Assembly (NCBI RefSeq): GCF_900106665.1
Contig: NZ_FNNA01000002.1
Span: forward strand, 806,001-870,000
Direction: 5' to 3'
DNA length: 64,000 nucleotides
Origin: Paracoccus sanguinis
GTDB lineage: Bacteria; Pseudomonadota; Alphaproteobacteria; Rhodobacterales; Rhodobacteraceae
Positions within the stretch are counted from its first letter, which is position 1. Each line of letters starts with the position of its first letter. Under the pieces are notes generated by a model. The model had not been told where the DNA came from. It saw only the letters and a list, made by a program, of their open reading frames with translations, and ran no database searches. Positions 1 to 64,000 of this stretch are shown one piece after another. Position numbers and translations under genes: made by a program.

Positions 1-170
1 GCGGTCCCCCGGCGCGGTGACCGGAGACATGGGCGACTTGGGCGCCATCGTCGACTCTCCCTGCGGGGCGGCGGCTCTGTCGTCCGCCTTGGACCGCGCG
101 TCGTGTTGGGTCGTGGTGGGGGGGTCGGGGCGGCGCGAGGGCCGCCCGCGACCCGGCTCAGGTCAGGCCG

Positions 171-195
171 CCCCGCGCGCGCCGGGCGCGCGGGG
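171..195. terminator. GC-rich hairpin downstream of the aapJ-like gene
   Basis: A perfect 10-bp inverted repeat (171-180 and 186-195) with a 5-base loop lies 16 bases beyond the stop codon of the minus-strand binding-protein gene. No run of T follows on either strand, so this may be a processing or pausing hairpin rather than a classical intrinsic terminator. Such a hairpin after a binding-protein gene is a usual way to limit expression of downstream transporter genes. I see no gene in bases 1-210. Confidence 0.4.
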
Positions 196-210
196 GGACG
201 GCCCCGGCCC

Positions 211-1236
211 TCAGCGGAAGGGCATCGCGTACATCAGCCCGCCCTGGGTCCAGAGCGCGTTCAGGCCGCGCGCCAGCCCGATCGGGGTCTGCTCGCCGAT
301 GTTGGCGGCGAAGATCTCGCCATAGTTGCCCGAGGCGGCGATGGCGCGCTTGGCCCATTCCTTGTCCAGCCCCAGCATCGCGCCGTAGTCGTCGGTCGCG
401 CCCAGCATCCGCTGCACGTCGGGGTTGGTCGAGGACTTCGACAGCTCCTCGATGTTGGCCGAGGTCACGCCGTATTCCTCGCCCGAGATGAGCGCGTAGA
501 GCACCCAGCGGACAATGTCGCCCCAGTTGTTGTCGCCGTGACGCACCGCCGGCCCGAGCGGCTCTTTCGAGATGATCTCGGGCAGGATGATGTGGTTGTC
601 GGGGTCGGCGAAGGCCGCCCGGGTCGCGGCCAGGCCCGAGGCGTCGGTGGTGTAGGCGTCGCAGGCCCCGGCCATGTACTGCTGCTCGCCCTCGGCGTTC
701 GAGTCGATGTTGACCGGCTGGTAGGTCATGTTGTTGGCGCGGAACCAGTCGGCGAGGTTCAGCTCGGTCGAGGTGCCGGTCTGGATGCAGATCGTCGCCC
801 CGTCGAGTTCCTTGGCCGAGCTGACGCCCAGGTCCTTGCGGACCATGAAGCCCTGGCCGTCGTAGTAGTTCACCCCGGCGAAATCGAGCTTGAGGTCGGT
901 GTCGCGCTGGAAGGTCCAGGTCGAGTTGCGGGCGAGCACGTCGACCTCGCCCGAGGAGAGCGCGGTGAAGCGGGTCTGGCCGGTGGTGGGGATGTATTTC
1001 ACCTTGGTCGCGTCACCCAGCACGGCGGCGGCGACGGCCTTGCAGATGGCGATGTCGAAGCCCGACCAGTTGCCGTTGGCGTCCGGCGCGGCGAAGCCGA
1101 CGAGGCCGGTGTTGACGCCGCAGTTGAGCACGCCGCGCGACTTGACCTGCGCCAGCGTCTCGCCTTCGGCGGCCATCGCGGCGCCCGCCGCGAGCGCCGC
1201 GGTGGCGGCGGTGGCCAGGAACAGCTTGTTGAGCAT
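211..1236 (-). CDS. aapJ: Amino-acid ABC transporter substrate-binding protein (AapJ/BztA type)
   Basis: Periplasmic binding protein of 341 residues for polar or general L-amino acids, expected to feed an AapQMP/BztBCD-type permease. The first 22 residues form a signal peptide ending AMA. The mature part has the features of the family: an early RGVLNCGVNTGLVGF segment, the GFDIAICKAVAAAV helix and a conserved C-terminal GLARGLNALWTQGGLMYA segment. The ATG at 1236 is chosen over the upstream in-frame codon at 1350 because it begins the signal peptide and is preceded by AGAGAGGAA. The permease genes would lie beyond the left edge. The family is secure; whether the substrate is glutamate/glutamine only or broad cannot be read from the sequence. 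Confidence 0.9.
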   Translation of the reverse strand: MLNKLFLATAATAALAAGAAMAAEGETLAQVKSRGVLNCGVNTGLVGFAAPDANGNWSGFDIAICKAVAAAVLGDATKVKYIPTTGQTRFTALSSGEVDVLARNSTWTFQRDTDLKLDFAGVNYYDGQGFMVRKDLGVSSAKELDGATICIQTGTSTELNLADWFRANNMTYQPVNIDSNAEGEQQYMAGACDAYTTDASGLAATRAAFADPDNHIILPEIISKEPLGPAVRHGDNNWGDIVRWVLYALISGEEYGVTSANIEELSKSSTNPDVQRMLGATDDYGAMLGLDKEWAKRAIAASGNYGEIFAANIGEQTPIGLARGLNALWTQGGLMYAMPFR

Positions 1237-1416
1237 GGGATTCCTCTCTGTTGGGCGCCCGGACTGTGTTGCCCGGTGCGGTTTTCTTGGATCGCTCTGG
1301 CCCGCTCGCGCGGGATGTCCCCCCGCGGCGTCGCACCGTATCGGCAGCATCTTGCCGGTCCCTCCCCACAGGTCAACCCTGTCGCGCAGGCCGGCCCCGT
1401 CGCGATCCGGCGCTGG

Positions 1417-2133
1417 TCAGACCGCAGGCACGAGCAGCGCGAGCAGCCGCTCGGCTACCCGCATCGCGTCGAGCCGGGCGGCGGCGGCGGCCTCGGCCTC
1501 GTCGTCGCGGCCCCATTGCTCGGCCTGGTAGTCCTCGTCGAGGCGGGCGAGCCGGTGCGCGGTGGCCGCGTCGATCCGCCCCTCGAGGACCGCGAGCCCG
1601 AGGATGAGCGAGCCGGGCAGCGTCACGAGGTCATGCAGCGCGGTGAGCTGCCACGGGGTCAGCCGGTCCAGCCGGTCGCGCAGGCGGGCGAGCGTCGCGG
1701 GGTCCTGCGGCACCGGGATCACCCCTTCGGTGATCCTGAGCGGCGCCTTGAGCGCCACCGCCGCCCAGTCGATCAGCGGGTCCCACTCGGCCGCCTGCCG
1801 GGTCGCCAGCACCTCGGGGTGGTCGGCGCGGTAGCTGAGCAGGTCGGTGCCGCCATACTCGGCCAGCATGTCGGCGACCGCGGCGAACTGCGGCGCGACC
1901 TTCTCGATGGCCGAGTTCGCGGCCCGCGTCAGCGGCATCGCGCCGGGGTCGATGCGGTCGGTCTGGGCGTCCCATTCCTCGGCGATGGCGCGGGCCAGCG
2001 CCTCGGTCGGCAGCACGAGGGGCAGCTTGCCCGGGGTGCGGATCGGCTTGCCGTCGAGCGTGACCTGCCAGCCGCCCGCGACCGGCTCGGCCGCGGTCCG
2101 GGTCCAGAAGCGGCGCGGAGCCCACTCGCTCAT
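1417..2133 (-). CDS. ATP12-family F1-ATPase assembly chaperone
   Basis: A 238-residue protein of the ATP12 family, which assists assembly of the F1 sector of ATP synthase in mitochondria and alphaproteobacteria. Recognisable family features are the N-terminal WAPRRFWTRT segment, LDGKPIRTPGK, an LARAIAEEWDAQ helix, MPLTRAANSAIEKV and a Trp/Asp-rich centre around WDPLIDWAAV. The ATG at 2133 overlaps the stop of the preceding phosphatase gene by four bases (ATGA), which favours it over a GTG three codons upstream. It is the last gene of a compact crcB-rluC-HAD-ATP12 group. Cytoplasmic; family call good, biochemical role inferred from the eukaryotic homologue. Confidence 0.85.
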   Translation of the reverse strand: MSEWAPRRFWTRTAAEPVAGGWQVTLDGKPIRTPGKLPLVLPTEALARAIAEEWDAQTDRIDPGAMPLTRAANSAIEKVAPQFAAVADMLAEYGGTDLLSYRADHPEVLATRQAAEWDPLIDWAAVALKAPLRITEGVIPVPQDPATLARLRDRLDRLTPWQLTALHDLVTLPGSLILGLAVLEGRIDAATAHRLARLDEDYQAEQWGRDDEAEAAAAARLDAMRVAERLLALLVPAV

Positions 2134-2786
2134 GCCAGCCACGCGTCGATCATGCGGCCGAGCGCGTCCATGTCGGGGGCGACGTCCGCCGCGCCGGCGG
2201 CGCGCAGCGCCTCGGGCGTGTGGTGGCCCCAGGCGACGCCGAGCGCGCGGACGCCGGCGTTGCCCGCCATCTGGATGTCGAAGCTGGTGTCGCCGATCAT
2301 CAGCGCCTCACCCGCGTCCACGCCGGCGGCGGCGAGGCACGCCAGCACCATGCCCGGCGCGGGTTTCGAGGGGTGGTCGTCGGCGGTCTGGGTGGTCACG
2401 AACAGCCCCGCGATCCCGTGCGCCGCCAGCAGCGCGTCGAGCCCGCGCCGAGACTTGCCGGTGGCGATGGCCATCAGCACGTCCTCGCGCGCGGCCAGCC
2501 GGTCGAGGAGGTCGCGGGCGCCCTGAAACAGGGGCGATTCGCCGCCGCTGCGGGCGGTGAAGTAGTGGCTGCGGTAGGTCTCGACCACGCGGGCGCGGGC
2601 GGGTTCGTCCGCCTCGGGCAGAAGCGTGGCGACCGCAACCGGCAAGGACAGCCCGACGATGCCGCTGATCGCGGCCGAGGGCAGCGGCGGCAGGTTGGCC
2701 GCAGCGATCCCCGCGTTCATCGAATCCATGATGATCGCGTGGCTGTCGACCAGCGTGCCGTCCACGTCCCAGATGATCAGCCGCAT
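2130..2786 (-). CDS. HAD-superfamily hydrolase, phosphoglycolate phosphatase-like
   Basis: A 218-residue HAD phosphatase. Motif I is WDVDGTLVDS near the N-terminus (nucleophile Asp7, acid/base Asp9), followed by a helical cap, motif II Thr in IATGKSRRG, a Lys in HPSKPAPGM and motif III GDTSFDIQMAGNAG. The ATG at 2786 shares one base with the stop of the upstream pseudouridine synthase (TGATG), indicating translational coupling. Members of this subgroup are usually annotated as phosphoglycolate phosphatase, but HAD substrate range is broad and a second, more typical Gph is present at 48851-49504, so the substrate here is uncertain. Confidence 0.85.
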   Translation of the reverse strand: MRLIIWDVDGTLVDSHAIIMDSMNAGIAAANLPPLPSAAISGIVGLSLPVAVATLLPEADEPARARVVETYRSHYFTARSGGESPLFQGARDLLDRLAAREDVLMAIATGKSRRGLDALLAAHGIAGLFVTTQTADDHPSKPAPGMVLACLAAAGVDAGEALMIGDTSFDIQMAGNAGVRALGVAWGHHTPEALRAAGAADVAPDMDALGRMIDAWLA

Positions 2787-3838
2787 CACGCGTCCTCGAA
2801 CGGGTCGGCGGGCACGTCGTTCTCGTGCCAGCCGAGGGTTTTCCAGGTCCGCGCCATGTGGTCCGGCAGCGGGGCGGTCAGGGTGATCCGCTTGCCCGTG
2901 ATCGGGTGGTCGAAGCTGATCTGCCGGGCGTGCAGGTGCAGCTTGCGGCTGATCTCTCCACCCAGTTGCGCGCCCCAGCCGTCGCCGAGGTTTTCCTGCC
3001 CCGAGCCGCCGTACTTGCCGTCGCCGATGATCGGGTGGCCGAGTTCGGCCATGTGCGCGCGCAGCTGGTGGGTGCGGCCGGTGACGGGGACGAGCGCGCA
3101 CCACGAGACGCGGGTGCCGAGCCGGTCGAGCACGGCATAGTCGGTGGTGGCGCGCTTGGCGCCCTCGGTCTGGTCGACCTTGGCGGGGTGGACGGCGACC
3201 ATCTTCTCGCCCTCGCCGCCGCGGCCGTGGCCGGGCGCCTTGACGAGGCCGAAGCGGACCGTGCCCATCGCGGGCGAGGGCACGCCCGCGACCGCGGCCC
3301 AGTAGATCTTGCGGGTGGTGCGGGCGCGGAAGGATTCCGACAGCCGCCGCGCCACCCGGTCGGTGCGGGCGAGCAGCAGCACCCCCGAGGTGTCCTTGTC
3401 GAGCCGGTGGACCAGCTTCGGCCGGTCCTTGTAGCCGAACATCAGCGCCGGGGTCAGGCCGTCCACGTGCCGGTCGCCCTGCCCCGAGCCGCCCTGGCTC
3501 GGCAGGCCCGCGGGCTTGTTCAGCGCGATGATGTGCTCGTCCTTCCAGAGGACGGCGGACTGGATCATCCGCGCGTCATCCTCGCGCGGGGAACGGGCCT
3601 GGGCGGGGGCGCGGGGGGCCTCGGGGGCTGCGTCGGGCAGCGGCGGGATGCGGATGTCCTGCCCCGCCGCGATGCGGGTCGCGGGCTTGGCGCGGGCGCC
3701 GTCCACCCGCAGCTCGCCCTTGCGGCACATCTTCTCGATGGCGATCTGGTTGAGCTGCGGAAAGCGTTTCCGCAGCCAGCGGTCGAGGCGCTGGTCGCCC
3801 TCGTCCTCTCCCACGCGCAGGGTCTGAACGCCACTCAT
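2786..3838 (-). CDS. rluC: 23S rRNA pseudouridine synthase, RluC/RluD family
   Basis: A 350-residue enzyme that isomerises uridine in 23S rRNA. Residues about 16-65 form the S4-like RNA-binding domain (QRLDRWLRKRFPQL), and the catalytic domain begins near 100 with LNKPAGLPSQGG. The catalytic aspartate is Asp147 in the VHRLDKDTSG motif, and RTHQLRAH is also present. A linker rich in Pro and Ala (about 68-88) separates the domains. The ATG at 3838 overlaps the crcB stop by four bases. RluC rather than RluD is favoured by the S4 domain and overall length, but which uridines are modified cannot be decided here. Confidence 0.88.
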   Translation of the reverse strand: MSGVQTLRVGEDEGDQRLDRWLRKRFPQLNQIAIEKMCRKGELRVDGARAKPATRIAAGQDIRIPPLPDAAPEAPRAPAQARSPREDDARMIQSAVLWKDEHIIALNKPAGLPSQGGSGQGDRHVDGLTPALMFGYKDRPKLVHRLDKDTSGVLLLARTDRVARRLSESFRARTTRKIYWAAVAGVPSPAMGTVRFGLVKAPGHGRGGEGEKMVAVHPAKVDQTEGAKRATTDYAVLDRLGTRVSWCALVPVTGRTHQLRAHMAELGHPIIGDGKYGGSGQENLGDGWGAQLGGEISRKLHLHARQISFDHPITGKRITLTAPLPDHMARTWKTLGWHENDVPADPFEDA

Positions 3839-4200
3839 GCCGGCCGCCCGAGGCTGAGGCCGAGCGCCAGCGCGGCGAGCGAGAGCGCCACCGAGGCGGC
3901 GACATAGCCGACCGCCAGCCCCTGCGCGCCGCGGGCCCACAGCGTCACCGCGTCGAGCGAGAAGGCCGAGAAGGTGGTGAAGCCGCCGAGCAGCCCGGTC
4001 ATCAGCAGCGGCACGTGGGCGCCCGCGCGCGGCAGCAGCGCCGCGGCGAGCACGCCCATGGCCAGCGAGCCCGCGACGTTGACGATCAGCGTGCCGAGCG
4101 GGAAGCCGGGCGAGACGGCGGCGGCCGCCCGGGTGACGCCGTAGCGCGCCACCGAGCCCGCCGCCCCGCCGAGCGCGACCTGGAGAATGGGGTTCATCAT
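3835..4200 (-). CDS. crcB: Fluoride efflux channel CrcB/Fluc
   Basis: A 121-residue four-helix membrane protein that exports fluoride as a dual-topology dimer. Family signatures are GGAAGSVARY near residue 11, the pore Asn41 in GTLIVNVAGS and the phenylalanine box GGFTTFSAFS (Phe74, Phe77, Phe80). Two ATG codons are adjacent; the first at 4200 is used, preceded by AGAGGT at good spacing. It leads the crcB-rluC-HAD-ATP12 group with ATGA coupling to rluC. I see no fluoride-riboswitch structure in the short leader. Confidence 0.92.
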   Translation of the reverse strand: MMNPILQVALGGAAGSVARYGVTRAAAAVSPGFPLGTLIVNVAGSLAMGVLAAALLPRAGAHVPLLMTGLLGGFTTFSAFSLDAVTLWARGAQGLAVGYVAASVALSLAALALGLSLGRPA

Positions 4201-4252
4201 GGGCTGACCTCTAGGGGGGTTGCGCTCAAAGTCAACCGGAACGCCCCGAAGG

Positions 4253-4291
4253 CCGGGGGCGCTTCGCCCCCCGGACCCCCCGAGGATATTT
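4253..4291 (+). repeat. Intergenic hairpin repeat ending GGATATTT, copy 1
   Basis: A G/C hairpin (CCGGGGGC, loop GCTTC, GCCCCCCGG) is followed by a C-run and GGATATTT, then a purine-rich tail. A second copy with the same order of parts is at 63521-63554. This copy lies between the start of crcB and the end of rarA and codes for nothing. I recognise this layout as a dispersed intergenic element common in Rhodobacteraceae; function (terminator or mobile palindrome) is not established here. Confidence 0.6.
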
Positions 4292-4416
4292 GGGCAAGGA
4301 AGAAAGGGGGGGCTTTGGGGGGCGTGGGTGCCGCGCGTCCGGGTGGTGCGGGGTGAGCTTCGAGGAGGAGCGATTGCGGGTCTGGGCAGATCGCAGGGCA
4401 TGGCCGCGCGGCAGGC

Positions 4417-5796
4417 CTACCCCCCGCGCTTCGCCCGTTGGCCCACGAACCAGTCGAGGCGCTTCTTCAGCTCGCGCTCGAAGCCGCGCTCGACGGGGAC
4501 GTAGAGGACCGGGCGCTTCATGCCCTCGGGGAAGTAGTTCTGGCCCGAGAACCCGTCCTCGGCGTCGTGGTCGTAGGCGTAGCCGGCGCCGTAGCCCTGT
4601 TCCTTCATCAGCTTCGTGGGCGCGTTGAGGATATGCGCCGGGGGGGTGAGGCTGCCGGTGCGCTTCGCCTCGGCGCGGGCGGCCTTGTAGGCCACGTAGC
4701 CGGCGTTCGATTTCGGCGCCAGCGCGAGGTAGATCACCGCCTGCGCCAGCGCCAGCTCGCCCTCGGGGCTGCCCAGCCGCTCGTAGAGCGCCCAAGCGTC
4801 GAGGCATTGGCGCTGCGCCGCGGGGTCGGCGAGGCCGATGTCCTCGATCGCCATGCGCGTCAGGCGGCGGGCGAGGTAGCGCGGGTCCTCACCCCCCTCG
4901 AGCATCCGCGCGAGCCAGTAGAGCGCTGCGTCCGGGTCCGAGCCGCGCACCGACTTGTGCAGCGCCGAGATCAGGTTGAAGTGCTCGTCGCCCGACTTGT
5001 CATAGCGCGCGGCGCGGCGCATGAGCCGCTGCGCCAGCGCCTCGCGGTCGAGTTTGGCGTCGGTCTTCCACGCCATCACCTGCTCGACCAGGTTCAGGGC
5101 TGCCCGGCCGTCGCCGTCCGCCATCTCGAGCAGCGCGTCGCGGGCCGGGCCGTCGAGCGGCAGGGCGCGCCCCATCTCGCGCTCGGCCCGCTGGGCGAGC
5201 AACTCGAGGTCGGCGAGTTCGAGACGGCGCAGCACAACCACCTGCGCGCGGCTCAGCAGTGCGGCGTTCAGCTCGAACGAGGGGTTCTCGGTGGTGGCCC
5301 CGACGAGGAGGATCGTGCCGTCCTCCATATGCGGCAGGAAGCTGTCCTGCTGGGCCTTGTTGAAGCGGTGGATCTCGTCGACGAAAAGCAGCGTGCCCTT
5401 GCCGTCGGGCTGCTCGCGGCGCAGACGGGCGGCGTCGAACACCCGCCGCAGCTCGGCCACGCCCGAGAAGATCGCGGAAATCTGGACGAACACCCGGTCG
5501 GTCTGGTCGGCCAGAAGCCGGGCGATGGTGGTCTTGCCGACCCCGGGCGGGCCCCACAGGATCAGCGAGGACAGGCTGCCCGCGGCGAGCATCGCGCCCA
5601 GCGGGCCGGCCTCGCCCAGCACCTCGTCCTGGCCGATGACCTCGGACAGGCGTTGCGGCCGCAGCCGGTCGGCCAGCGGCCGGTGGGCGGCCCTGCCCCC
5701 GTCCGCGGCGGTCTGGCGGTCCCGTGACCCACCCTTCCCGCTGCCGTGGGGCTGCAGCGGGGTCGGGGCGGGCGCGGAATCGAACAGGTCGGGCAT
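4417..5796 (-). CDS. rarA: Replication-associated recombination protein RarA (MgsA), AAA+ ATPase
   Basis: A 459-residue clamp-loader-like AAA+ ATPase acting at stalled replication forks. The N-terminus is an extended, polar, low-complexity region to about residue 40. Then comes the family motif RPQRLSEVIGQDEVLG, Walker A GPPGVGKTT (82-90), Walker B LLFVDEIHRFN (136-146), sensor 1 GATTENPSF and the MgsA C-terminal domain with HFNLISALHKSVRGSDPDAALYW split over two motifs, ending in the YEYD-like YAYDHDAEDGFSGQ segment. Length matches the family. ATG at 5796 follows the luxI terminator hairpin, so it is probably transcribed on its own. Confidence 0.93.
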   Translation of the reverse strand: MPDLFDSAPAPTPLQPHGSGKGGSRDRQTAADGGRAAHRPLADRLRPQRLSEVIGQDEVLGEAGPLGAMLAAGSLSSLILWGPPGVGKTTIARLLADQTDRVFVQISAIFSGVAELRRVFDAARLRREQPDGKGTLLFVDEIHRFNKAQQDSFLPHMEDGTILLVGATTENPSFELNAALLSRAQVVVLRRLELADLELLAQRAEREMGRALPLDGPARDALLEMADGDGRAALNLVEQVMAWKTDAKLDREALAQRLMRRAARYDKSGDEHFNLISALHKSVRGSDPDAALYWLARMLEGGEDPRYLARRLTRMAIEDIGLADPAAQRQCLDAWALYERLGSPEGELALAQAVIYLALAPKSNAGYVAYKAARAEAKRTGSLTPPAHILNAPTKLMKEQGYGAGYAYDHDAEDGFSGQNYFPEGMKRPVLYVPVERGFERELKKRLDWFVGQRAKRGG

Positions 5797-5814
5797 GGCG
5801 CGAGACTATGCCCG

Positions 5815-5846
5815 ACCGCCGGCAGAGTGTATCCCCCGCCGGCGGT
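5815..5846 (-). terminator. Hairpin between luxI and rarA
   Basis: Perfect 9-bp arms ACCGCCGGC and GCCGGCGGT (5815-5823, 5838-5846) with a 14-base loop lie seven bases beyond the luxI stop on the minus strand. There is no T-run, so it may act as a Rho-dependent pause or 3' end stabiliser. Confidence 0.4.
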
Positions 5847-5852
5847 GTCGCC

Positions 5853-6443
5853 TCAGTGCATCTTCCCGGCGAGATTGATGGCGGTGCACTGGTAATACCC
5901 ATCGTCGATCCAGCAGAGACGGCCGATCGCCTCGGCCTCGATCTTGCAGCGCGAGAACACCCGCGGCCACGCCTCGCCATTGAGCGACAGCAGCCGGGTC
6001 GCGCCGACGCCGCGGGCGCAGCTCACCATCGTGTCCACGAGCTGGGCGTGCACCCGGCGGCGGATCGACTGGGGGGTGTCGTGGCTGACGAAGAGGCGCG
6101 TCGCCTCCCATGTGTGGTCGTCGACCGGGGCCTCGCCATAGAGCAGGTCCTGCGGGATCGAGCCGCCGAGGATGCCGCGCTGCGCGTCCCGGATCATGTA
6201 GGAATAGATGCCGCAGCTTGCGGTGGTGGGGGTCAACCGCATCCCGGCCAGCACCTTGCCGCCGTCATGCACGGCCACCCAACGCGACTGGGGGGTGTCG
6301 TACTGGTCGAACTCCATCCCGTCGACCTGGGGAAGGTCCCAGTTGCGCTGGATGATGAAGCTCTGGCGGCGGGCACGGAAGAAATTGGCGAACAGCTCGC
6401 CGTAGTTGTGGAGGTTGGTGAACGAGAGGGTCGTGGTTTGCAT
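5853..6443 (-). CDS. luxI: Acyl-homoserine-lactone synthase (LuxI family)
   Basis: A 196-residue autoinducer synthase that makes N-acyl-homoserine lactone from S-adenosylmethionine and acyl-ACP or acyl-CoA. All hallmark residues are visible: Arg25/Arg26, Phe29, Trp35, Glu44, Asp46, Asp49, Arg69 in VLAGMRL, and the Glu113/Arg116 pair in WEATRLFV. The ATG at 6443 is preceded by AGGAG at 8-base spacing; an upstream in-frame start at 6470 has no such site. It lies 62 bases downstream of luxR in the same orientation, forming a luxR-luxI pair. A dyad in that gap may be the operator. Acyl chain length cannot be inferred. Confidence 0.93.
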   Translation of the reverse strand: MQTTTLSFTNLHNYGELFANFFRARRQSFIIQRNWDLPQVDGMEFDQYDTPQSRWVAVHDGGKVLAGMRLTPTTASCGIYSYMIRDAQRGILGGSIPQDLLYGEAPVDDHTWEATRLFVSHDTPQSIRRRVHAQLVDTMVSCARGVGATRLLSLNGEAWPRVFSRCKIEAEAIGRLCWIDDGYYQCTAINLAGKMH

Positions 6444-6456
6444 GGGTCTTCTCCTG

Positions 6457-6471
6457 GTTGATCGTGTCAAC
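6457..6471 (-). promoter_or_regulatory. Dyad upstream of luxI, possible LuxR operator
   Basis: GTTGA-TCGTG-TCAAC is a perfect 5-bp inverted repeat with a 5-base centre, placed 14-28 bases before the luxI ATG and overlapping the region of the ribosome-binding site. It is shorter than a classical 20-bp lux box, so it is only a candidate site. Confidence 0.3.
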
Positions 6472-6505
6472 CCGTCGGAGCGCCCGCGTCGAAAGTCCCG
6501 TGGCC

Positions 6506-7117
6506 TTACAGCAAGCGGTAGTCCTTGGCGCGTTGCAGCGCCTCAGCCGTCGTCTTGGCCATCAGGCGTTCGCGGACCGAGATGAGCCGGGCCTTGAACG
6601 CGCTTTCGGTGATCCCAAGTTTCGCCGCCGCCGCCGCGTGACGGTCCCCCTCCGCGATGCACCGAAGGGCTTCTTGCTGAGCCTTCGTCAGGCTCTCCGG
6701 CGGCTCTGTCGCATCGTGGAGCCGTCGTACCAGTGTCGAGATCGCCTCGATCTCGTCATCCGTGAATTCACGCTTGTCATGCGCGCAGCCGGCAATCGTC
6801 CGCGACTTGAGCGAACCGCACGACACGATGACACCGTAGTTGAGCCCGAATCGCGCGCCTTCGGCGATGATCCCGAACGGGTCGGGGATCGGCAGCACCG
6901 ACCACCGGATCGAGCCGGTGGTCGAGAATCCCCAGGCGATGGTCGGGTCGCGCAGCGCGTAGCCGCGCTCGGCGTAGTGATCGGTCCAGGCCTTGGGATA
7001 GGCCTGGAACTGCATGATCGGTGCCGCATAGCGGATATGGAGCCCGATGAAATACCCCATCGGCGCCAGCTTGCGCAGGCGGGCGAGGGTCGCGGTGATT
7101 TCTGCTCTGGAGGACAT
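6506..7117 (-). CDS. luxR: LuxR-family quorum-sensing transcriptional regulator
   Basis: A 203-residue regulator with an N-terminal autoinducer-binding domain and a C-terminal LuxR helix-turn-helix. Conserved ligand-pocket residues can be matched to the TraR/LuxR set: Trp44, Tyr48, Asp57-Pro58 and Trp72. The C-terminal part from about 140 (PESLTKAQQEALRCIAEGD, then AAAAAKLGITESAFKARL) is the DNA-binding domain. The domain is shorter at the N-terminus than typical LuxR proteins (about 235-250 residues). The ATG at 7117 has no clear Shine-Dalgarno sequence; a promoter-like element sits so close that the mRNA may be leaderless. Partner of the adjacent luxI. Confidence 0.88.
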   Translation of the reverse strand: MSSRAEITATLARLRKLAPMGYFIGLHIRYAAPIMQFQAYPKAWTDHYAERGYALRDPTIAWGFSTTGSIRWSVLPIPDPFGIIAEGARFGLNYGVIVSCGSLKSRTIAGCAHDKREFTDDEIEAISTLVRRLHDATEPPESLTKAQQEALRCIAEGDRHAAAAAKLGITESAFKARLISVRERLMAKTTAEALQRAKDYRLL

Positions 7118-7151
7118 ATCTTTTTAGATAAACTGCACACACTAACGTCAA
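7117..7151 (-). promoter_or_regulatory. Candidate luxR promoter with an A/T palindrome at the start codon
   Basis: On the minus strand TTGACG (7151-7146) is followed after 15 bases by TATCTA (7130-7125). The second element is half of a palindrome TATCT-AAAA-AGATA (7130-7117) that ends on the A of the luxR ATG. This AT-rich palindrome stands out in very GC-rich DNA and could be an operator. The predicted transcription start falls at or next to the ATG. Confidence 0.35.
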
Positions 7152-7263
7152 TCGGATACAGGAGGTCCGCCCCATCCGATCCATCTTTCCACGCCTCGCC
7201 CCGACCACCCGGCCTGATTTCGCCGGACTGAGGCTTTCTTGCACATAACTCGTTAACAAAAAG

Positions 7264-7293
7264 AGAATCCCGCCCGGGACGGGGCGGGATTCT
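7264..7293. terminator. Bidirectional intrinsic terminator after rplQ
   Basis: A perfect 12-bp stem AGAATCCCGCCC / GGGCGGGATTCT with a 6-base loop is followed by TTTTT on the minus strand (7262-7258) and TTTT on the plus strand (7293-7296). It ends the rplO-rplQ operon 67 bases beyond the rplQ stop and insulates luxR. This is the clearest intrinsic terminator in the window. Confidence 0.9.
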
Positions 7294-7359
7294 TTTCGAC
7301 GTTGCGACGATTTTCGCCTCGGGCGGGTGCGGCAAACTTGCGCACCCGCGGGGCGCGAA

Positions 7360-7785
7360 TCAGGCCTCGTATTCGGTCTCGGCCTCGGCCTCGAGCCGGG
7401 CGCGGTCGGCGGCGCCCTTGGCGCTCACGTCGCGGTCAACGAACTCGATGATCGCCATCGGCGCCATGTCACCATAGCGGAACCCGGCCTTGAGGACGCG
7501 GACGTAGCCGCCCTGGCGGTCCTTGTAGCGCGGGCCGAGGATCTCGAACAGGCGCGCGACGTGCTGGTCCTGCTTGAGCTGGGCCGCAGCCTCACGGCGG
7601 GCGTGCAGATCGCCGCGCTTGGCCAGCGTGATCAGCTTCTCGATCACCGGGCGCAGTTCCTTGGCCTTGGGCAGGGTCGTCTTGATCTGCTCATGCTCGA
7701 TCAGCGAGCCGGCCATGTTGGCGAACAGCGCCTTGCGGTGCTCGTGGGTGCGGTTGAGGCGGCGGTAGCCGCGGGCGTGACGCAT
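7360..7785 (-). CDS. rplQ: 50S ribosomal protein L17
   Basis: A 141-residue large-subunit protein. It opens with [17 protein letters not shown], the L17 signature, continues with [19 protein letters not shown] split over the family's second block, and carries an alphaproteobacterial acidic tail rich in Ala and Glu (from about 125). It is the last gene of the ribosomal operon, 108 bases after rpoA, and is followed by a strong terminator. A perfect hairpin lies in the rpoA-rplQ gap. Start ATG at 7785 is standard. Confidence 0.97.
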
Positions 7786-7866
7786 GATGGTCTCCTGGCG
7801 TTTTGCTTTGTCCGGCCCCCGTGCGTGGCGGGGACTCTCCTTGGGGCGGGATTGCCCGGGGTGGTG

Positions 7867-7888
7867 CGGCGGGGGGTGCCCCCCGCCG
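7867..7888. other. Perfect intercistronic hairpin between rpoA and rplQ
   Basis: Arms CGGCGGGGGG and CCCCCCGCCG (7867-7876, 7879-7888) are perfectly complementary around two central bases, six bases beyond the rpoA stop. No T-run follows. It probably separates mRNA segments of the operon by pausing, processing or end protection. Confidence 0.55.
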
Positions 7889-7893
7889 ACTGC

Positions 7894-8910
7894 TCAAAAC
7901 TGGTCGTCGAACCGCTTGGCGAGGTCCTCGATGTTCTCGGGCGGCCACTCGACCACGTCCATGCCGAGGTGCAGGCCCATGCCCGAGAGCACTTCCTTGA
8001 TCTCGTTGAGGGACTTGCGGCCGAAGTTCGGGGTCCGCAGCATCTCGGCCTCGGTCTTCTGGATGAGGTCGCCGATGTAGACGATGTTGTCGTTCTTCAG
8101 GCAGTTGGCCGACCGCACGGAGAGCTCGAGCTCGTCGACCTTCTTCAGCAGCCGCGGGTCGAACTCGAGCCCGTCCTCGGCGTCCGAGCTGCGGGCCGAT
8201 TCGGGTTCCTCGAAGTTGACGAACACCGCGAGCTGGTCCTGCAGGATGCGGGCGGCATAGGCCACCGCGTCCTCGGGCGACAGCGAGCCGTCGGTCTCGA
8301 CCCGCATGGTCAGCTTGTCATAGTCCAGCACCTGGCCCTCGCGGGTCGGCGTGACCTCGTAGCTGACCCGCTTGACCGGCGAGAAGATCGCGTCGATCGG
8401 GATCAGCCCGATGGGGGCATCCTCGGGGCGGTTCTTGTCGGCGGCGACGTAGCCCTTGCCGACCGCGACGGTCAGCTCCATGTGCAGGTCCGCGCCCTCG
8501 TCGAGGTGGCAGATCACGTGGTCGCGGTTCAGCACCGTGATGCCCGCGGTCTCGGAGATCTGGCCGGCGGTGACGGCCCCCGGCCCCTTGGCCGAGAGGG
8601 TCAGGCGCTTCGGCCCGTCCACGTCCATCTTGAGCGTCACGCCCTTGAGGTTCAGCACGATGTCGGTCACGTCCTCGCGGACGCCGGCGACCGACGAGAA
8701 CTCGTGCAGCACGTTGTCGATCTGCACCGAGGTGATCGCGGCGCCCTGCAGCGACGACATCAGCACCCGGCGCAGCGCGTTGCCGAGCGTGAGGCCGAAG
8801 CCGCGCTCGAGCGGTTCGGCGACGACGGTGGCCACGCGCGCGGCCTGTGCGCCCGGACGGACGTCAAGCTGCGCCGGCTTGATCAGCTCGGCCCAATTCT
8901 TGTGGATCAT
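7894..8910 (-). CDS. rpoA: DNA-directed RNA polymerase subunit alpha
   Basis: A 338-residue alpha subunit. The N-terminal dimerisation domain includes [20 protein letters not shown] and the conserved [19 protein letters not shown] region. After a linker at about 235-250 comes the C-terminal domain ([19 protein letters not shown], then [13 protein letters not shown]) that contacts UP elements and activators. The ATG at 8910 ([12 protein letters not shown]) is the family start and is preceded by GGAGG-like bases. It stands between rpsK and rplQ as in most bacteria, with strong hairpins in both flanking gaps. Confidence 0.98.
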
Positions 8911-8982
8911 GCGATTGCCTCCATTCCTGTTTCCGGCCCCATGTCCAGCCGCCGGAAACGCCCGAGGTATAAAATGCGACGA

Positions 8983-9012
8983 CCGGCCCCCGCCGGGACG
9001 GGCGGGGGCCGG
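8983..9012. other. Perfect intercistronic hairpin between rpsK and rpoA
   Basis: Arms CCGGCCCCCGCC and GGCGGGGGCCGG (8983-8994, 9001-9012) form a perfect 12-bp stem with a 6-base loop, 16 bases beyond the rpsK stop. On the minus strand it is followed by an ATTTTAT stretch at short distance, so partial termination or attenuation before rpoA is possible. Confidence 0.55.
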
Positions 9013-9028
9013 GCAGAAATCGGTCGGG

Positions 9029-9418
9029 TCAGACGCGCCGGCGCTTGGGCGGGCGGACACCGTTGTGGGCGATCGGCGTCACGTCGCGGATCGCGGTGAT
9101 GTTGAAGCCGACGGCGGCCAGCGCGCGCAGCGCGGATTCGCGGCCCGAGCCGGGGCCCTGGACCTCGACCTCGATGGTCCGCATCCCGTGCTCCTGCGCC
9201 TTCTTTCCGGCGTCCTCGGCGGCCATCTGGGCGGCGTAGGGGGTCGATTTGCGCGAACCCTTGAAGCCCATGGTGCCGGCCGACGACCAGGCGATGGCGT
9301 TGCCCTGCACGTCCGAAATCAGGATCTTTGTGTTGTTGAACGACGAGTTCACATGCGCCACGCCGGTGGCGATGTTCTTGCGTTCCTTGCGCTTCATGCG
9401 CGTCTTGTCGCGTGCCAT
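9029..9418 (-). CDS. rpsK: 30S ribosomal protein S11
   Basis: A 129-residue small-subunit protein with the S11 signatures [33 protein letters not shown] and the C-terminal [10 protein letters not shown]. Length and ends match the family. The ATG at 9418 lies 12 bases after the rpsM stop and has a GGAGA site. It is cotranscribed with rpsM and rpoA. Confidence 0.98.
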
Positions 9419-9430
9419 GTTGCGCTCTCC

Positions 9431-9799
9431 TTATTTCTTCTTGCCGGCGATGGGTTTCGCCGGGCCCTTGCGGGTGCGGGCGTTGGTGTGGGTGCGCTGG
9501 CCGCGCACCGGCAGGCCGCGGCGGTGGCGCAGCCCGCGGTAGGACCCGAGGTCCATCATCCGCTTGATGTTCATCTGCGTCTCGCGGCGCAGGTCGCCCT
9601 CGACGGTCAGGTTCGCGTCGATGTATTCGCGGATCTGCAGCACTTCCGCGTCGGAAAGCTCGTTGACGCGGCGGGCGCGGTCGATGCCGACGGCCTCGCA
9701 GATCTGTTCGGCGTACATGGCGCCAATGCCGTGGATATATTGCAGCGCGATCGGAACACGCTTGCCGGTCGGGATGTTGACGCCAGCGATACGAGCCAA
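9431..9799 (-). CDS. rpsM: 30S ribosomal protein S13 (TTG start)
   Basis: A 122-residue small-subunit head protein. The sequence opens [20 protein letters not shown] after the initiator, carries the helix-turn-helix-like [16 protein letters not shown] and [17 protein letters not shown], and ends in a Lys-rich AKPIAGKKK tail. The only codon at the conserved N-terminus is TTG at 9799, preceded by AAGGAAG at 9-base spacing; no ATG or GTG exists at a sensible position. The upstream neighbour is not adk but an unrelated secreted-protein gene, with a 129-base gap that holds a hairpin. Confidence 0.96.
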
Positions 9800-9856
9800 G
9801 TCCGGTCTTCCTTTTCGTTGCGGGTCCGTAGCACCAGACCCTTTTTTCACAACCAA

Positions 9857-9884
9857 TGGCCCGCGGCGGTCAGCCGTCGGGCCA
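9857..9884. other. Hairpin upstream of rpsM
   Basis: TGGCCCG-CGGC, loop GGTCA, GCCG-T-CGGGCCA (9857-9884) forms an 11-bp stem with one bulge. On the minus strand it follows the secreted-protein gene (stop at 9929) and precedes rpsM by about 57 bases, so it may stabilise the upstream message or modulate rpsM. No T-run follows on the minus strand. Confidence 0.4.
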
Positions 9885-9928
9885 GGGCTCACCCCGGATG
9901 GGTGATTCTCGCATGGAGATGGCGGTTT

Positions 9929-10498
9929 TTAGTCGCTGGTGACCGGAGCGTCAACCCCGTGGACCCTGTCGGGCGCCGGGATCTGGTCGGGCGGCAGGCC
10001 GCTGGAGCCGGGGTAGAAGTGCTCGCAGGCGCAGGCGGCGCGCAGGTTCTGGCCCCAGTCTACCGCCAGCGGGATGGAGTTGCCGGCGTCGCCGATCCCC
10101 TGCTCGACCGCCGAAAGGTCGCGCAAGCCCCCCGTGCCCCGCAGCGCCGCGAGGCGGCTGGCGTAGGCGGTCGCTTCGGGCAGCGGCCACGCGGTGCCGG
10201 GCGCGATGGCGCGGTCCGAGACGAAGAGCTCGGTGCCCGCGCGGCAGTCCACCAGCTCGATCTCGCGCGAGGCGGAGTGCCCCGAGACCTCGGTGAGCTG
10301 GCTGACGAACCCGCCCCCATCGTCCCGCGCGGCCGCGATGTGCCAGGTGCTGCCGGGGTCGTCGCCCTGGGCCGGATAGACCAGCTCGTGCCCGCAGGGC
10401 GCCAGCAGCCCGAGCGTGGGGGGCGGCGCGTCGGCCCGCGCTGCCCCCAACGGCAGCGCGACGAGCAGCGCCGCGAGCGCCACCCCGCCGTGGCTCAC
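9929..10498 (-). CDS. Secreted protein of unknown function inserted between adk and rpsM
   Basis: I do not recognise this 189-residue protein. The GTG at 10498 overlaps the adk stop (GTGA). The N-terminus has a hydrophobic stretch ([18 protein letters not shown]) typical of a signal peptide, so the mature protein is probably periplasmic. Four cysteines (35, 85, 156, 158) could form two disulphides or, for 156/158, a CxC metal site. The rest is mixed with no membrane span. Its place inside a ribosomal/secY/adk operon is odd; it would be coexpressed with the translation machinery. Codon use resembles its neighbours, so recent transfer is not suggested. Confidence 0.7.
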
Positions 10499-11154
10499 CC
10501 GCTCAGACCGTCCATGATGCCCGCGACCTGCCGGCCCACGGCGTCCATCTCGGCCATGCCGTCGACCGGGTGCAGCTGGCCCTTGGCGTAGTAGTAGCCG
10601 ATCAGCGGCGAGGTCTTTTTGTAGTACTCGAGCAGCCGGGTCCGCAGGCTGTCGGCGTTGTCGTCGGCGCGGCGGCGCAGGTCGGTCGAGCCGCAGACGT
10701 CGCACTTGCCCGGCTCGGTCGTCGGCTTGGTGGTGTCGTGATAGACCTCACCGCAGTTGCCGCAGGTGAAGCGGCCGCTGATCCGGTCCACGAGGGCGGC
10801 GTCATCCACCTGCATCTCGATCACCGCGTCGATCTTGCGGCCCATGCCGGCGAGCAGCTCCTCGAGCGCGTCGGCCTGCGGCAGGGTGCGGGGGAAGCCG
10901 TCGAAGATGAAGCCGGGGGCGTCCACGGTCTCGAGCTTCTCGCGGATGAGGCCGATCACGATCTCGTCCGTGACGAGCTGGCCCTTGTCCATCACATCGG
11001 CCACCACGCGGCCCATCTCGGTCCCCGAGGTGCGCGCCTCGCGCAGCATGTCGCCCGTGGACAACTGCACGAGGCCACGATCCTCGACGAGCGTGCGGGC
11101 CTGGGTGCCCTTCCCGGCGCCGGGCGGACCCAGCAGGATGATGTTGATGGTCAA
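10495..11154 (-). CDS. adk: Adenylate kinase with zinc-type LID (TTG start)
   Basis: A 219-residue enzyme converting ATP and AMP to two ADP. The P-loop is GPPGAGKGT (9-17), the AMP-binding part includes [10 protein letters not shown] (81-90), and the LID carries four cysteines (131, 134, 151, 154), the long zinc-binding form also seen in many Gram-positive enzymes. The start is TTG at 11154 (TTG-ACC-ATC-AAC) with a G-rich ribosome-binding site seven bases upstream; no ATG precedes the conserved TINIILLG. It follows secY as usual, but the next gene is a secreted protein rather than rpsM. Confidence 0.96.
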
Positions 11155-11215
11155 TTCGTCCCCCCCTTTAACATGACACCGCGCGCGCCCGGACCGGGCA
11201 CGCGCGAAGGTTGCG

Positions 11216-12586
<1,371 letters not shown>

Positions 12587-12648
12587 GACTGCCCCTTGTC
12601 GTTCCGGCCCGCGGGTCGGCATATGTGTCCGGCCGTGGCCGGATTTGG

Positions 12649-12685
12649 CAGCGCCGCCGGACCCGTTCCGGTCGCGGCGGCGCTG
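12649..12685. other. Long hairpin between rplO and secY
   Basis: Arms CAGCGCCGCCG and CGGCGGCGCTG (12649-12659, 12675-12685) with an inner GACC/GGTC stem make a long hairpin in the 175-base gap, and a smaller perfect CCGGCC-GT-GGCCGG hairpin lies beside it at 12629-12642. Such structures between rplO and secY could allow differential expression of the translocase. Confidence 0.5.
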
Positions 12686-12761
12686 TCCGTCAACTCGGAC
12701 GCTATCTATGGGGCGGCGCGCGCCCCTTCAACAGCTTTCCGCCCCTCCGCTGCGCCGGGCG

Positions 12762-13259
12762 TCAGGCCTCGGCGCTCGCCTCGGTGGCGGTCTCGCGCAC
12801 CGGACGGGTCAGGGTCAGCGAGCCGCCGGCCTTTTCCACCGCCTCGGCCGCGGCCTTCGACGCCCCCGCGAGGGTCAGGTTCAGCGCCGCGGTCAGTTCG
12901 CCCTTGGCGAGCAGGCGGATGCCGTCGAGCTTGCGCTTGGTGGCGCCGGCTTCGATCAGCGCGTCCTCGGTGATCGCGTCGCCCGCGTTCAGCTTGCCCG
13001 CATCGACCATCGCCTGCAGCTGGCCGAGGTTGACCACCGCGAACTCGAGCCGGTTCGGCTTGTTGAAGCCGCGCTTCGGCAGGCGGCGGTAGAGCGGCAT
13101 CTGGCCGCCCTCATAGCCCCCGAGCGCCACGCCCGAGCGCGAGGTCTGGCCCTTGATGCCGCGGCCGGCGGTCTTGCCCTTGCCCGAACCCGGGCCGCGC
13201 GCCACGCGCTTCTTCTTGCGGTTGGCGCCGTCGTTGTCGCGCAGTTCGTTCAGTTTCAT
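12762..13259 (-). CDS. rplO: 50S ribosomal protein L15
   Basis: A 165-residue large-subunit protein beginning [12 protein letters not shown] with the basic loop [17 protein letters not shown], then [13 protein letters not shown]. The C-terminal part is Ala-rich and ends in TEASAEA. The ATG at 13259 has a GGAGAAG site. In the usual spc operon rpmD and rpsE lie just upstream; here the next 139 bases contain neither, and a Fur-family gene follows, so rplO heads this unit or is read through from that regulator gene. Confidence 0.97.
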
Positions 13260-13398
13260 GTCGCTTCTCCTGATGCCGGAAACGTCCCCGGAAGCGAAGG
13301 GCGGGACGCACACGGCCTGATGGGTAGGAATCGCCCGCGGACGTGTGCCGAGGACGAACCCGGGGGCCATAAGCGAGAACCGCCCCGGACGCAAGCGC

Positions 13399-13914
13399 TC
13401 AGGCGTCGGGCGCGGGCTCGGGTGCGGGCTCGGGTGCGGGCTCGATGCGGCGCCCGAAGAGCACGAGGTGGTGGTCCACGATGCGGTAGCCGTAGCGCGC
13501 CGCGACGCGGGCCTGCAGAGCCTCGATCTCGGCCGAGACGAACTCGATCACCTCGCCCGAATCGACGTCGATCAGGTGGTCGTGGTGGGCCGCGGGCTCG
13601 GCCTCGAAGCGGGCGGGACCGGCGTCGAAGCGGTGCTGGCGCAGGAAGCCCTTGTCGGTGAGCGTGGCGAGGGTGCGGTAGGTCGTCGCCTGCGAGACGC
13701 TCGGGTCGATCCGGCGGGCCCGGTCCAGCACCGCCTCGGCGTCGGGGTGGTCGGCGGCGCGCAGCAGCACCTCGGCGATGGCCTGGCGCTGGCGGGTGAC
13801 GCGCAGCCCGGCGCCGCGCAGCATCTCGTCGATCTGCGCCCGCGCCGCGGCGGGATGGTCGGGCAGCGGGGGCGCGGCGGGTGGAGGGGTGAGGGGCGGG
13901 TCGCGGTCGGTCAT
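13399..13914 (-). CDS. mur: Fur-family metalloregulator, probably manganese-responsive (Mur)
   Basis: A 171-residue Fur-family repressor. The winged helix includes [16 protein letters not shown] and [17 protein letters not shown]; the metal-binding hinge has HHDH (110-113), Glu in GEVIEFV and His148/His149. There is no cysteine anywhere, so it lacks the structural CxxC zinc site of Zur and many Fur proteins, as is typical of the alphaproteobacterial Fur/Mur branch. The C-terminus is a short Glu-Pro-Ala-Pro repeat, a low-complexity tail. It is divergent from sitABCD with operator-like dyads between, which supports control of that transporter by Mn or Fe. Mur versus Fur is inferred from context. 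Confidence 0.8.
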
Positions 13915-13952
13915 GGGACAAGGGTAGCGCCGCAGGCCGCACCGATCAAGAT

Positions 13953-14000
13953 GAGAGCGGTTCTCGTCTGGCTTGACAGTTGAGAACCGTTCCCGATAAC
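13953..14000 (+). promoter_or_regulatory. sitA promoter with two Fur/Mur-like dyads
   Basis: TTGACA (13973-13978) and GATAAC (13995-14000), 16 bases apart, form a good sigma-70 promoter 46 bases before sitA. Two related dyads, GAGAGCGGTTCTC (13953-13965) and GAGAACCGTTCCC (13982-13994), flank and fill it; their cores CGGTTCTC and GAGAACCG are exact inverted copies. The second lies between -35 and -10, a good place for repression by the divergent Fur-family protein. Confidence 0.6.
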
Positions 14001-14046
14001 TGGCGGGCAGCGCCCCCGCTGGCGCGCGAAGGATGAGGGTGCAGGC

Positions 14047-14994
14047 GTGACGGCGACAGGCAGATGGCTGGCGGCAGGGGCGGTGCTGATGGCGCTGCTC
14101 GCGGGGCTGATGCTCGCCGCCGGCGGTTCTGGCCCCGGCACGGCGCCCGCGGCCCGCGCGGCGGACGGGCGTCTGGTCGTCGTGACCACCTTCACGGTGC
14201 TCGCCGACATGGCCCGCAACGTGGCGGGCGACCACGCCGAGGTCGTCTCGATCACCAAGCCCGGGGCCGAGATCCATGGCTACGAGCCCACCCCGCAGGA
14301 CATCGTGCGCGCCACCCGCGCCGACCTGATCCTGTGGAACGGGCTGGGGCTCGAGCGCTGGTTCGCGCAGTTCCTCTCGACCCTGCCGCCGACGCCCGCG
14401 GCGGTCGTCTCGGACGGGCTGGCGCCGATCGCCATCGCCGGCGGCCACACGGCCGGCGCCCCCAACCCGCACGGCTGGATGGGGGTCGAGGGCGCGCGCA
14501 TCTACGTCACCAATATCGCCGACGCGCTGGCGCAGGCGGACCCGGCCAATGCCGACGCCTACCACGCCAACGCGGCCGCCTATCTGGACCGGATCGAGGC
14601 CGCGCTCGCCCCGGCCCGCGCCCGGATCGCGGCGCTGCCGCCCGAACGGCGCTGGCTCGTGACCTGCGAGGGCGCGTTCCCCTATCTCGCCCGCGACCTG
14701 GGACTGCGCGAGCTGTACCTCTGGCCGATCAACGCCGACCAGACCGGTACCCCGCAGCAGGTCCGCGCGGTGGTGGACGGGGTGCGCGCCCATCGCGTGC
14801 CGGCGGTGTTCTGCGAAAGCACCGTCAGCCAGAAGCCCGCCCGCCAGGTCGCGCGCGAAACCGGCGCGGCCTATGGCGGCATCCTTTACGTCGACAGCCT
14901 GACCCCCGCCGACGGGGCGGTGCCGAGCTACCTCGACCTCTTGCGCGTCACCACCGACACCATCGCCCGCGGGCTGACCGGAGCCGCCTCATGA
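14047..14994 (+). CDS. sitA: Manganese/iron ABC transporter substrate-binding protein SitA
   Basis: A 315-residue cluster A-I metal-binding protein (ZnuA/SitA/PsaA family). A signal peptide or anchor covers residues 1-39. The expected four ligands are visible as His77 (EIHGYEPTP), His142 (NPHGWM), Glu208 (TCEGAFPY) and Asp283 (YVDSL); the His/His/Glu/Asp set suits Mn or Fe better than zinc, and no His-rich loop typical of ZnuA is present. The GTG at 14047 follows a G-rich site and is the only sensible start before the signal. It begins sitABCD, all four genes coupled by ATGA overlaps. Confidence 0.9.
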
Positions 14995-15887
14995 CCGCCT
15001 CACCCCCCGTGGACAGCGCCGCGGCCGTCCCGATGGACGGCATCGTCGCCCGCGACGTGACCGTGACCTACCGCAACGGCCTGACCGCGCTGTCGCACGC
15101 GAGTTTCGCCGTCCCGCGCGGCACGGTGACCGCGCTGGTCGGCGTCAACGGCGCCGGAAAATCCACGCTCTTCAAGGCGATCATGGGCTTCGTGCCGACC
15201 GGCGCGGGCGAGATCACGCTGATGGGCCGCCCGGTCGCGCGGGCGCTGCGCGAGAACCTCGTGGCCTATGTCCCGCAGGCCGAAGAGGTGGACTGGTCCT
15301 TCCCGGTGCTGGTCGAGGACGTGGTGATGATGGGCCGCTACGGCCACATGGGGCTGATGCGCCGACCCCGCGCGCCCGACCGCGCCGCCGTCACCGCGGC
15401 GCTGGCGCGGGTGGGGATGGAGGCGTTCCGCCACCGCCAGATCGGCGAGCTGTCCGGCGGCCAGAAGAAGCGCGTGTTCCTCGCCCGGGCGCTGGCGCAG
15501 GACGGGCAGGTGATCCTGCTCGACGAGCCCTTCACCGGCGTCGACGTGACGACCGAGGAACAGATCGTGGCGCTCTTAGGCGAACTCAGGGCCGAGGGGC
15601 GGGTGATGCTGGTCTCGACCCACAACCTCGGCTCGGTGCCGCGGTTCTGCGACCGGGTGGTGCTGGTCAAGGGCACGGTGCTGGCCTACGGCCCGACCGA
15701 GACGACCTTCACCCGCGCCAACCTCGCACGCGCCTTCGGCGGGCAGCTGCGCGAGGTCTCGCTGGGCGGGCCGGACCTGCACCACGACGACCACGCCGAC
15801 GACCGGCGGCTGACGATCCTGACCGACGACGAGCGCGCGGTGGTCCATTACGGCGGCCGCCCGCTGGTGCCGGGGGACGAAGGATGA
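14991..15887 (+). CDS. sitB: Manganese/iron ABC transporter ATP-binding protein SitB
   Basis: A 298-residue ABC ATPase. Walker A is GVNGAGKST (51-59), the Q-loop falls at [10 protein letters not shown], the signature is LSGGQKKR (154-161), Walker B is VILLDEP (174-180) and the H-loop is STHNLG. An added C-terminal region from about 255 contains HHDDHADD (264-271), which could sense or bind metal. The ATG at 14991 overlaps the sitA stop by four bases. It powers the SitC/SitD permeases at the inner membrane. Confidence 0.92.
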
Positions 15888-16756
15888 GCGCGGCGTTCGA
15901 GCCCTTCGCCTATCGTTACATGATCGACGCGATCTGGGTGGCGGCGCTGGTCGGCGGGGTCTGCGGGTTCCTGTCCTGCTATCTCATGCTCAAGGGCTGG
16001 TCGCTGATCGGCGACGCGCTGAGCCATTCCGTCGTGCCCGGCGTCGCCATCGCGGGCCTTCTGGGCCTGCCCTTCGCACTCGGCGCCTTCGTCGCAGGCG
16101 GCCTCGCCGCCGCTGCGATGCTGGCGTTGCAGGACCGCTCGGGGCTCAAGAGCGACGTGGTGATCGGGCTGATCTTCACTGCCTTCTTCGGGCTCGGCCT
16201 CTTCATCGTCTCGGTGGCGCCGATGGCGGTGTCGATCCAGACCATCGTGATGGGCAATATCCTGGCGATCCCCCCCGCCGACACGGTGCAGCTGGCGCTG
16301 ATCGGCGGGGTGACGCTCGCCGTCCTACTGGTCCGCTGGCGCGACCTCGTGGCGGTGTTCTTCGACGAGATCCACGCCCGCACCATCGGCCTGCGGCCGG
16401 CCCGCCTCAAGGCGCTGTTCTTCGCGCTGCTCGCGGCCTCGGTGGTGGCGGGGATGCAGACGGTGGGGGCGTTCCTCGTCATCGCGCTGGTGGTGACGCC
16501 GGGGGCGACGGCGTATCTGCTGACCGACCGCTTCCCGCGGCTTCTGGCGCTGGCGGTGGCGATCGGGGCGGGGACGAGCGCGCTCGGCGCCTATCTCAGC
16601 TATTTCCTCGACGGGGCGACGGGGGGGATCATCGTGCTGCTGCAGACGGCGCTGTTCGTCGCGGCGTTCGTCCTCGCCCCCACCCACGGGCTGCTGGCCG
16701 CCCGCGCCCGGGCCCGCGCCGCGCTGAAGCCCCATCCGGCGGCGAGGGCGGAATGA
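15884..16756 (+). CDS. sitC: Manganese/iron ABC transporter permease SitC
   Basis: A 290-residue ABC-3 family permease with about eight hydrophobic segments. Family landmarks are [19 protein letters not shown] near residue 30, HSVVPGVAI, and the coupling-helix region [12 protein letters not shown]. The last 25 residues are Ala/Arg-rich and cytoplasmic. The ATG at 15884 overlaps the sitB stop (ATGA). It forms a heterodimeric channel with SitD. Confidence 0.92.
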
Positions 16757-17574
16757 GCACGCTCGCGGCCTTTCAGTTCGACTTCATGCAGAACGCGCTG
16801 ATCGCGGCGATGCTGATCGCGCCGGCGGCGGCGATGCTGTCGTGCTTTCTGGTCCTCAAGGGCTGGGCGCTGATGGGCGACGCGGCGAGCCACGCCACGG
16901 TGCCCGGAGTCGTCGTCGCGTGGCTGCTGGGCTGGCCCTACGCGGTGGGCGGGTTTCTGGCCGCGATGGCCTGCACCGTCGCGGTCGGGTTCGTCTCGGA
17001 GAACAGTCGGGTCAAGACCGACACGGTGATGGGGGTGGTCTTCGCGGGGATGTTCGCGGCCGGCATCGTGCTGCACACGGCCACCGGCTCGGGACTGCAT
17101 CTCGACCATATCCTCTTCGGCAACATGCTGGGGATCGAGCCGGCGGAGCTTTGGACGGCCGGCGCGATCTCGGTCGCGGTGGCCGGGCTGCTGCTGGTCA
17201 AGTGGCGCGACTGGCTGCTCGCGGCGTTCGACCCGGTGCAGGCGCGCGCCTCGGGGCTGCGGACGGGGGCGCTGCACTACGGGATGCTGGCGATGCTGTC
17301 GGCGATGATCGTGGCGATGCTGTCGGCGATCGGGCTGATCCTCGCGGTCGGCCTGCTGATCGCGCCGGGGGCGACGGCCTTCCTGCTGACCCGCCGGATG
17401 GGCGAGATGATGGCGGCGGCCTGGGTGATCTGCCTTGCGGCGATGGCCGGCGGGGTGGCGCTGAGCTTCCGGCTCGACAGCGCGCCGGCGCCGACCATCG
17501 TGCTGATCCTGACGGCGATGTTCCTCGCCGCGCTGGGGTGGCGGCAGGTCCGGGTGCGGCGCGCTACCCGCTGA
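16753..17574 (+). CDS. sitD: Manganese/iron ABC transporter permease SitD
   Basis: A 273-residue ABC-3 permease, a paralogue of SitC with the same CFLVLKGWALMGDAASHA and coupling-helix (DPVQARASGLRTGALHY) landmarks and eight or so membrane segments. The presence of two distinct permeases marks the SitABCD type rather than ZnuABC or MntABC. The ATG at 16753 overlaps the sitC stop. Its 3' end overlaps the convergent CoA-transferase gene by 11 bases, leaving no space for a terminator. Confidence 0.92.
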   Translation: MSTLAAFQFDFMQNALIAAMLIAPAAAMLSCFLVLKGWALMGDAASHATVPGVVVAWLLGWPYAVGGFLAAMACTVAVGFVSENSRVKTDTVMGVVFAGMFAAGIVLHTATGSGLHLDHILFGNMLGIEPAELWTAGAISVAVAGLLLVKWRDWLLAAFDPVQARASGLRTGALHYGMLAMLSAMIVAMLSAIGLILAVGLLIAPGATAFLLTRRMGEMMAAAWVICLAAMAGGVALSFRLDSAPAPTIVLILTAMFLAALGWRQVRVRRATR

Positions 17575-18394
17575 AGGGTTCGAGCGGCAGGTCGTGCGCC
17601 TCGGCCAGCGCCCGGACCTCGTCCATGCTGCGGGCGGCGAGGAAGCCCGCCACATCTTCGCCCGCGACCTCGGTCAGCCGGGCCGAGAAATGCGGCTCGA
17701 GCGCCGCGCAGGCCACGAACCCGTCGGCGCAGGGATAGATGCGGTAGTCCCGCCCCGCGCCGGACAGAAGCCCGCCGCCGACCGTCGCCCCGTGCCGGAC
17801 CGCGGCGGCAAAGCGCTGCGCCACCTGCGCGAGGCCGACGCGCGCGTGCCGCCCCGGCAGCCCCCGTTCGCGGCCCAGAAGCAGGGCGCAGGCGGCGGCC
17901 GCGGCGGCCTCGGCCCCGCCGAGATCGGCCAGCAGCGTGCGCGGCATGGCGCGCGGATCGACGAGGCCGGCGGCGGCCTGATAGGTCAGGTCGTGGCCCG
18001 GCACCTCGGGCGCTTCGGTGTCGCCGACGATTTCCACCCACACCAGCGCCGGGTTGACCTGCGCGAGCGCCGGGACGGTGATCCCGAGCCGCGCCAGCGC
18101 CGCGGGGCGGTGGCTCGAAATGAGCACATCAGCGCCGGTCAGGAGTTCGCGGAACCGCGCCTGCCCGGCCTCGGCACGCAAATCCACGGTCTCGACGCGG
18201 GCGGCGGCGTTCAGCTCGGCATACCAGCCGGGCATGATGGTGGCGGTCATGTCGCCCGCGGGCGGCTCGATCTTGATCACCGCCATGCCTTGCGCGGCCA
18301 GCAGCGCCGCGGCCGCGGGGCCCGGGACGTTGGCGGCCATGCAGACGCAGGTGAGGCCGGCAAGCGGCAGGGTCGGGTCGGGCGAATCGGTCAT
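17564..18394 (-). CDS. Short family III CoA-transferase (CaiB/BaiF type)
   Basis: A 276-residue protein of the family that includes formyl-CoA transferase and alpha-methylacyl-CoA racemase. The N-terminal Rossmann-like part (LLAAQGMAVIKIEPPAGD), the SSHRPAALARLG helix and the active-site region GHDLTYQAAAGLVD with the conserved His-Asp are all present, as is the late YPCADGFVACAALEPHFSARL. At 276 residues it is far shorter than the usual 380-430, missing part of the central and C-terminal interlocking region. It may be a compact subfamily rather than a fragment, because the reading frame and codon use are sound. Substrate unknown. Confidence 0.75.
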   Translation of the reverse strand: MTDSPDPTLPLAGLTCVCMAANVPGPAAAALLAAQGMAVIKIEPPAGDMTATIMPGWYAELNAAARVETVDLRAEAGQARFRELLTGADVLISSHRPAALARLGITVPALAQVNPALVWVEIVGDTEAPEVPGHDLTYQAAAGLVDPRAMPRTLLADLGGAEAAAAAACALLLGRERGLPGRHARVGLAQVAQRFAAAVRHGATVGGGLLSGAGRDYRIYPCADGFVACAALEPHFSARLTEVAGEDVAGFLAARSMDEVRALAEAHDLPLEPFSG

Positions 18395-18439
18395 GGGGGC
18401 TCTCCTCGCGCCGAGGGATAGCGCGAAGCGGGGCGGCGA

Positions 18440-19093
18440 TCACCCGGCCTCGTCGGTGCTCTCGTCGGTGCTTTCGTCCGCGGTCAGGTTGACGAAGCTG
18501 ACCGCCCAGCCGGCGGGGGACGCCTCGATCCGGGTCAGCGACAGCGGCGCGATGCGGAACGCGAGCGCCGCGCCGGGGCTGCCGAGCGCGCGGGCGAGCG
18601 CCGCCCGGACGGTGCCCGCGTGCGCCACGACCGCGACCCGGCCCCCGCCGGCAGCCAGCGCTTCGAGCGCCGGGACGATGCGGGCGCAGGCGTCGGCGAA
18701 GCTTTCGCCTCCGGGCGGCGCGGTGGCGGCGAGGTCGTCGGCCGAGAGCGGCCCGAGATCGGGCAGATGGGCGTAGGACGCCCCCTCCCACGCGCCGAAA
18801 TCCTGCTCCCAGAGCGCGGGAAGCTGCGCGGCGTCGCGGTCGGGCCAGAGGGCGGCCGCGGTCTGGCGGCAGCGCATCGCCGGCGACACGGCGATCCGGT
18901 CCACCGGCCCGATCCGGCGACCCAGCCGCGCCACCGCGGCGGGGTCGATGCGGATGGTCAGGTCGCGGCGTCCGACCAGCCGGCCCTGATCCTCGACCGG
19001 CCCGTGGCGGATGAGCAGCAGCGTGGCCGCGCCGTCGGGGACGGCAGGAGCAGTCGCGGGGGGGCGCGGGGCGCGGGGGGGCTTGGCGGGCAT
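18440..19093 (-). CDS. Histidine phosphatase family protein
   Basis: A 217-residue phosphoglycerate-mutase-like phosphatase. The phospho-acceptor motif is LLLIRHGPVEDQG, followed by SPAMRCRQTAAAL, a Glu/Asp-rich middle (EQDFGAWEGASY) and the second histidine in VAVVAHAGTVRAALA. The first 28 residues are Pro/Ala-rich and may be a poorly conserved extension. The C-terminus ends in a STDE micro-repeat. ATG at 19093 follows GGTGGAG. Members include CobC alpha-ribazole phosphatase, which shares the E-G-Y layout, but no cobalamin genes are near, so the substrate is open. Confidence 0.8.
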   Translation of the reverse strand: MPAKPPRAPRPPATAPAVPDGAATLLLIRHGPVEDQGRLVGRRDLTIRIDPAAVARLGRRIGPVDRIAVSPAMRCRQTAAALWPDRDAAQLPALWEQDFGAWEGASYAHLPDLGPLSADDLAATAPPGGESFADACARIVPALEALAAGGGRVAVVAHAGTVRAALARALGSPGAALAFRIAPLSLTRIEASPAGWAVSFVNLTADESTDESTDEAG

Positions 19094-19299
19094 CGGGGTC
19101 TCCACCCCCCGGATGTGCCGGAGCGGGGGGCGTGCCGCAACCCTGCGCGGGGTGGGGGGGGCGGTGGGAGGCGTTACGCGTCGGTCCGGGGGATTGCAGC
19201 CGCGGGGGCGGCTAGCATGTGTCAGTCCTCGCACAAACCGACGCCGCGCGGCATACCCCGTAGGCCAACGCCGCTCCCAACCCCACAATCGCCCCCACC

Positions 19300-20238
19300 T
19301 CAACGCCCCTGCCCGCTACGCGCGATCTCCTCGCGCACCAGCGCCCGCATCCGTTCGGCGGCGGGCGAGAGGCTGCGGGCCGCGCGCGAGATGAGCTGGC
19401 AGGGCGACAGCTCGAACGGCCGGGCGAGCGACAGCGTGGTGAAGCGGTGCCCCTCGCCCTGCGCCAGCCGCGCCACCTCGGCCGAGACCGGGCACAGCGC
19501 GTCGGTGTCCTGCACCAGCGCCAGCGCCAGCAGCGGCGAGGACGAGGCGGTGATGTCGGCCGGCGGGTCCAGCCCCTCGGCCCAGAAGGCGCGCTCGACC
19601 GCGACGCGGATCGGCGCGCCGCGGTCCTGCAGCACCCACGGATAGCGCGCCGCCTCGGCCATCGGCACGCCGTCGCGCCCGGCCAGCGGGTGGCTGCGGC
19701 GGATCAGGCAGCACAGCGTCTCGGCCACCCCCGGCTCGACCCGCAGCCCGTCGGCGGGGTGGCCGTCGGGCACCCGCGCCAGCAGGAAATCGAGCGCCCC
19801 CTGCTCGAGCAGCGTCAGCAGAGCGGCGGAGGGCGCGACCTCGACGGCGATCTCGATCCGCGGGGCCAGCGCCTTGAGATGGCGCAGCGCGGGCACCACG
19901 CAGCCCAGCGCCGGGCCGGTCACGGCCCCCACGCGGACCACGCCGGACAGACCGTCCCCCATCTCGTCCAGCTCGCGGCCGAGGTCGCTGAGGCCCGTCA
20001 GCAGCGCATGGGCGCGCCGGGCGACGATCTCGCCCGCGGCGGTCGGGGTCATGCCGCGCGGGTGGCGGTCGAACAGCGCCGCGTCGAGCAGCCGCTCGAT
20101 CTCGGCCAGGCTGCGCGAGGCGGCGGGCTGGCTGATCCCCAGTGCCTCGGCGGCGTGGATGATCTGGCGATGCCGGTCGATGGCCGCGATCAGCCGCAGC
20201 TGCGAGAGCTTCAGCGACTGGACGGCGCGGACGGACAT
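19300..20238 (-). CDS. gbpR: LysR-family regulator, GbpR-like
   Basis: A 312-residue LysR regulator. The N-terminal helix-turn-helix (LSQLRLIAAIDRHRQIIHAAEALGIS broken by the turn, then QPAASRSLAEIERLL) is followed by a linker and an effector-binding domain from about 95. It is divergent from a chvE-type gene; in Agrobacterium the galactose-binding-protein regulator GbpR is encoded beside chvE and controls it, so the same role is inferred. The ATG at 20238 is chosen because a G6 run precedes it; another ATG lies five codons upstream. Strong dyads sit in the shared promoter region. Confidence 0.82.
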   Translation of the reverse strand: MSVRAVQSLKLSQLRLIAAIDRHRQIIHAAEALGISQPAASRSLAEIERLLDAALFDRHPRGMTPTAAGEIVARRAHALLTGLSDLGRELDEMGDGLSGVVRVGAVTGPALGCVVPALRHLKALAPRIEIAVEVAPSAALLTLLEQGALDFLLARVPDGHPADGLRVEPGVAETLCCLIRRSHPLAGRDGVPMAEAARYPWVLQDRGAPIRVAVERAFWAEGLDPPADITASSSPLLALALVQDTDALCPVSAEVARLAQGEGHRFTTLSLARPFELSPCQLISRAARSLSPAAERMRALVREEIARSGQGR

Positions 20239-20247
20239 CAGCCCCCC

Positions 20248-20308
20248 TGACATACCCGAAATGTCATACCGACCGCGTGTAATCGCATTTGCCGGCGCGG
20301 GCAAATGC
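20248..20308. promoter_or_regulatory. Operator region between gbpR-like gene and chvE
   Basis: Two perfect dyads lie in the 142-base divergent region: TGACAT-7 bases-ATGTCA (20248-20266) and GCATTTGCC-6 bases-GGCAAATGC (20285-20308). The second contains a T-N11-A pattern expected of LysR sites. The sequence TGACATAC of the first recurs upstream of the second chvE copy at 21508. They are probable binding sites for the LysR regulator. Confidence 0.55.
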
Positions 20309-20380
20309 CCGCTAGCGTGAGGGGCAAGGGCCAGCCGGCGGGGAACCGGCCGCCCTGCGACCAACACGGGGAGGAAACCC

Positions 20381-21445
20381 ATGACGTTCAAGACCCTGAT
20401 CGCCAGCGCGGCGATGGGCCTCGCGCTGCTGTCCACTGGCGCGTTCGCGCAGGACAAGGGCCTCGTCGGCATCGCCATGCCGACCAAGTCCTCGGCCCGC
20501 TGGATCGACGACGGCAACAACATGGTCAAGGAGCTGCAGGCCGCCGGCTACCAGACCGACCTGCAGTATGCCGAGGACGACATCCCTACCCAGCTGAGCC
20601 AGGTCGAGAACATGATCACCAAGGGCGCCAAGGCGCTGGTCATCGCCTCGATCGACGGCACCACGCTGACCAACGCGCTGGAGAACGCCAAGGCCGCCGA
20701 CATCAAGGTGATCGCCTATGACCGGCTGATCCGCGACAGCGACGCGGTCAGCTATTACGCGACCTTCGACAACTTCAAGGTGGGCGTGCAGCAGGCGGAA
20801 TCGCTCGTCCGCGGCCTCAAGGAGCGGTTCCCGGACGTGAAGCCCTGGAATGTCGAGCTGTTCGGCGGCTCGCCCGACGACAACAACGCCTTCTTCTTCT
20901 ACGACGGCGCGATGAGCGTCCTGCAACCGATGATCGACGCGGGCGAGATTGCCATCCCGTCGGGCCAGACGGGCATGGACAAGGTCGGCACGCTGCGCTG
21001 GGACCCGGCCACGGCGCAGTCGCGGATGGACAACATCCTGTCGGCGAACTACGGCGACAAGCCGCTGCACGGGGTGCTGTCGCCCTATGACGGGCTGTCG
21101 ATCGGCATCCTGTCGTCGGTCAAGGGCGTGGGCTACGGCTCGGGCGACCTCAAGATGCCCGTCGTCACCGGCCAGGACGCCGAGGTGCCCTCGGTGAAGT
21201 CGATCGAGGCGGGCGAGCAGTACGCGACGATCTTCAAGGACACGCGCGAACTCGCCAAGGTCACGGTCGGGATGGTGGACGCGGTGCTCGGCGGGAAAGA
21301 GCCGCAGATCAACGACACCAAGACCTATGACAACGGCAAGATGGTGGTGCCGTCCTACCTGCTCGAGCCGGTGCCGGTGTTCAAGGACAACTACAAGCAG
21401 GTTCTGGTCGACTCGGGCTACTACAAGGAAGATCAGCTGAAGTGA
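20381..21445 (+). CDS. chvE: Sugar ABC transporter periplasmic binding protein ChvE, copy 1
   Basis: A 354-residue multiple-sugar binding protein (galactose, arabinose, glucose type). A signal peptide (1-23) is followed by the ChvE signature [48 protein letters not shown] and [16 protein letters not shown]. The hinge/ligand segment reads [11 protein letters not shown], as I recall for Agrobacterium ChvE. The ATG at 20381 has GGGGAGG upstream. It is followed by a strong hairpin and a second copy, then gguA-gguB. Binding proteins of this type can also act as sensors in chemotaxis or two-component signalling. Confidence 0.92.
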
Positions 21446-21451
21446 TCCGGC

Positions 21452-21477
21452 GGGCGGGGCGCACGGCCGCCCCGCCC
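21452..21477 (+). terminator. Hairpin between the two chvE copies
   Basis: Perfect arms GGGCGGGGCG and CGCCCCGCCC (21452-21461, 21468-21477) with a 6-base loop lie just beyond the first chvE stop. No T-run follows. A position after a highly expressed binding-protein gene suggests attenuation or 3' end protection. A second hairpin (GCCGGC, 7-base loop, GCCGGC) is at 21488-21506. Confidence 0.5.
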
Positions 21478-21549
21478 CCACGACAAAGCCGGCCGCAGAT
21501 GCCGGCATGACATACGCGAGCGTAACGGCACCCTGGGGAGGAGATTGCC

Positions 21550-22614
21550 ATGACGACACGCAGACACTGGATGCTTGCCGGCGCGCTGGCGCTGGGACTG
21601 CCGGCCGCGGCTCTGGCCCAGGGCGGGGGCCTCGTGGGCATCTCGATGCCCGAAAAGGTCACCGCACGCTGGGTCGCGGACGGCGACAACATGGTCAAGG
21701 ATTTCGAGGCCGCCGGCTATCAGACCGACCTGCAATACGCCAACGACGACATCCCCGCGCAGCTGAGCCAGATCGAGAACATGGTCACCAAGGGCGCCAA
21801 GGCGCTGGTGATCGCGGCGCTCGACGGCACCACCCTCTCGAACGCGCTGGAAAGCGCGCACGCGGCGGGAGTCAAGGTCATCGCCTACGACCGGCTGATC
21901 CGCGAGACGCCGAACGTCGACTATTACGCCACCTTCGACAACTACAAGGTCGGCGTCATGCAGGGCACCGCACTCGTCGAGGGCCTGAAGGAGCGCTTCC
22001 CCGACCAGAAGCCCTGGAACGTCGAGCTGTTCGGCGGCAGCCCCGACGATAACAACGCCTATTTCTTCTACGACGGCGCGATGAGCGTCCTTCAGCCGCT
22101 GATCGACGCGGGCGAGATCGCGGTGCCCTCGGGGCAGATGGGGCTCGACAAGGTCGGGACGCTGCGCTGGGACGCGGCCACGGCGCAGGCGCGGATGGAC
22201 AACATCCTGTCCGCCAACTACGGCGACAAGCCCGTGCACGGGGTGCTGTCGGCCAACGACGGGCTGGCGCGCGGCATCATCTCGTCAGTCAAGGGCGTCG
22301 GCTACGGCTCGGGCGACCTCAAGATGCCGATCATCACCGGCCAGGACGCCGAGATCCCCGGCATCAAGGCGATCATCGACGGCGACCAGTATGCGACGGT
22401 GTTCAAGGACACCCGCGAGCTGGCCAAGGTCACGGTCGGTATGGTCGACGCCATGATGGCCGGCAAGGAACCCGAGGTGAACGACACCAAGACCTATGAC
22501 AACGGCGTCAAGGTCGTGCCGTCCTACCTGCTGGAACCCGTGTCGGTCACCGCCGCCAACTGGAAGCAGGTGCTGGTCGACTCGGGCTACTACACCGAGG
22601 ACCAGCTCAAGTAA
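21550..22614 (+). CDS. Sugar ABC transporter periplasmic binding protein, ChvE paralogue (copy 2)
   Basis: A second 354-residue ChvE-type protein, clearly a tandem duplicate of the gene before it. The mature parts align without gaps and are identical over long stretches such as [14 protein letters not shown] and [15 protein letters not shown]. The signal peptides are unrelated in detail. A notable difference is the ligand-contact segment: [11 protein letters not shown] here against [11 protein letters not shown] in copy 1, and [13 protein letters not shown] against [13 protein letters not shown]. The ATG at 21550 has GAGGAG upstream. The two copies probably serve the same permease with different sugar preference or expression. 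Confidence 0.9.
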
Positions 22615-22673
22615 GGGCGCGCGCGGCCCGCCGTCCGTGGCCGGGCCGCGCCACCGCGACAGGGGGACGCGCC

Positions 22674-24200
22674 ATGACGGCGATTCTGGAAATGCGCGGC
22701 ATCGGGAAAAGTTTTCCGGGCGTCCGCGCGCTCGATCAGGTCAATCTCAGCGTCGCACCCGGCGAGATCCACGCCATCTGCGGCGAGAACGGGGCCGGGA
22801 AGTCGACGCTGATGAAGGTGCTGTCGGGCGTCTATCCGCACGGCAGCTATGACGGGGAAATCCGCTACGAAGGCCACCCCGTCGCCTTCCGCGACATCCG
22901 CGACAGCGAGCGCGAGGGGATCATCATCATCCACCAGGAGCTGGCGCTGGTGCCGCAGCTTTCGGTGGCCGAGAACATGTTCCTCGGCAACGAGGTCGCC
23001 CGCGGCGGCGTGATCGACTGGAAGCGCAGTTGGGCCGAGACCCGCCGCCACCTCGCCAAGGTGGGGCTGCGCGAGGCGCCGACCACGCCGGTCGGCAAGC
23101 TGGGCGTCGGCAAGCAGCAGCTGATCGAGATCGCCAAGGCGCTGGCCAAGGACGTGCGGCTGCTGATCCTCGACGAGCCCACCGCCGCCCTGCAGGAAAA
23201 CGACAGCGCGAAGCTTCTGGACCTGATGCTGGAACTCAAGGCGCAGGGGGTCACGCAGATCCTCATCAGCCACAAGCTGAACGAGATCCGCCGGGTGGCC
23301 GACCGGGTGACGGTGATCCGCGACGGCTCGACCGTCTCGACGCTCGAGCGGGGCGAGATCACCGAAGAGCGGATCATCCGCGACATGGTCGGCCGCGACC
23401 TCGCCCACCGCTACCCCGACCGCACCCCGCAGATCGGCGAGGTGCTGATGCGGGTCCGCAACTGGACCGTGTGGCACCCCGACCAGCCGCGCAAGGTGAT
23501 CGACGGCGTGTCCTTCGACGTGCGCCGCGGCGAGATCCTGGGCATCGCCGGGCTGATGGGATCGGGGCGCACCGAACTGGCCATGAGCCTCTTCGGCCGC
23601 AGCTACGGGCGCGACATCACCGGCCACGCCGAGATCGCGGGCCGGCCCGCCCGGCTCGGCTCGGTCACCGAGGCCATCGCCTCGGGCCTCGCCTACGTCA
23701 CCGAGGACCGCAAGGAGCTGGGTCTGATCCTCGAGGAGCCGATCCAGCGCAACATCAGCCTGGCGAACCTCGCCGGGATCTCGTCGTCGGGCGTGCTCTC
23801 GGCGGGGCGCGAGCAGGCGGTGGCGGAACGCTATCGCCGCGACCTGCGCATCCGCACCCCCAGCGTGGCGCAACGGGTGATGAACCTTTCGGGCGGCAAC
23901 CAGCAGAAGGTCGTGCTCGCCAAGTGGCTGTTCACCGACCCGCAGGTGCTGATCCTCGACGAGCCGACGCGCGGCATCGACGTGGGCGCCAAGTTCGAGA
24001 TCTACGCCCTGATGAACGAGCTGGTGGCGCAGGGGCGGGGCGTGGTGATGATCTCGTCCGAGATGCCCGAGCTGCTGGGGATGTGCGACCGCATCCATGT
24101 GATGAACGAGGGCCGCTTCGTGGGTGAGCTCACCCGCGCCGAGGCGAGCCAGGAAAGGATCATGGCGCTGATCCTGCAAAGCGAGGGGAAAGCCGCATGA
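22674..24200 (+). CDS. gguA: Sugar ABC transporter ATP-binding protein (GguA/XylG/MglA type)
   Basis: A 508-residue double ABC ATPase of the monosaccharide class. The first domain has Walker A GENGAGKST (37-45) and Walker B LLILDEPTA; the second has the degenerate GLMGSGRTEL in place of Walker A, the signature LSGGNQQK and LILDEPTRGIDVG. This asymmetry is normal for the family. The ATG at 22674 lies 59 bases after the second chvE copy. It couples to the permease gene by an ATGA overlap. It energises uptake of sugars delivered by the ChvE proteins. Confidence 0.93.
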   Translation: MTAILEMRGIGKSFPGVRALDQVNLSVAPGEIHAICGENGAGKSTLMKVLSGVYPHGSYDGEIRYEGHPVAFRDIRDSEREGIIIIHQELALVPQLSVAENMFLGNEVARGGVIDWKRSWAETRRHLAKVGLREAPTTPVGKLGVGKQQLIEIAKALAKDVRLLILDEPTAALQENDSAKLLDLMLELKAQGVTQILISHKLNEIRRVADRVTVIRDGSTVSTLERGEITEERIIRDMVGRDLAHRYPDRTPQIGEVLMRVRNWTVWHPDQPRKVIDGVSFDVRRGEILGIAGLMGSGRTELAMSLFGRSYGRDITGHAEIAGRPARLGSVTEAIASGLAYVTEDRKELGLILEEPIQRNISLANLAGISSSGVLSAGREQAVAERYRRDLRIRTPSVAQRVMNLSGGNQQKVVLAKWLFTDPQVLILDEPTRGIDVGAKFEIYALMNELVAQGRGVVMISSEMPELLGMCDRIHVMNEGRFVGELTRAEASQERIMALILQSEGKAA

Positions 24201-25399
24201 CCACCACCGACCGCGAGGGGCAGCAGCCCGGCATCGGCGCCCAACTCGGCGGGCATCTGCGCGAGAACGGCATGGTGCTGGCGCTACTGGTCATCGTGCT
24301 CTTCTTCACGGTGCTGATCCGGTCGATGCAGGGCGTCGATTTCCTGTCGGCGCAGAACATCACCAACCTGTTTTTGCAGAACTCCTACGTCATCATCATG
24401 GCGCTGGGAATGCTCCTGGTGATCGTCTCGGGCCACATCGACCTGTCGGTCGGCTCGGTCGCGGCCTTCACCGGGGCGGTCTCGGCCTTCCTGACCGTCA
24501 AGCTGGGCTGGCCGGTCTGGGCGGTGATCCCGGCCACGCTGCTGATGGGCGGGCTGATCGGGGCGGCGCAGGGCTACTGGATCGCCTTCTGGAAGATCCC
24601 CAGCTTCATCGTCACGCTGGCGGGGATGCTGGTGTTCCGCGGTCTGACGCTGTGGCTGTTGCAGGGCCAGAACATCGGCCCCTTCCCGCGCGCCTTTCAG
24701 GCCATGTCCACGGGGTTCCTGCCGGACGTGTTCGGCGCCGGGCGGCCCAACATCACCGCGCTGGTGATGGTCGGCCTCGCGGCGCTCGCCATCGTCTGGT
24801 CGGGGGTCCGCGGCCGGCGCGCCGACGCGAGCTTCGGGATCGAGCCCGAGCCCGCGGCGCTGTTCTGGGGCCGCCACCTGATCGTCGTCGCGGCGCTGAT
24901 GTTCGTCGGCTGGAAGCTCGCGCAGTTCCGCGGCCTGCCGAACGTGCTGATCGTCATGTCGGTGCTGATCGTGCTTTACGCCTTCTTCACCGAGCAGACG
25001 GTGATCGGACGGCGCATCTATGCGCTCGGCGGCAACGAGAAGGCCGCGCGCCTGTCGGGGATCAAGACCGACCGGCTGGTCTTCGCCACCTTCGCCAACA
25101 TGGGGGTGCTGGCGGCGCTGGCGGGTATGATCGTGACCGCGCGGCTCAACAGCGCGACCCCCAAGGCGGGCACGGGGTTCGAGCTCGACGTGATCGCCGC
25201 GGTCTTTATCGGCGGGGCGTCGATGGCCGGCGGCTCAGGGCGGATCATCGGGGTGGTGGTCGGCGCGCTGATCATGGGGGTGATGAACAACGGCATGTCG
25301 ATCATGGGGATCGGCATCGACTATCAGCAGGTCATCAAGGGGCTTGTGCTGCTCGCCGCGGTGATCTTTGACGTCTACAACCGCAACAAGCAGGGCTGA
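24197..25399 (+). CDS. gguB: Sugar ABC transporter permease (GguB/XylH type)
   Basis: A 400-residue inner-membrane permease of the monosaccharide ABC class with about ten hydrophobic segments. Family landmarks include GHIDLSVGSVAAFTGAV near the N-terminal third, the loop VIGRRIYALGGNEKAARLSGI and AAVFIGGASMAGGSGRIIG, and the final GMSIMGIGIDYQQVIKGLVL. A longer cytoplasmic loop around residue 200-235 is charged. ATG at 24197 overlaps the gguA stop by four bases. Only six bases separate it from the galactose dehydrogenase gene, so uptake and catabolism form one operon. Confidence 0.93.
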   Translation: MTTTDREGQQPGIGAQLGGHLRENGMVLALLVIVLFFTVLIRSMQGVDFLSAQNITNLFLQNSYVIIMALGMLLVIVSGHIDLSVGSVAAFTGAVSAFLTVKLGWPVWAVIPATLLMGGLIGAAQGYWIAFWKIPSFIVTLAGMLVFRGLTLWLLQGQNIGPFPRAFQAMSTGFLPDVFGAGRPNITALVMVGLAALAIVWSGVRGRRADASFGIEPEPAALFWGRHLIVVAALMFVGWKLAQFRGLPNVLIVMSVLIVLYAFFTEQTVIGRRIYALGGNEKAARLSGIKTDRLVFATFANMGVLAALAGMIVTARLNSATPKAGTGFELDVIAAVFIGGASMAGGSGRIIGVVVGALIMGVMNNGMSIMGIGIDYQQVIKGLVLLAAVIFDVYNRNKQG

Positions 25400-25405
25400 G
25401 CCGGG

Positions 25406-26389
25406 ATGCCCGACCCCACACGGATCGACACCACACGGATCGCCACCACGCGGATTGCCACCACGCGGATTGCCATCGTCGGGATGGGCAAGATCGCCCG
25501 CGACCAGCACGTCCCGGAGATCGCGGCCTCGCCCGCCTTCACGCTCGCCGCGACCGTGGACCCGGTGGCGCGGCTCGAGGGGGTCGAGGGCTACGGCGAC
25601 CTCGACGCGCTGCTTGCCGCGCGGCCCGACGTGACGGCGGTGGCGCTCTGCACCCCGCCGCAGGTGCGCTTCGCGCTGGCACGCGCGGCCCTGATGGCGG
25701 GGCGCGACGTGCTGCTGGAAAAGCCGCCCGGCGTGACCGTGGCCGAGGTGCAGACGCTGGAACGGCTCGCCGCCGCGCGCGGGCGGGTGCTCTTCACCGC
25801 CTGGCACTCGCAGTTCGCCCCGGGGATCGAGGCCGCGCGCGACTGGCTCGCGTCCCGCCGCGTCACCGGGATCGAGGTCATCTGGCGCGAGGACGTGCGC
25901 TGGTCGCACCCCGGCCAGGACTGGATCTTCGAGCCCGGCGGCACCGGGGTCTATGATCCCGGGATCAACGCCCTGTCGATCCTGACCCGGATCGTGCCCG
26001 CCGACCTGCGGGTCGTCTCGGCCGAGCATGACCTGCCCGCCAACCGCGCCGCCCCCATCGGCGCGCGGCTGGTGATGGCGACCGAGGACGGCGCGCCGGT
26101 CACGATGGACATGGATTTCCGCGAGGCAGGCGAGGCGCGCTGGGACATGGTGATCCGCACCGACCGGGGCGAGCTCAGGCTCTCGCGCGGGGGGGCGGTG
26201 GTGTCGGCGCCGGGGCTTGACGTCGCGCGCACCGGCGGGGCGCTGCCGGACGAATACCGGCGCATCTACGAACGCTTCGCCGACTTGATCGCGCTGCGCC
26301 GCTCGGACGTGGACGCGGCGCCGCTGCAACTGACCGCCGACGCCTTCCTCGCCGCCCGCTGGGCGCCGGCCGACGATTTCGCATGGTAG
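25406..26389 (+). CDS. gal: D-galactose 1-dehydrogenase (Gfo/Idh/MocA family)
   Basis: A 327-residue NAD(P)-dependent oxidoreductase. The nucleotide motif GMGKIARDQH is at 26-35 and the family EKP motif at 105-107 (LLEKPPGV). Related enzymes of Rhizobiales and Azospirillum oxidise D-galactose and/or L-arabinose to the lactone, and the next genes (DgoK, DgoA, lactonase) fit galactose. The N-terminus is lengthened by four copies of a five-residue Thr-Arg-Ile-Ala-Thr type repeat, encoded by a 15-bp DNA repeat, immediately before the normal start of the Rossmann strand (RIAIVGMG). True translation start may be any of the early codons; ATG at 25406 is the only ATG. Confidence 0.82.
   Translation: MPDPTRIDTTRIATTRIATTRIAIVGMGKIARDQHVPEIAASPAFTLAATVDPVARLEGVEGYGDLDALLAARPDVTAVALCTPPQVRFALARAALMAGRDVLLEKPPGVTVAEVQTLERLAAARGRVLFTAWHSQFAPGIEAARDWLASRRVTGIEVIWREDVRWSHPGQDWIFEPGGTGVYDPGINALSILTRIVPADLRVVSAEHDLPANRAAPIGARLVMATEDGAPVTMDMDFREAGEARWDMVIRTDRGELRLSRGGAVVSAPGLDVARTGGALPDEYRRIYERFADLIALRRSDVDAAPLQLTADAFLAARWAPADDFAW
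25418..25477 (+). repeat. Four 15-bp tandem repeats at the start of the galactose dehydrogenase gene
   Basis: Units at 25418-25432, 25433-25447, 25448-25462 and 25463-25477 are variants of ACGCGGATTGCCACC. They stay in frame and only lengthen the N-terminus. The last two units are the most alike, which is what recent replication slippage would leave. Confidence 0.85.
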
Positions 26390-27327
26390 GCGGGGCGGTG
26401 TCGGACTGGATCGCACCCGACTGGATCGCGGCGGATTGGGGCACCTCGCGGCTGCGGGTCTGGGCGATCGGCGCGGACGGCGCCATCCTCGACCGGCGCG
26501 AGAGCGACGCGGGCATGGGCGGCCTGGCCCCCGCGGGGTTCGAGCCGGCGCTGCTGGCCCTGATCGACGACTGGCTCACCCCCGGCCGTGCCACCGACGT
26601 GATCGCCTGCGGCATGGTCGGCGCGAGGCAGGGCTGGGTCGAGGCCGCCTATCGCCCCCTCCCCTGCCCGCCCGTCGGCCCGCCGCTGACCCCGGCCCCC
26701 GTCTCCGACCCGCGGCTCAGCGTCGCCATCGTCCCCGGCCTCTCGCAGACCCGCCCCGCGGCGGACGTGATGCGCGGGGAGGAAACGCAGATCGCCGGCG
26801 TCCTCGCCGCCGCGCCGAACTGGGACGGGGTGGTCTGCCTGCCCGGCACCCACAGCAAATGGGCCGAGGTCTCGGCGGGTGAGGTGGTCAGCTTCCGCAG
26901 CTTCCTGACCGGAGAGCTGTTCGCGCTCCTCGCCGGCCACTCGGTGCTGCGCCACGGGATGGGAGACGGCTGGGACGAGGCGGGGTTCGACGCGGGCCTC
27001 GCCGAGGGCATGGCCCGGCCCGAGGCGCTGACCGCGCGGCTGTTCGGGCTGCGCGCCGAGGGGCTGCTGTCGGGCCTCGCGCCCGACACCGCCCGCGCCC
27101 GGCTGTCGGGGCTGCTGATCGGCGCCGAACTGGCCGCAGCGAAGCCGTGGTGGCTCGGCCGCGACGTGGTGATCGTGGGCGAGGGACGCCTCGCCGCGCT
27201 CTACGCCCGCGGGCTCGTCGCGCAGGGGGTGGCCGCGCGGCGCGCGCCCGCCGAGGCGGCGACGCTCGCCGGGCTCGCCCGCGCCCGCAGCCTCGCCCTG
27301 CCGCCCGCCGCCGCAGGTGCCCCATGA
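26383..27327 (+). CDS. dgoK: 2-dehydro-3-deoxygalactonokinase DgoK
   Basis: A 314-residue sugar-acid kinase that phosphorylates 2-keto-3-deoxygalactonate. The family opening DWGTSRLRVWAI is present, then the GMVGARQGWVEAAY block, LPGTHSKWAEV and a late GLLIGAELAAA. Before DWGTS the segment DWIAPDWIAA is a duplicated 15-bp unit (26404-26433), so this gene, like its neighbour, has a slippage-type N-terminal duplication. The ATG at 26383 overlaps the dehydrogenase stop by seven bases; a GTG at 26398 preceded by a G-rich stretch is an equally possible start. It couples to dgoA by ATGA. Confidence 0.88.
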   Translation: MVGGAVSDWIAPDWIAADWGTSRLRVWAIGADGAILDRRESDAGMGGLAPAGFEPALLALIDDWLTPGRATDVIACGMVGARQGWVEAAYRPLPCPPVGPPLTPAPVSDPRLSVAIVPGLSQTRPAADVMRGEETQIAGVLAAAPNWDGVVCLPGTHSKWAEVSAGEVVSFRSFLTGELFALLAGHSVLRHGMGDGWDEAGFDAGLAEGMARPEALTARLFGLRAEGLLSGLAPDTARARLSGLLIGAELAAAKPWWLGRDVVIVGEGRLAALYARGLVAQGVAARRAPAEAATLAGLARARSLALPPAAAGAP

Positions 27328-27926
27328 CCCGCCCCCTCATCGCCATCCTGCGCGGCATCACGCCCGCCGAGGCCGAGGCCCATGCCGCGGCCCTGATCGC
27401 CGCCGGGATCACCACGCTCGAGGTGCCGCTGAATTCGCCCGACCCGTGGGACAGCATCGCGCGGCTGCTGGCGCGCTTCGGCGCGCAGGCGCGGATCGGG
27501 GCCGGCACGGTGCTGACCCCGGCGCAGGTCCAGCGCCTCGCCGGGATGGGCGCGCATCTGGTCGTCTCGCCCAACGCCGACCCGGCGGTCATCGCCGCCA
27601 CCCGCGCCGCGGGGATGGAGAGCTGGCCGGGGGTGATGACGCCGACCGAGTGCTTCGCCGCCCACGCCGCCGGCGCGACCGGGCTGAAGCTCTTTCCCGC
27701 GTCACTGATCGGCCCGGCCGGGCTGTCGGCGCTGCGCGCGGTGCTGCCGCCCGCGCTGCCGGTCTACGCCGTGGGCGGCGCTGGCCCCGCCAACTTTGCC
27801 GAGTGGCGCCGCGCGGGGGCCGCGGGCTTCGGCATCGGTACCGCCCTCTACCGCCCCGGCCAGCCGGTCGAGGCCACCGCCCGCGCCGCGGCCGAGATCG
27901 CCGCCGCCTGGGACGCCAGCGGCTGA
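27324..27926 (+). CDS. dgoA: 2-dehydro-3-deoxy-6-phosphogalactonate aldolase DgoA
   Basis: A 200-residue class I KDPG/KDPGal aldolase that splits KDPGal into pyruvate and glyceraldehyde 3-phosphate. The Schiff-base lysine is Lys122 in GLKLFPAS; the catalytic Glu33 is in TLEVPLNSP and the phosphate-binding segments GAGTV and VGGAGPANF are present. ILRGITP near the N-terminus is typical of DgoA rather than Eda. The ATG at 27324 overlaps the dgoK stop (ATGA). Confidence 0.92.
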   Translation: MTRPLIAILRGITPAEAEAHAAALIAAGITTLEVPLNSPDPWDSIARLLARFGAQARIGAGTVLTPAQVQRLAGMGAHLVVSPNADPAVIAATRAAGMESWPGVMTPTECFAAHAAGATGLKLFPASLIGPAGLSALRAVLPPALPVYAVGGAGPANFAEWRRAGAAGFGIGTALYRPGQPVEATARAAAEIAAAWDASG

Positions 27927-27976
27927 TCCCGCCGCGATCCCGACCGGACCCTCACCGGACCCTTACGGAGCCTTCG

Positions 27977-28834
27977 ATGCAGATTTTCGACGACACGCGC
28001 TGCGAGCTGGGCGAGGGCGCCCTCTGGCACCCCGAACGGCAGAGCTTCTTCTGGTTCGACATCCTCGGACGCCGCCTCTACGAGCGCGGCCCCGCCGGCC
28101 GCACCGAGTGGGAGATGCCCGAGCTGACCTCGGCGATGGGCTGGGTCGGCGGCGGGCTGGTGGTGCTGTCGTCCGAGAGCGGGCTCTGGCTCTTCGACCT
28201 CGACCGCGGGCTGCGCGAGCCGCTCATCGCGATCGCCGCAGACGCGGCCGGGTTGCGCTCGAACGACGGGCGCGCCGACCCGTGGGGCGGGTTCTGGCAC
28301 TCGACGATGGGCAAGGCGGCCGAGCCGGGCGCGGGCGGCATCTGGCGCTGGCACCGCGGCACGCTGCGCCATCTTTATCGCAACATCACCATCCCGAACG
28401 CGATCTGCTTCGACGAGGAGCGGCGGCTTGCCTATTTCGCCGACACCGCGGCGCAGGTGGTCTGGGTCCAGCCGCTCGACGCGGCGGGCTGGCCCGCGGG
28501 GCCGCACCGGGTGTTCCTGGACCTCGGCGCCGAGGGGCTGAACCCGGACGGGGCAGTGACGGACGCCGAGGGGCGGGTGTGGATCGCGCTCTGGGGGGCG
28601 GGGCGGATCGACGCCTTCGACCCCGAGGGGCGGCGCGTCGGCTCGGTCCCCGTGCCCGCGCGGCAGGTGAGCTGCCCGGCCTTCGGCGGCCCCGACCTCG
28701 GCGCGCTGATGGCCACCTCGGCGTGGGAGGGGCTGGACGCCGCCGCCCGCGCCGCCGACCCGCAGGCCGGGTGCTGCTTCGTCGTGCAGTCCACGGCGCG
28801 CGGGCTTCCGGCACCGCGCGTGCGGGTGGACTAG
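27977..28834 (+). CDS. SMP-30/gluconolaconase family sugar lactonase
   Basis: A 285-residue six-bladed beta-propeller lactonase. The metal ligand Glu13 sits in CELGEGALWHP; the other expected ligands are in LRSNDGRADPWGGFW and NPDGAVTDAEGR. In this operon it should hydrolyse galactonolactone (or arabinonolactone) made by the dehydrogenase upstream. The ATG at 27977 starts 50 bases after dgoA. It is the last recognised gene of the sugar operon; a galactonate dehydratase, the next enzyme needed, is not in the window. Confidence 0.85.
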   Translation: MQIFDDTRCELGEGALWHPERQSFFWFDILGRRLYERGPAGRTEWEMPELTSAMGWVGGGLVVLSSESGLWLFDLDRGLREPLIAIAADAAGLRSNDGRADPWGGFWHSTMGKAAEPGAGGIWRWHRGTLRHLYRNITIPNAICFDEERRLAYFADTAAQVVWVQPLDAAGWPAGPHRVFLDLGAEGLNPDGAVTDAEGRVWIALWGAGRIDAFDPEGRRVGSVPVPARQVSCPAFGGPDLGALMATSAWEGLDAAARAADPQAGCCFVVQSTARGLPAPRVRVD

Positions 28835-29342
28835 GGGTGAGCCGGGGGCGCGGGCGGGGGGGCGCGGGGCTAGAGGGCGGGGGAGCGCGCCGGCGTCTGG
28901 TTCGCGCGGCGTTTCGTTCTGTCGCCTCCCGCAGTCCCACCTGTGTATTGGTCCAGTTCTCGGAGCGGTGCAGTAGCGCATGATAGCGCGGGCACGGGAT
29001 AAGCGGCGGAGGCGCCTCCCGCTGGGACACGCGAAGCCTCGTGCAGATCGGCAAAGCGCAGAGGAGGCTCAGGTGTCCATGCCGACGCTTTCCAGACCGA
29101 CGCTGTCGGCTCATACGATACTGTATTGGAGCCGACGCACCGTGAGCAGCGTGCCCGACTCTGCCAGTGTCATTAATCCCAGCGGCGCCGCGGTTTTGCG
29201 GTAGCATGGGCGTCGGCGCGTCACGTGCCGTCCCCGCCGACGCTGGCGGCCAGCCCCCGGCGCGCCGGTGCCCCCTCCCCGCCCGCGTTGCAATCCATCG
29301 GGCGGCGGATCATATATCCGGCGAACAGCGGAAAGGCCGTCC
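28835..29342. other. Gene-free stretch between the lactonase gene and accA, with one strong hairpin
   Basis: No convincing gene in 508 bases; a 74-codon frame at 28980-29204 has atypical, Arg-rich sequence and no ribosome-binding site. The notable structure is a hairpin at 29105-29136: GTCGGCTC and GAGCCGAC (8 bp) with ATAC/GTAT pairing inside and a six-base loop. TGTATTGG occurs twice (28943 and 29122 areas). GC content drops in the middle. The end near accA holds its probable promoter. Confidence 0.5.
29288..29318 (+). promoter_or_regulatory. Probable accA promoter
   Basis: TTGCAA (29288-29293) is followed after 17 bases by CATATA or after 19 by TATATC (29313-29318), about 25-30 bases before the accA ATG. 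The A/T cluster CATATATCC is unusual for this GC-rich region. Confidence 0.4.
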
Positions 29343-30302
<960 letters not shown>

Positions 30303-30691
30303 CCGCTTTAGCGGAGGCGCGGGGCGGGCCGCTCTGGTCCCGCCGAAGCCTTGGCGCTGGTTCCCGATAGGGATTCATAGAGTTCCTCCGACAAGTTTAG
30401 ACTTGCTTGGCAGAGGCGTTCATACCGACTTGATCGAAGCGCTTTCACCTGCGCAAGGGAAGCGCTATTACGATTGCGCGCGACGCATTCTCACCTGCGC
30501 CAGAAACGTTTTTCGCCTCATGCGCGGCGGAACCTTACGCACCGGCGGGCGATGCATGACGCTTGACTGTTCCGGTGAAGCGGAAAACTCACGCAAACCA
30601 ACGCCTCAGGCAAACAGACGCCCCACGCGCACTGACCGCTGCGGATCGTTCCATCCGGTTTGACGTTTGCCCTTCGACCGAACGAACACCG
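30303..30691. other. Gene-free, lower-GC stretch between accA and fliP
   Basis: The genes on both sides point inward, so this is a 3'-3' spacer. Just after accA a hairpin GGCGGG-CC-GCTCT-GG-T-CCCGCC (30323-30344) may stop transcription. Further in, AGCGCTT and AAGCGCT form arms around 30438-30470. GC content is clearly below the neighbours. A TTG-initiated frame at 30403-30663 is not convincing as a protein. I recognise nothing else. Confidence 0.45.
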
Positions 30692-31510
30692 CTACCCTCC
30701 CCCCTGATATCCTCGCACCAACGCGGACGCGAGGAGCCCCCAGCCGTCGACCGCCACGAAGAATGCGAGCTTGAAGGGCAGCGCGACCACGGTCGGCGGC
30801 ACCATCATCATGCCCATCGACATGAGGATCGCCGACACCACCAGGTCGATGATCAGGAACGGCAGCGACACGAGGAACCCGATGGCAAACGCCTTCTGGA
30901 TCTCGGACAGCATGAACGACGGCACAATCAGCGACAGCGGCGCCGTCTGGGGGTCGTCAGTCACAGGCGCGGCGCCCGCGGGGGTCGGTGCCACGTCGGC
31001 GAGGGCCGCCATGGTGTCGGGATCGATGCGCTCTGCCATGAACCGTCGGAACGGCTCGACCCCGCGCTCGAATGCGACGGGGAGGGTGATCTCGCCCCGC
31101 TGGAGGGGGGCGCCCGCGACCTGCCAGGCGTCGCGCAGCACCGGGTCCATGACATACCAGCTGAGGAAGATGGCGAGGCTCACGATCAGCATGTTCGGTG
31201 GCGACTGCTGCAGCCCGATCGACTGGCGCAGGATCGACAGCACGGTGACCACGAACGGGAAGCAAGTCACCATGATCGCGAGCCCCGGCGCCAAAGACAG
31301 CAGCGTAAGCCCGCCCACCAGCAGGATCGCATTCCGGCCGAGCCCGCCCAGCGCCTCGCCCCCTGCGCTGAAGCCCGGGAGGTCCTGCGCCGCAGCCGGG
31401 CCGGTCAGCGCGAGACCGATCAGAAGTGCTGCGATGGCCGCGGCGAATTGTGAGGCGCAGCGGGAGGCCGAAACTGATCCGAACACACGGGTGTGCAGAC
31501 AGATCGCCAT
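30692..31510 (-). CDS. fliP: Flagellar export-gate protein FliP
   Basis: A 272-residue core subunit of the type III flagellar export gate. After a hydrophobic signal-like segment (about 25-42, ending GPAAAQ) come LLTLLSLAPGLAIMVTCFPFVVTVLSILRQSIG in two adjoining hydrophobic blocks, the periplasmic domain and the C-terminal FLVSLPFLIIDLVVSAILMSMGMMMVPPTVV region split over two helices, all typical of FliP. The start is uncertain: ATG at 31510 has no good ribosome-binding site, GTG at 31486 is possible, and the frame stays open to an ATG at 31891 that overlaps the fliN stop. Last gene of the fliF-fliH-fliN-fliP arm. Confidence 0.88.
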   Translation of the reverse strand: MAICLHTRVFGSVSASRCASQFAAAIAALLIGLALTGPAAAQDLPGFSAGGEALGGLGRNAILLVGGLTLLSLAPGLAIMVTCFPFVVTVLSILRQSIGLQQSPPNMLIVSLAIFLSWYVMDPVLRDAWQVAGAPLQRGEITLPVAFERGVEPFRRFMAERIDPDTMAALADVAPTPAGAAPVTDDPQTAPLSLIVPSFMLSEIQKAFAIGFLVSLPFLIIDLVVSAILMSMGMMMVPPTVVALPFKLAFFVAVDGWGLLASALVRGYQGGG

Positions 31511-31887
31511 GCGCCACAGGGGGTGACTGAACTCAACTATGCAGCATGGGAAAAGGCCTTGGCTGGGATCGCCCGCCGACAACGCGGGTTCCCGACAGCG
31601 CGAAACCCCGGTCTGCGACGGGGATCCGCCGGAAAGGATCGGGACAACGAAGTGCACCGAGAGGGCTGAGAACACCGAAACTGCGGACCACACCAGCGTC
31701 GCCAGCAATTTTGAGTACTGAGAAGCGCTTAGGACACCGCTCGCCGCGCTGATCCGGCCGCTGCGATGGTGTCCCAGCCGCACCCGCAGACCGACCACCC
31801 CCTCCGACACCGCCACGCCACCCCGCCGGGAATGTCCTCGCCAGCCCTGCGGCGGCTCGCCCAGCCGTCGCCCTGCTCTGCCGCAGC
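31511..31887 (-). other. Atypical spacer between fliN and fliP, open in the fliP frame
   Basis: These 377 bases are uninterrupted in the fliP frame and begin with an ATG (31891) that overlaps the fliN stop as ATGA, yet the translation is Arg/Gly-rich at first, then has one hydrophobic stretch (KLLATLVWSAVSVFSALSV) and low-quality coding sequence after it. The first half is G-rich in the transcribed strand; the second half is lower in GC. It may be a decayed or expanded spacer, a FliO-like segment fused to FliP, or a real N-terminal extension. Confidence 0.4.
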
Positions 31888-32139
31888 TCATGGCGCCGCC
31901 GGTCCGACGATCCGCACCGACAGCCGTCCGTCGTCGCCCTCCTCCACCAGTTCGCCCCGGGCCACCACCCGGTCGCCGATGCAGATCTCGACGCCGTCGA
32001 GGGCGTCCTGGTCCAGAGGCAGCACATCGTCCGGCTGAAGCCGGGCCAATTCGGCGACCGAGAGGCGGGTCCGGCCAAGCCGGATGCTGATCTCGACCTG
32101 AATGTGATGGGTGGGGATGAGGCCGGGTTCCACGTCCAT
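31888..32139 (-). CDS. fliN: Flagellar motor switch protein FliN (short form)
   Basis: An 83-residue protein consisting almost only of the SpoA domain that forms the lower C-ring. Signatures are VEISIRLGRTRLSVAELARL, LPLDQDALDGVEICIGDRVVARGELV in two strands and the final LSVRIVG. The ATG at 32139 lies one base after the fliH-like stop. The N-terminal extension found in enteric FliN is missing, as in other small alphaproteobacterial FliN proteins. Confidence 0.9.
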   Translation of the reverse strand: MDVEPGLIPTHHIQVEISIRLGRTRLSVAELARLQPDDVLPLDQDALDGVEICIGDRVVARGELVEEGDDGRLSVRIVGPAAP

Positions 32140-32140
32140 G

Positions 32141-32698
32141 TCAGTTCGCTTCCATGATGTCCTGAACGATGCCGCGCAGCTGCGCCGCGACCGCCGCCTC
32201 GTCCCAGGCGATGACGCCGCCCAGAACCTCGGCCGTGACCGTCCCCGCGGGGCCGGTGGTGTCGATCTCGACCGCCGCGATGCCCGCCGCGGTCAGGCTT
32301 GCGGACACGAACGGCTCGAGGTCCGCCCCGCAGCAGAGGCGCAGTTCGAGCGGCGTGACCGTCTCGGCAAGCCGGAGGAGTTCGTCGAGCAGCGCCGCCT
32401 CGAGCCGGGCGCGCGCCAGTGCCGGCAGCACGCCGTCCACCAGGGCCCGCACCAGCGGGGCGAGAGCCGCCCCGGCGGCCCGACCCTCCTCGCGGCGCCG
32501 GGCATCCCCCGCGGCCATCGCCGCGACGGCGTCAGAGAGGGCCGCGCGCAGGGCGTCGCTTTCGGCCGTGCGCGCAGCAGCCTCGCCGTCGGCCCGGCCG
32601 CGGGCATAGGCAGCGGCCAACTCGGCCGGGCCGTAGAGCTCCGGGGCCGCGGACGCGGGGGCCACGTCGAACCGCTCGAGTTGCAAGACGGCGCCCAT
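32141..32698 (-). CDS. fliH: FliH-like flagellar export regulator
   Basis: A 185-residue Ala-rich, helical protein placed where FliH is expected, between fliF and fliN. FliH controls the FliI ATPase and brings it to the C-ring. The N-terminal 90 residues are coiled-coil-like; the C-terminal half (LDELLRLAETVTPLELRLC, VEIDTTGPAGTVTAEV, WDEAAVAAQLRGIVQDIME) resembles the FliH/VATPase-E-like domain. The ATG at 32698 has AGGAGG seven bases upstream; a GTG two codons before overlaps the fliF stop. Sequence similarity to classical FliH is low, so the call rests on context and shape. Confidence 0.7.
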   Translation of the reverse strand: MGAVLQLERFDVAPASAAPELYGPAELAAAYARGRADGEAAARTAESDALRAALSDAVAAMAAGDARRREEGRAAGAALAPLVRALVDGVLPALARARLEAALLDELLRLAETVTPLELRLCCGADLEPFVSASLTAAGIAAVEIDTTGPAGTVTAEVLGGVIAWDEAAVAAQLRGIVQDIMEAN

Positions 32699-32700
32699 GA

Positions 32701-34296
32701 TCACGCCTCCTCCCGCGCGCCGATCCAGCCCGACAGCAGCCGCAGGCTTTCATCCTGCCGCTCGCGCATCAGGTCGCGCAGCCGCGCCACGGGGTCGGCG
32801 ACCGTGCCGGCCGGCGTGAACTCGAAATCCGGCACGTTGAGGGCGAGGTTGGGCAGGGCCAGCGCGCCGTCGGACGGCTCGACCTCGCGCGGGCTCAACG
32901 CGGCCGGGGCAAGCAGCTCGGGCATCGCCGGCCCCGAGCTATCCAGCGCCGGCGCTGGCAGGGCGGCCGCGGCGCGGGCCCGCAGGACCGGGCGCATCAC
33001 CACGAAGGCGAGCGCCAGCGCGAAGAACCCGATGATCGCGAGCCGCGCCAGGTCGTTCAGCGCAAGCCGGCTCAGAAGCCCGCCCGCCTCGGCCGCGGTC
33101 CCCTCGCCCCCGACCGCCGAGAAGGGCAGCGACTTGACGGTGATCACGTCGCCCCGCGCCTCGTCAAACCCCACCGCCGAGGCGACCAGCTCGCGCAGCG
33201 CCTCGAGCTCGGGCTCGGCCCGCGGCACGATGCTCTGCGTTCCGTCCGCCGCGGTCTGGACCGTGCCGTTGACCAGCACCGCCACCGTCATCCGCCGTGT
33301 GGCCCCGGGCTGGCGCACCACCTCGCGGGTCAGCTTGCTCACCTCGTAGTTCTGCCGCTGCCGGGTCTCGGAGCTCGCGGACTTGCTCTGCTCGCCCTGG
33401 CTGCCGGTGCCCTCGGGCAGGTTCGAGGACGCCGTCACCGCGCCCTTGTCGGCGTTCGAGGACTGATCCGTCGTCTCTTCGTTCTCTTGCGAGACCAGCG
33501 CCCGCGCGTTCGGATCGAACTTCTGCTCGGAGAGCTGCTCGGTCTCGGTCACCAGGTCGACGTTCAGCTCGACGATGGCGTTGCCGGGGCCGACGTGCGG
33601 CTCGAGGATGCGTTCGACGTTGCGCTTCATCTCGGCGGCGCGGTCGGCGGCCACGGTCTCCTCGCCGGTCGAGACGATGCCGCGGGCGCTGTCGATCACC
33701 TTGACCTTCTCGGGGTCCAGCCCCGGCACGCCCGAGGCCACCAGGTATTGCAGCGACCGCGCCTGACGGCTGTCGAGCGTGCCGCTGGCCATCGTCACGG
33801 TGACCGAGGCCGCGCCGCCCGATTCGCGCCGGTAGCCGCGGGTGGCGGGCACGGCGATGTGGACCCGCGCCGCCTTGACGCCGGGCACGGCGAGGATGGT
33901 GCGCGCCAGCTCACCCTCTTTCGCGCGCCAGTAGGCCGCGTCGAACATCTGCGAGGTGGTGCCGAAGCCCGACATCCCGTCCAGGATCTCGTAGCCTGCA
34001 CCGCCCGCCGAGGGCAGCCCGAGGCCCGCCATGACCATCCGCAGCCGGTCGCGCTCGCCCGATTCGACCCAGATCGCGTCGCCGCGGATCTCGGAGGGGA
34101 CGCCGGTCTTGTCGAGTTCGGCCATGACCTCGCCCGCCCGCGCCGGGTCGAGCCCGGCATAGAGCAGCGCCATCGACGGCCGGTTCGCCACCCAGGCGAA
34201 GCCCGCGACGGCCAGGAAGGTCAGCACGAAGGCGGCCGCGATCAGCGCCTTCTGGCTCGTGGACCGCTCGCTCCAGTATTCGGCCAGCTTCTGCAT
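32701..34296 (-). CDS. fliF: Flagellar MS-ring protein FliF
   Basis: A 531-residue ring protein anchoring the flagellum in the inner membrane. One membrane span lies near the N-terminus (about 19-36) and another near 430-450. The YscJ/FliF domain (MALLYAGLDPARAGEVM, GYEILDGMSGFGTTSQMFD, ARVHIAVPATRGYRR) and the FliF C-terminal domain with a Ser/Thr/Gly-rich loop (about 265-310) are visible. The cytoplasmic tail ends LRDLMRERQDESLRLLSGWI, the FliG-binding part. ATG at 34296 opens the left arm of the cluster. Confidence 0.94.
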   Translation of the reverse strand: MQKLAEYWSERSTSQKALIAAAFVLTFLAVAGFAWVANRPSMALLYAGLDPARAGEVMAELDKTGVPSEIRGDAIWVESGERDRLRMVMAGLGLPSAGGAGYEILDGMSGFGTTSQMFDAAYWRAKEGELARTILAVPGVKAARVHIAVPATRGYRRESGGAASVTVTMASGTLDSRQARSLQYLVASGVPGLDPEKVKVIDSARGIVSTGEETVAADRAAEMKRNVERILEPHVGPGNAIVELNVDLVTETEQLSEQKFDPNARALVSQENEETTDQSSNADKGAVTASSNLPEGTGSQGEQSKSASSETRQRQNYEVSKLTREVVRQPGATRRMTVAVLVNGTVQTAADGTQSIVPRAEPELEALRELVASAVGFDEARGDVITVKSLPFSAVGGEGTAAEAGGLLSRLALNDLARLAIIGFFALALAFVVMRPVLRARAAAALPAPALDSSGPAMPELLAPAALSPREVEPSDGALALPNLALNVPDFEFTPAGTVADPVARLRDLMRERQDESLRLLSGWIGAREEA

Positions 34297-34357
34297 CCGT
34301 CCCCCGGTGTCTCGAATCGTTCTCGGCTCGACAGGGAGGGTGATGGCACGGCGCGGA

Positions 34358-34372
34358 TTAAGATTCGGTTAG
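34358..34372. promoter_or_regulatory. CtrA-type box in the fliF/fliL divergent promoter
   Basis: TTAA-GATTCGG-TTAG (34358-34372) matches the CtrA consensus TTAA-N7-TTAA in all but the last base. It lies 42 bases before fliL and 62 bases before fliF in the only intergenic space shared by both flagellar arms. CtrA is known to control flagellar genes in Rhodobacterales and Caulobacter; its use here is inferred. Confidence 0.5.
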
Positions 34373-34413
34373 TGGGCTGCTGTTAGACCGATCCGGCAAT
34401 GACGGAGAATCAG

Positions 34414-34896
34414 ATGACCGACATCGCCCTGCCCACCCCAGCCGATCCGCCGCGGTCGCGGTTGCGCCGGATGCTGCCGCTGGCCGTGCCGCTGCTGGCG
34501 CTGGGGGCGGGTTTTGCCAGCACCTACATGGGGTTGTGGTCGCCGATGGGGCTGATCGGCGAGGGCGACCCGCCCCCCGAGGCGGTGGCGGTCGCCCCTG
34601 CGGTCACCTTCGTCGACGTGCCGCGAATCATCCTGACGGTGCCGGGGGAACGTACCCAGACCCTCGCGCTCACGGTCATGATCGAGGTGCCGCCCGAAGG
34701 CCGCGCCCAGGCCGAGGCGCTGATGCCGCGGATCACCGACAGTTTTAACGAGTTCCTGTCGCGCATCGACGCCGCCGCCTTCAGCCGCCGCGGCATCCTC
34801 GAAATCATCCGCGCCGAGCTGGCGACCCGCACCCGCTTCGTGCTGGGCGATGCCGCCGTCCGCGACCTTCTGATCACGGAGTTCAGGATTCAATGA
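34414..34896 (+). CDS. fliL: Flagellar basal-body protein FliL
   Basis: A 160-residue single-span inner-membrane protein associated with the stator. A short cytoplasmic part is followed by the span at about residues 24-40 (MLPLAVPLLALGAGFASTY) and a periplasmic FliL domain (VPRIILTVPGERTQTLALTVMIEV split in two strands, later IRAELATRTRFVLGDAAV, RDLLITEFRIQ). The ATG at 34414 is preferred over the one at 34399 because GGAGA lies six bases upstream. It begins the right arm and couples to the next gene by ATGA. Confidence 0.88.
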   Translation: MTDIALPTPADPPRSRLRRMLPLAVPLLALGAGFASTYMGLWSPMGLIGEGDPPPEAVAVAPAVTFVDVPRIILTVPGERTQTLALTVMIEVPPEGRAQAEALMPRITDSFNEFLSRIDAAAFSRRGILEIIRAELATRTRFVLGDAAVRDLLITEFRIQ

Positions 34897-35234
34897 CACT
34901 CGCTGTTGCCCTGCAGGCGGCGCTGGTGGCCGCCGGGCTGGTGCTCGCCGCCTTCTGCTGGGAGCTGTCGCGCCGGCTGCGCAAGCTCAACGACCTCGAG
35001 ACCGGGCTCGGCGGGGCCATCGCCGTGATGGCGGCCGAGATCGCCCGGCTCGAGGCGGCGCTCGCCGCCGCACGCTCGGGCGCCACGACCGCCAGCGACG
35101 GGCTCGCGCGCGAGATCGAGAAGGCCCGCTCCGAGCGCGCCTACTGGGCGCTGCAGCGCCAGTTCCTGCCCCCGGGGGCAGAGCCGCGCCGCACCCTGCG
35201 CCGCCGCCGTCCGGTCGAGGTGAAGGATGTCTAG
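34893..35234 (+). CDS. Small membrane-anchored coiled-coil protein of the flagellar cluster
   Basis: A 113-residue protein with one N-terminal membrane span (about 4-24), then a helical, Ala/Arg/Glu-rich part likely to form a coiled coil (LEAALAAARSGATTASDGL) and a basic C-terminus (RRTLRRRRPVEVKDV). It overlaps fliL by four bases and motE by eight, so it belongs to the flagellar operon. I do not recognise a named family; a role around the stator or basal body is inferred only from position. Confidence 0.7.
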   Translation: MTLAVALQAALVAAGLVLAAFCWELSRRLRKLNDLETGLGGAIAVMAAEIARLEAALAAARSGATTASDGLAREIEKARSERAYWALQRQFLPPGAEPRRTLRRRRPVEVKDV

Positions 35235-35760
35235 CCCCGTCCTCTGGGCCGCGGGCCTCTCGCTCGCCGGGCTCGCAGCGCTTGCCGGCCAGTCCTGGCT
35301 CGGGCCCCTGACCGCGCAGGCGGCGCCGGCGGCGCTGCTCGACGGGTGCACCGACGTCCCCGAGGCGATGGCGCTGGCCGACCGGCTGCGCCAGCGCGGC
35401 ATCGCCGTGGACCGCGCGCTCGCCGACCTCGACGGCCGCAAGCAGGAGCTTGCCGCCGCCGAGGCGCGGATCAAGACCCGGCTCGATGCGCTCAAGGCCG
35501 CCAAGGCGGCGCTGACCGACGCGCGCGGCGCCCGCGCCGACGGCACCGCGGCGGGGATCGAGCGGCTGATCGCGGTCTATGACGCGATGAAGCCGGCCGA
35601 AGCCGCGACCATCCTTGCGGCCCTGCCCCCCGATTTCGCCGCCGAGATCCTGATGCGCGTCCAGCCCGAGACCGGCGCCCGGATCATCGCCCGCATCGAC
35701 CCCGGTCAGGCCGCCGTGCTGACCGCCCACATGGGCGCGCGCCGCCCGACAGGAGGCTGA
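35227..35760 (+). CDS. motE: MotE-like periplasmic flagellar motor protein
   Basis: A 177-residue protein with a signal peptide or membrane anchor (1-32), a long helical region (about 45-110) and a C-terminal MgtE-N-like domain: LIAVYDAMKPAEAATILAAL, PPDFAAEILMRVQPETGA, ARIIARIDPGQAAVLTAHM. In Sinorhizobium MotE is a periplasmic chaperone for the motility protein MotC. It overlaps the previous gene by eight bases and precedes motA by one base. Confidence 0.8.
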   Translation: MSSPVLWAAGLSLAGLAALAGQSWLGPLTAQAAPAALLDGCTDVPEAMALADRLRQRGIAVDRALADLDGRKQELAAAEARIKTRLDALKAAKAALTDARGARADGTAAGIERLIAVYDAMKPAEAATILAALPPDFAAEILMRVQPETGARIIARIDPGQAAVLTAHMGARRPTGG

Positions 35761-35761
35761 C

Positions 35762-36628
35762 GTGTTCGCCATCATCGGCATCGTCCTCACCTTCGCCATG
35801 GTCTTCGGCGGCTATGTCATGGCCGGCGGCAAGATGGCCGTCATCACCCACTCGCTGCCCTACGAGATGATGATGATCGGCGGGGCGGCGATCGGGTCCT
35901 ATCTGCTGTCGAACGACGGCGCGGTGCTCAAGCACACGGTTCCGGGCATCCTGCGCGCCTTCAAGGGGCCGCGCTGGCACGAGAGCGACAACACCCAGGT
36001 CCTCTGCCTGCTGTTCCAGCTGCTCAAGCTCGCCCGAGCCAACCCGGTCGAGCTGGAGGAGCACGTCGAGAACCCGCACAGCTCGTCGATCTTCCAGGCC
36101 TACCCGGCGGTGCTGAACGACGAGAACGCCGTGACGCTGATCACCGACACGCTGCGCTCGGCGAGCCTGAACTACGACGACCCCTATCAGGTCGAGGACA
36201 TGCTGACGCGGCGCATCAATCTGTTGAAGGAAGAGGCGATGCACGTCCCCCACGCTCTGCAGAACATGGCCGATGCGCTGCCGGCGCTGGGGATCGTGGC
36301 GGCGGTGCTGGGGGTGATCAAGACGATGGCCTCGATCGACCAACCGCCCGAGGTGCTGGGCGGGATGATCGGCGGGGCGCTCGTCGGGACGTTCCTCGGT
36401 GTGTTCCTCGCCTACGGGCTGGTCGCGCCGCTGGCGCAGCGGCTCGGCGCGGTGATGAAGCAGGACCTCGCGTTCTACGACGTCATCAAGTCGGTGCTGA
36501 TCGCGGGGCTCCACCACCACGCCACCAACCTCTGCGTCGAGGTCGGCAGGCAGGCAGCGCCCGAGCATCTGCGCCCGAGCTTCGTCGACGTCGAGACGGC
36601 GCTGCGCGACATGAAGAAGGCGGCGTGA
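35762..36628 (+). CDS. motA: Flagellar motor stator protein MotA
   Basis: A 288-residue proton-channel subunit with four membrane spans. It opens FAIIGIVLTFAMVFGGYVMAGG cut by the first turn, then HSLPYEMMMIGGAAIGSYLLS; the cytoplasmic loop holds the charged torque region, and the last two spans contain MADALPALGIVAAVLGVIKTM in two parts and GGMIGGALVGTFLGVFLAYG. The start is GTG at 35762 with GGAGG five bases upstream. Its partner motB is not in this window. Confidence 0.95.
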   Translation: MFAIIGIVLTFAMVFGGYVMAGGKMAVITHSLPYEMMMIGGAAIGSYLLSNDGAVLKHTVPGILRAFKGPRWHESDNTQVLCLLFQLLKLARANPVELEEHVENPHSSSIFQAYPAVLNDENAVTLITDTLRSASLNYDDPYQVEDMLTRRINLLKEEAMHVPHALQNMADALPALGIVAAVLGVIKTMASIDQPPEVLGGMIGGALVGTFLGVFLAYGLVAPLAQRLGAVMKQDLAFYDVIKSVLIAGLHHHATNLCVEVGRQAAPEHLRPSFVDVETALRDMKKAA

Positions 36629-37332
36629 TGGGCGGGCAGGTGCGATCCGGCGCGCGGAGGGTCGGGCGGCGGGCCGGGATGGGTCGGGGTATTCAGCGTC
36701 GGGCGGGGATGGTGGCGATGGACACGGATCGGCGGCTGATTGGCCGGTCGGGTGGGCGGGGCCTGGACGATCTTTGCGCCGCGCTGTCGGGCCGGCGATC
36801 ATTTCCGGTCGTCGTCAGCTTCCCTCTCAGGATCGTCGCGAACTGCGCCGGGTTGCGTCTACCTGCTGGTCATCTCCCGCATCGGGTTTCGCGGATCCCA
36901 AGGTCTGTTCTGGCTCTCTCGCTCGCAATCGTCGCTGTGGACGCAGTCGCATCTGGCACCGTTCACGCCGAGACTGCCACAGCCTCGCCGCCCGCCGTGA
37001 TCGCTCCAGGCTTAACCCCCGCCGTGCAGGTGTCCCCGCTCCAAAGCCCCGCGACACCCGAGACGCTGCTGTCCGCCGAGGCCCAACGCTTCATCGATGA
37101 CGCCACCAACCGGCTGATCGCCGGCGACGAGCTGCCGCGCGATTATCCCATTACCCTCAAGAGCCTTCCGCCTGCCGACCGGCTGCTGGTCATCGTGCAC
37201 CTGCGCCGCATGGGTTTCCTCACGACGGTCGAGATGCCGATCGACTGGGTGATGGACCCCGCAGTCCCCCCGTCCGCCCAACCGGCAGCGGTGCCCCAGG
37301 CGACGGCCCCAAAGTCCGAGACGACGCGATGA
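36628..37332 (+). CDS. Hypothetical flagellar-cluster protein with conserved C-terminal domain and odd N-terminus
   Basis: The C-terminal part (about residues 145-205: LLSAEAQRFIDDATNRLIAG, ELPRDYPITLKSLPPADRLL, IVHLRRMGFLTTVEMPI) is well formed and resembles short secreted proteins next to flhA in related genomes. A hydrophobic segment (SVLALSLAIVAVDAVASG, about 93-110) could be its signal peptide. The first 85 residues are Arg/Gly-rich and unlike normal coding sequence, although the ATG at 36628 overlaps the motA stop (TGATG). No good start lies close to the hydrophobic segment. It overlaps flhA by four bases. Confidence 0.6.
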   Translation: MGGQVRSGARRVGRRAGMGRGIQRRAGMVAMDTDRRLIGRSGGRGLDDLCAALSGRRSFPVVVSFPLRIVANCAGLRLPAGHLPHRVSRIPRSVLALSLAIVAVDAVASGTVHAETATASPPAVIAPGLTPAVQVSPLQSPATPETLLSAEAQRFIDDATNRLIAGDELPRDYPITLKSLPPADRLLVIVHLRRMGFLTTVEMPIDWVMDPAVPPSAQPAAVPQATAPKSETTR

Positions 37333-39407
37333 GCGCCGTCTCCGCCGTCAGCGGCCGGATCGGCGCGTCGGGAAAGCCGCTCGTCATCACCGGCGCGCTG
37401 GTCCTCGTCGTCATGTCGATGGTCATTCCGATCCCGGCCGCGCTGCTCGACGTGGGGATCGCGCTGTCGATCGCCACGGCCACGCTGATCCTCGTCATGG
37501 CCAGCGTGGTCACCCGGCCCACCGACTTCCAGGCCTTCCCGGTGATGCTGCTCATCTCGCTGCTGATCCGCTTGTCGCTGAACGTCTCGTCGACGCGACT
37601 CATCCTCACCGAGGGGCACACCGGCCCGGATGCGGCGGGCGAGGTCATCAGCGGGTTCTCGGAATTCGTCGCCGGCGGTTCGCTGATGGTCGGCATCACC
37701 GTCTTTGCGGTGATCTCGATCGTCAACTTCATGGTCATCACCAAGGGCTCGGGGCGGATGGCCGAGGTCTCGGCGCGCTTTGCGCTCGATTCACTGCCCG
37801 GCAAGCAGCTGGCCATCGACGGCGACCTGAACTCGGGCGCAATCACCCACGATGAGGCCAAGCGCCGCCGGCTGCAGGACCAGCGCGAGATCAGCTTCTA
37901 CGGGTCGCTCGACGGGGCGTCCAAGTTCGTCAAGGGCGACGCGGTCGCAGGTCTGGTGATCACGGCGGTCAACTTCTTCGTCGGGCTGGCGGTAGGGGTG
38001 GTCTCGCACGGCGTGCCGATCTCCGAGGCGCTGGCGACCTATTCCCAGCTCACCATCGGCGACGGTCTGGTGAGCCAGGTGCCGGCGCTGATCACCTCGA
38101 TGGCGGCGGCGCTGCTCTTGTCGCGCGGCGGCTCGACCGATTCCACCGCCGACCTGCTGTCGCACCAGTTCACCCAAGGCTGGCACGCGCCGGCACTGGT
38201 GGCGATGGGGATGGGGGTGCTGGGTTTCGTGCCGGGGATGCCGACGCTGGTCTTCCTTGCCATCGCGGGCATTGCGGGCTGGTTCTCCTGGCGCAACGCC
38301 ACCCGCCCCCCGCCCCAGCCCGAGGCCGCCGCGGCCCCCGTCCTGCCCGCCGATACCCGCCCGCGGATCGGGGATGTCATCGACACCGACGAGATCTGCG
38401 TCGAGATCGGGGCCGACCTGATCGCCGCGGCGCTCGATCCGACCCGGGGCCTCGGCGGGCGCATCAACAACCTGCGCATCCACATCGCCCGCAGCTACGG
38501 CGTGATCCTGCCCGAGGTCCGGATCACCGACGCGGTCGGGTTGCCGGGCGGCGACTACGTCATCCGCGTCCACGGGGTCATCCGGGCGCGCGGGCGCCTC
38601 ATCCCCAATCTCGTCCTCGCGCTCGGCGGCGAGGACATCCTCGCCGACATCCCCGGAGAGCCGACGCGCGAGCCCGTCTATGACAGCCCGGCCCGCTGGA
38701 TCACGCCCGCGCACCAGGACGAGGCCTCGATCGCCGGGGCGAGCGTCGTGACCCCGATGGAAGTGCTCTCGACCCATCTGATGGAGACGGTGAAGTCGCA
38801 GCTTCCGGCGCTGCTGACGCTCGGCTCGCTGCAGCGGTTGATGCAGGAGCTGCGCGGCCTCAGCGACGAGGGCCGCGCCCAGTCCTACCAGCGTGTGTTC
38901 GACAATCTCGTGCCCGAAAAGGTCGCGCCCGAGCAGTTGCTGGCGGTGTTGCGGATCCTGCTCGAGGACCGCGTGTCGATCCGCAACCTCGGTCTGATCA
39001 TCGAGGCCATTCACGAATCCCGCAGCTCCGACCCCGAGGTCGCCGCCGAGTTCGTCCGCCGCCGCCTGCGCGGGCAGATCACCGAGGCGCTCTGCGACCC
39101 CGACGGGCGGCTCGACGTGGTCCAGCTTCAGCCGGGGTGGGAGGCCGAGTTCCTGCGCGCCGAGGCCGAAACCGGCCGCGGGGCCGGGCTGCTGACGGCG
39201 CCGCTCATGCAGCGCATGACCGAAAAGCTGCGCCTGACGGCCGGCGGTCTCACGCCCGACGGTCAGCCGGCGCTGGTCGTGCCCGACCACAGGCGACGGA
39301 TGGTGCGGGCGATGGTGGCCGCGGCAGGCCTCGGCTGGCCGGTGCTGGGCTTCGACGAGGTGGACCCGCAGGCGCGGGTGAGACTGGTCGGCACGGTCGA
39401 GACATGA
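37329..39407 (+). CDS. flhA: Flagellar export protein FlhA
   Basis: A 692-residue export-gate protein. Eight membrane spans lie in the first 310 residues, with the FHIPEP-region cytoplasmic loop GRMAEVSARFALDSLPGKQLAIDGDL in two adjacent blocks that defines the family. The C-terminal cytoplasmic domain (from about 345) includes IRNLGLIIEAIHES and a region that docks chaperone-substrate complexes. ATG at 37329 overlaps the preceding gene, and the stop overlaps fliR. Confidence 0.96.
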   Translation: MSAVSAVSGRIGASGKPLVITGALVLVVMSMVIPIPAALLDVGIALSIATATLILVMASVVTRPTDFQAFPVMLLISLLIRLSLNVSSTRLILTEGHTGPDAAGEVISGFSEFVAGGSLMVGITVFAVISIVNFMVITKGSGRMAEVSARFALDSLPGKQLAIDGDLNSGAITHDEAKRRRLQDQREISFYGSLDGASKFVKGDAVAGLVITAVNFFVGLAVGVVSHGVPISEALATYSQLTIGDGLVSQVPALITSMAAALLLSRGGSTDSTADLLSHQFTQGWHAPALVAMGMGVLGFVPGMPTLVFLAIAGIAGWFSWRNATRPPPQPEAAAAPVLPADTRPRIGDVIDTDEICVEIGADLIAAALDPTRGLGGRINNLRIHIARSYGVILPEVRITDAVGLPGGDYVIRVHGVIRARGRLIPNLVLALGGEDILADIPGEPTREPVYDSPARWITPAHQDEASIAGASVVTPMEVLSTHLMETVKSQLPALLTLGSLQRLMQELRGLSDEGRAQSYQRVFDNLVPEKVAPEQLLAVLRILLEDRVSIRNLGLIIEAIHESRSSDPEVAAEFVRRRLRGQITEALCDPDGRLDVVQLQPGWEAEFLRAEAETGRGAGLLTAPLMQRMTEKLRLTAGGLTPDGQPALVVPDHRRRMVRAMVAAAGLGWPVLGFDEVDPQARVRLVGTVET

Positions 39408-40144
39408 GCAGCATCGACCTGCCCGCCTGGGCTCTGCCGATCCTGCTGATCTACGGGCGGGTCCAAGCCTTTCTGCTGGCCATGCCCGGCACCGGTGAGA
39501 GACTGCTTCCGGTCAGGGTGCGGGCGGCGCTCGCCATGGCCATCACGCCGCTGTTCGCCGCGGTTCCGGCGCCGGTGGCGGCCTCCCCAACCGAGCTTGC
39601 GGCCCTCATGGCAGCCGAGATCGTCACCGGGCTGGCCCTGGGGCTCATGGTCCGGGTGGTGGCCATGGCGCTCGACATCGCCTCGACCACGCTCGCGCAG
39701 AGCGCCTCGCTGTCGGCGATGCTGGGGGTGTCCGAGGACATGCCGCCGCACCCGATGGGACACCTCATGCATCTCGCGGGCCTTGCGGTGTTGATGGCGA
39801 TGGGGTTGCCGGTGCTGATCTGCCAGCTGCTGGCCGACAGTTTCGCGCTTCTCCCCCCCGGCACGCCGCCCGCGATCGGGTCGCTCTGGCCCGGCTTTCT
39901 CGGCCTCGTGACCCACGGCTTCGTGCTGGCGATGCTTCTGGCGTCTCCGTTCATCCTCGGCGGGCTGCTGTTCCAGATGCTCTCGGGCGTCGTCGCGCGG
40001 GTCATGCCGGCGATGCCGGTGGTCTTCGTGGCCGCGCCCGGCGCGGTGCTGCTGGCGCTCGCGGCGATGGCGCTGCTGGTCCCCGGCATCCTCGCGATCT
40101 GGGCCCGCGACGTGCTGTCGATCCAGCTGCCGGTGCCGCAATGA
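39404..40144 (+). CDS. fliR: Flagellar export protein FliR
   Basis: A 246-residue polytopic export-gate protein with about six hydrophobic segments, opening LPAWALPILLIYGRVQAFLL with RVRAALAMAITPLF, a typical FliR start. Later SPFILGGLLFQMLSGVVARV and MPAMPVVFVAAPGAVL also fit. ATG at 39404 overlaps the flhA stop, and its stop overlaps flhB. No fliQ gene lies beside it, although fliQ usually sits next to fliR or fliP. Confidence 0.92.
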   Translation: MSSIDLPAWALPILLIYGRVQAFLLAMPGTGERLLPVRVRAALAMAITPLFAAVPAPVAASPTELAALMAAEIVTGLALGLMVRVVAMALDIASTTLAQSASLSAMLGVSEDMPPHPMGHLMHLAGLAVLMAMGLPVLICQLLADSFALLPPGTPPAIGSLWPGFLGLVTHGFVLAMLLASPFILGGLLFQMLSGVVARVMPAMPVVFVAAPGAVLLALAAMALLVPGILAIWARDVLSIQLPVPQ

Positions 40145-41235
40145 GCGAGACCCCGGACAAGGACGACAAGCAGTATGAGCCGAGCGAGCAGAAGCTGCGC
40201 CGCGCGCGTGAGAAGGGGGACGTGCCGCGCTCGACCGAGGCCACGACGGCGCTCGTCTGGCTTGGCTTTTTCGGGGTCTTCGTGGTTGGCGTCCCGGCGC
40301 TGCTGCCGTCGTGGATGGCCAGCGCGTCGCAGCTGATCGCCGCCGCGGCGAGCCCCGAGACCTCCGCGGCGGCCGTCCGGGGGGCGGCGCTTCTGTCGAT
40401 GGGGGCCGTCCTGGGGGCGGCCCTGCTGCCGGCGATGCTGGTGGTGCTGGGGCTGGTGCTGCAGCGCGCACTTCTGTTCACGCCGTCGCGGCTGGCGCCC
40501 GACCTCAAGCGGATAAACCCCCTCCACAATGCGGGCCAGAAATTCGGCCGCACGGGGCTGGTCGGCTTTGCGATCTCGCTGGGCAAGCTTGCGGCCGTGT
40601 CGGCAGGCGGGGTGGTGCTGTTCGTCACGCTTGGATCGCTGATCGCCGCTGCGGCGGCGACGACCGCTGCGGCGTGGATCGCCGCGCTGCCGGTCCTGAT
40701 CCGGCAGGTGCTCATGCTGGCGCTGGCGGTGGCGATCGTCTTTGCCGCCGTCGATCTGGTCTGGAAGCATCTCGACTTCCGCCAGCGCAACCGGATGACC
40801 CGGAAGGAGATGGAGGACGAGCACAAGGAGAGCGAGGGCGACCCGCATCTCAAGGCCGCGCGGCGACAGAAGGCGGTGGACCTCGCGCTTGGCTCGATGC
40901 TGGCGGATGTCGAGCGCGCCGACGTGGTGATCGTGAACCCGACGCACTACGCCGTGGCGCTGGAATGGAAGCGGGGCAGCGGCAAGGCGCCGGTCTGCCT
41001 GGCCAAGGGAGTGGACGAGGTGGCCGCCCGCATCCGTGAGCGCGCCCGCAGCCATCAGGTGCCGATCTGGTCCGATCCCCCCTGCGCCCGCGCGCTGCAC
41101 GCCACGACGAAGATCGGCGAAGAGGTCCCGCGCGCCCAGTTCGGCCCCGTCGCGGCAGCGATCCGCTTTGCCGAAGCCATGCGGCTTAAGGCGCGGCGGG
41201 GGTATGGCGGGGTGCTCGAGGGGGGTGTGCCGTGA
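40141..41235 (+). CDS. flhB: Flagellar export switch protein FlhB
   Basis: A 364-residue export-gate component that switches substrate specificity after autocleavage. The N-terminus is charged (EPSEQKLRRAREKGDVPRS), four membrane spans follow, and the cleavage motif NPTH is at residues 266-269 (VIVNPTHYAVAL). The C-terminal cytoplasmic domain continues to ARALHATTKIGEEVP. ATG at 40141 overlaps the fliR stop. The last few residues are Gly-rich and lead into a G-rich spacer. Confidence 0.95.
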   Translation: MSETPDKDDKQYEPSEQKLRRAREKGDVPRSTEATTALVWLGFFGVFVVGVPALLPSWMASASQLIAAAASPETSAAAVRGAALLSMGAVLGAALLPAMLVVLGLVLQRALLFTPSRLAPDLKRINPLHNAGQKFGRTGLVGFAISLGKLAAVSAGGVVLFVTLGSLIAAAAATTAAAWIAALPVLIRQVLMLALAVAIVFAAVDLVWKHLDFRQRNRMTRKEMEDEHKESEGDPHLKAARRQKAVDLALGSMLADVERADVVIVNPTHYAVALEWKRGSGKAPVCLAKGVDEVAARIRERARSHQVPIWSDPPCARALHATTKIGEEVPRAQFGPVAAAIRFAEAMRLKARRGYGGVLEGGVP

Positions 41236-41539
41236 TCGGGAGGGGCTGCTGTGGCGTGATTGGGTGGGCTGGTGCTCGCAGGTGGCGCGTCGGTTCCAAC
41301 GCGGGCACGCGGGGCCACCGGGGGTGGGGTGCCGGAAGGCGGAGACCGGGCGCGGCCGGGCAGTCGGACGGGAGCGGCATTGACGCGGGCTGCGGAGCGA
41401 TCGGAAGGTCTGTGCCGGGTGGGGCGGCACGCGCGAGGGTGTCCTCGCCGCACCGCCAGATGCGCGGTCCCGCGGATGCGAGCGGCTCGCGAGAGCCTCA
41501 TTCTTCCGCGAGGCCCTGGGGCGGCACCGGGGGCCGCGC
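41236..41539 (+). other. G-rich spacer between flhB and the fliJ-like gene
   Basis: No convincing gene in 304 bases. The transcribed strand is markedly G-rich in its first half. It resembles in composition the DNA after motA (36630-36760) and after fliN on the other strand (31891-31760). The only frames here have Arg/Gly-rich translations and poor codon use. Confidence 0.45.
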
Positions 41540-41923
41540 ATGAGAGCGAAATCAGAGCAGCTTGGGCAGCTCGCGCGGATCGCGCGGGCGCGGGCGGACT
41601 TGGAGTTGCGCCGCTATGCCGCCTGCCGGGCGCAGTCCGACGCGCTGCGCGCTCATGTCGAGGCGATCCGCGCGGAGCTCGCCGCCGCGATCGGGGCGCC
41701 CGTCGCGGACTCGGTGGACCAGTGGCGGCGGACCACGGCCCTCGTCGCCTACAGGGCCGGTGAGGTTCACCGCGCGGAAGGCGCGCTGGCCCGGATGCAG
41801 CCTGCCATCGACGCGGCCCGGGCGGCCGCTGCGCAGGCTTTTGGCCGAGCGGAGGCGATCAGCGAGCTTCGCTCCCTGCAGCGCAGCGCAGACGCTCAGT
41901 CGCGGGCAAGGCGGAGCGTATGA
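41540..41923 (+). CDS. FliJ-like coiled-coil protein
   Basis: A 127-residue, almost wholly helical protein rich in Ala, Arg and Glu (LGQLARIARARADLELRRYA, later AEGALARMQPAIDAARAAAA), with spacing suggestive of a coiled-coil hairpin. Its size and place after flhB fit FliJ or a FliJ-like export chaperone. No residue motif is strong enough to name it. ATG at 41540 is the first in frame; the stop overlaps a short 47-codon frame (ATGA at 41920). Confidence 0.6.
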   Translation: MRAKSEQLGQLARIARARADLELRRYAACRAQSDALRAHVEAIRAELAAAIGAPVADSVDQWRRTTALVAYRAGEVHRAEGALARMQPAIDAARAAAAQAFGRAEAISELRSLQRSADAQSRARRSV

Positions 41924-42222
41924 GGGCGTATGGCGAGGTCTGGCGAGGGGGGCAGGAGCCGTTGCGTCGGGCAACGCTCCGCGCCAACCTTTCGATTCCT
42001 GAACACGGCGTGATCAGTGGTCGCTCAGGCGACAACGGTCTTATCTTCTGGCCATCTTGTTGAGTCGCAGTCACCCACAGTTCTACGCTTTATTGCGTCG
42101 ATCAGCCCTTCCCTGGTCAGGTCAAATTGGAGACGGGTTGGGGGGTGCGGCACCGGGAAGGTGCTCATTACCGCTCTTGCCGGGCGCCGGTGGGCGCCTG
42201 ATTTTTCGGAGTTCTGTTCGGG

Positions 42223-42384
42223 TCACTCAGCCAGCCTTTTCTTCATTTGCCAGCTGAAGGCGGCAGCGAGGGTGGTTTGGAGAAGGTCGCGTCGGTCGGG
42301 GGCATCGGCCACCACTGGTCCCCGAGGAGGGCTAACCCAGTTGCCGAACAGGGACATTGAGTCGGGGTGACGGGTCAAGAGCAT
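42223..42384 (-). CDS. Candidate 53-residue small protein of unknown function
   Basis: A short open frame with protein-like composition: MLLTRHPDSMSLFGNWVSPP at the start, a middle rich in Asp/Arg/Pro, and a helical, basic end (FSWQMKKRLAE). GGGGGAG lies nine bases before the ATG at 42384, a good ribosome-binding site. It stands alone on the minus strand in a gene-poor area, with no obvious membrane span or known motif. It could be a true small gene or a remnant of a longer one; the balanced amino-acid use argues against chance in such GC-rich DNA. Confidence 0.45.
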   Translation of the reverse strand: MLLTRHPDSMSLFGNWVSPPRGPVVADAPDRRDLLQTTLAAAFSWQMKKRLAE

Positions 42385-42477
42385 CAGTATCTACTCCCCC
42401 GGCCTTTTGCCCACCCTTTTGGCGGCAAATCCTGCCTCTGGTGGTCTCATCCCCGGCGGAAAAGCGGAGAGGCGGTT

Positions 42478-42711
42478 ATGGAGGATGGTGAAGCGCTTAT
42501 GGCGAGAAACATCGCTCGTACCTGCGCCAGCACGCGAGCATTCATTGCGCGCCGCGGCATCAATCTTGAGATCAATAATTTCAAAGCCGGTTCAAGTCCC
42601 GCACCCGAGATGCTGATGAAGGTCGCGTGTGATGCTCTCCAGAGGTTCGCGGGTCAAAGCACACGTGACTTTCGTGCCGGCCTGAAAAGGGCGCCCACCC
42701 TGCAGTCGTAA
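42478..42711 (+). CDS. Candidate 77-residue small protein of unknown function
   Basis: The ATG at 42478 is preceded by GGAGAGG at six-base spacing. The translation (MEDGEALMARNIARTCASTR, then INLEINNFKAGSSPAPEMLM and a helical DALQRFAG segment) is mixed and soluble, with no known motif. GC content is lower than in neighbouring genes. It is divergent from the 53-residue candidate 93 bases away. A longer in-frame start at 42367 lacks a ribosome-binding site. Low confidence. Confidence 0.3.
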   Translation: MEDGEALMARNIARTCASTRAFIARRGINLEINNFKAGSSPAPEMLMKVACDALQRFAGQSTRDFRAGLKRAPTLQS

Positions 42712-42879
42712 TTGATGTCAAACCCGCACCCGAGGGGGAAGATCTCATTTGTGCCAGCCCCGTAGTACGGCGACGCGGTCAGCCGCACTGCGGAACCTCG
42801 GGCGACGTGTTGGTGAACGCCTCGCCGCCTTCCGGTCGCTCTACACTTGCGGGCCGCCAGCGCGACGGCCTCCTTTCCC

Positions 42880-43296
42880 TCAATTTGAACCGCAATGTGT
42901 CAGGTCACGCCGCAGGACGAGCGCATCGATCCCGTCGCCATAATAGCCGCGGCGGCGGCCCGCCTCGGACCAGCCGGTCGCGGCATAGAGAGCAATCGCG
43001 GTGGTGTTATTGGCGGCGACCTCGAGGAAGGCCGTATCGGCGCCTTGCGCGCGGGCGGTGGTGAAGAAGCGGGTGACGAGGGTGCGGCCCTGACCTCGCC
43101 GGCGCACGGCGGGGTCCACGGCTAGGGTGAGGAGTTCCGCCTCCGGCCCGATCACCCGTCCGAGGAGAAAGGCGGCGCCGTCCGTTAGAAGTAGGGATCC
43201 CGGCGCCTCGGACAGATTGCGGAACTCGGTCGCGCTCCATGGCCGGGGGCGGGTGAAACACAAAGCGTGCAACCGCGCGAGGTCGTCAGGGGTCAT
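42880..43296 (-). CDS. rimI: Ribosomal-protein alanine N-acetyltransferase RimI
   Basis: A 138-residue GNAT acetyltransferase. The start MTPDDLARLHALCF and PWSATEF are typical of RimI; the acetyl-CoA loop is VDPAVRRRGQGRTLV, followed by FLEVAANNTTAIALYAATGW and YYGDGIDALVLRRDL. It acetylates the N-terminal alanine of ribosomal protein S18 in model species. It lies downstream of tsaB as in many bacteria, but is separated from it by 430 bases of duplicated, non-coding DNA. The ribosome-binding site at 43296 is weak. Confidence 0.9.
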   Translation of the reverse strand: MTPDDLARLHALCFTRPRPWSATEFRNLSEAPGSLLLTDGAAFLLGRVIGPEAELLTLAVDPAVRRRGQGRTLVTRFFTTARAQGADTAFLEVAANNTTAIALYAATGWSEAGRRRGYYGDGIDALVLRRDLTHCGSN

Positions 43297-43477
43297 ACGA
43301 GGATACCTAGCTGCGAGGGCAATGGGGAAACCCGTTGATGGGCACCGCCAATCGAAGTGGTGCATCGCTGACTGGACGCACCGGCGCCATGCGGCCGCGC
43401 ACACAACCGATCCCAACGCTCATCTCGCCGTCTGCACGGTCACCGCCGAACCCCGGGCCGCCCATGCCGGGGGAGTA

Positions 43478-43796
43478 GCCGCGCCCCGCGCAAATCGAAA
43501 GAGGCAAGCCGACCCCAACGCCGCGCCAGCAACACCGGCGGCGCGTGGCGGCGTGGGGCGGCGTCTGTGGGGCGCAGGTAGAGCGGCGCCCTGCAGAAGC
43601 ACAGCCCCGCTGATGCTGAGCCAGTCGCCGCGCCCCGCGTAAATCCAGTCCGGGCAGCCGACCCCAGCGCAGCGGCCTGCACACGCTCGACGCACCGCGC
43701 TCGGCCAAACCAAACCACCCTCCCAGTCACGCCAGCAACACCGGCGGCGCGTCGCGTGGTGGCGCGGCGTCGGCGGGACGCAGGTAGAGGGGCGCC
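43478..43796 (-). repeat. Imperfect tandem duplication of the tsaB 3' end
   Basis: The last part of tsaB and its flank are present twice. The block with GCCAGCAACACCGGCGGCGC is at 43731 and 43525, and CAGGTAGAG at 43781 and 43575, both offset by 206 bases. The flanking block with GCCGCGCCCCGCG is at 43627 and 43478, offset by 149, because the tsaB-proximal unit has 57 extra bases. The distal copy is out of frame with tsaB and has diverged. Confidence 0.75.
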
Positions 43797-44356
43797 GGTC
43801 GGGGCAGCGGCGCACCGTGGCCCAGGCGCCCGGCGGCGACGAGGGCGATGCCCACGGGCAGCGGCCAGCGCGGCGTCCGCGCCGCCGGCCCCGGCGGAAG
43901 CGTCCCGGCCGGGGCCAGCGCAGGGCCAGTGCCCGCCTCGGCGCCGAAATCCTCCCACACCACATCGTCGCCGCGCAGCGGGACGACGGCGCGGCAGGGC
44001 CGGGGATGACCGGCGGCGGCGGCCTCGGTGGCGGTGACGCCGATGGCGGGGACCTTCAGCGCCAGCGCCAACCCCCTCGCGGCCGCGACCGAGATGCGGA
44101 TGCCGGTGAAATTGCCCGGCCCCACCCCCACGCCGATCGCCGAGAGCGCGGGCCAGTCGACGCCGGCCTCGCGCAGCACCGCCTCGAGCAGCGGCATCAG
44201 CGCCTCGGCCTGGCCGCGGGTCATCGGCAGGGTGCGGGAAGCGAGGACCTGCACCCCGGCGCCGTCGCCCAGAACGCCCCCGCCCGAGACGACGGCGGCC
44301 GCGCAATGCGCGGCCGATGTGTCGAACCCCAGGACGAGAGGGCCGGCGTCAGGCAA
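43727..44356 (-). CDS. tsaB: tRNA t6A modification protein TsaB (TTG start)
   Basis: A 209-residue partner of TsaD in making N6-threonylcarbamoyladenosine in tRNA. The ASKHA-type N-terminus (LVLGFDTSAAHCAAAVV), TRGQAEALMPLLEAVL, GVGVGPGNFTGIRISVAAARGL and the C-terminal PAPLYLRPADAAPPRDAPPV are all present. The start is TTG at 44356, overlapping nfuA by eight bases; no ATG or GTG lies near the conserved N-terminus. The central part is short, as in other alphaproteobacterial TsaB. Operon order is nfuA-tsaB-rimI. Confidence 0.9.
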   Translation of the reverse strand: MPDAGPLVLGFDTSAAHCAAAVVSGGGVLGDGAGVQVLASRTLPMTRGQAEALMPLLEAVLREAGVDWPALSAIGVGVGPGNFTGIRISVAAARGLALALKVPAIGVTATEAAAAGHPRPCRAVVPLRGDDVVWEDFGAEAGTGPALAPAGTLPPGPAARTPRWPLPVGIALVAAGRLGHGAPLPRPAPLYLRPADAAPPRDAPPVLLA

Positions 44357-44912
44357 CCGGACGGACCTCGGTCACCTCGGGGATATAGTGACGCAGCAGG
44401 TTCTCGATCCCCATCTTCAGCGTCAGGGTCGAGGACGGGCAGCCGGCGCAGGCGCCCTGCATGTGCAGATAGACCACCCCCCGGTCGAAGCCGTGGAAGG
44501 TGATGTCACCGCCGTCCTGGGCGACCGCAGGCCGCACCCGGGTGTCGAGCAATTCCTTGATCTGGCTCACGATCTCGGCGTCCGGCCCGTCGTGGGTCGC
44601 GTGGCCGCCGGCGGCCGGGGCGGCGCCGGTCTCGAGCGCCGGCTCACCGGACTGGAAATGGTCCATGATCGCGCCGAGGATCGACGGCTTGATCTGGTCC
44701 CAGATCGCCGCGTCACCCTTGGTCACGGTCACGAAGTCGGACCCGAGGAACACGCCGGTCACACCGGGCACGGCAAAGATGCGGCGCGCCAGCGGGCTGG
44801 TGCCCGCCGCGGTGGCCGCGGGAAAGTCGGCGGTGCCGGAGGCCAGCACCGTCTCGCCGGGCAGGAACTTCAGCGTCGCGGGGTTCGGCGTGGTCTCGGT
44901 CTGGATGAACAT
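44349..44912 (-). CDS. nfuA: NfuA/NifU-like iron-sulfur cluster scaffold or carrier
   Basis: A 187-residue protein with an N-terminal Nfu domain (MFIQTETTPNPATLKFLPGE, IFAVPGVTGVFLGSDFVTV) and a C-terminal NifU-type domain carrying the cluster ligands Cys155 and Cys158 in GACAGCPSS. It delivers Fe-S clusters to target enzymes in the cytoplasm. A Gly/Ala/His linker joins the domains at about 92-110. ATG at 44912; it heads the nfuA-tsaB-rimI group. Confidence 0.93.
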   Translation of the reverse strand: MFIQTETTPNPATLKFLPGETVLASGTADFPAATAAGTSPLARRIFAVPGVTGVFLGSDFVTVTKGDAAIWDQIKPSILGAIMDHFQSGEPALETGAAPAAGGHATHDGPDAEIVSQIKELLDTRVRPAVAQDGGDITFHGFDRGVVYLHMQGACAGCPSSTLTLKMGIENLLRHYIPEVTEVRPVA

Positions 44913-44993
44913 CGGCGGCTCCTCATGCCTGACCGATATGGTTGCCCGCACCCGGCTTCGTCAAGCCCGCAGCAGCGGCAGGCCGGGTTGCCG

Positions 44994-45449
44994 TCAGGTG
45001 ATCTCTTCCAGCCGCTCGCGGGTGATGTCGCCGGGCACGATGGTCAGCGGACAGGGCAGAAGGGCAAGGTCGCGCATCAGCCGGGTGATCAGCGGCCCCG
45101 GCCCGCCGCTGCCCGAGGCGGCGGCCAGCACCACCACCCCGATGTCGGCGTCGTCAGCGATCTGGGCCAGCAGCTCGCCCCCCGGGTCGCCCTCGCGCAC
45201 CACCAGCTCGGGCTCGATCCCGGGGCGGTCGCGCATCCACTTGGCGTAGACCTCGAACTGCGCCTCGATCCGGTCGCGGGCCTCGGCGCGCATGACCTCG
45301 GCCACGCCGAAGCCGTGCTGGATCTCGGCGGCCGGGATCACCGACAGGACCTGCACCCCGCCCGCGGTCGAGGCCGCACGAAGGGCCGCATAGCGGATCG
45401 CGTTCAGGCATTCCTTGCTGTCGTCCAGCACCACCAGAAACTTGCGCAT
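44994..45449 (-). CDS. Universal stress protein (UspA family)
   Basis: A 151-residue single-domain protein of the UspA fold. It opens MRKFLVVLDDSKECLNAIRY with the conserved early Asp; the nucleotide-binding end region appears as VVLAAASGSGGPGPLITRLM followed by CPLTIVPGD, a slightly modified GxxG-S/T pattern. Function is general stress tolerance; ATP binding is possible. ATG at 45449. It stands alone, divergent from the sugar transferase gene. Confidence 0.87.
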   Translation of the reverse strand: MRKFLVVLDDSKECLNAIRYAALRAASTAGGVQVLSVIPAAEIQHGFGVAEVMRAEARDRIEAQFEVYAKWMRDRPGIEPELVVREGDPGGELLAQIADDADIGVVVLAAASGSGGPGPLITRLMRDLALLPCPLTIVPGDITRERLEEIT

Positions 45450-45607
45450 CGCCCGACCACTCCCCGCCGTTATCCGCCTGCCTGCCGGGGGCGCGCGGTG
45501 GCGCGCCGGGCGACAGGCCGGCCCGACAGCGTGACAAATGCGCCCCAGCCGCGCAAGGGTCACGAACAATTCGGTGCGCGTCGCGTTTTCATTGGCGTGC
45601 CTCTGTG

Positions 45608-45623
45608 TTAATCGCCCGTTAAC
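45608..45623. promoter_or_regulatory. Full-consensus CtrA-type box upstream of the sugar transferase gene
   Basis: TTAA-TCGCCCG-TTAAC (45608-45623) matches the CtrA consensus TTAA-N7-TTAAC exactly and lies 20 bases before the chosen start codon, in an area with the GTTTTC and TGTGTTAA stretches likely to be a promoter. Two TTAA words in correct spacing are improbable in DNA of this GC content. Confidence 0.6.
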
Positions 45624-45642
45624 CGGCCGGGAGTCTGGACGC

Positions 45643-46371
45643 GTGACGATCCATCATGACTGGAATGCGACCGAAGCGGTCGGGATGCGTCCCGTCCGCC
45701 CCGGCGTGTGTCCGGATGACTGGGTCGCCGATCACCGCGCCGGCATGACCTGGTCGAAGCGGCTGTTCGACATCGTCTTCGCGCTGCTGCTGCTGATCCC
45801 GCTGTCGGTCGTGATGCTGGCCGTGGCCACGATCCTTGCGATCTACGAGGGGCGGCCGATCTTCTACGTGTCCGAGCGGATGCGCGCGCCGGGCGAGGCC
45901 TTCAACCTCATCAAGTTCCGCACCATGGCGCAGGTGGACGAGGACGCGGGGGCGACCGGCGCTCACAAGGCGTGGCGGATCACCCGGCTGGGCAAGTTCC
46001 TGCGGCGCACGCGGATCGACGAACTGCCGCAGCTCTTCAACATCCTGCGCGGCGACATGAGTTTCGTCGGGCCGCGCCCGCCGCTGCGCGAATATGTCGA
46101 GCGCTTCCCGCGCCGCTATTCCGAGGTGCTGCGGACGCGGCCGGGCGTCACCGGCCTCGCCACGCTGATCTATCACGCCCACGAGGACCGCATCCTCGCC
46201 AAGTGCCACACGGCCGAGGCGACCGAGGCCGCCTATTACCGCCGCTGCATCCCGACCAAGCTGCGGCTCGACCGCATCTACCAGCGGCGGCGGACGCTGG
46301 GGCTGGATCTCTGGATCATCGCCAACACGGTGATGACCGTCATCCGCCCGGGCTGGGTCCGGCGACGCTGA
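45643..46371 (+). CDS. Exopolysaccharide-type sugar transferase (polyprenyl-phosphate glycosyl-1-phosphate transferase)
   Basis: A 242-residue initiating transferase (WbaP/PglC-like catalytic domain) that loads a sugar phosphate on undecaprenyl phosphate to begin a polysaccharide. Visible features are the membrane-helix start [21 protein letters not shown] in two parts, [16 protein letters not shown], the catalytic [20 protein letters not shown] (two adjoining motifs), [12 protein letters not shown] and [19 protein letters not shown]. The GTG at 45643 follows CGGGAG; ATG codons at 45685 and 45745 are alternatives. Its 3' end overlaps convergent truA by 32 bases. No other polysaccharide gene is nearby. 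Confidence 0.87.
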
Positions 46372-47149
46372 TCCCGGCGAAGGGGTCGTCGGGGTAGTCC
46401 ACCCCGCTCAGATACAGTCCCGAGGGCGGGCAGACCGGCCCGCAGGCCGCCCGGTCACGCGCGGCGAGCGCCTCGGCCACGCGCGCGGGCGGCCACGCCC
46501 CCTGCCCCACCCGTTCGAGCGTGCCCACGATCGACCGCACCTGATTGTGCAGGAACGACCGCGCGGCGAGGTGGAAGCGGTATTCGGTCCCGCGCGGCAC
46601 GGGATGGGCGGTGATCTCGATCCGGTCGAGCGTCTTGATGGGGCTCGCCGCCTGACACATGGTCGAGCGGAAGGTGGTGAAATCGTGCCGCCCGAGCAGA
46701 TGCGCCGCGCCCGCCTGCATCGCCGCAAGGTCCAGCGGATGCGTCACCTGCCAGACCCGCCCGCGGTCATGGGTGGCCGGCGCGCGCCGCGACAGCAGGC
46801 GGAAGAGATAGCGCCGCCCGGTGGCGGAGAAGCGGGCGTGAAAGTCGTCCCCCACCCGCGCCGCCGCCAGCACCGCGACCGGGGCGGGCTTCAGATGCCA
46901 GTTCAGCGCCTCGGAAAGCCGGAACGGGTCCCAGTCACGCACCAGGTCCGCGTGGGCGACCTGCGCCGTGGCGTGGACGCCCGCATCGGTGCGCCCGGCC
47001 GCCGCCACCCGCGCCCCGGCCGCGAAGCCGGGGTCGAGCCTCGCCAGCGCCGCCTCGAGCGCGCCCTGCACCGAGGGCTGGTCGGCCTGCGCCTGCCAGC
47101 CTGCGAACGGCCCGCCGTCATATTCGATCCACAGCGCGAAACGGGGCAT
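46340..47149 (-). CDS. truA: tRNA pseudouridine(38-40) synthase TruA
   Basis: A 269-residue enzyme. The catalytic aspartate is Asp55 in [12 protein letters not shown], and [27 protein letters not shown] and [19 protein letters not shown] are typical. It modifies the anticodon arm of several tRNAs. ATG at 47149 follows the XpaC-like gene by two bases, so they are probably cotranscribed. The last 32 bases overlap the end of the convergent sugar transferase gene. Confidence 0.95.
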
Positions 47150-47151
47150 GG

Positions 47152-48129
47152 TCAGCGCGAGCGGTCGCGCAGGCTCTCGCGCAGCTTCTGGCCGAAGGTC
47201 TCGGCGGCCGTGGGCTCGGACCGCGCCTCAAGCGCGGGGCGGGCGGGAGCGTCGGGCGCGGGGCGGACGCCCTCGCGGGCCAGCCGGTCGCGCAGCACCT
47301 CGATCTCGATGTCCATGTCGGTGCGCCCGCCCTCGTGCAGCCGCTGGGCCAAGGCCGAGAAGCTTGCCTCGAGATCGGCCAGCAGCGCCTCGTAATCCGC
47401 AAGCGCCCGCGGGTCGCGGGTCTGGGCGTAGAGGTCGGCGAACTTGATCGTCGCGTCGCGCGCCCCCTCGAGGTAGACGCCGAGATAGCGCCGCGCCGGC
47501 GCGAGCCCGCCGGGGTTCTGCTCGACCTGCTCGAAAAGCTGCCGGGCGGTGGCCGCGAAGAGCCCCACCCGCGCCTCGAGCCGCCGGTCGCCGGTCCGCA
47601 GGATCGCCTGCGACATGGCGCGGAGGTTCGCCTCGGCCGCCTCGACCATGCGCGCGGCGCGGTCCTGCTGGAAGGCGTCCACCCCCTCCATCCCCTTGTC
47701 GGTCATCGGGTCCGGGCCGAAGGCGAGCCAGTGCAGCACCGCCCCCGTCACCCCCATCACCGCCGCCGGCGCGAAGCTGCCCGGCTCGGCGGTGCCTACG
47801 GCCAGCCCCAGCCCGGTCAGGATGCCGCCGAAGAGCTTGCGCGGGATCGCCGGGCGCCGCGCCACGCGGCGGGCGTCATAGGCGGCCTCGGCCTGCAGCC
47901 CCTCGCGCGTAAGCCACATCGCCCCCGCGGTGATCCCGAAGGCGGCGAGGTTCGCGGCCATGCCGACCGGGTCGTGGAACGGCGCGGCGAGCAGGAAGGG
48001 CGTGGCCATCGCCGTCACCCACGAGGTGCGCGACTCGTAGGGGTGGCGCAACCGCTCGGGCGGGCGAGGCAAAGCGCCGCCGGTCTGCCCCGGGACGGGC
48101 GAGTGCGGGCCGCCGAACCGACGCGCCAT
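47152..48129 (-). CDS. XpaC-like membrane protein (5-bromo-4-chloroindolyl phosphate hydrolysis family)
   Basis: A 325-residue protein with an N-terminal Pro/Arg-rich part, two or more hydrophobic segments between about 38 and 130 ([20 protein letters not shown], later [17 protein letters not shown]), and a long helical C-terminal domain from about 150 ([39 protein letters not shown]). This is the XpaC layout, often found with TelA tellurite/toxic-anion proteins; no telA is present here. The ATG at 48129 shares a base with the stop of a 26-residue upstream gene (TGATG). Function unproven. Confidence 0.75.
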
Positions 48130-48209
48130 CAGCCCAGCCCCAGCGAGGCGTAGAGCGTGACGCCCATCAGCAGGAAGAACGACAGGCGCTGCATGGCGCG
48201 ACGGGACAT
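48129..48209 (-). CDS. 26-residue membrane microprotein coupled to the XpaC-like gene
   Basis: The frame encodes a 26-residue protein with a basic N-terminus (MSRRAMQRLS) and a single hydrophobic helix (FFLLMGVTLYASLGLG). GGAAAGG lies eight bases before the ATG at 48209, and the stop overlaps the next ATG as TGATG, so it is either a genuine membrane microprotein or a coupling leader for the XpaC-like protein. Positive-inside charge and a helix just long enough to span the membrane favour a product. I know no named family. Confidence 0.6.
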   Translation of the reverse strand: MSRRAMQRLSFFLLMGVTLYASLGLG

Positions 48210-48387
48210 CGGCGGACCTTTCCTTGCGGCTCGGGCCGCCCGGCCGGGCAACCCTCCGGCCATCGGCCGGTGCGCTGCGAATATGGGGGATCGGCGGGGT
48301 GGGGAAAAGGGCACCGACCCCGCGGCAGGTCTGGATTGCGGTGCCGGCCCCGGTTGCCGCGCCGCGCCGGGCGGGCGATGATCGGGC

Positions 48388-48753
48388 ATGGCCGACCCGC
48401 ATCTGCGCCCCGAACTCTTCCTGCGCCTCTACCTTGCCCCCGACGCGATGCTGGGGCCGGGCAAGGCCGCGCTGCTGGCGGGGATCGACCGCACCGGCTC
48501 GATCTCGGCGGCCGGGCGCGCGATGGGGATGAGCTACAAGCGCGCCTGGTCGTTGGTCGAGACGATGAACGCGATGTTCGAGGCCCCGCTCGTGGACAGC
48601 GCCCGCGGCGGGCCGGGCGGCGGCGGGGCGACACTGACCGAAACCGGGCAGCGCGTCCTCGCCCTCTACCGCCGGATCGAGGCGGACGCGTCCGCCGCCG
48701 CCGCCCCCTCGGTCGCGGCGCTCAAGGCGCTGCTGCGAGGGCAGGAGGCGTAA
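48388..48753 (+). CDS. ModE-type winged-helix regulator without molybdate-binding domain
   Basis: A 121-residue protein matching the N-terminal DNA-binding domain of ModE: GKAALLAGIDRTGSISAAGR, AMGMSYKRAWSLVETMNAMF and LTETGQRVLALYRRIEAD. The C-terminal Mop domains that bind molybdate in E. coli ModE are absent, which is a common short form. It may still respond to molybdenum through a partner or act only as a DNA-binding protein. ATG at 48388; divergent from the microprotein/XpaC unit. No mod transporter genes are next to it. Confidence 0.8.
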   Translation: MADPHLRPELFLRLYLAPDAMLGPGKAALLAGIDRTGSISAAGRAMGMSYKRAWSLVETMNAMFEAPLVDSARGGPGGGGATLTETGQRVLALYRRIEADASAAAAPSVAALKALLRGQEA

Positions 48754-48850
48754 TGGAACGCGTCTCCCCGGCCGCTGGGCGCAGCACCCATGCAAACGCC
48801 GGCCCCGTGCAGAGCCCCGCGCTCGCTCTCGGTAGGCGCGTTCGGCCGAC

Positions 48851-49504
48851 ATGAGCGCCGTGGTCTTCGATCTCGACGGGACGCTGGTGGACAGCGCACC
48901 CGACATGCACGCGGCGATGAACCGGGTGCTGGCGGCGCGCGGTCAGGCGCCGCTGTCGCTCGACCGGGTGCGCGGCTTCGTCGGCGACGGGGTGCCGATG
49001 CTGGTGCGGCGCACGATGGCGGCGGTGGGCGCCGAGGAGGCGGGCTTCGACGACTGGCACGGCGACTACCTGACCCGCTACGGGGCCGAGGTCTGTCTGC
49101 TCACCCGTCCCTACCCTCGCGTTCTCGACGCGCTCGACGCCGTGTCCGGCGCCGGATCGCGGCTGGGCATCTGCACCAACAAGCCGCAGCGCCTGGCCGA
49201 AGCGCTCGTTGCGGCGCTCGGCCTCTCGGGGCGCTTCGATGCGCTGGTGGGCGGCGACACGCGCTTCGGCCGCAAGCCCGCGCCCGAGGGGCTGCGCGAG
49301 GTCGTCCGTCGCCTGGGCGGCGGGCCCGCCGTGATGGTCGGGGACAGCCGCGCCGATGCGCAGGCGGCGCGCGCCGCCGGGCTGCCGGTGCTGCTCTACA
49401 CCGGCGGCTACCGCAGCCACAGCGTCGAGGAGATCGCGCCCGACGCCACCTTCGACGACTGGTCGGAGTTGCCGGGTCTGGTGCGGGATGCGCTGGGTGG
49501 GTGA
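48851..49504 (+). CDS. gph: Phosphoglycolate phosphatase
   Basis: A 217-residue HAD phosphatase with all typical Gph blocks: VVFDLDGTLVDSAPDMHAAM (nucleophile Asp near residue 7), GDGVPMLVRR, the Thr of motif II in GICTNKPQRLAEAL, the Lys in GRKPAPEGL and motif III MVGDSRADAQAARAAG. It removes phosphate from 2-phosphoglycolate arising from DNA repair or Rubisco oxygenation. ATG at 48851, 97 bases after the ModE-type gene. Confidence 0.9.
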   Translation: MSAVVFDLDGTLVDSAPDMHAAMNRVLAARGQAPLSLDRVRGFVGDGVPMLVRRTMAAVGAEEAGFDDWHGDYLTRYGAEVCLLTRPYPRVLDALDAVSGAGSRLGICTNKPQRLAEALVAALGLSGRFDALVGGDTRFGRKPAPEGLREVVRRLGGGPAVMVGDSRADAQAARAAGLPVLLYTGGYRSHSVEEIAPDATFDDWSELPGLVRDALGG

Positions 49505-49569
49505 ACGCGGCGGCTGACAGGGTGCCCGCTGCCCGCAGAGGCACCGCACGTCGCTTCAGGGTCGGGGAT

Positions 49570-49643
49570 TGGAGCGGGTGATGGGAATCGAACCCACGTA
49601 TTCAGCTTGGAAGGCTGCTGCTCTACCATTGAGCTACACCCGC
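49570..49643 (-). tRNA. tRNA-Gly (anticodon TCC)
   Basis: The minus strand folds as a full tRNA: acceptor GCGGGTG / CACCCGC, D-arm GCTC-AATGGTA-GAGC, anticodon loop CTTCCAA with anticodon TCC, T-loop TTCGATT, and an encoded CCA end at 49572-49570. The top base pair of the anticodon stem is G-A, the only mismatch I see. It reads GGA/GGG codons. It is 3' to gph on the opposite strand. Confidence 0.96.
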
Positions 49644-49792
49644 GCCCGCCCGGACTAGCGCAGCCCCGCCTGCGGCGCAACCCGGCCTGCGGCGCAACCC
49701 GGGCGGCGTGCGGCGCGTCGCGCAGGCTCTCACCGGCGCAACCGAGGTCGGCGCGCTTGACCGCTCGCATGGCTGCGGGCAGTCAGGGCGCC

Positions 49793-51241
49793 ATGATCGA
49801 CGTCCGCCCCGTGATCCACGCGATTTCCAAGCTCGCCATCGTCATGGGCGTGATGATGGCCGCGCCGGCGGCGGTGGACTGGTCGGCGGGCGCCGCGAGC
49901 TGGCGGATCTTCGCCGCGACCGGCGCGGGCACGGCGCTCGTCGCCTGGATGGTGATGCTCGCCACACGGCATGAGGGCCGCACGCTGACGCTCGAGCAGG
50001 CGTTCCTGCTGACCTCGGGCCTGTGGCTGGTGCTGCCGGTCATCGGGGCCATGCCGATCCGCGCCGCGGTCGCCGGCGCCGGCTTCACCGACGCCATGTT
50101 CGAGGCGATGTCCGGCCTCAGCACCACCGGCGCCACCGCCTTCCCCGAACTCGGGGCGCTGAGCGACGGGGTGCATCTCTGGCGCGGGCTGCTGCAATGG
50201 TCGGGCGGGCTCGGGATCGTCGTGGTGGCGATGGTGTTCCTGCCGGTCATGCGGGTCGGGGGGATGCAGTTCTTCCGCTCGGAAGGGTTCGACACGATGG
50301 GCAAGGTCATGCCGCGCGCGGGCTCGATCGCGGCCGAGATGACCGAGCTCTATCTCGGCATCACCATCCTCTGCGCGATGATCTATGCCGGGCTGGGGAT
50401 GAGCGGGTTCGACGCGGTGATGCACGCGCTCACCACCTGCTCGACCGGCGGGTTCAGCAACCTCGACGCGAGCTTCGGCGCCTTCATCGGCGCGCCCGAG
50501 GTTGCCGCGACGGTCTTCATGATCCTCGCCTCGCTGCCCTTCGTGCGGATGGTGCAGGCGATGCACGGCGATTTCGCGCCGCTGTGGCGGGACAGCCAGA
50601 TCTGGACCTTCCTCGCCATCATCGCCGTGGTCTGCACGCTGATCGTGATCTACCAGTCGCTGTGGCTGGACGTGCCGCCGTCGCCGGGCCTGCTGCGGGA
50701 GGTGGCCTTCAACGTGGTCACGATCATGACCGGGACCGGCTATGCCTCGGTCGACGTGACCCAGTGGGGGCACCTGCCCTTCGTGCTGCTGATCACCGTG
50801 GGGCTGATCGGCGGCTGCACCGGGTCCACCTGCTGCTCGGTCAAGGTGTTCCGCTATCAGGTGCTGTTCCAGGCGCTCAGGGCGCAGCTCGCGCAGATGC
50901 AGTCGCCGAACCGGGTGCGGCTCTTGAGTCTGCAGGGGCGGCGGCTCGACCCCGAGGTGGTCAACTCGGTCATGGCGCTGTTCACGCTGTTCGTGCTGAC
51001 CTTCGGGGTGCTGATCGTCGGGCTGGCGCTGACCGGCCTGCACCCGCGCACGGCGCTGACCGCGGCCTGGACCGCCATCGCCAACGTTGGCCCGGCCTGG
51101 GGCCCCGAGGTCAGCGGCAACGGCAGCGTGGCGAACTTTCCCACGACCGCCAAGTGGCTGATGATCGTGGGGATGTATCTCGGCCGGCTCGAGCTGATCA
51201 CCGTCTTCGTGGTGCTCATGCCGCGGTTCTGGCGGCAGTAG
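49793..51241 (+). CDS. trkH: Potassium uptake protein TrkH
   Basis: A 482-residue inner-membrane K+ translocating subunit. The four pore loops are recognisable: MSGLSTTGATAF, CSTGGFSN, MTGTGYASVD and IANVGPAWGPE. GGCTGSTCCSVKVFRYQV in the C-terminal third and the terminal GRLELITVFVVLMPRFW are typical of TrkH. It needs TrkA, which is not in the window. ATG at 49793; an in-frame ATG at 49769 is less likely. It abuts the convergent SPOR-like gene with no spacer. Confidence 0.93.
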   Translation: MIDVRPVIHAISKLAIVMGVMMAAPAAVDWSAGAASWRIFAATGAGTALVAWMVMLATRHEGRTLTLEQAFLLTSGLWLVLPVIGAMPIRAAVAGAGFTDAMFEAMSGLSTTGATAFPELGALSDGVHLWRGLLQWSGGLGIVVVAMVFLPVMRVGGMQFFRSEGFDTMGKVMPRAGSIAAEMTELYLGITILCAMIYAGLGMSGFDAVMHALTTCSTGGFSNLDASFGAFIGAPEVAATVFMILASLPFVRMVQAMHGDFAPLWRDSQIWTFLAIIAVVCTLIVIYQSLWLDVPPSPGLLREVAFNVVTIMTGTGYASVDVTQWGHLPFVLLITVGLIGGCTGSTCCSVKVFRYQVLFQALRAQLAQMQSPNRVRLLSLQGRRLDPEVVNSVMALFTLFVLTFGVLIVGLALTGLHPRTALTAAWTAIANVGPAWGPEVSGNGSVANFPTTAKWLMIVGMYLGRLELITVFVVLMPRFWRQ

Positions 51242-52873
51242 TCAGTTCGCCGGGGCCGGCGGGGTGTCTTCCGCATGGGCCTCGCCCGCGGCGGCGGCGT
51301 CCGTCGCCGCGCCCGAGGCCTCTGCCGCAGCCGGCTCGGCCGCTTCGGGGACCGCGGTGGGGGCGAGGCTGTCGAGCATCTCGCCCGCCACCCGCGGCTG
51401 GTCGGCGGCATCCATCTTGGGCCAGATCAGCACCACGCCCTCGACCCGGCCGTTTTCGACCCGCGCCTCGGCCTGGCCGATGTGGGTCTCGTTCTCGCCC
51501 TTGAGGCGGGCGTGGCCGGGATCGATCTTGCGCTCGGGCGCGGGCACCCAGCCCAGCGCGGTGACGAGGCCGGTGAAGTCCAGCATCTCCTGCTGCCCGC
51601 CCGGCGCGGCATAGAGGATCAGCGCCGCGCCCGAGCCGTCCTTCGGCCCATAGATCGACATCCCCTGCTCGTTGCGGTCGAACTGCAGCCGGTCCATCGG
51701 CGCCATGACCGACAGCCCGGTCTGCGGATCGTCCAGCCGCGTCAGCCCCATCTGCGCGTTCCACGCCACGCGCCGGTCGATCAGCGCCTGCATGGCGCTG
51801 GCGGCATCGGGGGCGGCGCGCAGGCCGAGGACCTCGGCGGCGATGGCGGCCTGGGTCTGCGGGCCGTCCTTGCCGTCGATGCGGCCCTCATAGTGCCCCG
51901 CCCAGCGCAGCGCGCGCTGGATGTCGATCAGCGCCGGCATCTCGGCCGTGCCGGGCCCGGGCAGGTCGATGGGCTGGCCGGCGTCGATCCCGGTGCCCAG
52001 CTCGGACGCCGGCAGCACCGCGCCGGGGCGGCCCACCCGTTCCGCATTGCGGAACGCGGTCAGCCATGCCGCCGCCGCCTCGGGCGCCAGCGGGCCGAGG
52101 GTGATCGCATAGCCGCCGTCCGGCTGCTGGTAGAGCCCGGCCTCGGGGAAGTCGCTGCGCCAGGTCTGCAAGGCGGTGTCGGCGGCCTCGCGCGTGTCGA
52201 AGCGCTGGAGGCGGAGGTAGTCGCCGGGGGCCGGGGCGGTGAGGGTGACCGCTGGTCCCGCGCCGTTGGCCGGGGCGGCCGGTTCGGTGTCCGCAGGCGG
52301 CGTGTCCGTGGTCGGATCGGTCGCCTCGGGAGCGTTCGCCGCGACGTCGGTCGCGCCCGCCTCGGTCGCGGTGGCCTCGCTCGCGGGCGGCTGGGCCGGA
52401 CTGTCGGCGGCGGCCTCCGGGCTCGCTGCCGCTTCCGCACCCGGCGCCACGAAGGTCGAGGCACCCGCCGCCGGGTTCCCCCCAGCCATACCGTCCGCCG
52501 CCATCCCCTCGGCCGCCCCGGGCTCAGCCGGCGCCGCACCCGCGTCGGGCGCCACCGCTGCCACGACCTCGGCCGGGGCGGGGGCGATGAAGCTGTCGCC
52601 GGGGATCTCGCCCGCCGCCTTCAGCCGCGCCATCTCGGCCTCGGCGGCGGCACGCTCCATCGGGCCGAGGCCGATGCCGGTCCAGCCGCCCGGCAGTTGA
52701 AACGCCACGACATTCGGGAACCGGCCCGCCCAGGCGGCGATCGCCGCCTCGCTCTCGACGCCGCGCTTGGCCTCGATCCTGAGCACCACCGGCTCGGCCA
52801 GCGCGGGTGCCGCGACCGACAGCGCCACGACGACGGGCAGGGTGGCGGTCATCAGTCTGGCAAGCGTGCGCAT
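51242..52873 (-). CDS. Secreted SPOR-like/peptidoglycan-binding envelope protein
   Basis: A 543-residue protein with a signal peptide (1-26), a first SPOR-like repeat (about 28-77: [34 protein letters not shown]), a long Ala/Pro/Thr-rich linker (about 90-215), a second SPOR-like repeat ([35 protein letters not shown]), a peptidoglycan-binding-1-like helical segment ([20 protein letters not shown]) and a C-terminal beta-rich domain of unknown type, then an Ala/Glu-rich tail. The layout suggests a cell-wall-associated periplasmic protein. ATG at 52873; it is divergent from glyQ. Confidence 0.75.
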
Positions 52874-52968
52874 CGGGCGTCCCCATCAGGTGCGGGCAGA
52901 TTGACCCGCCCCCGGCCGCATCCTATGAGCGGCCTGCATTCGCGCCAGTTATGCGAAAGGACGCCGCC

Positions 52969-54150
52969 ATGACCAGCCCCCAGCCCGCTGCGGCCGCTTC
53001 ACAACCGCGTCCCCCCTCGCCCGCCGAAGCGAACCGGCCGCGCTGCTTTCAGGACGTGATCCTGCGGCTGCAGAGCTATTGGGCGGCCACCGGCTGCGCG
53101 ATCCTGCAGCCCTACGACATGGAGGTCGGCGCCGGCACATTCCACCCGGCCACCACCCTGCGCAGCCTCGGGTCGCGCCCCTGGGCCGCGGCGTATGTCC
53201 AGCCCTCGCGCCGCCCCACCGACGGGCGCTACGGCGAGAACCCGAACCGGCTGCAGCACTACTACCAGTATCAGGTCATCATCAAACCCTCGCCGCCGGA
53301 CCTGCAGGACCTCTATCTCGGCAGCCTGCGCGCCATCGGGCTCGACCCGCTGGTCCATGACGTGCGCTTCGTCGAGGACGACTGGGAAAGCCCGACGCTC
53401 GGCGCCTGGGGCCTCGGGTGGGAGGTGTGGTGCGACGGGATGGAGGTGTCGCAGTTCACTTATTTCCAGCAGGTCGGCGGCCACGACTGCCGCCCGGTGT
53501 CGGGTGAGCTGACCTACGGGCTCGAGCGGCTGGCGATGTATGTGCTGGGCGTGCAGCACGTCATGGAGATGCCGTTCAACGACCCCGATGCGCCGATCCC
53601 GCTGACCTACGGCGACATCTTCCGCCAGACCGAGCGCGAGTATTCGCGCTGGAACTTCGAGCAGGCCGACACGGCGATGCTGTTCCAGCACTTCAAGGAT
53701 GCCGAGGCCGAGTGCGACCGCATCCTGACTGCCCCCGAGGAAGACGCCGCCGGGCGCCGCATCCCGATGGCCCACCCGGCCTATGACCAGGCAATCAAGG
53801 CGAGCCACCTCTTCAACCTGCTCGACGCCCGCGGGGTGATCTCGGTCACCGAGCGGCAGGCCTATATCGGCCGGGTCCGGGCGCTGGCCAAGCGCTGCGC
53901 CGACCTGTTCGTGACGACCGAGGCGGCGACCGGCGTGGCCGGTGACGCGCGCGCCGCCGGAGCGGACGGCGCGGCCACGGTGGCGCCGTCGGCAGCCGAT
54001 GCCGGGCCGGATGCCGCGACGCCCGCGGCTGTGGCGGCCCAAGAGCCGTCCACCACCGCCCCGTCCACCGGCACCCCGGCCGCTGAGCGCACCCCCGCGG
54101 CCCCCGGCCCCAGCGACGCCGACCCCGCCCCACGCGGGACGACCCCATGA
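52969..54150 (+). CDS. glyQ: Glycyl-tRNA synthetase subunit alpha, with long low-complexity tail
   Basis: A 393-residue alpha subunit of the tetrameric bacterial GlyRS. The class II core is complete: [75 protein letters not shown] and [14 protein letters not shown]. The core ends near residue 320; the remaining 73 residues are Ala/Pro/Thr/Asp-rich and not part of the family. The ATG at 52969 has AAAGGAC upstream and is preferred to the ATG at 52951. Its stop overlaps the next gene by ATGA. Confidence 0.95.
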
Positions 54151-54629
54151 CCTCTGGCAAGATCATGGCCTCGATGCTGGTGCTCGTCGCGCTGCTCGCC
54201 GGCGTGGCGGCGTGGTATCTGCAAGTCTACGGCTTCTATGACGAGGTGGACGAGATCACCGGCGCCGCCGACATCATGGTGACCCGGCCCGACGGCACGA
54301 CCCACCCGGTCGCGGTCGCGGGCTTCCGCGCCATCGACGCGACCAGCTCGCCCATCCGCTACCGTGCCTGCATGACGCTCGACCCGGCCGCCGTGGCCGA
54401 CGCCGCCCCCTACCCCGCCGCGACGCCGCTGAACGGGCCGGGGTGGTTCCAGTGCTATTCGGCCAAGGCCCTGACCCTCGACCTCGAGGCCGGCCACGCC
54501 CGCGCCATCCTCGGCCAATCCGAGGTCCGCCCCGACGTGGACCGGGTGCTGATCGTCTATCCCGACGGCCGCGCCTTTGCCTGGCACCAGCTGAACGACA
54601 AGACGCCCGCCCGCGGAGTGATGGACTGA
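54147..54629 (+). CDS. Conserved small membrane-anchored protein between glyQ and glyS
   Basis: A 160-residue protein with one N-terminal span (about 6-26) and a soluble, probably periplasmic domain ([47 protein letters not shown]). Two cysteines in the domain could pair. It is locked in by ATGA with glyQ and TGATG with glyS. I recall a Rhodobacteraceae domain of unknown function at this position (DUF6446-like), but the function is not known. Confidence 0.75.
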
Positions 54630-56746
54630 TGGACCTGCTGATCGAGCTGTTCTCGGAAGAAATCCCGGCCCGGATGCAGCCGCGCGCCCGCGACGACCTG
54701 CGCCGCCTCGTGACCGAGGGGCTGGTAGAGGCTGGGCTGACCTATCGCAGCGCCGGGGCCTTCTCGACCCCGCGGCGGCTGGCGCTGGCGGTCGAGGGGC
54801 TGGACGCGCAGTCCAAGCCCGTGCGCGACGAGCGCAAGGGCCCGCGCACCGACGCCCCCGAGGCCGCGATCCAGGGCTTCCTGCGCGCCACGGGCCTGAC
54901 GCTCGACCAGCTCGAGCGCCGCGCCGAGAAGAAGGGCGAGGCGTTCTATGCCGTGGTCGAGCGCCCTGGCCGCCCGGCCGCCGAGATCGTGGCCGAGGTG
55001 CTCTCCCGCACGATCCGCGACTTTCCCTGGCCCAAGTCGATGCGCTGGGGCTCGGGCAACCTGCGCTGGGTGCGGCCGCTGCACTCGATCCTCTGCCTGC
55101 TCAGCGACGAGGCCGGGGCGCAGGTCGTGCCGCTTGAGGTGGACGGGATCGCCGCCGGCAACACCACCCGCGGCCACCGCTTCATGGCGCCTGACGCCTT
55201 TGCGGTGACCGGCTTCGACGACTACGCCGCCAAGCTGCGCCGCGCGCGCGTCATGCTCGACCCCGCCGAGCGCGAGGCCGCGATCCGGCAGGAGGCCGCG
55301 AACCTCGCCTTTGTCCGCGGGTGGGAAATCGTGCCCGGCGACGGGCTGATGACCGAGCTTGCCGGGCTGGTCGAGTGGCCGGTGCCGCTGATGGGGGTGA
55401 TCGAGGCGCGCTTCCTCGACCTGCCGCCCGAGGTGCTGCAGACCTCGATGAAGGAACACCAGAAGTTCCTGTCGGCCCGCAACCCCGCCACCGGGCGGAT
55501 CGAGGGCTACGTCACCGTCGCCAACATCGAGACCCCTGACCACGGCGCGACGATCCTCGCCGGCAACCAGCGGGTGCTGGCCGCGCGGCTCTCGGATGCG
55601 GCGTTCTTCTGGGGCAATGACCTGCGCGAGGCGAAGGGCGGGATGACCGGCTGGGCCGAGGGGCTGCAGGCCGTCACGTTCCACGCGAAGCTCGGCAGCC
55701 AGGCCGACCGGGTGGCACGCATCGCCGCGCTGGCCCGCGAGATCGCGCCCGCGGTGGGGGCGGACCCCGATCAGGCCGAACAGGCGGCGCGGACCGCCAA
55801 GCTCGACCTGCGCTCGGCGATGGTGGGCGAGTTCCCCGAGCTGCAGGGCACGATGGGCCGCTATTACGCGCAGGCCGCGGGGCTGGGCGAGGCCGTGGCC
55901 GACGCCGCCCGCGACCACTACGCCCCGCTCGGGCCGTCGGACGCGGTGCCTTCGGCGCCGGTGTCGGTGGCGGTGGCGCTGGCCGACAAGCTCGACACGC
56001 TGACCGGGTTCTGGGCCATCGACGAGAAGCCCACCGGGTCCAAGGACCCCTTTGCGCTGCGCCGCGCGGCGCTGGGGGTGATCCGGCTGGTTCTGGGGAA
56101 TGGGGTCCGCGCCCCGCTCACGGCATGGATCGCCGCCGGCGATGCGGCGCAGCAGGGCGATGAGGCGCAGAATCAGGCTCATGCCGCCGAGCCTAGCGCC
56201 CAATCCTTGACGAACCGTCACCACGACCTTCTGTCCTTCCTCCACGACCGCCTCAAGGTGCACCTGCGCGACCAGGGCATTCGCCATGACGTGATCGACG
56301 CGGTCCTCGCCATGCCGGGGAACGACGATTTGACGCTCGTCGTCGCTCGGGCCACGGCGCTCAACGCGATGCTGGCGACCGAGGACGGGACGAACCTCCT
56401 GCAGGGGCTCAAGCGCGCCGCCAACATCCTCGCCCAGGCCGAGGCGCAGGACGGCGTCGAATACAGCTTCGGCGCCGACCCGAAGTTCGCCGAGACCGAC
56501 GCCGAGCGCACGCTCTTCGCCGCCCTCGACGCCGCCGAGCCGCAGATCGCCGCCGCCGTCCGGGCCGAGGACTACCCGGCCGCGATGGCCGCCATCGCCG
56601 CGCTGCGCGCCCCCATCGACGGCTTCTTCGAGGCGGTGCAGGTCAACGCCGACAACGCGGTGCTGCGCCGCAACCGCCTGAACCTGCTGCACCGGATCCG
56701 CGAGACCGGCCGCCGGATCGCCGATTTCGGCCGCATCGAGGGCTGA
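54629..56746 (+). CDS. glyS: Glycyl-tRNA synthetase subunit beta
   Basis: A 705-residue beta subunit, which carries the tRNA-recognition and HD-like parts. It opens DLLIELFSEEIPARMQPRAR, then has FPWPKSMRWGSGNLRWVRPL, TRGHRFMAPDAF, LQTSMKEHQKFLSARNP and AKLDLRSAMVGEFPELQGTM, all in family order; the C-terminal anticodon-binding DALR-type helical domain follows from about 560. A loop around 505-530 (AQQGDEAQNQAHAAEPSAQS) is low in complexity. The ATG at 54629 shares a base with the preceding stop. Confidence 0.96.
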   Translation: MDLLIELFSEEIPARMQPRARDDLRRLVTEGLVEAGLTYRSAGAFSTPRRLALAVEGLDAQSKPVRDERKGPRTDAPEAAIQGFLRATGLTLDQLERRAEKKGEAFYAVVERPGRPAAEIVAEVLSRTIRDFPWPKSMRWGSGNLRWVRPLHSILCLLSDEAGAQVVPLEVDGIAAGNTTRGHRFMAPDAFAVTGFDDYAAKLRRARVMLDPAEREAAIRQEAANLAFVRGWEIVPGDGLMTELAGLVEWPVPLMGVIEARFLDLPPEVLQTSMKEHQKFLSARNPATGRIEGYVTVANIETPDHGATILAGNQRVLAARLSDAAFFWGNDLREAKGGMTGWAEGLQAVTFHAKLGSQADRVARIAALAREIAPAVGADPDQAEQAARTAKLDLRSAMVGEFPELQGTMGRYYAQAAGLGEAVADAARDHYAPLGPSDAVPSAPVSVAVALADKLDTLTGFWAIDEKPTGSKDPFALRRAALGVIRLVLGNGVRAPLTAWIAAGDAAQQGDEAQNQAHAAEPSAQSLTNRHHDLLSFLHDRLKVHLRDQGIRHDVIDAVLAMPGNDDLTLVVARATALNAMLATEDGTNLLQGLKRAANILAQAEAQDGVEYSFGADPKFAETDAERTLFAALDAAEPQIAAAVRAEDYPAAMAAIAALRAPIDGFFEAVQVNADNAVLRRNRLNLLHRIRETGRRIADFGRIEG

Positions 56747-56796
56747 TCCCGGCTTCCCCTGCGGTGGTTCTCACCTATCCTCGGGGCATGCCCGCA

Positions 56797-56824
56797 GGGA
56801 CCGGGGGCACACCGCCCCCGTCCC
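56797..56824 (+). terminator. Hairpin between glyS and kynU
   Basis: GGGA-C-CGGGGGC, loop ACACC, GCCCCCG-TCCC (56797-56824) gives an 11-bp stem with one bulged C, in the 98-base gap after glyS and 20 bases before the kynU start. No T-run follows, so it may be a weak terminator, or limit expression of kynU. Confidence 0.4.
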
Positions 56825-56844
56825 CGGGCACGACAGGAGCCGCC

Positions 56845-58032
56845 ATGACCGACTTTGCCGCCACCCGCGCCGCGTTCCACCTGCCTGACGGGGTCACCTA
56901 CCTCGACGGCAACTCGCTGGGCCCGATGCCGGTGCGCGCGGCCGAGCGGGTCGCGGCGATGATGCGCGACGAGTGGGCCGAGATGCTCATCACCGGCTGG
57001 AACCGCGCCGGCTGGTACGTGCAGCCACGCCGGGTCGGCGACCGCATTGCCCGGCTGATCGGGGCGGGCCCGGGCGAGGTCGTCATGGGCGACACGCTGT
57101 CGATCAAGGTCTTCCAGGCCCTCAGCGCGGCGTTGACGCTGAACCCCGGCCGGCGGGTGATCCTGTCGGACAGCGGCAACTTCCCCTCTGACCTCTACGT
57201 GGCCGAAGGTCTCGCGCGGACCGTGGGGGCCGAGCTGCGGGTCGTGGCACCCGAGGCGGTGGCGGGGGCGATCGACGCCGATCTGGCGGTGCTGATGCTG
57301 ACCGAGGTGGATTACCGCACCGGGCGGCGACACGACATGGCGGCGCTGACCGCGCAGGCGCACGCGGCGGGCGCGCTGACGGTCTGGGATCTCGCGCACT
57401 CGGCCGGGGCCATCGACGTGGACCTGCGCGGCGCGGACGCGGATTTCGCCGTGGGCTGCACCTACAAGTACCTCAACGGCGGGCCCGGCGCGCCGGCCTT
57501 CATCTGGGTCCACCCGCGCCACGCCGAGGCCGCGCGCCCTTGCCTGCAGGGCTGGATGGGCCATGCCGCGCCCTTCGCCTTCGATCCCGACTATACCCCC
57601 GCGCCGGGGATCGAGCGGATGCGGGTCGGCACGCCCCCGGTCATCGCGCTCGCCGCGCTCGAGACGGCGCTCGAGGTCTGGGACGGGGTCGGCATGGCCG
57701 AGCTGCGCGCCCGCTCGGTCGCGCTGACCGAGGCGTTCATCGCGGGGGTCGAGGCCGCGTGCCCGGGCGTCACCCTGTATTCCCCGCGCGACCCCGCGGC
57801 GCGGGGCAGCCAGGTCGGGTTCCGCCACCCCCAGGCCTATGCGGTGATGCAGGCGCTGATCGCCCAGGGCGTGATCGGCGACTTCCGCGCCCCCGATGTG
57901 CTGCGCTTCGGATTTGCCCCGCTCTACAACGGGATGGAGGATGTGGCGCGCGCCGTGGCCACCCTGTCCGACATCCTGCGCACCGGCAGTTGGGACCGCC
58001 CCGAGTACCACCGCCGGGCCGCCGTCACCTGA
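56845..58032 (+). CDS. kynU: Kynureninase
   Basis: A 395-residue PLP enzyme that cleaves kynurenine to anthranilate and alanine in tryptophan breakdown. The family opening FHLPDGVTYLDGNSLGPMP is clear, with SDSGNFPSDLYVAEG, the PLP lysine Lys208 in GCTYKYLNGGPGAPAF and GWMGHAAPFAFDPDYTPAPG. Length is normal. The ATG at 56845 has AGGAG upstream; an earlier in-frame start at 56764 would read through the hairpin. No other kynurenine gene is beside it. Confidence 0.94.
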   Translation: MTDFAATRAAFHLPDGVTYLDGNSLGPMPVRAAERVAAMMRDEWAEMLITGWNRAGWYVQPRRVGDRIARLIGAGPGEVVMGDTLSIKVFQALSAALTLNPGRRVILSDSGNFPSDLYVAEGLARTVGAELRVVAPEAVAGAIDADLAVLMLTEVDYRTGRRHDMAALTAQAHAAGALTVWDLAHSAGAIDVDLRGADADFAVGCTYKYLNGGPGAPAFIWVHPRHAEAARPCLQGWMGHAAPFAFDPDYTPAPGIERMRVGTPPVIALAALETALEVWDGVGMAELRARSVALTEAFIAGVEAACPGVTLYSPRDPAARGSQVGFRHPQAYAVMQALIAQGVIGDFRAPDVLRFGFAPLYNGMEDVARAVATLSDILRTGSWDRPEYHRRAAVT

Positions 58033-58152
58033 CCTAGGCGACCCCGCGCCGGGCGCGCGCCGTTCACGCTCGGTTCACCCTCTTCCCAATTGCCGGGTTC
58101 CCTTTGAGCCGCGGGCGTGGCATAGGAATGCGGAGATTGAAAGGCGCATGTC

Positions 58153-59265
58153 ATGCGATCCGGATTTTTGCTGCTGCCGCTGTTGCTCGCGGCCGGGGTG
58201 CCGCTTGCGGCCGAGACCCCCTCCGCCCCCTCCCCGCCGGTCGCCGAGGCTGCGCCGCAGGCGCCCGCCGGGGGACCGCTGCTCGCCGTCGAATACGTCC
58301 CGGTCGAGACCCGGCCGCTGACCCTCGGGGTGCAGCTCACCGGCACCATCGGCGCGCAGGACAGCATCGATTTGTCCTTCCCGAACGGCGGCCGGATCAC
58401 CGAGATCCTGGTCGAGGCCGGGAACCGGGTCAGCGCCGGGATGCCGCTGGCGCGCACCGACGCGGTCCAGCAGCAGCAGGCGCTGAACCAGGCCGAGGCC
58501 GGGGTCACCGCCGCCGAGGCCGCCGCGCGGCAGGCCGGGCAGGCCGCCGAGCGCGCCGACGAGATGCTGCGCCGGGGGGTGGGCACCCGCGCCGCCCGCG
58601 ACGCCGCCCAGCAGGCGCTGTCGGCGGCCGAGGGCCAGCTTGAAAGCGCCCGCACCCGTGCCGATCAGGCGCGCCGGGCGCTGGACGACGCGGTGCTCAA
58701 GGCGCCCGAGGAGGCCGTGGTCACCGCCCGCACCGCCGAGCCCGGGCAGGTCGTCGGCGCCGCGCAGCCGATCCTGTCGCTCGCCGCGCTGACCGGGCTC
58801 GAGGCGGTGTTCCGGCTGCCCGATTCGCCCCGGCTGGACGCGTGGAAAGGGGCGCAGGTGAGTCTCAGCCCCATCGACCACCCCGACCGGCGCCTCAACG
58901 GCACGGTCAGCGAGATCGCGCCGCTGGTCGATCCGGCCACCGGATCGGTCGCGGTGCGGGTTGCGATCGACGGCCCGCTTGACCCCGCGCTGCTCGGCGC
59001 GGCGGTGGTGGGCACCGCCGAGGTGCCGGCCGGCGAGGGGATCGAGCTGCCCTGGACGGTGCTGACCGTCAGCGGCACCTTGCCCGCCGTGTGGCGGATC
59101 GGCGCCGACGACCGCGTGGCCATCGCCCCGGTCGAGGTCGAGCGCTACGAGACCGGCGTGGTCGTGGTCCGCGCCGGCGTGACCTCGGGCGAGGTCGTCG
59201 TCGGCGAGGGCTCGCAGCTCATGTATCCGGGCCGCCAGGTCCGCCGCGGGACACCCCGGCCATGA
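58153..59265 (+). CDS. RND efflux periplasmic adaptor (membrane fusion protein) 1
   Basis: A 370-residue HlyD/AcrA-like adaptor. A signal peptide (1-21) and Pro-rich stretch precede the lipoyl half (ITEILVEAGNRVSAGMPLAR), the alpha-hairpin (AEAGVTAAEAAARQAGQAAE; LSAAEGQLESARTRADQARR), the second lipoyl half (LKAPEEAVVTARTAEPGQVV) and beta-barrel. No lipobox cysteine is seen. ATG at 58153; its stop overlaps the second adaptor gene by ATGA. It should bridge the RND pump to an outer-membrane channel not encoded here. Confidence 0.88.
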   Translation: MRSGFLLLPLLLAAGVPLAAETPSAPSPPVAEAAPQAPAGGPLLAVEYVPVETRPLTLGVQLTGTIGAQDSIDLSFPNGGRITEILVEAGNRVSAGMPLARTDAVQQQQALNQAEAGVTAAEAAARQAGQAAERADEMLRRGVGTRAARDAAQQALSAAEGQLESARTRADQARRALDDAVLKAPEEAVVTARTAEPGQVVGAAQPILSLAALTGLEAVFRLPDSPRLDAWKGAQVSLSPIDHPDRRLNGTVSEIAPLVDPATGSVAVRVAIDGPLDPALLGAAVVGTAEVPAGEGIELPWTVLTVSGTLPAVWRIGADDRVAIAPVEVERYETGVVVVRAGVTSGEVVVGEGSQLMYPGRQVRRGTPRP

Positions 59266-60464
59266 GGGCGGCGTGGGTTCTCTGCGCGGCGCTGCTTGCA
59301 GCCGCCGCGGGGCCGGCGGGCGCGCTCGAGCTGCCGTTTTTCGGCCGCGGCGAGGCCGAGGCGCCGCCGCCCGCCCCGCCGCGCCCGGTGGTGACCGAGT
59401 TCGCGGCCGATACCGCCGCCTTCAACCGCTCGATCCCCGGGGTGGTGGCGGCCGTGACCGAGGTGCGCATGGCGTTTCAGACCCTCGGGCGGATGACCGC
59501 CCGGCCCGTGGACGTGGGCGACCGGGTGGCGCAGGGCGACCTGCTCGCGCGGCTCGCGCCCGAGGACCTCGAGGGCGGCGTCCGCGCGGCCGAGGCCGCC
59601 GTCGCCGCCGCCGAGGTGAACCTCACGACCGCCGAGAACACCGCCGAGCGCGCCCGCGCGCTGGCCAGCCGCAACGTCGCCTCGACCGCGCAGCTCGAGC
59701 AGGCCGAGCAGGGGCTCGCCGCCGCGCAGTCCGCGGTGGCCCAGACCCGCGCCCAGCTCGAGAGCGCCCGCAATGCCGAGGGGTTCGCGGTGATGACCGC
59801 GCCCATCGCCGGGGTGATCTCGGACGTGCAGGCGGCGCCGGGTGCGGTGGTCGCGGCAGGGGACCCGATCATGACACTTTCATCCGAAGACCGGCTCGAG
59901 GCGCGGATCGACCTGACCGAGACGCAGCTGCGCGGCCTCGCGCCCGGCGACCCCTTCACCATCTGGCGCGACCCGGCGACCGAGGCCGGCCGCGCCGAGG
60001 CCGAGGGCGAGGGCGCCGAAGTGCCCGACCCGGCGCAGGCCGCGTCGGCCGCGGCCGCCCAGACCAGCCCGCCGGTCGAGGGCATCGTCAGCCGCATCGC
60101 CCCCGTCGCCGACGCCCAGACCCGGCTGCGGCGGGTCCACCTCGCCCTGCCGATGGCCGTGGGCGAGACCTCGGGGCTCAGGATCGGCAGCCTGATCCGC
60201 GCCCGGCGCGCCGGCGCCGACGCGCTGCGCCTGACCGTCCCCGCCGCCGCCGTGGTCGTGGGGCCGGAGGGCGGCGCGGGCGTCTGGACCGTGACGCGTC
60301 AGGGCGACGGCGGGACCGTGGCGCTGACGCCGGTGACGCTCGGCGCGACCGAGGGCGGCCGGACCGAGGTCACCGGCGGCCTTACCCCCGGGGCCGAGGT
60401 GGTGGTGCGCGGGGTCCACTCGCTCACCCAAGGACAGGCCGTCGGGCCGAGGGTGGCGCCATGA
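59262..60464 (+). CDS. RND efflux periplasmic adaptor (membrane fusion protein) 2
   Basis: A 400-residue second adaptor of the same family with its own signal peptide (1-21), lipoyl halves (TARPVDVGDRVAQGDLLARL; MTAPIAGVISDVQAAPGAVV), alpha-hairpin rich in Ala/Glu (about 100-165) and beta-barrel (LEARIDLTETQLRGLAPGDP). An Ala/Glu-rich insert lies at about 245-270. ATG at 59262 and stop at 60464 both overlap neighbours (ATGA). Pumps with two different adaptors may assemble mixed hexamers, as in MdtABC-like or TriABC systems where two adaptors are both needed. Confidence 0.88.
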   Translation: MRAAWVLCAALLAAAAGPAGALELPFFGRGEAEAPPPAPPRPVVTEFAADTAAFNRSIPGVVAAVTEVRMAFQTLGRMTARPVDVGDRVAQGDLLARLAPEDLEGGVRAAEAAVAAAEVNLTTAENTAERARALASRNVASTAQLEQAEQGLAAAQSAVAQTRAQLESARNAEGFAVMTAPIAGVISDVQAAPGAVVAAGDPIMTLSSEDRLEARIDLTETQLRGLAPGDPFTIWRDPATEAGRAEAEGEGAEVPDPAQAASAAAAQTSPPVEGIVSRIAPVADAQTRLRRVHLALPMAVGETSGLRIGSLIRARRAGADALRLTVPAAAVVVGPEGGAGVWTVTRQGDGGTVALTPVTLGATEGGRTEVTGGLTPGAEVVVRGVHSLTQGQAVGPRVAP

Positions 60465-63400
60465 TCCGCCGCCGCAGTTTCAACCTGTCGGACTGGGCGC
60501 TGCACCACCGCTCGCTGGTGTGGTTCCTGCTCATCGTGTCGATGGTCGCGGGGATCATCTCGTATCGCAGCCTCGGCCGCGAAGAGGACCCCAACTTCAC
60601 CATCAAGGTCATGGTGATCTCTGCCGCCATGCCCGGCGCCACCATCGGCGAAACGCTGGACCAGGTCACCGACCGGATCGAGACCAAGCTCGAGGAGCTG
60701 GACGAGCTCAAGTTCACCCGCTCGGTCACCATGCCCGGGCAGGCGGTCGTCTATGTCGAGCTGCTCGACACCGTGCGCGGCGGCGACGTTGCGCGGACGT
60801 GGCAGCGGGTGCGCAACATGATGGGCGACCTGCGACCCGAGTTCCCGGCCGAGTTCGCGGGCTTCCAGTTCAACGACAATTTCGGCGACGTGTTCGGCAA
60901 CATCTACGCCTTCACCGCCGACGGCTTCACCCAGCGCGAGCTGCGCGACCGGGTCGAGGCGATCCGCAAGCAGGTTCAGGGCCTGCCCGCCGCCGGCAAG
61001 ACCAGCCTGCTGGGCGTGCGCGAGGAACAGATCTACCTCGAGTTCTCCTCGACCCGCCTCGCCGCGCTGGGGCTGCGGCAGGAGCAGGTGGTCCAGACGC
61101 TGGCCGCGCAGAACGCCATCGCACAGTCGGGGATCGTGCAGGCGGGGCCCGAGCGGGTGCTGGTCCGCGTCGGCGGCCAGTTCGACACCGCCGAGTCCAT
61201 CGCCGCCGTGAACCTGCGGATCGGCGACCGGTTCTTCAACGTGGGCGACGTGGCGACCGTCACCCGCGGCACCGCCGACCCGCCGGCCGCGCTCTTCCGC
61301 TACAACGGGCAGGAGGCCATCGGCCTCGAGGTCGCCATGCGGCAGGGCGAGAACATCCAGACCTACGGCGCCCAGCTGGACGCGATGATGCAGACCATCG
61401 CCGCCGACCTGCCCATCGGCATCGAGATGCACAAGTTCGCCGACCAGCCCCATGTGGTGACCGAGGCGGTCGGCCATTTCGTCAAGGCGCTGGCCGAGGC
61501 GGTGGGGATCGTGCTGCTGGTCAGCTTCGTGAGCCTCGGGTTCCGGGCCGGGTTCGTTGTGACGCTGACCATCCCGCTGGTGCTGGCGATCACCTTCGTG
61601 ATCCTCGACATCTGGGGGATCACGCTGCAGCGCATCTCGCTCGGCGCGCTGATCATCGCGCTGGGGCTTCTGGTCGACGACGCGATGATCGCCATCGAGA
61701 CGATGATCTCGCGCCTCGAGCTGGGCGAAAGCCGCAGCGAGGCGGCGAGCTATGCGTGGACCTCGATCGCCTTCCCGATGCTGTCGGGGACGCTGGTGAC
61801 GGTCGCGGGCTTCATCCCCATCGGGCTGAACAGCTCGGCGGCGGGCGAGTTCACCTTTTCGCTCTTCGTCGTCATCGCCGTGTCGCTGCCGGTGTCGTGG
61901 ATCGTCGCGGTGCTGTTCGCCCCGCTTCTGGGGGTGACGCTGCTGCCGGCGAAGATGGCCCATCACGCCGGCCGGGCCGGGCCGCTGCGGCGGGCGTTCC
62001 ACGTCATGCTGCGCGCCGCGATGCGGTTCCGCTGGGCGACGGTGATCGCCACGGCGCTGATCTTCGTGGGCTCGGTCTGGGGGATGCGCTTCGTCGAGCA
62101 GCAGTTCTTCCCGACCTCGGACCGCACCGAGATCATCATCGACGTGACCGAGCGCCACAACGCCTCGATCGCCCGCACCGACGCCTCGATCGCCCGGATC
62201 GACGCCTTCCTGAAAGAGCAGCCCGAGGCGAAGTTCTGGACCAGCTACGTCGGCCGAGGGGCGCCGCGCTTCGTGCTGGCGATGGATGTGCCGACCCCGG
62301 GGCCGTTCATGGGGCAGGTGGTGATCCAGACCGCGAACCTCGTGGACCGCGACGCGCTCAAGGCGCGGCTGAACGCCTGGGCCGCGACCGAGATGGTCGG
62401 CACGGACGTCTATGTGAAGAACCTCGAGATCGGCCCGCCGGTCGGCAAGCCGGTGCAGTACCGGGTCAGCTCGAACGACCTGAACGAGGCGCGCGACGCG
62501 GCCCGCGGCCTCGCCGCGGTGATGGCGGCCGAGCCGCGGCTGCGCGACATCTCGCTCGACTGGAACGAGCCGGCCCGCGTGGTCCGGGTCGAGGTCGATC
62601 AGGACCGAGCCCGGCAGCTCGGCCTCTCCTCGACCGACATCGCCGGCGCGCTGGCGGCGCTGTACTCCGGGAAGGGGGTGACCCAGCTGCGCGACGGGAT
62701 CTTCCTGATCGACGTGGTGGCGCGCGGGGCCGAGACCGACCGGCAGTCACTCGATTCGATCCAGAACCTCGAGCTGGCGACGACGACCGGCACGCCCATC
62801 CCGCTCGCCGCGCTGGCGCGGCTGAGCTATGAGACCGAGCAGCCGCTGATCATGCAGCGCGACGGCCGCCCGACCGTGACGGTCAAGGCGGCGGTGGCGA
62901 CCAAGGACCAGCCTGCGACGCTGGTCACTGCCCTGACGCCGGCGGTTGAGGCCTATGCCGCGACCCTGCCTCCCTCGGTCCAGATCGTGATCGGCGGGAC
63001 GGTGGAAAGCTCGGGCCAGAGCCAGGCGCCGATCGCGGCGGTGGTGCCGGTGATGCTGCTGATCATGGCGACGCTGGTGATGATCCAGATGCAGAGCTTC
63101 CGGCTGTCGCTGATCGTCTTTGCCGCCGCCCCGCTGGGGCTGATCGGCGTGGTCGCGGCGCTGGTGCCGTTCCGGGTGCCGATGGGGTTCGTGGCGATCC
63201 TCGGCATCCTCGCGCTGATCGGCATCCTGATCCGCAACTCGATCATCCTCGTCCACGAGATTCAGGCGCTGCTGGCGCGCGGGCGGTCCAAGTGGGACGC
63301 GGTGTTCGAGGCCTCGGACAGCCGCGCCCGGCCGATCCTGCTGACTGCGGCGGCGGCGAGCCTCGCGCTGATCCCGATCTCGCGGCAGGTGTTCTGGGGG

Positions 63401-63556
63401 CCGATGGCGTTTGCGATGATGGGCGGAATCATCGCCGGGACGCTGATCACGCTGCTGTTCGTGCCGGCGCTCTACTGCGTCGTGTTCGGGGTGCGGCGGC
63501 CGCAAATGGAGACAGGCGGGCCGGGGGCTCTGCCCCCGGACCCCCGGGATATTTAG
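60461..63556 (+). CDS. RND multidrug/metal efflux permease
   Basis: A 1031-residue inner-membrane proton antiporter of the HAE/AcrB-like group. Hallmarks are the first span (WFLLIVSMVAGIISYRSLG), EDPNFTIKVMVISAAMPGAT, the proton-relay Asp pair in LGLLVDDAMIAIETMISR, two large periplasmic loops, and the C-terminal AILALIGILIRNSIILVHEI. Twelve spans are expected. The last dozen residues (GGPGALPPDPRDI) and the stop codon are encoded by the intergenic GGATATTT hairpin repeat, so the natural end has been replaced or extended. Operon order adaptor-adaptor-pump; no TolC homologue follows. Confidence 0.93.
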   Translation: MIRRRSFNLSDWALHHRSLVWFLLIVSMVAGIISYRSLGREEDPNFTIKVMVISAAMPGATIGETLDQVTDRIETKLEELDELKFTRSVTMPGQAVVYVELLDTVRGGDVARTWQRVRNMMGDLRPEFPAEFAGFQFNDNFGDVFGNIYAFTADGFTQRELRDRVEAIRKQVQGLPAAGKTSLLGVREEQIYLEFSSTRLAALGLRQEQVVQTLAAQNAIAQSGIVQAGPERVLVRVGGQFDTAESIAAVNLRIGDRFFNVGDVATVTRGTADPPAALFRYNGQEAIGLEVAMRQGENIQTYGAQLDAMMQTIAADLPIGIEMHKFADQPHVVTEAVGHFVKALAEAVGIVLLVSFVSLGFRAGFVVTLTIPLVLAITFVILDIWGITLQRISLGALIIALGLLVDDAMIAIETMISRLELGESRSEAASYAWTSIAFPMLSGTLVTVAGFIPIGLNSSAAGEFTFSLFVVIAVSLPVSWIVAVLFAPLLGVTLLPAKMAHHAGRAGPLRRAFHVMLRAAMRFRWATVIATALIFVGSVWGMRFVEQQFFPTSDRTEIIIDVTERHNASIARTDASIARIDAFLKEQPEAKFWTSYVGRGAPRFVLAMDVPTPGPFMGQVVIQTANLVDRDALKARLNAWAATEMVGTDVYVKNLEIGPPVGKPVQYRVSSNDLNEARDAARGLAAVMAAEPRLRDISLDWNEPARVVRVEVDQDRARQLGLSSTDIAGALAALYSGKGVTQLRDGIFLIDVVARGAETDRQSLDSIQNLELATTTGTPIPLAALARLSYETEQPLIMQRDGRPTVTVKAAVATKDQPATLVTALTPAVEAYAATLPPSVQIVIGGTVESSGQSQAPIAAVVPVMLLIMATLVMIQMQSFRLSLIVFAAAPLGLIGVVAALVPFRVPMGFVAILGILALIGILIRNSIILVHEIQALLARGRSKWDAVFEASDSRARPILLTAAAASLALIPISRQVFWGPMAFAMMGGIIAGTLITLLFVPALYCVVFGVRRPQMETGGPGALPPDPRDI
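63521..63554 (+). repeat. Intergenic hairpin repeat ending GGATATTT, copy 2
   Basis: Perfect arms CCGGGGGC and GCCCCCGG (63521-63528, 63532-63539) are followed by ACCCCCGGGATATTT. It has the same parts in the same order as the copy at 4253-4291. It supplies the C-terminus and, with the next bases, the TAG stop of the RND pump, and on the other strand the TAA stop of the epimerase-like gene. Confidence 0.7.
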
Positions 63557-64000
63557 GTCCAGCCCGAGGAGGGCGGGGCGAGCATCCCCGGCAGGGCCGC
63601 GACGAGGCCGGGCCAGCCGCGCGGGCGCCAGCCCAGAGCGGTGAGCCGCGCGCAGCCCATCTGCGAGACCGGCGTCTTCGCCCGGGGCGGCGGGGCGTAG
63701 GGGCAGCCGGTGAGGCGCTGCACCACGGAGAGCAGGTCGTGGCGGTCCACGAGCAGGTCCGAGACGTGGAACGCGCCCCGGCCCTGCCGGTCGAGCACCA
63801 GCGCCAGCGCGGCGGCGAGGTCGTCGCCGTGCACCTCGGTGCCCCGGCGGGGGGCGATGGGGCGGCCGTCGCGGTAGTCGGCGAACAGCGTTTCCCATTT
63901 GTGCCCCGCGCCGGGGCCATAGACGCCGGTGGCGCGCAGGCTGGCGGCGGCGAAGCCGGGGCCGTCGAGGGCGGCGAGGCCCGCCTCGGCCTCGACCTTG
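63553..64000 (-). CDS. NAD-dependent epimerase/dehydratase-like protein (5' end outside the window)
   Basis: The last 148 residues of a protein of the extended short-chain dehydrogenase type. ASLRATGVYGPGAGHKWE is the conserved region after the catalytic Tyr/Lys (R..GVYGP), followed by VHGDDLAAALALVLDRQGRG and a substrate-domain end (FHVSDLLVDRHDLLSVVQRL). The nucleotide-binding N-terminus lies beyond the right edge. The TAA stop at 63553 falls inside the hairpin repeat and overlaps the pump's stop by four bases. Confidence 0.8.
   Translation of the reverse strand, partial: KVEAEAGLAALDGPGFAAASLRATGVYGPGAGHKWETLFADYRDGRPIAPRRGTEVHGDDLAAALALVLDRQGRGAFHVSDLLVDRHDLLSVVQRLTGCPYAPPPRAKTPVSQMGCARLTALGWRPRGWPGLVAALPGMLAPPSSGWT

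Follow-up and report, generated by a model that had tools for sequence, protein, structure and literature searches.

The XpaC-TelA/YaaN module (PF10112 and PF05816) occurs in Firmicutes and in alphaproteobacteria. XpaC and TelA are widespread envelope-stress proteins, the mechanism of which is, to our knowledge, not settled. According to excerpts of the respective papers, xpaC-yaaN belongs to the sigma-W regulon of B. subtilis (PMC3498285), xpaC is upregulated in an E. faecium liaR mutant and tied to CesSR-mediated bacteriocin resistance in lactococci (PMC10269926), and in Listeria lmo1966-lmo1967 resemble XpaC/TelA (PMC12791056). Among known small proteins CydX comes closest in kind to the one reported here; the excerpted source describes it as a 37-aa subunit of cytochrome bd oxidase, the occurrence of which goes with one allele of the partner (PMC4325964).

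The window, that is the whole stretch of 64,000 nucleotides analysed from Paracoccus sanguinis (contig NZ_FNNA01000002.1, positions 806,001 to 870,000), contains a very small open reading frame next to a gene of the XpaC type (Table 1). Translation of 48209..48129 (minus strand), which reads ATG, 25 codons and TGA, gives MSRRAMQRLSFFLLMGVTLYASLGLG, a peptide of 26 aa with a basic N-terminus and a single hydrophobic stretch; R3, R4 and R8 precede the helix and no charged residue follows it. The preliminary description of this DNA had listed 26 codons with a basic start and one hydrophobic helix, a GGAAAGG in front of the ATG and a TGATG junction with the XpaC-like gene, and all of these are indeed present.

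Table 1. Position of the small gene, its signals and its neighbours in the window.
Feature	Coordinates	Strand	Remarks
Microprotein gene	48129..48209	minus	26 codons + TGA; predicted N-in/C-out single-span membrane protein
Shine-Dalgarno GGAAAGG	48217..48223	minus	7 nt between GGAAAGG and ATG
TGATG stop/start overlap with xpaC	48127..48131	minus	seen in sequence
XpaC-type gene (PF10112), 325 aa	47152..48129	minus	Pfam 69.9 bits, cut-off 29.8
truA, next gene 3' of xpaC	46340..47149	minus	Pfam PF01416
HTH_1 (LysR-type) DNA-binding gene, upstream	48388..48753	plus	

The frame stays open 5' of this ATG, forming an 86-aa ORF from 48389. Because in the alignment of the relatives the information content climbs at the Shine-Dalgarno sequence and ATG of the 26-codon version and drops past its stop, the 26-codon start appears to be the right one and the longer frame to be unused. 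A GAAAGGA-like block is kept before the ATG of the small ORF in the aligned Paracoccus loci. Further upstream, at 48280..48289 (minus strand), the window carries the sequence CCCCCATATT, which resembles a -10 region.

By script, Rhodobacteraceae loci were searched for a frame of 22 to 42 codons whose end meets the start of xpaC, and 108 out of 111 have this counterpart immediately 5' of xpaC; the set shares ancestry and includes duplicates (the window appears as L001 and L082, and several species in both searches). The set consists of 80 named loci from the XpaC search, 30 from a draw of the genus, in which xpaC is present in 100 of 101 genomes, and the window's own locus. Two of the three misses (L020, L098) are cut by contig ends and in the third (L062) a similar frame is present, in which no clear start is seen. 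Among the script calls, two of 42 codons start too early and those of 22-23 codons represent inner starts. In total the 108 loci encode 91 distinct peptides with a conserved hydrophobic pattern.

A profile built from 54 of these peptides (A1, threshold E <= 0.01) finds a match in 160 of the 195 genomes sampled from the order, and PF10112 matches 192 of the same genomes. In the 59 genomes compared in which both match, the small gene and xpaC are adjacent on one strand in 58, with the microprotein match 291-426 nt before the PF10112 domain; the sole exception (G233) is situated at a contig end. Of the 35 genomes missed by the profile 23 were inspected, and every one carries a divergent copy of the small frame: 22 have a small hydrophobic frame that runs up to the start of xpaC (in L151 taken from the displayed frames), and the copy of L153 was found separately. 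In several genera the sequence is clearly different, e.g. MSSSFLQGVSFFVLVLVIVGAIFGGYGAL. Three of the 35 (G110, G183, G203) have no xpaC match either. The microprotein is thus kept immediately 5' of xpaC almost throughout the Rhodobacteraceae.

The preliminary description had proposed to look in relatives for a conserved frame whose substitutions respect codons, and besides the conserved frame such substitutions are found. In 26 distinct 27-codon sequences from Paracoccus pN/pS is 0.33 in frame, as against 1.17 and 1.72 in the other two frames, and the differences are distributed as 1323/968/3075 over the three codon positions. The other three length groups show in-frame values of 0.38, 0.41 and 0.53 and values above 1 in both other frames. 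Both pN/pS and the codon-position bias point to purifying selection on the protein, and the 26-codon frame is, on this sequence evidence, a genuine gene whose amino-acid sequence is under purifying selection. Open frames abound in GC-rich DNA, and the Shine-Dalgarno sequence of xpaC could be part of the reason why the C-terminal glycine codons are near-invariant. That the ORF arose by chance and is conserved only through overlap with regulatory signals is nevertheless hardly conceivable, given the substitution pattern, the hydrophobic pattern kept across the distinct peptides and the lack of any such ORF at the xpaC genes of a second type (see below); we regard this reading as already refuted by the sequences.

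The selection on amino acids also speaks against a leader peptide, in which the act of translation and not the product would control xpaC expression via coupling or attenuation, as had been offered for this frame as an alternative to a functional protein. No excess of RNA structure over synonymous-codon shuffles was found in 107 loci (mean z 0.02), no Rfam match exceeds its gathering score, the peptides of the small ORFs have no PP motif, and the gap between the two frames is too short for an attenuator. The pattern expected of a leader or attenuator, conserved RNA structure or a stall motif combined with an otherwise free peptide, is therefore not what these loci show. The close succession of the frames would suit a leader, as would the finding, in an excerpt of the work on CutF, that a small first ORF in Rhodobacter is needed in cis for the output of cutO (PMC8456105). 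However, the stop/start overlap is not conserved, and a separate SD-like sequence precedes xpaC itself in 103 of 108 loci. The TGATG coupling suggested earlier holds for the window, but a +1 overlap is present in only 29 of the 108 loci; the others have 0 to 16 nt between the frames, except one with a 4-nt overlap. Some translational coupling is plausible and leaves the amino-acid conservation unexplained. That the small ORF acts as a leader setting xpaC translation is, in our opinion, quite improbable.

Upstream of the small ORF of non-Paracoccus loci (e.g. L026, L042, L054), at a distance of about 28-40 nt, a block TTCCCCCTAGC-N17-CCTARRTT can be found. Its full form occurs in 20 of 69 loci and a partial form in six more, the shuffle expectation being 0.05; the script returned 21 matches, of which L071 was not counted as it is without the TTCCCC block. 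When eight whole genomes were searched for the exact element it was found once in each of six, always at this operon, and the reversed pattern gave eight chance matches. A scan of the roseobacter loci for sigma-70-type promoters was negative (0/69). The conserved block has the look of a promoter or operator that is specific to this operon and unusual in sequence. It is not seen upstream of the small ORF in the window.

The gene 3' of the microprotein exceeds the gathering score of PF10112, which in Pfam carries the name 'Halogen_Hydrol'. Its protein, the nearest named relative of which is that of P. sphaerophysae (80%), has an N-terminal membrane domain with four hydrophobic segments and a cytoplasmic helical domain, as judged from the alignment and an AlphaFold2 model of the P. 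sphaerophysae chain. In the alignment the cytoplasmic loop of the four-helix membrane domain holds invariant residues. A homologue of xpaC is located on a 1.58-Mb extrachromosomal replicon in Pseudorhodobacter turbinis (NZ_CP039965.1, 934955..935824).

Besides XpaC other targets have to be considered. A genuine membrane microprotein could act on TelA, on an unrelated membrane complex or on itself as an oligomer, with the link to xpaC reflecting shared regulation only. In favour of TelA, telA follows xpaC in 67 of the 69 non-Paracoccus loci and belongs there to the same cluster. In Paracoccus, by contrast, truA is found 3' of xpaC in 39 of 39 loci and telA is not there; in the window genome telA is located about 200 kb from the microprotein gene (G000:C12:652994-653983), and the sequence just upstream of it contains no such small frame. 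Therefore the small gene stays with xpaC and not with telA, which argues against the TelA reading.

With respect to topology, the first 10 residues carry on average 1.30 K/R and 0.19 D/E, and 96% of 112 peptides are uncharged past residue 11. According to the positive-inside rule the basic flank of a membrane helix stays inside, and so an N-in/C-out orientation with almost nothing outside is predicted. In 110 aligned peptides the conserved residues A/S, L, L and V/A at i, i+4, i+7 and i+11 form one face of the helix (helical moment test, p = 0.003, or 0.01 with the angle left free, phylogeny being handled only by 80% identity weighting). One conserved helix face suggests packing against a protein, and it could equally serve self-association.

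In the AlphaFold2 model of the P. sphaerophysae read-through chain the small helix reaches a pLDDT of 94-95, the linker stays below 50 and XpaC is mostly above 90. As the core of the isolated peptide is predicted equally well (92-95), we rejected this confidence as evidence for docking, on which the model says nothing. The best Foldseek match of the read-through model has an E-value of 0.37 and the VIA-align rows list only generic helical bundles of the cytoplasmic part, so that no related fold can be named. No natural fusion of the microprotein with XpaC was noticed among the XpaC N-termini viewed.

Beyond the family, a draw of 289 genomes from the class yielded just 17 with PF10112. A fixed rule, demanding a frame of 15-48 aa with a hydrophobic window that ends 20-200 nt before the first XpaC helix, was applied to the XpaC loci of other alphaproteobacterial families. 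Such a frame is present at 25 of 27 loci of the 4-helix XpaC type, at none of the 13 loci of the 2-helix type and in 70 of 1500 random windows, the two types being assigned by eye from hydrophobicity plots and five loci being left out because of contig ends, other topology or truncation. The two 4-helix exceptions do have such a frame beyond these limits, that of L193 being 54 aa long and that of L132 lying about 330 nt upstream. In the sampled alphaproteobacteria a single-span small ORF hence precedes the 4-helix and not the 2-helix type of XpaC. Two genomes (G507, G403; loci L130, L132, L140, L141) harbour each one XpaC of either type, and there the small ORF is found beside the 4-helix copy only. 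Because the microprotein tracks the 4-helix type and stays with xpaC in Paracoccus, we consider a target other than XpaC rather unlikely.

In whole genomes (E <= 0.01) the small ORFs of the other alphaproteobacterial families all escape the Rhodobacteraceae profile, and its two matches outside the Rhodobacteraceae (G460, G469) are partial and near the threshold. The small ORFs of one family (f160) are the only group above shuffles, with 9.4 bits where one of 1000 shuffles reaches 8 bits or more. For the remaining families sequence homology is not supported; one control XpaC helix scores 4.0 bits, as high as their small ORFs. The link outside the family thus rests on position and architecture, and the small ORFs there are possibly non-homologous replacements. 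In two families (f131, f159; L173, L179, L186, L188, L192, L193) the small ORF looks like a tiny lipoprotein with a lipobox-like ...[VAIL]x[SG]CQ... and a short tail; the lipobox-like xSC/GC occurs there in some loci only. The window peptide contains no cysteine and therefore no lipobox.

The best reading, and a fairly probable one, seems to us that the microprotein is a small transmembrane subunit of the 4-helix XpaC. It accords with adjacency and co-distribution in the loci (108/111) and genomes (58/59) and with the contrast between the 4-helix and 2-helix types. The microprotein would be translated from the mRNA of XpaC, just ahead of it, and would insert N-in/C-out; its conserved face (A/S, L, L, V/A) would then pack on the XpaC membrane domain as an extra helix in trans, and the packed helix might stabilise or tune XpaC and hence the envelope-stress function of XpaC-TelA. 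As to the single-span partner suggested in the preliminary description, there is good support for a genuine protein linked to the XpaC-like gene, and its physical partnership is what we infer from the sequences. A wider idea is more tentative, and we would put its chances at somewhat less than even: each alphaproteobacterial 4-helix XpaC could be an obligate two-chain membrane protein that receives a fifth helix in trans from a microprotein encoded upstream. These microproteins would be divergent and perhaps unrelated, conserved in position more than in sequence, and XpaC-TelA would be a system of three components, the smallest of which has escaped notice.

None of the 54 members scanned matches a Pfam or NCBIfam family over the curated cut-off; the best Pfam match is COX14 (E 0.0074, in two of the 54) and no NCBIfam match lies below E 0.031. 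In the open-licence PMC literature nothing was found on a small ORF beside xpaC, in agreement with the earlier suggestion that the gene is possibly undescribed. It encodes a real and conserved membrane microprotein that has probably been overlooked and represents a new family of a known kind; genes of 26 codons tend to escape gene finders. A third component present in nearly all Rhodobacteraceae and unseen by the family libraries would provide a direct handle on XpaC-TelA. The association always with the 4-helix and never with the 2-helix type in this sample predicts which membrane domain the microprotein serves, and hundreds of natural variants offer a small-protein family for studying how a single helix assembles with a partner.

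In comparison with the XpaC-TelA/YaaN module, the downstream protein belongs to PF10112 and telA follows in most Rhodobacteraceae loci. The Rhodobacteraceae differ in that XpaC has a 4-helix membrane domain and lies apart from telA in Paracoccus. A small third component is not mentioned in the excerpts of the work cited on this module (PMC3498285, PMC10269926). CutF of Rhodobacter capsulatus is likewise a small first ORF of a Rhodobacteraceae operon, and the gene behind it depends on its presence in cis, but according to the excerpted source CutF has 118 aa, a signal peptide, a CXXXC motif and a link to copper (PMC8456105), none of which applies to the microprotein. With under about 50 aa and one transmembrane helix the microprotein has the size and topology of the CydX-like kind of small single-span accessory subunits. 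As far as the excerpt on CydX goes (PMC4325964), both are tiny single-span proteins, often unannotated, whose genes share an operon with that of a larger membrane protein; they have few conserved residues and a presence tied to one allele of the partner, which here is the 4-helix XpaC. They differ in gene order, as cydX follows cydAB and the small ORF precedes xpaC, and in that CydX has a complementation phenotype whereas the microprotein is known from its sequence alone; the likeness is one of kind, and no sequence relationship between the two is claimed.
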